This document shows positions 1-28,692 of a stretch of 28,692 nt of DNA, one piece after another. Position numbers and translations under genes: made by a program. A model generated the notes under the pieces. That model had not been told where the DNA came from. It saw only the letters and a program-made list of their open reading frames with translations, and searched no databases. The DNA lies in NCBI RefSeq assembly GCF_946481715.1, contig NZ_CAMLOV010000061.1, positions 1-28,692 on the forward strand, written 5' to 3'. The DNA is from an uncultured Mucilaginibacter sp. (GTDB taxonomy: Bacteria; Bacteroidota; Bacteroidia; Sphingobacteriales; Sphingobacteriaceae). Numbering within the stretch: position 1 is the stretch's first letter; every line of letters starts with the position of its first letter.

Positions 1-840
1 CTGCTGGACGAAGTGGTGAAGCATTTCGAGGATGTGCCGTTTGATGAGAACGAACGCCCCAAATACGCCATTGTTGGCCGCCCCAACGTAGGCAAGTCGT
101 CTATCATCAATGCTTTAATTGGCGAGGAACGTAACATTGTTACCCCAATAGCCGGTACTACGCGCGATAGCATCCATATCCACTTTAATAAGTACGGGCA
201 CGACTTTATGCTGATAGATACTGCCGGTATGCGTAAAAAAACCAAAGTGAAGGAGAACATCGAATTCTACTCGGTAATGCGTACCATCAAAGCTTTGGAA
301 GAAGCTGATGTGGTTATTATTATGATAGACGCCGTAGAAGGGATGGAATCGCAGGATGTAAACCTGTTCCACTTGGCAGAGAAGAATAAAAAAGGTATCG
401 TTATTGTAGTAAACAAATGGGATCTGATTGAGAAGAACAACAAAACCATAAAAGTTTTCGAAGACCAGATAAAACAAAAAATAGCGCCATTTAGCGATGT
501 TCCAATCGTATTTACCTCGGTGTTAGAAAAACAACGCGTATTGAAAGTAATCGATGTTGCTAACCAGGTTTACCAGAATCGCGCACGTAAAATACCAACG
601 TCCAAGCTGAACGAGGTAATGTTGCCAATTATCGAGAATTATCCGCCGCCATCCTTAAAAGGCAAGTACGTAAAAATTAAATACATCACCCAGATAGCAG
701 GCCAATCGCCCATGTTTGCGTTTTTCTGTAACCTGCCGCAGTATGTAAAAGAACCATATTACCGCTTCATCGAAAATCAATTGCGCGAGCATTTTGAGTT
801 CTCCGGTGCACCAATACAGGTTTGGTTTAGGCAGAAGTAA
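1..840 (+). CDS. der: Ribosome biogenesis GTPase Der (EngA), 3' part
   Basis: The reading frame is open from base 1, so the gene is truncated by the window edge. What remains is the second GTPase domain and the C-terminal KH-like domain of Der, a tandem GTPase needed for 50S subunit assembly. Visible motifs are the P-loop GRPNVGKSS (about residues 26-34 of the fragment), the switch I segment TPIAGTTRD, the G3 motif DTAGMRKKTKV, and the G4 motif NKWD. G5 reads TSVL where TSAL is usual. The last roughly 100 residues (from SKLNEVMLPIIENYPPP to VWFRQK) match the KH-like domain. The first G domain lies outside the window. The gene ends at a strong terminator and appears unlinked to what follows. 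Confidence 0.96.
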   Translation: MLDEVVKHFEDVPFDENERPKYAIVGRPNVGKSSIINALIGEERNIVTPIAGTTRDSIHIHFNKYGHDFMLIDTAGMRKKTKVKENIEFYSVMRTIKALEEADVVIIMIDAVEGMESQDVNLFHLAEKNKKGIVIVVNKWDLIEKNNKTIKVFEDQIKQKIAPFSDVPIVFTSVLEKQRVLKVIDVANQVYQNRARKIPTSKLNEVMLPIIENYPPPSLKGKYVKIKYITQIAGQSPMFAFFCNLPQYVKEPYYRFIENQLREHFEFSGAPIQVWFRQK

Positions 841-861
841 GAGGCCTCAAATATTATTCAC

Positions 862-899
862 AATAGCGATGGGTTTAATCCATCGCTATTTTTGTTTTA
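862..899 (+). terminator. Rho-independent terminator after der
   Basis: A perfect 11-bp stem (862-872 with 880-890, arms aatagcgatgg / ccatcgctatt) and a 7-nt loop are followed by ttttgtttt. It lies 22 bases after the der stop. Its 3' half is shared with the terminator after the toxin gene at 1451-1485. Confidence 0.88.
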
Positions 900-937
900 T
901 GCGGTTCTGATTTAAAAATTAAACATTAAATTTGATT

Positions 938-1165
938 ATGAACTTATTGGCAGAGAAAATTGAACTTGCGAAACGCTTGTTGGAAGTAGAGGACGAGCAG
1001 TTATTGATGCAAATTAAACAACTGTTTGATAATGATGGCAAAGACTTTTGGGATGATCTGCCTATTCATGTTCAACAAGGAATTGAGCGTGCGAAAAAGC
1101 AGGCTGCCGAAGGTAAGCTTACGCCCCATGACGAAGTAATGGCGAAGTACGAAAAGTACTTATGA
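938..1165 (+). CDS. Antitoxin of a RelE/ParE-type toxin-antitoxin module
   Basis: A 75-residue, mostly helical, charged protein beginning MNLLAEKIELAKRLLEVED. I chose the ATG at 938; the open frame extends upstream only to a TTG at 932. It has the size and layout of short addiction-module antitoxins of the kind paired with ParE/RelE toxins: an N-terminal helix, then a tail (KKQAAEGKLTPHDEVMAKYEKYL) that may wrap the toxin. The call rests mainly on its neighbour. Its stop TGA overlaps the toxin ATG in an ATGA junction (1162-1165), so the two are translationally coupled. I do not recognise a named DNA-binding fold. TAAATTTG at 927-934 resembles a -7 box but is only 3 nt from the ATG, which would imply a leaderless transcript. 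Confidence 0.8.
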   Translation: MNLLAEKIELAKRLLEVEDEQLLMQIKQLFDNDGKDFWDDLPIHVQQGIERAKKQAAEGKLTPHDEVMAKYEKYL

Positions 1166-1455
1166 TCAGATCTATCGAATGGTCGGATGAAGCGAAGGAA
1201 ACATTCGACGTTATAGTTTTGATCATTGAGGATAAATGGAGCACCAGGCAAGCAAGTGTTTTTATTAAAAGAGTTCGCAGAGTACTACAGATGATAGCCG
1301 TGCATCCCGATATGTACAAAGCCTCCATCTCTGGAGATGTGAGGCAGGCTGTTATTTCTAAACAAACTTCAATGTATTACAAAGTTGAGGAACGCTCCAT
1401 CATTGTTTTGTATTTTTGGGATAACAGGCAAGAACCGTTGTTTGAATTAAAATAG
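1162..1455 (+). CDS. RelE/ParE-family toxin
   Basis: A 97-residue protein with the layout of the RelE/ParE superfamily. It has an N-terminal beta strand (IEWSDEAKETFDVIVLIIEDKW), two helices with a basic stretch (FIKRVRRVLQMIAVHPDMYKAS), then the strands VRQAVISKQTSMYYKVEE and IIVLYFWDNRQEP. The central HPDMYKAS segment and the final FWDNRQ are typical of ParE-like proteins. Known members poison gyrase (ParE) or cleave mRNA at the ribosome (RelE), and sequence alone does not tell which applies here. It is translated from an ATG that overlaps the antitoxin stop. Its own stop codon (1453-1455) lies inside the left arm of the following terminator hairpin. Confidence 0.87.
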   Translation: MIRSIEWSDEAKETFDVIVLIIEDKWSTRQASVFIKRVRRVLQMIAVHPDMYKASISGDVRQAVISKQTSMYYKVEERSIIVLYFWDNRQEPLFELK

Positions 1456-1485
1456 CGATAGATAACCTGTCGCTATTTTTGTTTT
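1451..1485 (+). terminator. Terminator after the toxin-antitoxin operon
   Basis: The 11-bp stem (1451-1461 with 1467-1477, one wobble pair) has a 5-nt loop and is followed by tttgtttt. The toxin stop codon is embedded in the left arm. The stretch tcgctatttttgtttt (1470-1485) is identical to 883-898 in the der terminator. Confidence 0.85.
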
Positions 1486-1588
1486 GAGGTAAACGGCTAT
1501 AGTGTCCCCACCCCAGCTTTCCATGTCAGCCTTATTCGTAAATTTACTGCGACTTAAAGCTATTATTTTTAGTAATTTTACTTCTACA

Positions 1589-4500
1589 ATGACGCAACCA
1601 ACCCTCAATAAATATAACATCAAATTCCGCGAAGCGCTTGCCGGTTTAAACCCCGAGCAACTTGCGGCTGTAAATAAAATGGATGGCCCGGTGCTGGTAG
1701 TGGCAGGCCCGGGTACGGGTAAAACACAGATCCTGGCGGCGCGAATCGGCAAGATATTAACTGATACCGATGCACAGCCCAACGAAATCCTTTGCCTTAC
1801 CTATACCGATGCCGGCGCTGTTGCCATGCGTAAACGCTTGTTTGAGTTTATAGGCCCGGATGCTTACCGCATTAATATCTACACCTTCCATGCTTTTTGT
1901 AACGAGATCATCCAGGAGAACCTGGAGTATTTTGGCAAGCTGAATCTGGAGTCGTTATCCGATCTGGAATCGGCCATGCTGTTCCGCGAGCTGGTAGACG
2001 AGTTTGGTAACGAACATTTACTGAAGCGTTTCACCGGCGATATTTATTACGATGCACCCCGCTTAAAAACGCTGTTCTCTACCATGAAACGCGAGAACTG
2101 GAGCAAGGAGCTCATCGTAAAAGCCGTACAGGAATATTTAGACGACCTGCCCAACCGCGAAGAATTCATTTATAAGCGCGCCAACCTAAAAGCGGGCATC
2201 AATATAGGCGACCCAAAGCAAAAGGATATTGATAAGGCAAAAGATACCATGGCGAAGCTTTTGGCTGCCGTTGGCGAATATGATAACTACGCTGCCAAAA
2301 TGAAGGTCCGCGGCCGATACGACTATGACGACATGATCATTTGGGTGCTAAAAGCCTTCCGCGAGAACGAGGAGATACTGCGCAAATACCAGGAACGCTA
2401 CCAATACATTTTGGTGGATGAATTTCAGGATACCAGCGGTTCGCAAAACGAGTTGCTGAAATTTTTGCTGAACTATTGGGAAACGCCAAACGTATTTGTG
2501 GTCGGTGATGATGACCAGTCGATATTTAAATTTCAGGGGGCAAACATGAAAAACATCCTGGATTTTGCCGGGGATTATGTAAGCGCCCTGCATACGGTGG
2601 TGCTAAAACATAATTACCGCTCCAACCAGCATATCCTCGATATTTCTAAAGCCCTCATCAATAACAATAAAGAGCGCTTAACCAGTCAGCTTAAGCTGGA
2701 TAAAAACCTTAAGGCATCGCACCCGCGTTTTAATGATTTGGTGGTGGAACCTACTATACAGGAATATGAAAACCCGGCACAGGAACTGGTGAACGTGGCT
2801 TTACAAATAAAAGCCCTGGTGGATAAAGGCACCGAGCCCGGCGAAATAGCGGTAATATACCGCAACCACAGCCAGGTAGAGGAGCTGCTTACCTATCTGG
2901 AAGCACAAAAGATAGCCGTAAACACCAAGCGCAAAATAGACGTCCTTACTGTACCGTTCGGCGAGAAGATATTGAACATCCTGCGCTATTTGGCCATGGA
3001 ACTCGATTCGCCATACAGCGGGGATGAGCTGCTGTTCGAGATACTGCATTACGACCTGTTCAGTATCCCCCCGATAGAAATCGCTAAAGCAAGTATCGCG
3101 GTAGCAAAAGAAAACTTCGCGACAGCAAACAAAAACGAACCGGTAACCAGCCTGCGCCGCCACATCCACGAGATGCGCATTGCACAGCAAACCGACTTGT
3201 TTGGCAAGCAGCCAAATGTGGAAATGAAATACCTCATTAATGATATTGATGAGCTGCTGAAATCGGCAGTGAGTGTTACGTTGCAGCAATTCTTCCAGGA
3301 TGTGGTTACCAAGATGGGGATCCTCAAATACATTATGCAGCAGCAGGATAAGGGAACCCACATGCAGATCCTTACAAGCTTCTTCGATTTCCTGAAGGAT
3401 GAAAGCCGTAAGAACCCCGAAATAAAACTGGCCGACCTGATAGCTACCATCGAGCTGATGAAGAAAAACAACATCAGGCTGGAGTTGAACAAGGTCATCT
3501 TCTCCGATAACGGCATTAACTTCCTAACCGCACACGGCTCTAAAGGGCTGGAGTTTGAGCACGTATTTTTCATCGGTTGCGATAAAAAAACATGGGATGG
3601 CAAAGGGCGCAACTACGGTTTCAGCTACCCGGATACACTGACAAGTTCTGCATCGGATGACATTGCCCAAAAAGAAGAAGCGCGGCGTTTGTTCTATGTG
3701 GCCATCACCCGCGCAAAACAATGCCTAAACATTTCGTATGCGGGCAAGGATGCAAAAGGGAAAGACCAGGAACCATCGCAATTTATCGGCGAAATACTGG
3801 CAGATACTGAGCTGAAACTTCAATTCCCGAAGGTGAGCGACACGGACATGCTTGGCTTCTTCGCAACCCAATTTAGCGAAGCGGATAAACCGGTTGTAGA
3901 ATTGCTGGACAGGAATTATATTAACCAACTGTTGCAGAACTATACGCTCTCGGTTACGCATCTCAACAATTATTTAGACTGCCCGCTGCGGTTTTACTTC
4001 CAGTGCCTTATCCGGGTGCCCTCAGGCAAAAGCCCGTCGGCCACGTTTGGGCAAGCCGTTCACTGGGCGCTTAACAAGGCATACCGTAAACTGCCCGACT
4101 ACGGAAATGAGTTTATGCCTACGGCCGATTTTGTGCAGGAATTTAAATGGTATATGTACCGCAACCGCGATTCGTTCACCAAGGCGGATTTTAAGCTGCG
4201 GGTAGATTATGGCGAAAAGATACTGCCGCCTTACTACGAACTGAACGCCCCCCACTGGAACAAAATAGCCCAAACCGAACGCAGCATCAAAAACATTGAA
4301 GTAAGCGGCGTGCCTATAAAAGGCAATCTGGACAAAATGGAATTCGACGGTAAAAACGTTACCGTGGTAGATTATAAAACCGGCAGGGTGCGTAACGCGA
4401 AGGATAAACTGCTTCGCCCAACCAACGATGCGCCCAACGGCGGCGATTACTGGCGCCAGGCGGTGTTTTACAAAATATTGGTAGATAACGACCGCACTAA

Positions 4501-4759
4501 TGACTGGCAGGTGGTAAACACCGTATTTGATTTTATTGAACCGGTAAGCGAGGAATATTTTAAAGAAAAGGTGGTGATAAGCCCGCAGGATATTGAGGAT
4601 GTTACCAATCAAATTACATCTGTTTACCAAAAAATATTGAATCACGAATTCAGCATAGGCTGCGGAAAAAAAGAATGCGACTGGTGCCATTTTGTAAAAA
4701 GCAATTTTAAGCAAACGGGTAACATTTTGGAGACAGTTGAAGGGGAGGAAACAGAATAA
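1589..4759 (+). CDS. UvrD-type superfamily 1 helicase fused to a PD-(D/E)XK nuclease
   Basis: This 1056-residue protein carries all the SF1A helicase motifs: Walker A GPGTGKT (about 40-46), DEFQDT (277-282), GDDDQS (306-311), LKHNYRS, the AHGSKGLEFEHV motif (around 648-658) and RLFYVAITRAK. The C-terminal quarter is a RecB/AddB-like nuclease domain with GNLDKME, VVDYKTG (D928, K930) and QAVFYK. C798 (in LDCPLRFYF) together with C1025, C1030 and C1033 are placed like the four iron-sulfur cysteines of AddB-type nucleases. The expected role is ATP-driven unwinding and end processing of double-stranded DNA in repair. I chose ATG 1589; an open frame from GTG 1502 would add 29 unlike residues overlapping the region after the terminator. 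The stop is 13 bases before the peptidase gene, so the two are probably co-transcribed. No AddA or RecC partner is visible here. Confidence 0.93.
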   Translation: MTQPTLNKYNIKFREALAGLNPEQLAAVNKMDGPVLVVAGPGTGKTQILAARIGKILTDTDAQPNEILCLTYTDAGAVAMRKRLFEFIGPDAYRINIYTFHAFCNEIIQENLEYFGKLNLESLSDLESAMLFRELVDEFGNEHLLKRFTGDIYYDAPRLKTLFSTMKRENWSKELIVKAVQEYLDDLPNREEFIYKRANLKAGINIGDPKQKDIDKAKDTMAKLLAAVGEYDNYAAKMKVRGRYDYDDMIIWVLKAFRENEEILRKYQERYQYILVDEFQDTSGSQNELLKFLLNYWETPNVFVVGDDDQSIFKFQGANMKNILDFAGDYVSALHTVVLKHNYRSNQHILDISKALINNNKERLTSQLKLDKNLKASHPRFNDLVVEPTIQEYENPAQELVNVALQIKALVDKGTEPGEIAVIYRNHSQVEELLTYLEAQKIAVNTKRKIDVLTVPFGEKILNILRYLAMELDSPYSGDELLFEILHYDLFSIPPIEIAKASIAVAKENFATANKNEPVTSLRRHIHEMRIAQQTDLFGKQPNVEMKYLINDIDELLKSAVSVTLQQFFQDVVTKMGILKYIMQQQDKGTHMQILTSFFDFLKDESRKNPEIKLADLIATIELMKKNNIRLELNKVIFSDNGINFLTAHGSKGLEFEHVFFIGCDKKTWDGKGRNYGFSYPDTLTSSASDDIAQKEEARRLFYVAITRAKQCLNISYAGKDAKGKDQEPSQFIGEILADTELKLQFPKVSDTDMLGFFATQFSEADKPVVELLDRNYINQLLQNYTLSVTHLNNYLDCPLRFYFQCLIRVPSGKSPSATFGQAVHWALNKAYRKLPDYGNEFMPTADFVQEFKWYMYRNRDSFTKADFKLRVDYGEKILPPYYELNAPHWNKIAQTERSIKNIEVSGVPIKGNLDKMEFDGKNVTVVDYKTGRVRNAKDKLLRPTNDAPNGGDYWRQAVFYKILVDNDRTNDWQVVNTVFDFIEPVSEEYFKEKVVISPQDIEDVTNQITSVYQKILNHEFSIGCGKKECDWCHFVKSNFKQTGNILETVEGEETE

Positions 4760-4772
4760 TTAAATTGCCTCT

Positions 4773-6116
4773 ATGAAAAGCGCTTTTATCCTCTTGCTTT
4801 CCTGCTTTACCCTCTCCGCACCCGCACAAACCGTGGTAAAACAAGACGCGGCCATTAAACAAATGGTGGATGAGGTATCCAATAAAAACATAGAGGCCAT
4901 TGTGCGTAAACTGGTAAGTTTTAAAACCAGGCATACCCTAAGCGATACGCTTAGCAAAACCGAAGGTATTGGTGCTGCGCGTAACTGGATAAAGGCGGAA
5001 TACGAACGTTATGCCGCGGCATCAAACGGGCGCATGAAAGTGCAATTTGATGTATTTGTGCAACCCCAGGGCAGGCGTTTAAGCAAAGCCACCACCATGA
5101 AGAATGTACTGGCTGTTTTAAAGGGTACCGATACTGCCGACCACCGCGTTTACATTGTATCCGGCCATTATGATTCCCGTGCGACAAAGCCAATGGATTC
5201 TACGTCCTTTGCTCCCGGTGCAGTGGATGATGCGTCAGGTACCGCAGTTTCTATGGAACTGGCACGGGTGATGGCAAAACGTTCGTTCCCGGCCACTATC
5301 ATTTTTATGGCGGTTGTGGGTGAAGAACAGGGTTTATATGGCTCAACCAATGTAGCCAAACGTGCCAAGACCGAAGGCTGGCAGGTGGATGCCATGTTGA
5401 ATAATGATATCGTAGGCAACACCTACGGCATGGAAACGGGGCTAAAGGATAACCGCAGCATCCGGGTGTTTAGCGATGGTATACTAACCGCGGCAACCGA
5501 AAAAGAAATAGCTGCGCTGAAATCTCTCGGCGGCGAAAACGACGGAGCTTCCCGGCAGTTGGCCAGGTATGCGAAAGAGATTGGCGAACGCTATGTAGAG
5601 CAACTGGATGTAAAACTCATTTACCGTACAGACCGCTACCTGCGCGGTGGCGACCATCTTCCCTTTTTAGAACAAGGTTTTGCCGCCGTACGGTTTACCG
5701 AAATGAACGAAAATTTCAATCGCCAGCACCAGGATGTACGTAAAGAAAACGGCGTAGATTACGGCGACCTGCCCGATTTTGCGGATTATGATTATACGCA
5801 AAAAATTGCCCGAATGAACCTTTCCATCTTGGCAAATTTGGCATCAGCACCCGGTCAGCCACAAAACGTGGGCGTTATCACCAGCGACCTTACCAACAAA
5901 ACAAAACTGAAATGGGATGCTCCAAAAGGTAAAGCGCCTGCGGGTTATTATGTACTGATGCGCGAAACCATCAGCCCTTACTGGGAAAAGAAGTTTTATA
6001 TAACGGATACCAATGCAACCATCGGGTATTCAAAAGATAATTACCTGTTTGCAGTGCAGTCGGTAGATGCCACAGGCCACGAGAGTTTGCCGGTTTACCC
6101 TAAGCCGGTACGATAA
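4773..6116 (+). CDS. Exported M28-family zinc aminopeptidase with C-terminal beta domain
   Basis: A 447-residue secreted protein. The first roughly 19 residues (MKSAFILLLSCFTLSAPAQ) form a Sec signal peptide. The M28 di-zinc set is complete: H132 in SGHYDSR, D152 in GAVDDASG, the E184/E185 pair in VVGEEQGLYGS, D212 in NNDIVGN and H295 in GGDHLPF. After about residue 355 a fibronectin-III-like segment follows (KLKWDAPKGKAPAGYYVLMRE, then FAVQSVDATGHES). Family members remove N-terminal residues from peptides in the periplasm or outside the cell. It lies 13 bases after the helicase gene and converges on the ABC permease gene 66 bases downstream. Confidence 0.94.
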   Translation: MKSAFILLLSCFTLSAPAQTVVKQDAAIKQMVDEVSNKNIEAIVRKLVSFKTRHTLSDTLSKTEGIGAARNWIKAEYERYAAASNGRMKVQFDVFVQPQGRRLSKATTMKNVLAVLKGTDTADHRVYIVSGHYDSRATKPMDSTSFAPGAVDDASGTAVSMELARVMAKRSFPATIIFMAVVGEEQGLYGSTNVAKRAKTEGWQVDAMLNNDIVGNTYGMETGLKDNRSIRVFSDGILTAATEKEIAALKSLGGENDGASRQLARYAKEIGERYVEQLDVKLIYRTDRYLRGGDHLPFLEQGFAAVRFTEMNENFNRQHQDVRKENGVDYGDLPDFADYDYTQKIARMNLSILANLASAPGQPQNVGVITSDLTNKTKLKWDAPKGKAPAGYYVLMRETISPYWEKKFYITDTNATIGYSKDNYLFAVQSVDATGHESLPVYPKPVR

Positions 6117-6143
6117 GTTTATATTGTATAAGCGCAATATCTT

Positions 6144-6171
6144 GCGTCTCCCGCGGGACAAGGAACGACGC
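6144..6171. repeat. GC-rich nested palindrome between convergent genes
   Basis: The perfect 10-bp palindrome tcccgcggga (6149-6158) is enclosed by the arms gcgtc (6144-6148) and gacgc (6167-6171). It sits in the 66-base gap between two convergent genes and is much more GC-rich than its surroundings. It may be a degenerate REP-like element or help end transcription. It lacks a T tract. Confidence 0.4.
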
Positions 6172-6182
6172 GGACGGCAAAA

Positions 6183-6986
6183 TTATTTAACGCTTCGTTT
6201 TTGCACAATAAAATATCCTGCTACAAAAACCACTACGCCAACTATCAGGCTTACAAAAACATCTTTAGTAAATACATCGATGTTTATTGCTGGCGTTGCG
6301 TTTGTTTTGCCAAGCCCCATTTTAAACATGCTCATTAATGCAAGCATAGGGTGGTCGTAAGGGAAAAGGTAGCTATATTCCCAGTTTTTTGCTACGATAA
6401 GCCCCACAATGGTACAAATAAAGCCGATGCCCATTGGTTTTAAAAAGTCGCTCCAAAGCAAACTCATCAAAAATTGTAACGAAAGGATACCCAACGCAGA
6501 AAGGAACAGTTTAAAATAGATCTCAAAAAACTCCACTTCCATATGGTAAGTGTTAAACTTAAGCTCAGGTTTTAACACACTCAAAAAATTACCAAATGCA
6601 ATGGTCAATAATGCAAAAAGCATCATACATAAAAACACCAAAAATAAAGCATAAAAATATTTAGCAGCATATACCGACCAGCGGGAGATGGGTAAACTAA
6701 AAAGCGTTTTCCAGGTATCGGCTTTATGCTCAACGTTGTTTACAGAGTACGCCACAAATATTGCATACATAGGTAATAGCAACGAACCCATAATGCCCAG
6801 GGCAAAGCTGCCAAATTGTAGCCATAGGCCCATTCCGGCCATCCCGGTAAACTTTTCGCTTTTTAAGTAAACGCCAACGCTAACCAACAATGTAATTAAC
6901 AAGGGCAATATAATGGCACCCCAAAAACCGGGCGTTTTGCGGCTCTTGTAAAATTCCGACCGGAACGATAATATAAATCCCTTCAT
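6183..6986 (-). CDS. ABC-2 type transporter permease
   Basis: A 267-residue integral membrane protein with about six hydrophobic helices. It starts MKGFILSFRSEFYKSRKTPGFWG, typical of ABC-2 permeases of the bacitracin/lantibiotic-resistance type, where the first helix follows a basic F/Y-K-S-R-K segment. Later helices include FGSFALGIMGSLLLPMYAIF and DVFVSLIVGVVVFVAGYFIVQKR. It begins 6 bases after the ATPase gene stop and is the last gene of the operon. Together with the ATPase it should form an exporter or a flippase-like resistance pump. The substrate cannot be read from the sequence. Confidence 0.88.
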   Translation of the reverse strand: MKGFILSFRSEFYKSRKTPGFWGAIILPLLITLLVSVGVYLKSEKFTGMAGMGLWLQFGSFALGIMGSLLLPMYAIFVAYSVNNVEHKADTWKTLFSLPISRWSVYAAKYFYALFLVFLCMMLFALLTIAFGNFLSVLKPELKFNTYHMEVEFFEIYFKLFLSALGILSLQFLMSLLWSDFLKPMGIGFICTIVGLIVAKNWEYSYLFPYDHPMLALMSMFKMGLGKTNATPAINIDVFTKDVFVSLIVGVVVFVAGYFIVQKRSVK

Positions 6987-6992
6987 CTGTGG

Positions 6993-7892
6993 TTAATTGC
7001 TTTTGGTTATAGAGAGGAATAAATTCTCCAGGTCTTTATGCTGTTTGTTTATGGCAAATACCGTAATGCCGTTTTGGTTAAGCAGGGCATTTATTTCGCC
7101 CATTTGTTTTTTTGATATAAAGGGCACGGTAAGGTTCTCGTGATTGATATCGGTAACCGTGTAGTTGTTGCGTTTGAGCAGGTTTGCGGCATCCACAGTG
7201 TTATCTGTCTCTACATATACCTGCGGCTGGCTAATAGCCTCCAGGTCCTTTACGCTGCCCTGAAACAGCAATTCGCCATTATTAATGATGCCTACATGCG
7301 TGGCCATTTTTTCAATCTCGGCCAAAAGGTGGCTGCTGATAAATACGGTTTTATTATGGTCGCGCGTTAAACGCACCAACAGTTCACGAATCTCTATGAT
7401 GCCATTGGGGTCTAACCCGTTGGTGGGCTCATCAAGCACCAATAGTTTGGGGTCGCTCAATAAGGCGAGGGCTATACCCAGGCGTTGTTTCATGCCAAGG
7501 GAATATTGCCCGGCTTTTTTATGGGCGGCGTTGGTTAATTTAACCAGGCCCAGCATTTCATCAACCCGTGCGTCATTCACGCCAAGCAGCATAGCGCGGT
7601 TCAGCAGGTTTTCGCGGCCGCTCATGTGGGCATATATAGCGGGCTGCTCTATCAACGAGCCTATTTCAGATAATATAGCTATCCTATTAGTTTGTAATTC
7701 TTTCTCGAAAACAAAAATGCTGCCTTCGTCTGTTTTTAACAGGTTAAGCAGCATTTTTATGGTGGTGGTTTTCCCGGCACCGTTTGGGCCTAAAAACCCA
7801 TATATACTTCCTTCCGGAACTTGAAGCGATAATGATTTAACAACCTGCTGGCTGCCAAAGCTAAACGATAGTCCTTCGGTACGAATTACCAT
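6993..7892 (-). CDS. ABC transporter ATP-binding protein (BcrA/LanF type)
   Basis: A 299-residue ABC ATPase. It has Walker A GPNGAGKT (35-42), a Q-loop region around IEQPAIY, signature SLGMKQR (131-137; LSGGQ in the consensus), Walker B and D-loop LVLDEPTNGLDP (151-162) and the switch histidine in FISSHLL. The C-terminal 80 or so residues form the extra domain seen in BcrA-like ATPases, which power export of, or immunity to, peptide antibiotics in many species. Its ATG overlaps the end of the 70-residue upstream gene by 7 bases, suggesting coupled translation. Regulation by the divergent LytTR regulator is proposed from sites at 8161-8236. Confidence 0.94.
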   Translation of the reverse strand: MVIRTEGLSFSFGSQQVVKSLSLQVPEGSIYGFLGPNGAGKTTTIKMLLNLLKTDEGSIFVFEKELQTNRIAILSEIGSLIEQPAIYAHMSGRENLLNRAMLLGVNDARVDEMLGLVKLTNAAHKKAGQYSLGMKQRLGIALALLSDPKLLVLDEPTNGLDPNGIIEIRELLVRLTRDHNKTVFISSHLLAEIEKMATHVGIINNGELLFQGSVKDLEAISQPQVYVETDNTVDAANLLKRNNYTVTDINHENLTVPFISKKQMGEINALLNQNGITVFAINKQHKDLENLFLSITKSN

Positions 7893-8098
7893 ACGTTTTC
7901 CTGGGCAACAGATACAACAGTTTTTACTAAACCAAGCCCTTTTCCAAAAAGAGATTTAGCTTGTTTGGCCGATGCATGTGCAGATGCAAATTGTTCTGTT
8001 TTTTGTTCAAATTGGTAACTTACCCCCATTACAATGGCAAACAATACAGGTGCCAGTAATAAAATGAATGGATTTGAATTTGAAACTAACTTTTTCAT
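7886..8098 (-). CDS. Small single-span membrane protein, first gene of the ABC operon
   Basis: A 70-residue protein starting MKKLVSNSNPFILLLAPVLF. It has one hydrophobic segment (residues 10-27) followed by a polar, alanine- and lysine-rich helical tail (FASAHASAKQAKSLFGKGLG). I chose ATG 8098 because the frame upstream lacks sense as protein and crosses the regulatory region. The last codons are read in two frames: the stop TAA lies at 7886-7888 while the ATPase ATG is at 7892. I do not recognise a family. It could be a transporter accessory subunit or a signalling peptide. It is probably real, given the strict overlap with the ATPase start and the membrane topology. Confidence 0.7.
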   Translation of the reverse strand: MKKLVSNSNPFILLLAPVLFAIVMGVSYQFEQKTEQFASAHASAKQAKSLFGKGLGLVKTVVSVAQENVW

Positions 8099-8160
8099 TG
8101 TGTGTTGATTTTTGATAGAACAAAGAAATACTAAATAAACCGGTTGCAAAAAACATTTAG

Positions 8161-8236
8161 GCCAACGGGCTGCATTTGTAGATGAACGGCGTTTTACAGG
8201 CAATTGCCAGTTCATCGGTTATAAAAGCCAGTTCGT
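8161..8236. promoter_or_regulatory. Two divergent LytTR-type direct-repeat sites
   Basis: On the plus strand ccagttcat (8207-8215) and ccagttcgt (8228-8236) are separated by exactly 12 bp. On the minus strand gccgttcat (8190-8182) and cccgttggc (8169-8161) are also separated by exactly 12 bp. The published LytTR pattern is two 9-bp repeats [TA][AC][CA]GTTN[AG][TG] with a 12-13 bp spacer; the four repeats match at 8, 8, 8 and 7 of 9 positions. Each pair points toward the operon it would control. The assignment to the adjacent LytTR regulator is inference. Confidence 0.62.
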
Positions 8237-8289
8237 CGAAAAAAGCACCGGTGCACTGTAATTCAAAGGCTTTTTTAGCATCAAAACGC

Positions 8290-8297
8290 TACTTTAG
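8290..8297 (+). promoter_or_regulatory. Possible -7 box for the kinase-regulator operon
   Basis: TACTTTAG, 25 bases before the kinase ATG, differs by one base from the Bacteroidota -7 consensus TAnnTTTG and equals the box in front of the acyl-CoA dehydrogenase gene. There is no TTTG at the -33 position, as might be expected for an activator-dependent promoter. Confidence 0.4.
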
Positions 8298-8322
8298 GTG
8301 CTGTGATAACGTATAATATTTA

Positions 8323-9333
8323 ATGAAGAAAAGCTGGCAAATATTCTGGCATGTGTTTTTTTGGCTGAGCATGATCTCGTTCTTCATGTTCATCGTGTAC
8401 AGCGGCGGCAAAACCAGCCTGCAAAACCTCGTGGTAATATTTGTATTGTTTGGTGTGGTAAACATAGGTTTGTTTTACCTCAATTACCTAACGTTTATAC
8501 CCCGCTTTTTAGACAAGAAAAAATACTGGCAATACGCCGTTGCTGGCCTGGTCACCATGATTGCGGTTGGGTTGGCAAAATATGGGCTGGCCCTGCTGTT
8601 TAAGCACATTATACTGGTACGCGCGGGCAAACAGATCTCTTTTTGGGATTACGAGTTCAGTACGTTTTTTACCAGCCTTGTGTTTGTATTTTTGAGTACG
8701 GTTTACAGGTTTACGGTAGACTGGTTCCTGAACGAGCGGATACAGCGCGACCTGGAGAACCAGCGCCTCAGCGCCGAGCTATCCTTCCTAAAATCGCAGA
8801 TAAACCCGCATTTCCTGTTCAATTCGTTAAACAGTATCTATTCGCTCGCCTATCAAAAATCAGATACAACGCCAGAGGCCATCCTGAAACTATCAGAAAT
8901 TATGCGTTACATGCTTTACGAGTGTAACGATAATAAAGTAGAGTTAACCAAGGAGCTGCAATACCTGCAAAACTATATCGACCTGCAAAAGATCCGCTTT
9001 GGAAATAAGGCTTTCATTAATTTTGAAATAACGGGCGAGGTGACCAACCAGCTTGTAGTTCCCTTGCTGCTCATATCCTTTATCGAAAACGCATTTAAGC
9101 ATGGCGTAGCTAACGACCCCGCGGCGCCCATTGTGCTCAAAATAAACCTGAGCGACGGGCACCTTTACTTTTTTGTGCAGAATAAAAAACACACCCATAA
9201 CCGCGATGCATCGGGCGGTATTGGGCTTGTTAATGTTAAACGCCGGCTCGACCTGCTTTACCCCTCTAAATATAATTTAGAAATTCGCGACGAAACCGAT
9301 ACTTACACTGTACAATTATCCTTAGTTTTATAA
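8323..9333 (+). CDS. LytS/YehU-type membrane sensor histidine kinase
   Basis: A 336-residue kinase of the His_kinase (PF06580) class. Four predicted membrane helices fill residues 1-135. The phospho-acceptor region follows as LSFLKSQINPHFLFNSLNS, with H163 the expected phosphorylated residue. The ATPase domain shows the N-box ENAFKHGV and the G-box GGIGLVNVKRRL. There is no periplasmic sensor domain; the short loops suggest sensing within the membrane, as in antibiotic-responsive kinases of this class. It is 6 bases upstream of the LytTR regulator gene, its likely partner, and divergent from the ABC operon. Confidence 0.95.
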   Translation: MKKSWQIFWHVFFWLSMISFFMFIVYSGGKTSLQNLVVIFVLFGVVNIGLFYLNYLTFIPRFLDKKKYWQYAVAGLVTMIAVGLAKYGLALLFKHIILVRAGKQISFWDYEFSTFFTSLVFVFLSTVYRFTVDWFLNERIQRDLENQRLSAELSFLKSQINPHFLFNSLNSIYSLAYQKSDTTPEAILKLSEIMRYMLYECNDNKVELTKELQYLQNYIDLQKIRFGNKAFINFEITGEVTNQLVVPLLLISFIENAFKHGVANDPAAPIVLKINLSDGHLYFFVQNKKHTHNRDASGGIGLVNVKRRLDLLYPSKYNLEIRDETDTYTVQLSLVL

Positions 9334-9339
9334 CCAATC

Positions 9340-10065
9340 ATGATAAGATGCCTTGTAGTTGACGATGAGCCCCTGGCCCTCCACATACTGGAAGATTATA
9401 TCTCCAAAATACCTTTCCTAACGCTGGTAAAATCAACCACCAACCCTATCGAGGCGCTGACGCTGGTACAGGATGGCGGCATCGACCTGGTGTTTCTGGA
9501 TGTACAGATGCCCGAACTTACCGGCATCCAGTTCCTCAAAATATCAAACGGAAAGGCAAAGGTTATCCTTTGTACCGCTTACCCGCAATATGCGCTGGAA
9601 GGCTACGAACTGGATGTGATAGACTACCTGTTAAAACCCATCGCTTTCGACCGCTTTTTTAAATCGGTACAAAAAGCTCAAACCGTTATTGCCCCAACCG
9701 CTAAGCCCGTTACACCCGCCGAGCCCGTCAAACAGGATGATTTTATGAGCGATTTTATCTTTGTGAAAACCGAGCATAAAATACAAAAGGTTTACCTGCA
9801 CGATATTTTGTTTATAGAAGGGTTAAAGGATTACATTTCTATCTTCACCCCCGCCGAGCGCATTATTACTTTACAGGGTATGAAAAAAATGGAAGATGCC
9901 CTGCCCGAAAAATATTTTATGCGGGTACATAAATCCTATATCGTATCCATCAACAAGATAGACAGTATCGAACGTAGCCGCATTTTTATCGGCGATAAGG
10001 TTATCCCTGTGGGCGATACCTACCGCGAAGATTTCTTTAAAATAATTGACGGGAAGAATATATAG
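9340..10065 (+). CDS. LytTR-family response regulator
   Basis: A 241-residue two-domain regulator. The receiver domain (1-120) has the acidic DDE near the N-terminus (VVDDEP), the phosphorylatable aspartate in LVFLDVQMPELTG, the conserved threonine in ILCTAYPQYA and the lysine in YLLKPI. The LytTR DNA-binding domain (about 135-241) shows FIFVKTEHKIQKVYLHDILFIEG, KDYISIF, FMRVHKSYIVSINKID and IPVGDTYRE. It should be phosphorylated by the kinase 6 bases upstream and bind the repeats at 8161-8236, controlling its own operon and the ABC genes. The gene ends at a strong hairpin. Confidence 0.96.
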   Translation: MIRCLVVDDEPLALHILEDYISKIPFLTLVKSTTNPIEALTLVQDGGIDLVFLDVQMPELTGIQFLKISNGKAKVILCTAYPQYALEGYELDVIDYLLKPIAFDRFFKSVQKAQTVIAPTAKPVTPAEPVKQDDFMSDFIFVKTEHKIQKVYLHDILFIEGLKDYISIFTPAERIITLQGMKKMEDALPEKYFMRVHKSYIVSINKIDSIERSRIFIGDKVIPVGDTYREDFFKIIDGKNI

Positions 10066-10085
10066 GTAGCTAATTATATTTAATG

Positions 10086-10130
10086 CAAAACGCCATGCCT
10101 GCTTTATTAGCAAACATGGCGTTTTGTGTT
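10086..10130. terminator. Bidirectional terminator between convergent operons
   Basis: A perfect 12-bp stem (10086-10097 with 10115-10126, arms caaaacgccatg / catggcgttttg) contains a small inner gct/agc stem. It is rich in A on one side and T on the other, so it can serve both the LytTR gene and the convergent DUF4097-like gene. Confidence 0.85.
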
Positions 10131-10146
10131 ATTCGGGTAATACGTA

Positions 10147-11520
10147 TTAATTAAAGCTCACACCGGTGTAGCTGGCGTTTATAACAATTTTGTTTGCTGA
10201 GTTGTTGCTGCCTACATAACCCTTATAGGTTTTGGTAGATGACCAGCCGCGGTCCTCATCTGATGGCGATTTGGAGGTTACTTTTACCCTGTCGTCATCG
10301 TAATTAAAGTTACCAAACTTGGTAGTTACATCAAAGTTAAAGTTTTCCAGCTGTTTAAAATCAAAGTTGATTTTGGTGAACTGGGCGTCAACATTAATGT
10401 TCTTCACTGTTTTATCTATAGTGCCTATTCGGAAGCCGTCGCCATATTTTATATTCACATCTGCGGCACCTTTTAGTCTGTCGATGCTTATACCTCCAAA
10501 TTTGATATCCGCATCAATGTTGTTTATGCTTCCTACTTTTATTTTAGTGTATGCCACACTTATTTTTCCATTATTGCAAGAGGCCACTGATGAATTCCCG
10601 TCACCAAAACGCAGGTCTATTTCATTTTGCGAGTTTGAAAGTTGCCCGGCAGTTAAGTTGCCATAAGATACCTTGATGAAAGTTTTGCCAGACAGATCGG
10701 GCAGTATTACTGCGCCAAACCTGTTATTGATATCAATAGGGTTGCCGGCAGGCATGTACACTGTATAGTTGATCTCTATGCTTTGGTGGTTATTGCGGCG
10801 GTTTGATTCGCTGTGGAATAAGTTAGTTTTGAATGAAACTGTTGAGCCCACCTTGCTATCATCAACGCTCGAGCCGTTATACATATCGTTTACCGCGTCG
10901 GCATCATCCGAACCGAATTTCATTTGCACGTCAACCTTAAACTCGCTTTTATTCCAGGTGTTTACGGTTATTTTGCCAAAACTGTTGCTTATCTGTAGCA
11001 AATCATTGGCATCCACACTGTAGCTTTTGCTGTAGTTTTTTATCTTTTCGGTGATCTCGCCGCTGGCAACCTTTTGCTTGTATTCGGCGCTATCCGTTTT
11101 CCAGTTAACGTTGCCGTTAAGGTTTTTAAAACTGCTAAAGCTATCATTCATATCTGGCACCATGCCGCTAAAGCTGCCTGCAAAGTTTTTGCCGAAGTCC
11201 TTGAAATCTTTGCCGAAATCCTTGCCAAAGTCTTTAAATTTCATTTTAAATTCTTTGTTAAACTTTTTCGAGGCGATAACCATCTTCTGCACGCTTTTAT
11301 CCATCCGCAGTTTATTCATTTTTACCTGCAGCTTGCTCATTTCTTTTTGCAAGTCGCCCATTTGTTTCTGGAAGGCCTTGTCGTCAAGTTGTTCTGTCGG
11401 GGCATCCGGAGTTTGCGGTGCTGCGGGGGCAACAGGCTTTGCCTGTGCAAAAGCCGCGGTGCTGATGGCAATGCTTACAATTAATGCAAGCATCCTGTGG
11501 TTAAATATCTTTAGTTCCAT
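10147..11520 (-). CDS. Exported DUF4097-like beta-repeat protein
   Basis: A 457-residue protein with a signal peptide (to about AAFAQA, residue 27), a proline-rich linker, a coiled coil (about 45-90, QMGDLQKEMSKLQVKMNKL) and a striking basic tandem repeat DFGKDFGKDFKDFGKNF (97-113). From about residue 165 on come repeated short beta units ending in KFG, RFG or YG (NSFGKITVNTW, NRFGAVILPD, SYGNLTAG, KFGGISIDRL, KYGDGFRIG), as in DUF4097/DUF4098 beta-solenoid proteins. Role unknown; it is likely on the cell surface or in the periplasm. It overlaps the anti-sigma gene by 20 bases, so it is the third cistron of the sigma operon and perhaps an envelope-stress output or sensor. Confidence 0.82.
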   Translation of the reverse strand: MELKIFNHRMLALIVSIAISTAAFAQAKPVAPAAPQTPDAPTEQLDDKAFQKQMGDLQKEMSKLQVKMNKLRMDKSVQKMVIASKKFNKEFKMKFKDFGKDFGKDFKDFGKNFAGSFSGMVPDMNDSFSSFKNLNGNVNWKTDSAEYKQKVASGEITEKIKNYSKSYSVDANDLLQISNSFGKITVNTWNKSEFKVDVQMKFGSDDADAVNDMYNGSSVDDSKVGSTVSFKTNLFHSESNRRNNHQSIEINYTVYMPAGNPIDINNRFGAVILPDLSGKTFIKVSYGNLTAGQLSNSQNEIDLRFGDGNSSVASCNNGKISVAYTKIKVGSINNIDADIKFGGISIDRLKGAADVNIKYGDGFRIGTIDKTVKNINVDAQFTKINFDFKQLENFNFDVTTKFGNFNYDDDRVKVTSKSPSDEDRGWSSTKTYKGYVGSNNSANKIVINASYTGVSFN

Positions 11521-12070
11521 TTTGTTGTTCCTTTTTGCTTTGATTGAATTGTTGTATTACACTTAATTGCTGATTAAGCACCTCGGTTTGTATTTGCAAG
11601 TTCCGGATCATTGCACGTAGAACACGTTCCTGGTTAGGGCTGGTGGCCAAATCTGTACTTAGTTTTTTATAGTTTGCCTGCATTTTTACCAGTTCATTGT
11701 TAAACTCATTGTAAAGTTGCGGGTCGAATTTTGCTATTTGTTTTAATTCAACTCTTTTGGTTTCTATCAGCGATGCATACTGTGCCTGCTGTTTGGCATA
11801 AGTAGGGTTGATGGAGGCGAGGTCAACCTCGCCGCTTGTTTTTTGGTTTTGTGTGTATATACCGAAGCCGATGCCCATAACTACGATGATCATGGCGGCT
11901 ACCCTTAGCACGAAGCCAAGTGAGTAGGTTTTTGCTTCTCGCTTTTTTGGCGCTTCTGCCTCCCAGGCATCCAGTTCTTTTGAGATGTTATTCCAGATAT
12001 CGGCGCGGGGTTGCAGGTCGTCAAATTCTTCCCTGTTTTCTGCCATAAAATCTTCTAAACGCTTGCTCAT
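11501..12070 (-). CDS. Putative transmembrane anti-sigma factor
   Basis: A 189-residue protein. The cytoplasmic N-terminal part (MSKRLEDFMAENREEFDDLQPRADIWNNI) is acidic and of the kind that holds ECF sigma factors. One membrane helix follows at about residues 51-71 (LGFVLRVAAMIIVVMGIGFGIY). The periplasmic part (75-180) is a long helical region (QYASLIETKRVELKQIAKFD and on). There is no HxxxCxxC zinc motif, so it is not a ZAS-type anti-sigma. Its ATG overlaps the sigma factor stop as ATGA (12067-12070), and its end overlaps the next gene by 20 bases. Function is inferred from this coupling and topology. Confidence 0.82.
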   Translation of the reverse strand: MSKRLEDFMAENREEFDDLQPRADIWNNISKELDAWEAEAPKKREAKTYSLGFVLRVAAMIIVVMGIGFGIYTQNQKTSGEVDLASINPTYAKQQAQYASLIETKRVELKQIAKFDPQLYNEFNNELVKMQANYKKLSTDLATSPNQERVLRAMIRNLQIQTEVLNQQLSVIQQFNQSKKEQQNGTKDI

Positions 12071-12627
12071 TTTGTTATTCCTTTGCTAATTAGTATCTCG
12101 TTCAACTTTCTTTTCGCTCTTAAAAACTGGGTGCGCGATGTATTTTCGTTTATCCCCAGTACCTGGCCAATTTCTTCGTGGTCGTACCCCTCTAATAAGT
12201 AAAGCGATAATACCACCCGGTAGCCATCCGGCAATTCTTTCATGGCCTCTTTTATTTGTGCCACTTTATATTGAATATCCTCATCGTCCCAGGGCTCCTC
12301 GTCAGCAACATTATCCAGGTGCCCGTCTTCTATCTCCACCAGGTCCAGCTTGCGTTTGCGCAGCAGGTTTATAGCACGGTGTACCACTATTTGTTTTAGC
12401 CAGAGCCCAAAGGTTGTTTCCTGCCTAAAATCTTTCAGCCGGTTAAAAGCATCGGTAAAAGCCTCCTGTAAAACATCTTCCGCTTCGCCAACGTTGCCCA
12501 CAATCCTAAAGGCAATGTTCAGCATCGCTTTAGAATATAGTTTGTACAACTCATAGCAGGCTTTTTTGCTTCCCTGCTTACACTCAACCACCAGTTGATA
12601 ATGTTTATCTACAAATACCGCTTCCAA
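12067..12627 (-). CDS. ECF-type RNA polymerase sigma factor
   Basis: A 186-residue sigma factor with region 2 (about 20-88: YELYKLYSKAMLNIAFRIVGN, then EAEDVLQEAFTDAFNRL and FGLWLKQIVVHRAINLLRK) and region 4 (about 125-178: AMKELPDGYRVVLSLYLLEGYDHEEIGQVLGIN, a helix-turn-helix). An acidic linker (DGHLDNVADEEPWDDED) joins them. The start is the TTG at 12627: the codon just before it is an in-frame TAA, and the next ATG is residue 35, inside region 2. It heads a three-gene overlapping operon with its putative anti-sigma factor and is probably autoregulated from the promoter at 12653-12679. Confidence 0.94.
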   Translation of the reverse strand: MEAVFVDKHYQLVVECKQGSKKACYELYKLYSKAMLNIAFRIVGNVGEAEDVLQEAFTDAFNRLKDFRQETTFGLWLKQIVVHRAINLLRKRKLDLVEIEDGHLDNVADEEPWDDEDIQYKVAQIKEAMKELPDGYRVVLSLYLLEGYDHEEIGQVLGINENTSRTQFLRAKRKLNEILISKGITK

Positions 12628-12652
12628 TTATTTTGTGAGGTTTCAAGTTAAA

Positions 12653-12679
12653 TGACGCGGGCTATTTAACAACGTTGCA
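12653..12679 (-). promoter_or_regulatory. ECF-type promoter of the sigma operon
   Basis: On the minus strand TGCAAC (12679-12674) and CGTCA (12657-12653) are separated by 16 bp, matching the -35 AAC / -10 CGTC arrangement of ECF promoters. It would start transcription about 20 bases before the TTG start of the sigma gene, consistent with autoregulation. Confidence 0.55.
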
Positions 12680-12793
12680 TGCAGTATGAAAAAAATAAAC
12701 GATTTAGCAATATTAAGTGTAATAAGATAAAATAAAGTTGCGGCTTATACGTTTAAAGCGCTCAAAAATGCACGCGATTCAGGTATTGAAAAA

Positions 12794-13387
12794 TCAACCA
12801 TTGTTGTTTTCGAACCCCAATAATCTGTTAACCTTCAAGTCGTGTAAGTAGTTGTCTACGGCTTTTACAGCATTTTGATACCTATCATCCCCCGTGCCGC
12901 TTATCAGCACATAATTTGTGTTTAATGCCGTCAATTCTTTGTGCCACACATCCATAAAATGTTCGCGCATTTCCGGGAAATCGCGCAGGGGGTCTTCCTC
13001 CCAGGGGAGGTCGATGTTTAGGAGTAAATAAAGGTTGTAAGGGTGTTTTGGCAATTCATCCAGTACCTCCTGCGGAGATTTGCCAAAGGTATGATCGCTC
13101 CAAATTTTTACGGTGATAAAGGTGGTATCGCAAATAAGCAGTTTGTTTGCCTGCGGCATAATTTCTTTTTCCAATGCCAGCTGGCCGGTAAACATATTTA
13201 TCTCGTCCTGCCAGGTAGGTGGGGCAACAAGCGCCGCGCAGTAACCACGGGCATACTCGGGTACCCAAACCGTATTATAATGCCTGGCCAAAAATGCCGA
13301 CATGGTAGATTTGCCGGTAGATTCGGGGCCAACCACAGCTATTTTGATGATTTCGGAATGCGGATGTTCGATGTCGGATTTATTCAT
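12794..13387 (-). CDS. NadR-type nicotinamide riboside kinase / AAA ATPase
   Basis: A 197-residue P-loop protein with Walker A GPESTGKST (20-28), the motif VPEYARGYC and the strand LLICDTTFITVKIWSD, all as in the C-terminal ribosylnicotinamide kinase domain of NadR. A lid-like segment LLLNIDLPWEEDPLRDFPEMR follows. The adenylyltransferase and regulatory domains of full NadR are absent. The expected reaction is phosphorylation of nicotinamide riboside to NMN with ATP in the cytoplasm. It sits 21 bases downstream of pnuC, which encodes the transporter for that substrate, supporting the call. Confidence 0.85.
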   Translation of the reverse strand: MNKSDIEHPHSEIIKIAVVGPESTGKSTMSAFLARHYNTVWVPEYARGYCAALVAPPTWQDEINMFTGQLALEKEIMPQANKLLICDTTFITVKIWSDHTFGKSPQEVLDELPKHPYNLYLLLNIDLPWEEDPLRDFPEMREHFMDVWHKELTALNTNYVLISGTGDDRYQNAVKAVDNYLHDLKVNRLLGFENNNG

Positions 13388-13408
13388 TAACCTCTGTTCT
13401 TCAAAGTT

Positions 13409-14029
13409 CTATTGCCCCTTCAGGGGGGCGGGGGGCTGCTTCTTATAATCTTTCCGCCAATCTACGTAACCCATCAGTGCAATGCCCACATAAATGGCAT
13501 ACATTACTGCGGTAAGATGCAAGTCTTTATACAGATACACGCCTACATATATTACATCAACAAATATCCATATCAGCCAGTTTTCTAACACCTTTCGCGC
13601 CAAAAATACCTGCGCTACCAGGCTGCAGGCAGTACAAAAGCTATCCAGGTAGGGGAACGACGCGGTAGTATACCGCAAAAGCGTGCCTAAAATGAAAGTG
13701 AACACCACAATTGCGCCTGCCGAGAGCAGTACTTCAGTTTTGGTTATACGAGCAACCGGTATCTTTTTTTCCTCGGCAGGTTTGTGGCTCCAATAATACC
13801 AGCCATATAGGTTTATTATAAAGAAGTAAACCTGCAGCCCCATATCGGCAAACAAATGCGCTTCAAAAAAAATAAAAATGTAAATGGTAACGCTTACGGT
13901 GGCGATGGGCCAGTTCCAGATGTTGTTTTTGGCTGCCAGGTACACGCAGATAAGCCCGGTAATAACGCCGGTGATTTCGAGCCAGGTTTGATGCTGCCAC
14001 CAATCCTGTAGCAGGTGTACAATTTGCAT
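13409..14029 (-). CDS. pnuC: Nicotinamide riboside transporter PnuC
   Basis: A 206-residue integral membrane protein with about seven helices and the PnuC pattern: WLEITGVITGLICVYLAAKNNIWNWP near the N-terminus, then DMGLQVYFFIINLYGWYYW and NWLIWIFVDVIYVGVYLYKDLHLTAVMY. PnuC moves nicotinamide riboside by facilitated diffusion, trapped by phosphorylation. I use ATG 14029; a TTG seven codons upstream is also in frame. The last residues QPPAPLKGQ are encoded by a C/G-rich palindromic element, which has probably replaced or extended the native end. The kinase gene follows after 21 bases. Confidence 0.92.
   Translation of the reverse strand: MQIVHLLQDWWQHQTWLEITGVITGLICVYLAAKNNIWNWPIATVSVTIYIFIFFEAHLFADMGLQVYFFIINLYGWYYWSHKPAEEKKIPVARITKTEVLLSAGAIVVFTFILGTLLRYTTASFPYLDSFCTACSLVAQVFLARKVLENWLIWIFVDVIYVGVYLYKDLHLTAVMYAIYVGIALMGYVDWRKDYKKQPPAPLKGQ
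13413..13437. repeat. C/G-rich palindromic element at the pnuC 3' end
   Basis: gccccttcagggg with following G tracts (ggggggcgggggg) forms a short hairpin. From memory, similar elements are common in Bacteroidota and often encode PPAPLKG-like tails when they fall inside a gene end, as here in pnuC. Confidence 0.45.
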
Positions 14030-14067
14030 GTGGTAAATATACGCAAGCAAATTATAAATTGGCTATC

Positions 14068-14174
14068 TAACCACAAAGGGCGCTAAGCCAAGCAATTCCC
14101 CTAAACAAAGGGCACAAAGTTTTTAATTCTTTGCGCCCTTTGTGCCCCTTTCTTTGAGTCCTTGGTGGTTAAAA
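14068..14174. repeat. Long imperfect inverted repeat built of caaagggc units
   Basis: The outer arms taaccacaaagggcgctaag (14068-14087) and its near complement ending ccttggtggtta (about 14153-14171) pair. Inner units caaagggcacaaag (14105-14118) and ctttgcgccctttgtgcccc (14129-14148) also pair. The element fills the gap between the M13 peptidase gene and pnuC and could fold as one large hairpin. It resembles intergenic repeats that I recall from related genomes. Confidence 0.65.
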
Positions 14175-14179
14175 TACGC

Positions 14180-16243
14180 CTACCAAATCTTCACCCTCTT
14201 TGCGGGATCCAACCACATTTTATCGCCCTTTTTAATTCCAAAAGCTTCGTAAAACTCCGGAACATCGGTAAACGGCCCATTTACGCGCATAAAGCCCGGC
14301 GAGTGTACATCACTAAGCAACTGGCTCGCTAACGATTCGGGTCTGTCGTGCCCAAGCCAGCCAAGGGCGTAGCCCATAAAATAACGCTGGGTTGGCGTAA
14401 GCCCGTTAATTTTTTTACCCTCTTTATATTGCGCGGTCTTTTTAAAGGCATCCAGCCCTATCACAATGCCGCCCAGGTCGGCAATGTTTTCGCCTAAGGT
14501 TGCCTTGCCATTTACATGCTGGTCGCCAACTTTGTAGCCGTTAAACTGCTCCACCAGCATCTGCGCGCGTTGGGCAAACTTGGTAGAGTCCTCAACCGTC
14601 CACCAGCCTTTAAGATTGCCCACTTCATCGTACTGGCGGCCCTGGTCGTCAAAACCGTGTGTAATTTCGTGGCCAATGGTTGATGCTGCCGCATAACCGT
14701 AAACTACTGCATCGTCAATGTTTTCATCCAGTGCGCCTGGTATCATAAATATAGCGGCAGGCAATACAATTTCATTGTTAGATGGGTTATAGTAGGCATT
14801 GTAGGTTTGCGGTGTCATCCCCCATTCTGTACGGTCAACGGGTTTGCCCAACTTATCGGCATTTATATGGTGTAAAAATACGCTTGCCCGCATCACGTTT
14901 TGCGCGTAAGAAGCCCTGTCTATCGTTAAATCGGTGTAGTCTCTCCAGTGATCCGGGTAACCTACTTTAGGCATCACTTTGGCCAGTTTGCCGTAAGCTT
15001 TCTCTTTTGTTACAGGGCTCATCCAGTCCAATTTTTCAATATGCTCCTTAAAGGTGCCGCGCATATCCTCTACCAGCTTAACGTAACGCTCTTTTGTTTT
15101 CTCGGGGAAGTATTCTTTCACAAATATCTGCCCAAGCACTTCGCCCATCAGGCCGTTCTCGGTATCCAGTACGCGTTTCCAGCGGGGTAGTTGTTCTTTA
15201 CGCCCGTAAAGCGCCATGCCAAAAAAGCGGAAGTTCTCCTCATCAAAGGCTTTGCTGAGGTATGGACTGGTATCGCTTACCAGGTTTTTTTTCAAGTAAT
15301 TTTTCCAGTCAGTTAGGCTATATCTGGTAAGCGCTTCGTTTACGGCTTTATAATACTCCGGTTGGCCTACAATTACGGTGTCCACATTTTTGTAATCCAT
15401 TTGCTCAAGCGTGGCGGGCCAATTTATGGCAGGAGTCAGTTTGCTTAAACCGGCTATGGGCATTTTGTTGTAATTAGCATACGGGTCGCGCAGGTCTTCC
15501 AGCTTGCGGGAGTTTGAGGCCAGGAATTTCTCCAACTCATAAGTTTTATCAGCTGCCGCCGCAGCTGTTGCAGCATCAAGCCCAATTAGTTTAAATAGTA
15601 CCGGCAAGTGCTTTTGCTGATAATCTGCCCGGATGATTACGCTGTGTTTATCATTGTTAAAATAATAATCGCGGTTGGGTAGCCCAATGCCGCCCTGGTA
15701 AAACTGTAGGGCCATTTTGCTGCTGTTTTTATCGTCTTGCCCAACATATGTACTAATGGGGTTGGGTACCCCGAGCGTTGATAAGTGGGCAAACTCGGCA
15801 ACAAGGCCTTTTATATCGGTAATTTTATCTATCAGTTCAAGCTCCGTTTTAAGTGGTGACAGCCCCTGCTTTTCTATGTTAGCAGTATCAAGCCCGCTGT
15901 AATAAAAATCGCCTATCTTTTGCGTATTGGTGCCTTTTTCTGCATTGGCTTTTAAGGCGTCTTCATTTATTTTTTTCAATTTATTGCGCAGGTCATCCTG
16001 CACCAGGTTGCCGATGCTCCAGGAGGAATAAGCGGCAGGTATAGGGTTTTCTTTTAGCCACTTGCCGTTGGCATACAAGAAGAAATCGTCGCCGGGTTTA
16101 ACAGTGGTATCAATGTTTTTAAAAATGCGGTCGTTTTCGGCATAAAGCTTGGCCTTATCATCTCCGGAGTTTTTGCATTGGTTAAGGAGCAATGCCGAAA
16201 CGGCAAAAAGCGCAAAAGCGCGGGTGTTCATTTTTTTGTTCAT
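14180..16243 (-). CDS. M13-family (neprilysin/PepO-like) zinc metallopeptidase, lipoprotein
   Basis: A 687-residue exported peptidase of usual M13 length. The N-terminus has a lipoprotein signal with lipobox LLNQC (C23), so it is likely anchored in a membrane. The zinc motif HEITH is at 525-529, with the third ligand glutamate E585 in GENIADLGG; the substrate-binding NAYYNP segment is at 482-487. The N-terminal M13 domain begins with DTTVKPGDDFFLYANGKW. It cleaves oligopeptides. The repeat element at 14068-14174 lies just downstream. Confidence 0.96.
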   Translation of the reverse strand: MNKKMNTRAFALFAVSALLLNQCKNSGDDKAKLYAENDRIFKNIDTTVKPGDDFFLYANGKWLKENPIPAAYSSWSIGNLVQDDLRNKLKKINEDALKANAEKGTNTQKIGDFYYSGLDTANIEKQGLSPLKTELELIDKITDIKGLVAEFAHLSTLGVPNPISTYVGQDDKNSSKMALQFYQGGIGLPNRDYYFNNDKHSVIIRADYQQKHLPVLFKLIGLDAATAAAAADKTYELEKFLASNSRKLEDLRDPYANYNKMPIAGLSKLTPAINWPATLEQMDYKNVDTVIVGQPEYYKAVNEALTRYSLTDWKNYLKKNLVSDTSPYLSKAFDEENFRFFGMALYGRKEQLPRWKRVLDTENGLMGEVLGQIFVKEYFPEKTKERYVKLVEDMRGTFKEHIEKLDWMSPVTKEKAYGKLAKVMPKVGYPDHWRDYTDLTIDRASYAQNVMRASVFLHHINADKLGKPVDRTEWGMTPQTYNAYYNPSNNEIVLPAAIFMIPGALDENIDDAVVYGYAAASTIGHEITHGFDDQGRQYDEVGNLKGWWTVEDSTKFAQRAQMLVEQFNGYKVGDQHVNGKATLGENIADLGGIVIGLDAFKKTAQYKEGKKINGLTPTQRYFMGYALGWLGHDRPESLASQLLSDVHSPGFMRVNGPFTDVPEFYEAFGIKKGDKMWLDPAKRVKIW

Positions 16244-16731
16244 ATTATAGGCAGTGTATGTAAATTAATACAGGATGTGTATGGAAAAACAGAAACTCGA
16301 TTCCTGATAAAGATACGGAGTTAAATTAATTTCCAATTAATTGCATAAGAGCAAACCAAGTAAAAATTATTTTACAAATTATTAAACATAAAAGTTGTGA
16401 GATTTTAATCACATAATTATATGATTATCGTCACCTAATTATTTAAGTTGTTAATTATCAGTATGTAAACTGTTTCATTGTGTCGGTTTAACAGTTTAAA
16501 ACTAAGCAAAAGCAAAATAAACCGTTTAAACAAGTATTTGCTAAACACAAAAAACATGGCTTTAAATTTGTTAAAACCTAATCGGTCCTGCATCATCCTA
16601 TAAAAACATAAATACATCTACCTATGTAAAAACGTTTTCGGTGTTCAGGCTTATTTGAATTCTCAGTAGCCCAAGTTGAGATGATTTGTTCTTTTTTTTG
16701 GGTTTAATCAATAGTTTAAATTAATTAGGGG

Positions 16732-16763
16732 AAAAGGGAGCTTCCAAAAGGCTCTCTTTTTTT
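16732..16763 (+). terminator. Terminator-like hairpin with no gene upstream
   Basis: The stem aaaagggagc / gctctctttt (10 bp, one wobble) with a 9-nt loop is followed by a run of T. It faces the plus strand. The nearest upstream gene points the other way, so it may end an untranslated RNA. Confidence 0.6.
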
Positions 16764-16774
16764 GTGCCATAAAT

Positions 16775-16805
16775 TTTGCTATGCGTGCATAATACTTTAC
16801 TTTAG
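16775..16805 (+). promoter_or_regulatory. Promoter of the acyl-CoA dehydrogenase gene
   Basis: TTTG (16775-16778), a 19-base spacer and TACTTTAG (16798-16805) fit the Bacteroidota -33 / -7 pattern TTTG ... TAnnTTTG with one mismatch. Transcription would start about a dozen bases before the ATG. Confidence 0.55.
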
Positions 16806-16823
16806 CCTTTCCAATACGTAACC

Positions 16824-17963
16824 ATGCAGTTTGAACTTACCGAAGAGCATTTAATGATACGCCAGGCCGCGCGCGATTTTGCCCAAACCGAATTAAAACC
16901 CGGCGTGATAGAACGCGACGAGCACCAAAAATTCCCGGCCGAGCAAATAAAAAAACTTGGCGAATTGGGCTTTTTAGGAATGATGGTGTCGCCCGAGTAT
17001 GGCGGAAGCGGTATGGATGCTATATCGTACAGTATTGTGATGGAGGAGCTATCTAAAGTAGATGCATCCGCATCGGTAGTGGTATCGGTAAATAACTCGC
17101 TGGTTTGCTATGGGCTGGAGAAATATGGCAACGAAGAGCAGAAACAAAAATATTTAATACCGCTTGCACAGGGCCAGGTAATAGGTGCCTTTTGCCTGAG
17201 CGAACCCGAAGCGGGATCTGATGCTACCTCGCAGCATACTACAGCAATTGATATGGGCGACCACTACCTGCTCAACGGTACCAAAAATTGGATAACCAAC
17301 GGCAGCACTGCATCTACCTATATTGTAATGGCGCAAACCGATGCCTCAAAAAAGCACCGTGGTATTAACGCGCTTATTGTAGAGAAAGGGCTGGAAGGCT
17401 TTACCGTTGGCCCTAAGGAAAACAAGCTGGGTATCCGCGGCTCAGATACTCATTCGCTAATGTTTACCGATGTTAAGGTGCCTAAAGAAAACCGCATTGG
17501 CGAAGATGGCTTTGGTTTTAAGTTTGCCATGGCCACGCTGGAAGGCGGGCGCATTGGTATAGCATCGCAGGCATTGGGGATAGCAGCGGGTGCGTATGAA
17601 CTATCGGTGCAATATGCTAAGGAGCGCAAAGCCTTCGGCAAAACGTTGGCCGATTTACAGGCTATACAGTTCAAGCTGGCCGATATGGCAACCGAAATTG
17701 AGGCGGCACGTTTGCTTTGCTACCGAGCCGCATGGTTAAAAGATAACCATCTGCCTTACGCCCAGGCTGCATCTATGGCGAAACTCTTCGCATCAGAAAC
17801 CGCTATGCGTACCACAGTAGAAGCTGTGCAGATACACGGCGGATACGGTTTTGTAAAGGAGTACCATGTAGAACGCCTGATGCGCGATGCCAAAATAACG
17901 CAGATATACGAAGGGACATCCGAAATTCAGCGCATCGTTATCTCGCGCGAGGTGTTAAAGTAA
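16824..17963 (+). CDS. Acyl-CoA dehydrogenase
   Basis: A 379-residue FAD enzyme of the short- or branched-chain acyl-CoA dehydrogenase group, of normal length. Family signatures include AFCLSEPEAGSDA (about 122-134), the FAD-contacting WITNG, and the second signature QIHGGYGFVKEYHVERLMRDAKI. The catalytic base is E363 in QIYEGTSEIQR. It oxidises acyl-CoA to 2-enoyl-CoA and passes electrons to ETF in the cytoplasm. The chain-length preference cannot be fixed from the sequence. The last residues VISREVLK are repeated in the broken small ORF 155 bases downstream. Confidence 0.95.
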   Translation: MQFELTEEHLMIRQAARDFAQTELKPGVIERDEHQKFPAEQIKKLGELGFLGMMVSPEYGGSGMDAISYSIVMEELSKVDASASVVVSVNNSLVCYGLEKYGNEEQKQKYLIPLAQGQVIGAFCLSEPEAGSDATSQHTTAIDMGDHYLLNGTKNWITNGSTASTYIVMAQTDASKKHRGINALIVEKGLEGFTVGPKENKLGIRGSDTHSLMFTDVKVPKENRIGEDGFGFKFAMATLEGGRIGIASQALGIAAGAYELSVQYAKERKAFGKTLADLQAIQFKLADMATEIEAARLLCYRAAWLKDNHLPYAQAASMAKLFASETAMRTTVEAVQIHGGYGFVKEYHVERLMRDAKITQIYEGTSEIQRIVISREVLK

Positions 17964-17987
17964 TTAATAATTTACTTAAATTTGGGT

Positions 17988-18141
17988 ATGACGGATAAAG
18001 AGTTATTAGCTGCAATGAAAGAAAACATTGAACGCCTAAAACTACTGTTGGCAAATTTTACCAAAACCACTCGTCGAGGTGGATGAAGAATTACCGCCCT
18101 TAATTCACCCCACTGTCATTTCCCGCGAAGTTTTGAAATAG
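17988..18141 (+). pseudogene. Broken 50-codon ORF ending like the upstream acyl-CoA dehydrogenase
   Basis: From ATG 17988 a frame reads MTDKELLAAMKENIERLKLL and stops at 18084-18086 after 32 residues. If one base in the AAAA run at 18063-18066 is skipped, the frame continues through PLVEVDEELPPLIHPT and ends VISREVLK at the stop 18139-18141, about 50 residues in all. The last eight residues equal those of the dehydrogenase, with seven of the eight codons differing only at the third base. I do not know a function. It could be a frameshifted small gene, a decayed duplicate end, or a sequencing error. Confidence 0.5.
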
Positions 18142-18163
18142 TTATACTCTTTTGTTACTTTTG
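18132..18163 (+). promoter_or_regulatory. Promoter of the TlpA-like gene
   Basis: TTTG (18132-18135), a 20-base spacer and TACTTTTG (18156-18163) match the Bacteroidota consensus TTTG / TAnnTTTG exactly. The ATG at 18198 follows 34 bases later. The -33 box lies inside the end of the broken ORF. Confidence 0.65.
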
Positions 18164-18197
18164 AAAAAGTATATCAAATTAGTAGACTATTTTATCT

Positions 18198-19433
18198 ATG
18201 ATAAGGAAACTCATTTTTAGCGCGGCAATCTTTGCTTCACTATCCAACATAGCTTCGGCACAAACAAAACTGGCAACAGGCACCTGGCGCGGTGTATTAA
18301 AAACTGCAACAGGTAACGAGATACCCTTTAACTTTGAAGTTACGGGCAGCGGCAAACAAGAACTTGCCGTAATTAATAGTACCGAGCATTTTAAAGTGCC
18401 AGGCGTAACCGGCAAGGGCGATTCCGTATTTATCCGTATGCCTTTATTCGATTCGGAATTCAGGCTAAAACAAACCGGTAACACGCTTGCCGGCCAGTTT
18501 ATTAAACACCTTGGCGTGCGCGATGTTGCAATGGAATTTACGGCAACAGCCGCCACCCCTTACCGTTTTTTTAAAGAGGCCGAAAACCCTAAGTACAATG
18601 TAAGCGGGCGCTGGTCGGCTGTATTTGGCGAAGGTGCCGATAGGGACACCACCGTTGGAGAGTTTAAGCAAGCAGGCGCCAAGGTAACGGGCACCTTTTT
18701 AACCACCACGGGCGATTACCGCTTTTTGGAAGGGACCGTTGCCGGCGACCAGCTTTACCTAAGCTGCTTTGACGGCGGGCACGCTTTTTTATTCACCGCA
18801 AAAATTGCTGATGGCAACACGCTGACCGATGGTAAATTCTTCTCGGGCTTAACGGGCACCGATGTGTGGACCGCCGTGCGCGACGAGAACGCCAAACTAC
18901 CTGATGCCTATTCTCTGGCCGCCTTAAAGCCGGGCTATAAAAAATTAGCATTCAACTTTAAGGATTTAGCCGGCAAGCCGGTATCGCTGGAGGACGAGCG
19001 TTTTAAAAATAAGGTGGTTATTATCCAGATCATGGGGTCGTGGTGCCCTAATTGTATGGACGAAACCGCCTATATGGTAAACTACTACAAAAAATTCCAC
19101 AAAAGGGGCGTTGAAGTTGTAGGGCTGGCCTATGAGCGCACTACCGATTTTGCAAAATCGCAAAAAACGGTTACGCAGATAAAAGACCGTTTTGATATCC
19201 CCTACCCTTTATTAATAACCGGCTACACCAGCAACAAGGACGAAACCGCCAAAAGCTTGCCCATGCTTACCAAAGTTGTTGGCTTCCCAACTACTATTAT
19301 TATTGATAAAACCGGCGATGTGCGTAAAATACACACCGGCTTTAGCGGCCCCGGCACGGGTGAGCACTATACCGAATTCATTAGCGAGTTTGAGAAATTA
19401 ACAGAAGACTTGCTGGCCGAGAAAGCTTTATAA
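18198..19433 (+). CDS. Exported TlpA-family thioredoxin-like protein
   Basis: A 411-residue exported protein. A signal peptide ends near SNIASAQ (22). Residues 25-235 contain two similar beta-rich segments starting GTWRGVLKTATG and GRWSAVFGEG, probably a lipocalin- or DUF4369-like substrate region. The thioredoxin fold fills 245-400 with the active site WCPNC (C283, C286) after VVIIQIMGS and a cis-proline loop VGFPTTIIID. It probably reduces disulfides of exported proteins. A promoter with both consensus boxes lies upstream, and the DUF1835 gene follows after 37 bases, perhaps in the same transcript. Confidence 0.9.
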   Translation: MIRKLIFSAAIFASLSNIASAQTKLATGTWRGVLKTATGNEIPFNFEVTGSGKQELAVINSTEHFKVPGVTGKGDSVFIRMPLFDSEFRLKQTGNTLAGQFIKHLGVRDVAMEFTATAATPYRFFKEAENPKYNVSGRWSAVFGEGADRDTTVGEFKQAGAKVTGTFLTTTGDYRFLEGTVAGDQLYLSCFDGGHAFLFTAKIADGNTLTDGKFFSGLTGTDVWTAVRDENAKLPDAYSLAALKPGYKKLAFNFKDLAGKPVSLEDERFKNKVVIIQIMGSWCPNCMDETAYMVNYYKKFHKRGVEVVGLAYERTTDFAKSQKTVTQIKDRFDIPYPLLITGYTSNKDETAKSLPMLTKVVGFPTTIIIDKTGDVRKIHTGFSGPGTGEHYTEFISEFEKLTEDLLAEKAL

Positions 19434-19470
19434 TTAGCAAACAAAAGCTGGTTTGTTTACTTTTACAGGT

Positions 19471-20262
19471 ATGCAATCAACCCTCCATGTCCTCAACGGC
19501 GATGCCATGTTACCCGACTTTGTGCAGGCGGATATAGCCGGCGATGTGATGATATGGCGCGAGGTATTATCAGAAGGGCCGCTTGCCAAAAATATCACCT
19601 CTGCTGCTTTTTGGCAAATGCGCTCGGATTGGATAAGCGAAACCTTTGGCGAAACACCCGAAGGCTACCATGTTGGTATGATTGTACCATTAGAAAAACT
19701 AAGCGCACCTTACGAAGAGATAAACCTGTGGTTCGAGTTCGACCTGCATTGCCAGGTAAACTTGCTGGGCGCCATGATGATGCTGAACCAGCAAACCAAC
19801 CTATCGGCTCCTGAAGTTTACCTTATCAGCCCTGCCAACTTCCCGGGCGTAGAAAGCTTTACCGGTATGGGCGAATTGAACGGCGAACAGTTAGGCTACC
19901 TGTACGATAACATCCGGGTGCAACTGAGCGAATATGATTTTACCATAGCCGCCGAAGCCTGGGCTTTATATGTTAGCGGGGATGCGGCCAAACTAAGTAC
20001 CTGGCTTGCCGAAACTCCGTTTTGGGGTAATATGCCCAACCTTAAACCCGCTTTAGAAGCGCATTTAAAACGCCTGGAATTTAATACCGATGGCTTAAAC
20101 TACATCCATCAAAAGTTGTTGGGTATTTATAAAAGCGGCATCCATACAAAGCCGGGCATCTACCAATCCTTTTGGCAAACAGAAAAGATATACGGCATGG
20201 GCGATAGCCAGTTGGATACTTACCTGCAGCAATTGGCCGATAAACACCTCATTAGCCTTTAG
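19471..20262 (+). CDS. DUF1835 domain-containing protein
   Basis: A 263-residue cytoplasmic protein. The N-terminal part has the DUF1835 signature TLHVLNGDAM and the VMIWREVLSEGPL segment. The middle contains LWFEFDLHCQVNLLGAMMML, also typical. The C-terminal 100 residues are helical, with a winged-helix-like end (GIHTKPGIYQSFWQ, then QLADKHLISL). Biochemical function is unknown for the family. I chose ATG 19471; the frame runs back to a TTG six codons earlier. It ends 5 bases from the convergent glycoside-hydrolase-like gene, with no terminator between. Confidence 0.85.
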   Translation: MQSTLHVLNGDAMLPDFVQADIAGDVMIWREVLSEGPLAKNITSAAFWQMRSDWISETFGETPEGYHVGMIVPLEKLSAPYEEINLWFEFDLHCQVNLLGAMMMLNQQTNLSAPEVYLISPANFPGVESFTGMGELNGEQLGYLYDNIRVQLSEYDFTIAAEAWALYVSGDAAKLSTWLAETPFWGNMPNLKPALEAHLKRLEFNTDGLNYIHQKLLGIYKSGIHTKPGIYQSFWQTEKIYGMGDSQLDTYLQQLADKHLISL

Positions 20263-20267
20263 CGCTA

Positions 20268-21821
20268 CTATAACACCGGTATGGTTACAGCCATAGCCGG
20301 CGTCCGTTCGCTTTCGTTCTTCAACCTGTCTATAGCGGTTACCACATAAAAGTAGGTTTTGCCCGGCAATACATTGGTGTCCTGGTAAACAGGTTCGGTA
20401 TTGTACTGGATATGGAGGATATTCCGAGGGTCGCCTAAGTCAAACTTTTCGTTCACCTGGAAACGGTAAATTACGTAGCCATACACCGGCTCATTATCCG
20501 GGGCAGGCAAAGGCGAACTCCATTTTAACACCACGCTTTTCTTCTCGGCCCTGGCCATAAAACCCTGTGGTGCATTCGGCGGAACAGAATCCAGCCAAAG
20601 CATAGGCGGCGGCAGCGCCGGGTAGCGGTAAAAATCTTCTTTTAGCGAATCGGCCAAATGGTTTGCATTTGCTACCAGCGATTGCGAGCGGAAGTAAACA
20701 CTTCCCTGCGCGCGCGGGTTGGCCCGTATCAAACGCAGCTGGTTGGGTATTTCCGAAGGGTTTTTGTAGGCCGGGCTGCGCGGCTCGTAATAACGGTACG
20801 GTGCCTGCCCCACATACAAATGGCGGTTATAGGTGTTGTTGCTCCACCAATCAAGTAACTTATCAAAAGCAGCCAGGCGGTTTCCAATTTGCCAATATAT
20901 CTGCGGGTTTATATAATCTATCCAACCTTCCTTCATCCATTTACGGGTATCGGCAAAGTTTTCGATGTAGGATGAGCCTCCGTTGGTTTCAGATCCATCC
21001 GGGTGCTGGCTTTTGTTGGCCCAAATTCCAAAAGGGCTAATCCCGAATTTCATGTGCGGCTTGTATTTATGGATGCTGTCGGCAAGCATGTGTATCAGCT
21101 TATCAACATTGTCGCGCCGCCAATCTTTTATATTGTCAAAATCGCCACCGTACTCTGCATAGGCATCCGCATCATTTATGGCTTGCCCCCGCACGGGGTA
21201 AGGGTAAAAGTAATCGTCCATATGTATGCCGTCAACATCGTAGTTTTTTACTACATCCAGCACCACCTGTACTATATACTCGCGTACCTCGGGCAGCCCG
21301 GGGTTAAATAGCTTTATCCCGTCGTAAACAAAAAACCATTCGGGCTTGGTGCGGGTGATATGGTCTGGCGAAAGGGCGTAAAACTTATTATCGAAAGTTG
21401 CACGGTAGGGGTTAAACCAGGCGTGGAGTTCTATATTACGCTTATGTGCTTCATCCACGGCAAATTCAAGCGGGTCGTACTCGGGCGCTTCGCCTTGTTT
21501 GCCGGTTAAATACTTCGACCACGGCTCGCGGCTGTTGGCATAAAAAGCATCCGCAGCCGGCCTTACCTGAAACATCACCGCGTTTATCCCGGTTTGCTGA
21601 TGTGCGTTTAATTGCGTTACCAGGTCTCTTTTTTGTACTTCGGCCGTAGCGCGGGCATTTTGTGGCCAATCTAAATTCACCACCGTTGCTATCCAAACGC
21701 CTCTAAATTCGTGCTTAGGCTCGGGGCGGATGGTATCTTCGGGAACAGGGGTTTGAGCTATGGAAACGGTGGCAATAAACGTAGCAAGAACTATGGTAAA
21801 CAAGTATTTATAGCGTAGCAT
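20268..21821 (-). CDS. Exported GHL10 (DUF187) glycoside-hydrolase-like protein
   Basis: A 517-residue secreted protein with a signal peptide (to about SIAQ, residue 23). The glycosyl-hydrolase-like 10 barrel (about 36-400) shows EFRGVWIATVVNLDWPQ, FQVRPAADAFY, LHAWFNPYR, VDGIHMDDYFYPYP, MKFGISPFGIW and DYINPQIYW. A fibronectin-III-like domain ends the protein (VVLKWSSPLPAPDNEPVYGYVIYRF to the end). Relatives are thought to cleave cell-wall glycans such as denuded peptidoglycan strands. A -7-like box TATCTTTG lies upstream at 21848-21855. Confidence 0.92.
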   Translation of the reverse strand: MLRYKYLFTIVLATFIATVSIAQTPVPEDTIRPEPKHEFRGVWIATVVNLDWPQNARATAEVQKRDLVTQLNAHQQTGINAVMFQVRPAADAFYANSREPWSKYLTGKQGEAPEYDPLEFAVDEAHKRNIELHAWFNPYRATFDNKFYALSPDHITRTKPEWFFVYDGIKLFNPGLPEVREYIVQVVLDVVKNYDVDGIHMDDYFYPYPVRGQAINDADAYAEYGGDFDNIKDWRRDNVDKLIHMLADSIHKYKPHMKFGISPFGIWANKSQHPDGSETNGGSSYIENFADTRKWMKEGWIDYINPQIYWQIGNRLAAFDKLLDWWSNNTYNRHLYVGQAPYRYYEPRSPAYKNPSEIPNQLRLIRANPRAQGSVYFRSQSLVANANHLADSLKEDFYRYPALPPPMLWLDSVPPNAPQGFMARAEKKSVVLKWSSPLPAPDNEPVYGYVIYRFQVNEKFDLGDPRNILHIQYNTEPVYQDTNVLPGKTYFYVVTAIDRLKNESERTPAMAVTIPVL

Positions 21822-21847
21822 TAAGCGAATGTTTTTATTAAAAGTTG

Positions 21848-21855
21848 CAAAGATA
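21848..21855 (-). promoter_or_regulatory. Possible -7 box of the GHL10 gene
   Basis: On the minus strand TATCTTTG fits TAnnTTTG exactly, 26 bases before the ATG. No TTTG is seen at -33, so support is partial. Confidence 0.4.
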
Positions 21856-22080
21856 TAAACTCAATACCAAGCAGTTTTATTATTAAGCATAATAATTGCT
21901 GCCATTTTGTGTTCTAATGTTGTTGTGTATATTTTTAACGTTACCCTAAAAATTTATGTGGTTAAACAGATTTTTATACCTTAGCATAAAATAAACCACT
22001 ATATTTATTTAAGAACTTTAGTTAAAACCCCGGGCTTATACAATAGTTTAAGCTATAATTAAACTTTAATAAAATTTACG

Positions 22081-22989
22081 ATGGAAAACCAACCAGGACA
22101 ATCGCCAAAGAAAAATTCTAATGTAATTTACTTCTTAATAGCGGTAGTAGTGGCATTGTTAGGCACCGATGTGTACCTGTACATGCAAAAAAATAAGTCG
22201 GATACGAAGATAGTTTACCAAAACGACGAGAAAACCCGCCTGCAAACAGAGCTTGATAGCCTTGAGGCGCAAATAGAGCAGGTAAACGCCGGCCGTGCCA
22301 AGATGACTGCCGAAATGATAGCGAAGAACGATTCGCTCCGCGCTAAAATTAAAGTACTGAGAAAAGAATTAGCAAAGGGCAAACTCACCTTTGCCGAACT
22401 TTCTAAAGCGCAGGAGGATATTAAACAACTACGGTATTTTGTAACCAAATACACCGCTGATATTGAAGAACTTAAAAAGGAAAACACCAACCTTACCGTT
22501 GAGCGCGATACCTTAAAAACCAACTTGGCCAGCGTTAGTGGCAAAGCTGCCGACCTGGAAAAGAAAAACCAGGAACTGGATACCAAGGTTAAGGAAGCAT
22601 CGGCCATTAAAGTTGGGGTGGCCGAGGTGGTAGCTTATAAAATAAAAAACAGCGGTAAAGAAGTTGAGGAGAAAAAGGCAAAGAACACCCAAAAAATAAA
22701 GATAAACTTTACCGTAGCCAGCAATACCGTTGCCGAAAAAGGGCTGCATGATATTTATGTACGTGTGATAGACCCTACCGGTAACCTAATAACCCCGGCA
22801 GATAGCGGCGCATTTAACGCCGATAGCCAGGACCTGCAATACACCTACAAAACCGCTATTGATTTTAAGGACGATGGCAGCGGCTATACTATAGATTGGG
22901 CGTACTCGCCATTCCAAAAAGGTACATACACCGTAATATTATATGCCGACGGTTATACCATGGGTAAAACATCGTTTACATTGAAATAG
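22081..22989 (+). CDS. Membrane-anchored coiled-coil protein
   Basis: A 302-residue protein with a short cytoplasmic N-terminus, one membrane helix (about 15-34, VIYFLIAVVVALLGTDVYLY), a long coiled coil (about 48-175, rich in E, K, L and Q heptads) and a C-terminal beta domain (about 200-302) that includes INFTVASNTVAEKGLHDIYV and KGTYTVILYADGYTMG. The last domain looks immunoglobulin-like. No enzymatic motif is seen; the function is unknown, possibly a structural or envelope-spanning role. It stands alone, with 259 bases of AT-rich DNA before it and a hairpin after it. Confidence 0.85.
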   Translation: MENQPGQSPKKNSNVIYFLIAVVVALLGTDVYLYMQKNKSDTKIVYQNDEKTRLQTELDSLEAQIEQVNAGRAKMTAEMIAKNDSLRAKIKVLRKELAKGKLTFAELSKAQEDIKQLRYFVTKYTADIEELKKENTNLTVERDTLKTNLASVSGKAADLEKKNQELDTKVKEASAIKVGVAEVVAYKIKNSGKEVEEKKAKNTQKIKINFTVASNTVAEKGLHDIYVRVIDPTGNLITPADSGAFNADSQDLQYTYKTAIDFKDDGSGYTIDWAYSPFQKGTYTVILYADGYTMGKTSFTLK

Positions 22990-23013
22990 GAAAAATAAAA
23001 CCTTACAATACTT

Positions 23014-23046
23014 AAATGCCTGCACTAACACTGCGGGCATTTATTG
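23014..23046. terminator. Hairpin between convergent genes
   Basis: An 11-bp stem with one wobble (aaatgcctgca 23014-23024 with tgcgggcattt 23032-23042) and a 7-nt loop, followed by a weak T tract. It probably ends the coiled-coil gene and perhaps also the histidine kinase gene. Confidence 0.6.
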
Positions 23047-23072
23047 TTAAGTGATTAATGAATATTGAGCGG

Positions 23073-25148
23073 CTACGCTACCGGCACCCACACTTTTACT
23101 GTTGTGCCTTTGTTTTTGGCAGAAGTATAGTAAACGGTGCCTTTTAAATATTCAATACGCGTGGCAATGTTTTTTAACCCGATGCCTTCAAAATCGCCCT
23201 TTAGTGCTGTATTAAACCCAATGCCATTGTCGGCAATTATTGCCGTGATGCCGGTATCGTTGCGGGTTAGTTTAATTTCAAGCCTATCAGCTTTAGCGTG
23301 TTTTATTACGTTATTCACGGTCTCCTGTATTACGCGGTAAAGCACCACTTCTACATTGCTTTCCAGCTTATCGGTAAAGCCTTTGGCATCCAGGGTTACG
23401 CGCAGGCTTTCTGCGTCTATTTTTTCGATAAAACTTTTCACATCAGAGGCAATACCCGAGCGTAGCAGCATATTGGGCATCATTTGATGCGATATGGAGC
23501 GCACTTCTTTACAGCTCTCGTCAACCAACGCAAGGGTTTTTTCTACCAGGAAACGGTCTTCATCGCGGGCAAGCGGCACGCGCTCGAAGATGCCGTTGAG
23601 GTTCATTTTTACTGCCGAGAACAGTTGCCCCACGCCATCGTGCAGATCACCTGCAATGCGCTGCCGCTCTTTTTCCTCAGCATCAATAACCGCCTTGCTC
23701 AACACATCCTGTTGTTTAAGCATTTGTGTTTGCAAAAGAGCTTTTTGTTTTAACTGGTTGCGGTTGTAAAACAAGCCTCCAAATATACCCGACAGTAAAA
23801 ATAAACCGGCAATTATGCCAATAGTAGTGTTTCGGCTGTTGATAGATAATTTCTGTATCGTGTTTTCTTTGTTAAGCAGCACTATCTGCTGGCTTCTTGT
23901 CCTGGCTTCCAGCTGTTTGGCCTGTAGTTGGTCGTGCGCACGGCGTAGCGAAAGGTCTTTGTTTTTTATAAGTAGCCCGCGGTTGTTCAGCTCTAATTTG
24001 TTGTGGCCCAGTACCAAATTTTGGTTATTTAGTTCCAGCTTTTGAATGGTGGATTGTTTGCTGAGCAACTCAATTTGCCGTTGCTTTTTTTCGGTTTGGT
24101 ACTTTACCTGCATTTCCTGCATTTGTTTTATCGATTTTGCATCGTAAATACTATCCTTTAAATTTAATAGTTCATCCTGCAAATCAAGTGCTTTATCGCC
24201 CTGCCCGGTTCTGTAATACAACTCCGACTGGAGATGCAAAGCACGGGTGAGGTTATCTATTTCTTTTGTATCACGCGAGTATTTTACCGACAGGCTGGCA
24301 TAATCAAGCGCTTTAGGGTATTCCTTTTTATCCCGGTAAACCCGCGCCATGCAAAGGTATATGTTGCTCAGCCTTTGGTCATCTTCCAGTTCTTTAGCTA
24401 TTTTTTCTGCAACCAGCAGGTCGTTAAGGTTATCGGGCTTCTTAAGTATGATGTTAAGGTCGGAGAGGTTAACGATACTCGACAGCTGCCCTTTTTTATT
24501 ATTAAACTCTTTAAAATTCGCCAACGCTTTTTCATAATTCTCGGCGGCGAGTGCGGGTTTATCCAGGTCGGTATACGCCACTCCCATCGAATTGTAGAAG
24601 TTGCCCAGGGCCGCCCTATCACCTTTTTTGGTAATCATGGAGGCAGCTTTCTTCAGGTAGTCGATAGCTTTGGCCGGCTGGTGCAGCGTTATAAAAATAT
24701 TGGCTATATCTGCCATGTTCCGGGCCATTGCCAGGGTGTCGTTTTGTTTCTCGTGTATGCTTAGCCCTTCCAGCCCGTATTCCAGTGCCTTATCGTACCT
24801 GGCCATCCTGAAGTAACAGATGCCAATATTGGCAGATACTTTTGCAATGGATGTAAGGTCGTTGGTTTTTTTGGCAAGGGTGTGCGCTTTTTCGTAATAG
24901 ATCATGGCACTGTCTAACTTGCCTTTCATCATACGCGCTATGCCGCCCAGGTTAAGCCCGGTTACCTCGCGGATGGGGTCGTTAAGGGCGTGGCTTTGTT
25001 TAATTATGCTGGCCGATAACTGTATGGCCTTGTTATAATCGTTAAACATTGTTTTACGGGCAAGCGCTATCAGGCTATCAACCTGTACAACAGATTGTGC
25101 GCAGCACATGGCAGGTGCCAACAGCAGCAAAAGCAGCAGTCTTTTCAA
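23073..25148 (-). CDS. TPR-containing sensor histidine kinase (HisKA_3 type)
   Basis: A 691-residue kinase with a signal peptide (MKRLLLLLLLAPAMCCAQ), tetratricopeptide repeats in the periplasm (about 60-330), a coiled region (340-440), one membrane helix (about 442-461), a HisKA_3 domain with H503 in RQRIAGDLHDGVGQL, and an ATPase domain with the N-box QETVNNVIKHA, ADNGIGF (639-645) and GIGLKN (655-660). The start must be the TTG at 25148: an in-frame TAA lies six codons upstream, and the first ATG falls inside the signal peptide. Kinases of this class pair with NarL-type regulators; none is present nearby. A BlaI-type operator lies 108 bases upstream. Confidence 0.94.
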   Translation of the reverse strand: MKRLLLLLLLAPAMCCAQSVVQVDSLIALARKTMFNDYNKAIQLSASIIKQSHALNDPIREVTGLNLGGIARMMKGKLDSAMIYYEKAHTLAKKTNDLTSIAKVSANIGICYFRMARYDKALEYGLEGLSIHEKQNDTLAMARNMADIANIFITLHQPAKAIDYLKKAASMITKKGDRAALGNFYNSMGVAYTDLDKPALAAENYEKALANFKEFNNKKGQLSSIVNLSDLNIILKKPDNLNDLLVAEKIAKELEDDQRLSNIYLCMARVYRDKKEYPKALDYASLSVKYSRDTKEIDNLTRALHLQSELYYRTGQGDKALDLQDELLNLKDSIYDAKSIKQMQEMQVKYQTEKKQRQIELLSKQSTIQKLELNNQNLVLGHNKLELNNRGLLIKNKDLSLRRAHDQLQAKQLEARTRSQQIVLLNKENTIQKLSINSRNTTIGIIAGLFLLSGIFGGLFYNRNQLKQKALLQTQMLKQQDVLSKAVIDAEEKERQRIAGDLHDGVGQLFSAVKMNLNGIFERVPLARDEDRFLVEKTLALVDESCKEVRSISHQMMPNMLLRSGIASDVKSFIEKIDAESLRVTLDAKGFTDKLESNVEVVLYRVIQETVNNVIKHAKADRLEIKLTRNDTGITAIIADNGIGFNTALKGDFEGIGLKNIATRIEYLKGTVYYTSAKNKGTTVKVWVPVA

Positions 25149-25255
25149 TTTATTGTTTGGGTGTTAGGTTGTGGTTTGGTAATTAATATGTTAAATATAA
25201 TTCTATAAAAGCAATATTTTATTTTTTTAATAGAAATATGGGGAATGCGCTGCTA

Positions 25256-25275
25256 AATACTACATCTGTAGTATT
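25256..25275. promoter_or_regulatory. BlaI/MecI/CopY-type operator palindrome
   Basis: A perfect inverted repeat with 9-bp arms (aatactaca / tgtagtatt) around two bases contains TACAnnTGTA, the core bound by CopY/BlaI/MecI repressors, within the longer form TACTACAnnTGTAGTA. It lies between the divergent histidine kinase and lipoprotein genes. No such repressor gene is in the window. Confidence 0.6.
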
Positions 25276-25330
25276 GATGTGGAGGGGCAAAAATGGGTGA
25301 TTTGTATTGTTAAACAACAAACACATCCAC

Positions 25331-25804
25331 ATGAAAAAACTACTCACATTAATGGCTGCAGCACTGGTTATACTTATTGCTGCCTGCAAAAAAGACAGCA
25401 CCGAAACGCCGGGCGACAACAGCTTTACGCTGGGCAGCGCAACCTATAAAATTGGCTGGACCAATAATGGGCTAACCAGTGGCGGAAACACACTCATCAT
25501 TTTTTCGGATAAGCAACCTATGGGTGCCGACCCTGTGTTGAACACCGTAAACATCTCTTTTAAAACCGCCCCTACTGCCAGTGGAACTTACCAGCTTGTT
25601 GGCGTAGGCGCGGCCACAACAAGTAAGCAATTTGAATTATCAGTAGGGCACCTTACTGATGCCTATGCTTATATAGGTACATCGGTTGACGTGCAAATAA
25701 CGGTAAGCGGTGGCAAAACAACTGTGACCATACCATCGGTAACGTTAAAATCAACCAGCGGAAAGCCCGACGAAACATTTACAGCCAACGTGCACGAGCT
25801 TTAA
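25331..25804 (+). CDS. Small predicted lipoprotein
   Basis: A 157-residue protein starting MKKLLTLMAAALVILIAACKKD, a type II signal with lipobox IAAC (C19). The mature part is a beta-rich domain of about 135 residues (SFTLGSATYKIGWTNNG to the end) without motifs that I recognise; it could be a small outer-membrane or periplasmic lipoprotein. I chose ATG 25331; the frame opens at a TTG eight codons earlier. It follows the BlaI-type operator by 55 bases and ends at a strong bidirectional terminator. Confidence 0.85.
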   Translation: MKKLLTLMAAALVILIAACKKDSTETPGDNSFTLGSATYKIGWTNNGLTSGGNTLIIFSDKQPMGADPVLNTVNISFKTAPTASGTYQLVGVGAATTSKQFELSVGHLTDAYAYIGTSVDVQITVSGGKTTVTIPSVTLKSTSGKPDETFTANVHEL

Positions 25805-25817
25805 TTATCATCATATA

Positions 25818-25856
25818 AAAAAGGCCTGCGGCAACCACATTGCCGCAGGCCTTTTT
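25818..25856. terminator. Strong bidirectional terminator
   Basis: A perfect 17-bp stem (25818-25834 with 25840-25856) has a 5-nt loop, flanked by A and T runs. It serves the lipoprotein gene and the convergent small membrane protein gene, whose stop codon overlaps it. Confidence 0.9.
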
Positions 25857-26055
25857 AGTACAATACATCTTTATCGCTTGTTTGCTGGCCGCTCTCTTTT
25901 TTATCAACCATTTCTATCGATACTTCGGTATTAATAAAATCCTCCTGCCTTTTTGAGGGGATGGGCACCGCGCCGAGAATGCCAATACCTGTTAATGCTA
26001 ATGCAAGGAACAGTGCAAGGCCGATAAGCCTTATTATTCTTTTAAAACTTTTCAT
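25855..26055 (-). CDS. Small single-span membrane protein
   Basis: A 66-residue protein starting MKSFKRIIRLIGLALFLALA. It has a basic N-terminus, one hydrophobic helix (about 8-30) and a polar tail (SKRQEDFINTEVSIEMVDKKE). I do not recognise a family. It has a proper ATG, and its stop codon is embedded in the shared terminator, which supports it being a real gene. Confidence 0.65.
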   Translation of the reverse strand: MKSFKRIIRLIGLALFLALALTGIGILGAVPIPSKRQEDFINTEVSIEMVDKKESGQQTSDKDVLY

Positions 26056-26088
26056 GCCGAAAATAATGCCATGGCGAAGCCATGCGTG

Positions 26089-26147
26089 TAAAACCTAAAC
26101 TATGGGTAATGGAGAACGAGGGTGGCGGGCACCCATGCTAAGTTTTA
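26089..26147. repeat. Imperfect inverted repeat between two small minus-strand genes
   Basis: The left arm taaaacctaaactatgggt (26089-26107) pairs imperfectly with acccatgctaagtttta (26131-26147). It may end transcription of the upstream hypothetical gene, whose stop codon lies in the right arm, or act as an attenuator. Confidence 0.4.
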
Positions 26148-26516
26148 GCTGTTATCAGCAGCGAGGGAAAGGTGCCTAACGGGATAGGCCAGCGTTTGTT
26201 TAAGAGCAGAAAATTGCGCGCTTAAAAGGACAAACCGTGTAGTAAAAAGCTGCTGCGGACTATTGTTTTGCTTCGCGAAGTACGCCTTTGCAGACGCAAT
26301 TTGTTGAAAGGAGCGCAGCGCACCCTTGTAATGCATAGCGGCTTTAATGCTGGCCCGCCCCGCTGCTGCCTGCCCGGATTTGGCCGGTGCGCTGACAGAA
26401 GCCGATTGGCTTACATAGCCCGATATACAAAAAAAGCTTGCCAGCAAAGCGGCAACAAGCAAGCCCGCTTTAAGCTTTGCTTTTAAATGATACCTTATAT
26501 TGCTTTTGAAAAACAC
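26145..26516 (-). CDS. Hypothetical exported small protein
   Basis: From GTG 26516 a 123-residue protein is read (MFFKSNIRYHLKAKLKAGLL) with a hydrophobic signal-like segment (about 17-33, AGLLVAALLASFFCISG) and a mature part rich in A, S, Q and K. The frame is open further upstream to a TTG at 26603, but those residues look unlike a protein start. There is no ATG before residue 60 or so of this version. I recognise no family; it could be a small envelope protein or an unexpressed frame. Confidence 0.45.
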   Translation of the reverse strand: MFFKSNIRYHLKAKLKAGLLVAALLASFFCISGYVSQSASVSAPAKSGQAAAGRASIKAAMHYKGALRSFQQIASAKAYFAKQNNSPQQLFTTRFVLLSAQFSALKQTLAYPVRHLSLAADNS

Positions 26517-26657
26517 TTCGTAAATATAGCATATAGTTTTAGTAAATATCAAATACGGCGCATTTGCCCCGTAAGATTGGCATAATAACCCCTTATTTAT
26601 CAATTAATTGGCAGCACTTTTGTTTAGTATAAGTTGTTAAACCAAATAAAAAGAGCT

Positions 26658-27098
26658 ATGCTAAATACAAGTGGTACTTTGACAGCCGAGGCTGAAATAA
26701 AAGAACTGATTGACGATAAAATTACCGCCGTGTATAACCGCGACGAAAAAGCTTTGCTGGCTAAATATGCACCCGGTGTTATCACCTATGACCTTTTCGC
26801 CCCACTGCAAAACAAGGGTGGGCTTGATGAGCGCCTGCAACAATGGTTTGCAAGCTACATGGGCCATATTAACCAGGAAGTTACCAACGTAGAAGTAGCC
26901 GCGGGCGAAGATATTGCTTACAGCCACTGCCTGATGCGCACCTGGGGTACCAGCGTGAAGGGCGAGGAACAGGATATGTGGTACCGGGTAACCTCCTGCT
27001 ACAAAAAAGAGGACGGCGAATGGCGCATCACCCACGAGCATATATCCGAACCGATAGATATGGAGAACGGCAAAGCGCTTTTCACCCTGAAACCATAA
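26658..27098 (+). CDS. SnoaL-like / DUF4440 (NTF2-fold) protein
   Basis: A 146-residue cone-shaped NTF2-fold protein. Segments typical of ketosteroid-isomerase-like proteins are EIKELIDDKITAVYNRDEKALLAKYAPGVITYDLF at the start, then DIAYSHCLMRTWGT and WYRVTSCYKKEDGEWRITHEHISEP. Such proteins bind or isomerise small hydrophobic molecules; the substrate is unknown. I chose ATG 26658; the frame opens at a TTG eight codons earlier. It is 21 bases upstream of the VOC gene, so the two form an operon. Confidence 0.88.
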   Translation: MLNTSGTLTAEAEIKELIDDKITAVYNRDEKALLAKYAPGVITYDLFAPLQNKGGLDERLQQWFASYMGHINQEVTNVEVAAGEDIAYSHCLMRTWGTSVKGEEQDMWYRVTSCYKKEDGEWRITHEHISEPIDMENGKALFTLKP

Positions 27099-27119
27099 AA
27101 ACCAATTAAAACAAATACC

Positions 27120-27509
27120 ATGTTAAAAGATTCAAAAGCGTTCAGCGGGTTTTCTGTAAACGATGTAGATGCCGCAAAGCAATTTTACGGCGAAGTGCTG
27201 GGCTTACAGGTTGATAAAAACGACGAGATGGGCGGGCTGCTTACTATCCACATAGCCGGCTCAAACAATATTATCGCCTACCCAAAGCCCAACCACCAAC
27301 CCGCGACGTTTACTGTCCTCAACTTCCCGGTATCGGATATCGATGCTGCAGTGAAGGAACTAAAGGCACGCGGCGTTGTGTTTGAAAGTTACGACAGCGA
27401 ATACCTTAAAACCGACGAGAACAATATTTCTAAAGGCAACGGCGGGCCAAGCATAGCCTGGTTTAAGGACCCTGCAGGGAATATCCTATCGGTTTTAGAG
27501 AAGGAATAA
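27120..27509 (+). CDS. VOC-family (glyoxalase/bleomycin-resistance fold) protein
   Basis: A 129-residue vicinal-oxygen-chelate protein with two beta-alpha-beta-beta-beta modules: [22 protein letters not shown] in the first, then [22 protein letters not shown] and the ending [15 protein letters not shown] in the second. Members use a metal to transform or sequester small molecules; the reaction here cannot be fixed. It is the second gene of a two-gene unit with the SnoaL-like gene. Confidence 0.92.
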
Positions 27510-27584
27510 TTGCTGTAAAATTGTTTTGCCTGGCGATGTGCTAAAAAAACTTAGGGCTTCATTTAAATTCTATATATTTCGCTA

Positions 27585-28610
27585 ATGGAAATAAAGGAAT
27601 TTAAAGTGAATAATTTCGACCTGCTTCGGTTGCTTGCCGCAACCGAAGTTATATTCGACCATTATTACCAACACCTTAAATTGCCCATCAGCCATACCGC
27701 GCTAAAAGTGCTTTACCTGTTCCCAGGTGTGCCGGTGTTCTTTGTTATCAGCGGTTATTTAATATCCGCCTCGTACGAGCGTAACAACTCCATCAAAAAC
27801 TATATCCGCAACCGTGCCTTGCGTATTTACCCGGGGCTGTGGGGCTGTATCATTTTAACCCTGGTTATATTTACCATAACCGGCGTAAATTTCCTGAATA
27901 AAGAAACCTTGGCCTGGCTGCCAACGCAATTACTTGGCTTTATTTATACGCCCAATTTTTTGGCAAATTACGGCTTTGGCTCCTACAACGGCAGCCTGTG
28001 GACCATCCCCATCGAACTACAGTTTTACATCATGCTGCCCATCTGCTTCCTGCTGGCCCCTAAAGGCAAGCTTAATGGCTGGTTTATTACCCTGTTTGTT
28101 GTATTTGTTGGGCTAACGCTTACTTACGAATTGATACCCCTTGGCGATAAGCTAACCAAATTGATCCGCTACACCTTTGTGCCCCATTTTTACCTGTTTT
28201 TGTTAGGCGTTATCTTTCAGCGGTTGCGTATTTACAGCTCAAAATTTATCTACGGCAAGGCTCTGTACTGGATAATACCCTATGTAGCTTTCAGCATGTT
28301 CTTTTTCGACAGGATAGATGCCGCTTATTTTACCGTGATGCAATACATCTTCCTGGCCTTTACGCTGCTATCTATGGCTTATACCCTGCCAAACATTGCC
28401 AATAAGCTGTTGCGGAAAAACGATATCTCCTACGGCATATATATATATCACGGGATGATCATCACTGTGGTGGTGCAGTTGCAGTTGGTGCCTTATTTTA
28501 ATCTTGTTTATTTAATTGCCGGCACCATTATCATGGCCACCCTGTCCTGGCTGTTTATCGAAAAGCCCTTCATCAAACGCAAAGAGCGCACGATACATGC
28601 GGTGGAGTAA
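27585..28610 (+). CDS. Acyltransferase family 3 (OafA/YrhL-like) membrane protein
   Basis: A 341-residue integral membrane protein with about ten helices. The AT3 family R-x10-H motif is present near the N-terminus (R in FDLLRLLAATEVIFDH, followed by the catalytic histidine), as are VFFVISGYLIS, NRALRIYPG and GSLWTIPIELQFYI. Members transfer acetyl or other acyl groups to surface sugars such as O-antigen, exopolysaccharide or peptidoglycan. There is no SGNH domain attached. It stands alone; the box TATATTTC at 27573-27580 resembles a -7 element. Confidence 0.93.
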   Translation: MEIKEFKVNNFDLLRLLAATEVIFDHYYQHLKLPISHTALKVLYLFPGVPVFFVISGYLISASYERNNSIKNYIRNRALRIYPGLWGCIILTLVIFTITGVNFLNKETLAWLPTQLLGFIYTPNFLANYGFGSYNGSLWTIPIELQFYIMLPICFLLAPKGKLNGWFITLFVVFVGLTLTYELIPLGDKLTKLIRYTFVPHFYLFLLGVIFQRLRIYSSKFIYGKALYWIIPYVAFSMFFFDRIDAAYFTVMQYIFLAFTLLSMAYTLPNIANKLLRKNDISYGIYIYHGMIITVVVQLQLVPYFNLVYLIAGTIIMATLSWLFIEKPFIKRKERTIHAVE

Positions 28611-28692
28611 ACGTCGGAATAACCCTCTTTTAACAATCCGTCATGCCGAATTTATTTCACTGTTGTCCGGTAAAAAATAAATGGCGGTAAAA

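What the first reader, a model, noticed from the sequence alone, without database searches (positions are those of the whole stretch)
8161..8236. Two divergent LytTR recognition pairs point at an autoregulated ABC-transporter circuit
Between the ABC operon (minus) and the LytS/LytTR operon (plus), ccagttcat and ccagttcgt lie on the plus strand with a 12-bp spacer, and gccgttcat and cccgttggc lie on the minus strand with a 12-bp spacer. The known LytTR pattern is two 9-mers [TA][AC][CA]GTTN[AG][TG] with 12-13 bp between. Sequence and spacing agree on both strands, and each pair faces one operon. I infer that the LytTR regulator controls both its own operon and the exporter.
Basis: partly seen in the sequence, partly recalled or inferred. 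Interest (0 to 1): 0.72.

Follow-up and report, generated by a model that had tools for sequence, protein, structure and literature searches.

The report
LytTR switch for tiny membrane protein
Between two back-to-back gene groups lie four copies of a binding site for a common kind of bacterial switch protein; they are kept widely in one bacterial family and probably control first of all a tiny unnamed membrane protein, with the exporter next to it as an optional extra.

Summary
In detail: direct-repeat pairs at 8161-8190 (minus) and 8207-8236 (plus), each with a 12-bp spacer. Alone they prove little: no half-site fits the strict LytTR consensus, and that pattern with two mismatches is at chance level in the window. 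Comparison makes them real. In 80 aligned intergenic regions the plus pair is gap-free in 80, the minus pair in 79; all four GTT cores are intact in 68. A strict pattern occurs once per genome, here, in 15 of 15 genomes.

The interpretation needs correcting. The gene facing the minus pair is a 70-aa membrane protein (7886-8098), kept where the ABC genes are lost. The minus pair and its exact 38-nt distance to a -7-like box stay with this gene in 24 of 25 further loci, three of them far from kinase and regulator; four other relatives of the gene lack it. Autoregulation is likely but less sure. Six other family genomes carry such a pair upstream of a DUF2807 (Toastrack) gene. I read an envelope-stress type LytS/LytTR circuit. 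No binding or expression was measured.

The parts
8161..8190 (-). LytTR-type direct-repeat pair reading toward the small gene (GCCGTTCAT-N12-CCCGTTGGC)
   Evidence: Sequence; gap-free in 79 of 80 rows; proximal half-site kept at the exact 38-nt distance from a -7-like box in 24 of 25 further loci
8207..8236 (+). LytTR-type direct-repeat pair reading toward the kinase gene (CCAGTTCAT-N12-CCAGTTCGT)
   Evidence: Sequence; gap-free in 80 of 80 rows; strict pattern once per genome in 15 of 15 genomes, in this intergenic region (14 times the plus pair, in L012's genome the minus pair)
8121..8128 (-). Candidate -7 box of the small-gene promoter (window TTTCTTTG; TnnnTTTG in 76 of 80 rows)
   Evidence: Exactly 38 nt from the proximal half-site core in 80 of 80 rows. 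The Bacteroidota form TAnnTTTG is recalled, so the promoter assignment is inference
8146..8152 (-). Candidate -33 element; TTTTAGC in 52 of 80 rows (window itself TTTTTGC)
   Evidence: Conserved block, 19 nt from the -7 box; inference
8290..8297 (+). Candidate -7 box of the kinase promoter (TAnnTT[AT]G in 65 of 80 rows)
   Evidence: inference
8252..8261 (+). Place of a conserved CTATATATAA-type block in the 21-bp register of a third half-site (8210, 8231, 8252); the window itself is divergent here
   Evidence: meaning unknown
7886..8098 (-). Small gene: 70-aa protein with one membrane-type segment, no known family; first gene of the divergent operon
   Evidence: Found in 79 of 79 loci whose contig reaches it (L009 cut inside it); no Pfam or NCBIfam match; median dN/dS about 0.22
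6993..7892 (-). ABC ATPase, start codon overlaps the stop of the small gene (ATGGTAA)
   Evidence: PF00005; closest NCBIfam TIGR03740 lantibiotic protection ATPase, below cut-off; overlap in 71 of 79 readable rows, with a GTG start in four of them
6183..6986 (-). ABC-2 type permease
   Evidence: PF12730; MutE/EpiE model far below cut-off
8323..9333 (+). Membrane histidine kinase of the His_kinase (LytS/YpdA) kind
   Evidence: PF06580
9340..10065 (+). Response regulator with LytTR DNA-binding domain; F-x-R-x-H-[KR]-S in 95 of 95 aligned regulators
   Evidence: PF00072 + PF04397; alignment

Best explanation
The 76-bp region 8161-8236 is a shared control region of a LytS/LytTR two-component system. 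The phosphorylated LytTR regulator (9340-10065) most likely binds each direct-repeat pair as a dimer. The minus pair, centred about 61 bp upstream of the inferred start site, activates the operon small membrane protein - ABC ATPase - permease. The plus pair probably activates the kinase/regulator operon (autoregulation), though it may also help the small gene. The constant output is the small membrane protein; the lantibiotic-immunity-like ABC exporter is an optional second output, its start codon overlapping the end of the small gene. The circuit probably answers membrane or envelope stress. Shown: site sequence, spacing, conservation, gene order, linkage of the array to the small gene, paired sites before a Toastrack gene in six related genomes. 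Inferred: binding by this regulator, activation rather than repression, the signal, the function of the small protein.
For: Footprint in 80 rows with rigid spacing and more variable spacers. Strict pattern once per genome at the home site in 15 of 15 genomes chosen from the 80 loci, reversed control 0. Array beside LytS/LytTR genes with a conserved LytTR domain. Small-gene geometry (-7-like box, 38 nt, half-site) in 80 of 80 rows and 24 of 25 further loci, against 33 of 4600 mononucleotide shuffles. In three genomes the small gene is unlinked from kinase/regulator yet keeps this geometry, and the genome holds a 69-71% identical regulator elsewhere. A pattern search not centred on the locus, in 151 Sphingobacteriaceae genomes, gave 36 matches (reversed control 2): 24 within 300 bp of a small gene, 6 upstream of DUF2807-type genes, 6 others or unexamined. 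The -61 geometry resembles AgrA, repeats centred near -60 (PMC4227749, passages).
Against: No binding or expression data. The window misses the strict consensus and departs from the lineage consensus at 8161 and in the -33 and 8252 blocks. In 12 of 80 rows at least one GTT core is altered. Many rows are close relatives, so counts are not independent. The first, narrower box pattern found the geometry in only 10 of 17 loci; 16 of these 17 came after I loosened it. Four small-gene relatives without the kinase/regulator beside them (L121, L122, L123, L159) lack the geometry; their three genomes have only 44-59% identical regulators. The plus pair is usually 59 nt, not 38 nt, from the kinase -7-like box. 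In the three unlinked genomes the gene beyond the array is a LacI-type gene in the same direction as the small gene, so the plus pair kept in two of them points into a gene end. LytTR paralogs were not excluded as the binder.
Confidence: 0.75

Rival explanations
1. Both pairs serve only the small gene (upstream activating array or looping), and the kinase/regulator operon is not autoregulated.
For: In two of three genomes where the small gene is unlinked, both pairs stay with it although the plus pair then points into the 3' end of a LacI-type gene that runs in the same direction as the small gene. A pair search found none upstream of the relocated kinases.
Against: The plus pair reads toward the kinase and is gap-free in 80 of 80 rows. 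In 10 of 16 divergent loci the last half-site lies 35-40 nt from a loosely defined -7-like box on the kinase side. By eye, relocated kinases keep degenerate repeats with a 21-bp period (sequence).
Confidence: 0.33
2. Another LytTR paralog or another regulator of the genome, not the neighbour, binds the array.
For: Related genomes hold several LytTR regulators, e.g. five relatives at E<=1e-50 in G174; specificity was not tested.
Against: The array is next to this kinase/regulator in nearly all of the 80 loci (selected by the kinase; regulator further off or not seen in a few), and 16 of 20 loci fetched by the small gene have both beside it; genomes with an unlinked array hold a 69-71% identical regulator. 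The strict site is unique in 15 of 15 genomes.
Confidence: 0.12
3. The repeats are chance matches or a conserved promoter with no LytTR role.
For: In the window alone the loosened consensus is at chance level; the whole intergenic region is fairly conserved (mean 1.06 bits).
Against: Cores conserved above spacers, rigid 21-bp period on both strands, persistence in loci with 44-55% kinase identity and at unlinked small genes.
Confidence: 0.03
4. The small protein is a peptide signal or bacteriocin precursor exported by the ABC transporter, making this a quorum-sensing locus like sil.
For: Divergent LytTR-controlled ABC transporter and peptides exist in the streptococcal sil region (PMC2766830, passages). 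The ABC genes resemble lantibiotic immunity ABCs.
Against: The small gene is kept in genomes without an ABC relative at E<=1e-60, is conserved along its membrane segment and C-terminal part, and by eye shows no leader or processing site.
Confidence: 0.06

Closest known systems
agr P2-P3 intergenic region of Staphylococcus aureus with AgrA (PMC4227749, passages seen)
   Same: LytTR regulator, two promoters in one intergenic region, each with its own direct repeats; repeats centred near -60
   Different: The divergent output here is a small membrane protein with an optional ABC exporter; other site sequence; Bacteroidota; no pheromone system looked for or seen
sil locus of group A streptococcus with SilA (PMC2766830, passages seen)
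   Same: LytTR regulator, repeat pairs at divergent promoters, one of an ABC transporter; exact spacing essential there
   Different: 10-bp repeats with 11-bp spacer there; bacteriocin-type transporter and peptides there
NatK-NatR / natAB of Bacillus subtilis (recalled; the paper was not in the library listing)
   Same: LytTR two-component system with an ABC-2 type ATPase and permease
   Different: Here a conserved small membrane protein is first in the operon and outlives the ABC genes; membership not tested
YpdA/YpdB of Escherichia coli (PMC4847170, passages seen)
   Same: LytS-type kinase with LytTR regulator; direct repeats; general range of 9-11 nt repeats and 11-13 nt spacers stated there
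   Different: Other motif (GGCATTTCAT) and target gene
Lia/PSP-type envelope stress systems with Toastrack proteins (PMC11237479, passages seen)
   Same: Toastrack (DUF2807) gene with a paired site in six related genomes; LytTR with Toastrack is noted there for Firmicutes operons
   Different: PspA, PspC and LiaFSR genes were not searched for here; the regulator is of the LytTR kind

Membership tests
LytTR response regulators | Receiver domain plus LytTR DNA-binding domain above Pfam cut-offs | tested here: met
   PF00072 63.4 bits (cut-off 30.2), PF04397 64.4 bits (cut-off 22.6)
LytTR response regulators | FhRhHRS-type motif | tested here: met
   FMRVHKS in the window; F193, R195, H197, S199 in 95 of 95 aligned regulators; motif as given in PMC4227749
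LytTR binding sites | Two repeats of 9-11 nt with 11-13 nt spacer | tested here: met
   Both pairs, 12-nt spacer; ungapped in 80 and 79 of 80 rows; range from PMC4847170
LytTR binding sites | Strict 9-mer consensus [TA][AC][CA]GTTN[AG][TG] | tested here: not met
   0 of 4 half-sites in the window; 5, 20, 5, 1 of 80 rows. PMC4847170 states that LytTR sites share no common consensus, so this does not exclude
LytTR binding sites | Regulator binds the DNA | not testable with these tools
   Needs footprint or EMSA
Lantibiotic-immunity ABC transporters | NCBIfam model above curated cut-off | tested here: not met
   TIGR03740 248 bits against 309.75; TIGR03732 29 against 145: a relative, not shown to be a member
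NatKR-NatAB type circuit | LytTR regulator controls the ABC genes | not testable with these tools
   Operon layout only
MgrB-like small-protein feedback on a kinase | Small single-pass protein induced by the system and acting on the kinase | tested here: inconclusive
   Size and one membrane-type segment fit; model has two long helices at low confidence (pLDDT 66); site upstream fits; kinase contact not testable
Toastrack/Lia envelope stress systems | Toastrack gene under the same regulator | tested here: inconclusive
   Paired site upstream of DUF2807-type genes in 6 genomes; 0 of 20 Mucilaginibacter DUF2807 loci have one, but those proteins are distant (30-44% identity over the listed matches), so orthology is unsure

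The most novel reading that the evidence does not exclude
The 70-aa protein is a dedicated small-protein regulator of the LytS-type kinase, made by the very regulator that the kinase drives: an MgrB-like feedback loop in Bacteroidota that tunes an envelope-stress response whose effectors (lantibiotic-type ABC exporter, Toastrack protein) come and go between lineages while kinase, regulator and small protein stay.
Probability: 0.25. Interest if true: 0.7.

Novelty: new variant of a known kind. Interest (0 to 1): 0.5.

Why it matters
LytS/LytTR pairs are frequent in Bacteroidota (recalled), but my searches of open-licence papers listed none whose title or abstract start describes a binding site for one there (2 papers, of which passages of one were seen; 0; 0; 1, listing only). 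This locus gives an exactly spaced site and promoter geometry that can be tested in a laboratory strain, a pattern for genome searches, and a conserved small membrane protein whose most constant partner is the two-component system. It would give an entry point to the signal and regulon of such a switch.

Tried and rejected
Rejected: the ABC exporter as primary target (missing or broken in 9 of 80 loci with the array kept). Rejected: an upstream start of the small gene at 8215, which would run through the minus pair; the conserved protein starts at 8098. The peptide-signal reading is unlikely (see rivals). The sliding-template test of conservation is weak: the true register is the best of 121 (1.77 bits) but neighbouring shifts reach 1.65, since the whole region is conserved. 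Sigma-70 and terminator scans gave nothing above shuffles; Rfam gave one chance-level match. Regulator residues of the Mucilaginibacter-type and the other rows were only tabulated; differences are confounded with ancestry and not used. A PDB sequence search with the regulator listed 60 of 87 sequences, all matched in the receiver part, and adds nothing on the LytTR part. The model of the small protein has mean pLDDT 66, so no fold search was run. With one mismatch allowed the genus-wide pattern gives many chance-like extras (list cut by the tool). This favours the first rival, which I moved from 0.25 to 0.33, and lowers the best explanation from 0.80 to 0.75. I also added L160, L161 and L159 to the geometry test.

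Full report
The finding. The four 9-mers are at the stated places, with a 12-bp spacer in each pair: minus pair 8161-8190, plus pair 8207-8236. The window is Mucilaginibacter-like: its closest kinase match is 89% identical, in Mucilaginibacter gilvus. As single-sequence evidence the claim is thin. None of the four half-sites meets the strict consensus quoted, and that consensus with up to two mismatches matches 9 times in the window against 6.8 expected. Patterns fitted to the site after seeing it do better.

Footprint. A scan with the kinase found 124 relatives and kept the best 80, of which 74 are titled Mucilaginibacter, 5 Bacteroidetes bacterium and 1 Sphingobacteriaceae bacterium. In 79 of the 80 the contig reaches the small divergent gene (L026 is cut by its contig end). 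I aligned the intergenic regions of the window and these 79. The plus pair has 30 ungapped bases in 80 of 80 rows and the minus pair in 79 of 80; the 16 bases between the pairs vary in length in 13 rows. Core positions average 1.77 bits, the spacers 0.83 (0.66 without the conserved extension of the half-sites). All four GTT cores are intact in 68 of 80; 12 rows have at least one altered. Median pairwise identity of the regions is 0.63. The pattern CNGTTYRTCK-N11-CNGTTYRTCK occurs exactly once in each of 15 genomes that I chose from the 80 loci, always inside this intergenic region (in L012's genome it is the minus pair), with no reversed-control match. With one mismatch allowed, 97 of 100 genus genomes match; beyond the home pairs the extras look like chance (list cut by the tool).

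The divergent gene. The gene that the minus pair faces encodes 70 aa (7886-8098), with one membrane-type segment and no Pfam or NCBIfam match. A search of 5.8 billion proteins found 633 relatives at E<=1e-3; of the 120 listed, none carries a Pfam domain, and names where given are hypothetical, uncharacterized or, from one source, CcdA. Its stop overlaps the ATPase start (ATGGTAA) in 71 of 79 readable rows, with GTG as start in four of these. In 9 of 80 loci the ATPase is missing, broken or truncated (L011, L019, L047, L048, L050, L052, L067, L079, L080) while the small gene is intact. No ATPase relative at E<=1e-60 was found in 14 of 14 genomes without a local intact ABC: these nine and those of L124, L125, L126, L134, L140; 9 of 9 control genomes gave a match. 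The small gene is under purifying selection (median dN/dS 0.22 over 804 pairs among 79 sequences, pairs not independent), also in the ABC-free pairs L048-L050 (pS 0.36, pN 0.04) and L079-L080 (pS 0.20, pN 0.03).

Depth. A profile of the small protein matched 165 of 301 Sphingobacteriaceae genomes at E<=1e-3, many weakly. A profile of the more divergent members matched 8 of 295 genomes of the class, all of them genomes also drawn in the family search. The search misses some: G123 had no match with the first profile but has a real copy (L158). Of 20 divergent loci fetched, 16 have the small gene divergent from kinase and regulator: 9 of these with ABC genes, 6 without a match (L124, L125, L126, L129, L134, L140), and L131 too close to its contig end to tell. 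L121-L123 have a small-gene relative without kinase, regulator or pairs; L128 is unlinked. The genera of these genomes are not told.

Geometry. In the 80 rows the distance from the proximal minus half-site core to the TnnnTTTG box position is always 38 nt (the box itself fits in 76). For other loci, a first narrow box pattern found the geometry in 10 of 17. With a looser pattern, CAAAnnnn - 38 nt - A[CT][CT]AA[GCA], it is present in 24 of 25 (17 of the 20 fetched loci plus L158, L160, L161, L168, L169, L171-L173; exception L137), and in 33 of 4600 mononucleotide shuffles. Several of these loci are near-identical relatives. The four small-gene relatives left out of that count because no kinase/regulator lies beside them and their upstream differs (L121, L122, L123, L159) have it in 0 of 4. 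With a start site about 7 nt below the box the pair is centred near -61, as for AgrA (near -60; PMC4227749, passages). On the kinase side a TAnnTT[AT]G box is present in 65 of 80 rows, and its position is 59 nt (38 + 21) from the second plus half-site in 61 rows; a conserved CTATAT-type block stands in the 21-bp register between them. Box names rest on recalled Bacteroidota promoters.

Natural experiments. In G133, G149 and G174 the small gene lies apart from kinase and regulator, behind a LacI-type gene (Pfam-tested in L168; alike by eye in the others) that runs in the same direction. The geometry and the minus pair are kept in all three, with a weakened distal half-site in L169 (ACTAAA); the plus pair is kept in two, where it points into the end of the LacI-type gene (in L168 it overlaps that gene's last codons). 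Kinase and regulator (regulator 69-71% identical to the window's) lie elsewhere, behind a gene that reads as acetate kinase (name recalled, not searched). The pair search found no pair upstream of these kinases; by eye each has a degenerate repeat with a 21-bp period.

Second target. The pattern GTTSRTMGA-N12-GTTSRTMGA in 151 family genomes gave 36 matches in 35 genomes, reversed control 2. By coordinates or by reading the loci, 24 lie within 300 bp of a small gene (two of them unlinked ones) and 6 lie about 119-145 bp upstream of a DUF2807-type gene (Pfam-tested in L163 and L164; the other four alike by eye). Of the other 6, two were read and lie elsewhere (G108, in a coding region; G162), three were judged by sequence only (G177, nearly the same as G108; one each in G001 and G013, repeat-like), and G212 has the same letters as the home match of G221 but was not examined. 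DUF2807 belongs to the Toastrack group, linked with envelope stress and in Firmicutes with some LytTR operons (PMC11237479, passages). The six genomes also hold the regulator ortholog (67-70% in five, 66% in one) and three of them a second relative at 51-57%. None of 20 Mucilaginibacter DUF2807 loci (one per genome held, distant relatives) has such a pair, so this target is lineage-specific if real.

Reading. The best account is a LytS/LytTR circuit in which the regulator activates the small-protein operon and probably its own operon. The most constant part is kinase, regulator, small protein and paired sites; the lantibiotic-immunity-like ABC (below the family cut-offs) and the Toastrack gene are variable outputs. 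This suggests an envelope-stress role. The boldest reading not excluded is that the small protein feeds back on the kinase as MgrB does on PhoQ (MgrB papers seen as a search listing with abstract starts). Binding, activation, signal and feedback are all unmeasured.

Noticed in passing
L162-L167 (unnamed Sphingobacteriaceae genomes): A paired GTTGGTCGA-type site upstream of a DUF2807-type (Toastrack) gene, followed in L167 by a gene with a 4HB_MCP_1 domain, in six genomes that also hold the orthologous regulator: a probable second target in trans.
   Followed up: yes
window 10147-11520 (-), 11501-12070 (-), 12067-12627 (-): 457-aa protein with weak, below-cut-off similarity to LiaX, next to a protein with a marginal anti-sigma match and a sigma-70-type (ECF-like) factor; a relative of the 457-aa protein lies beside the kinase/regulator operon in 2 of the 80 loci as fetched (L004, L071).
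   Followed up: partly
window 7886-7892: Stop of the small gene and start of the ATPase overlap (ATGGTAA), which fixes the last residue as Trp; the Trp stays even in loci without the ABC genes.
   Followed up: yes
L195, L196, L157: In three genomes kinase and regulator sit directly behind a gene that looks like acetate kinase (by eye), a possible link between acetyl-phosphate metabolism and the regulator.
   Followed up: partly
L016, L020, L054, L065, L066: Kinase and regulator genes are separated: about 210 nt in L016, a 444-aa ORF in L020 and L054, other genes in L065 and L066 (a regulator relative 4.6 kb further on in L066, none in the stretch held for L065).
   Followed up: partly
L121-L123, L159: Small-gene relatives without the kinase/regulator beside them and without the pairs; upstream of those in L121-L123 is a different short repeat (TTTACCGA type).
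   Followed up: partly
window 8252-8261: Place of a CTATATATAA-type block, conserved in relatives, in the 21-bp register of a third plus half-site; meaning unknown.
   Followed up: partly
window 1162-1455 (+): 97-aa ORF that looks like a ParE/RelE-type toxin by eye; not tested.
   Followed up: no
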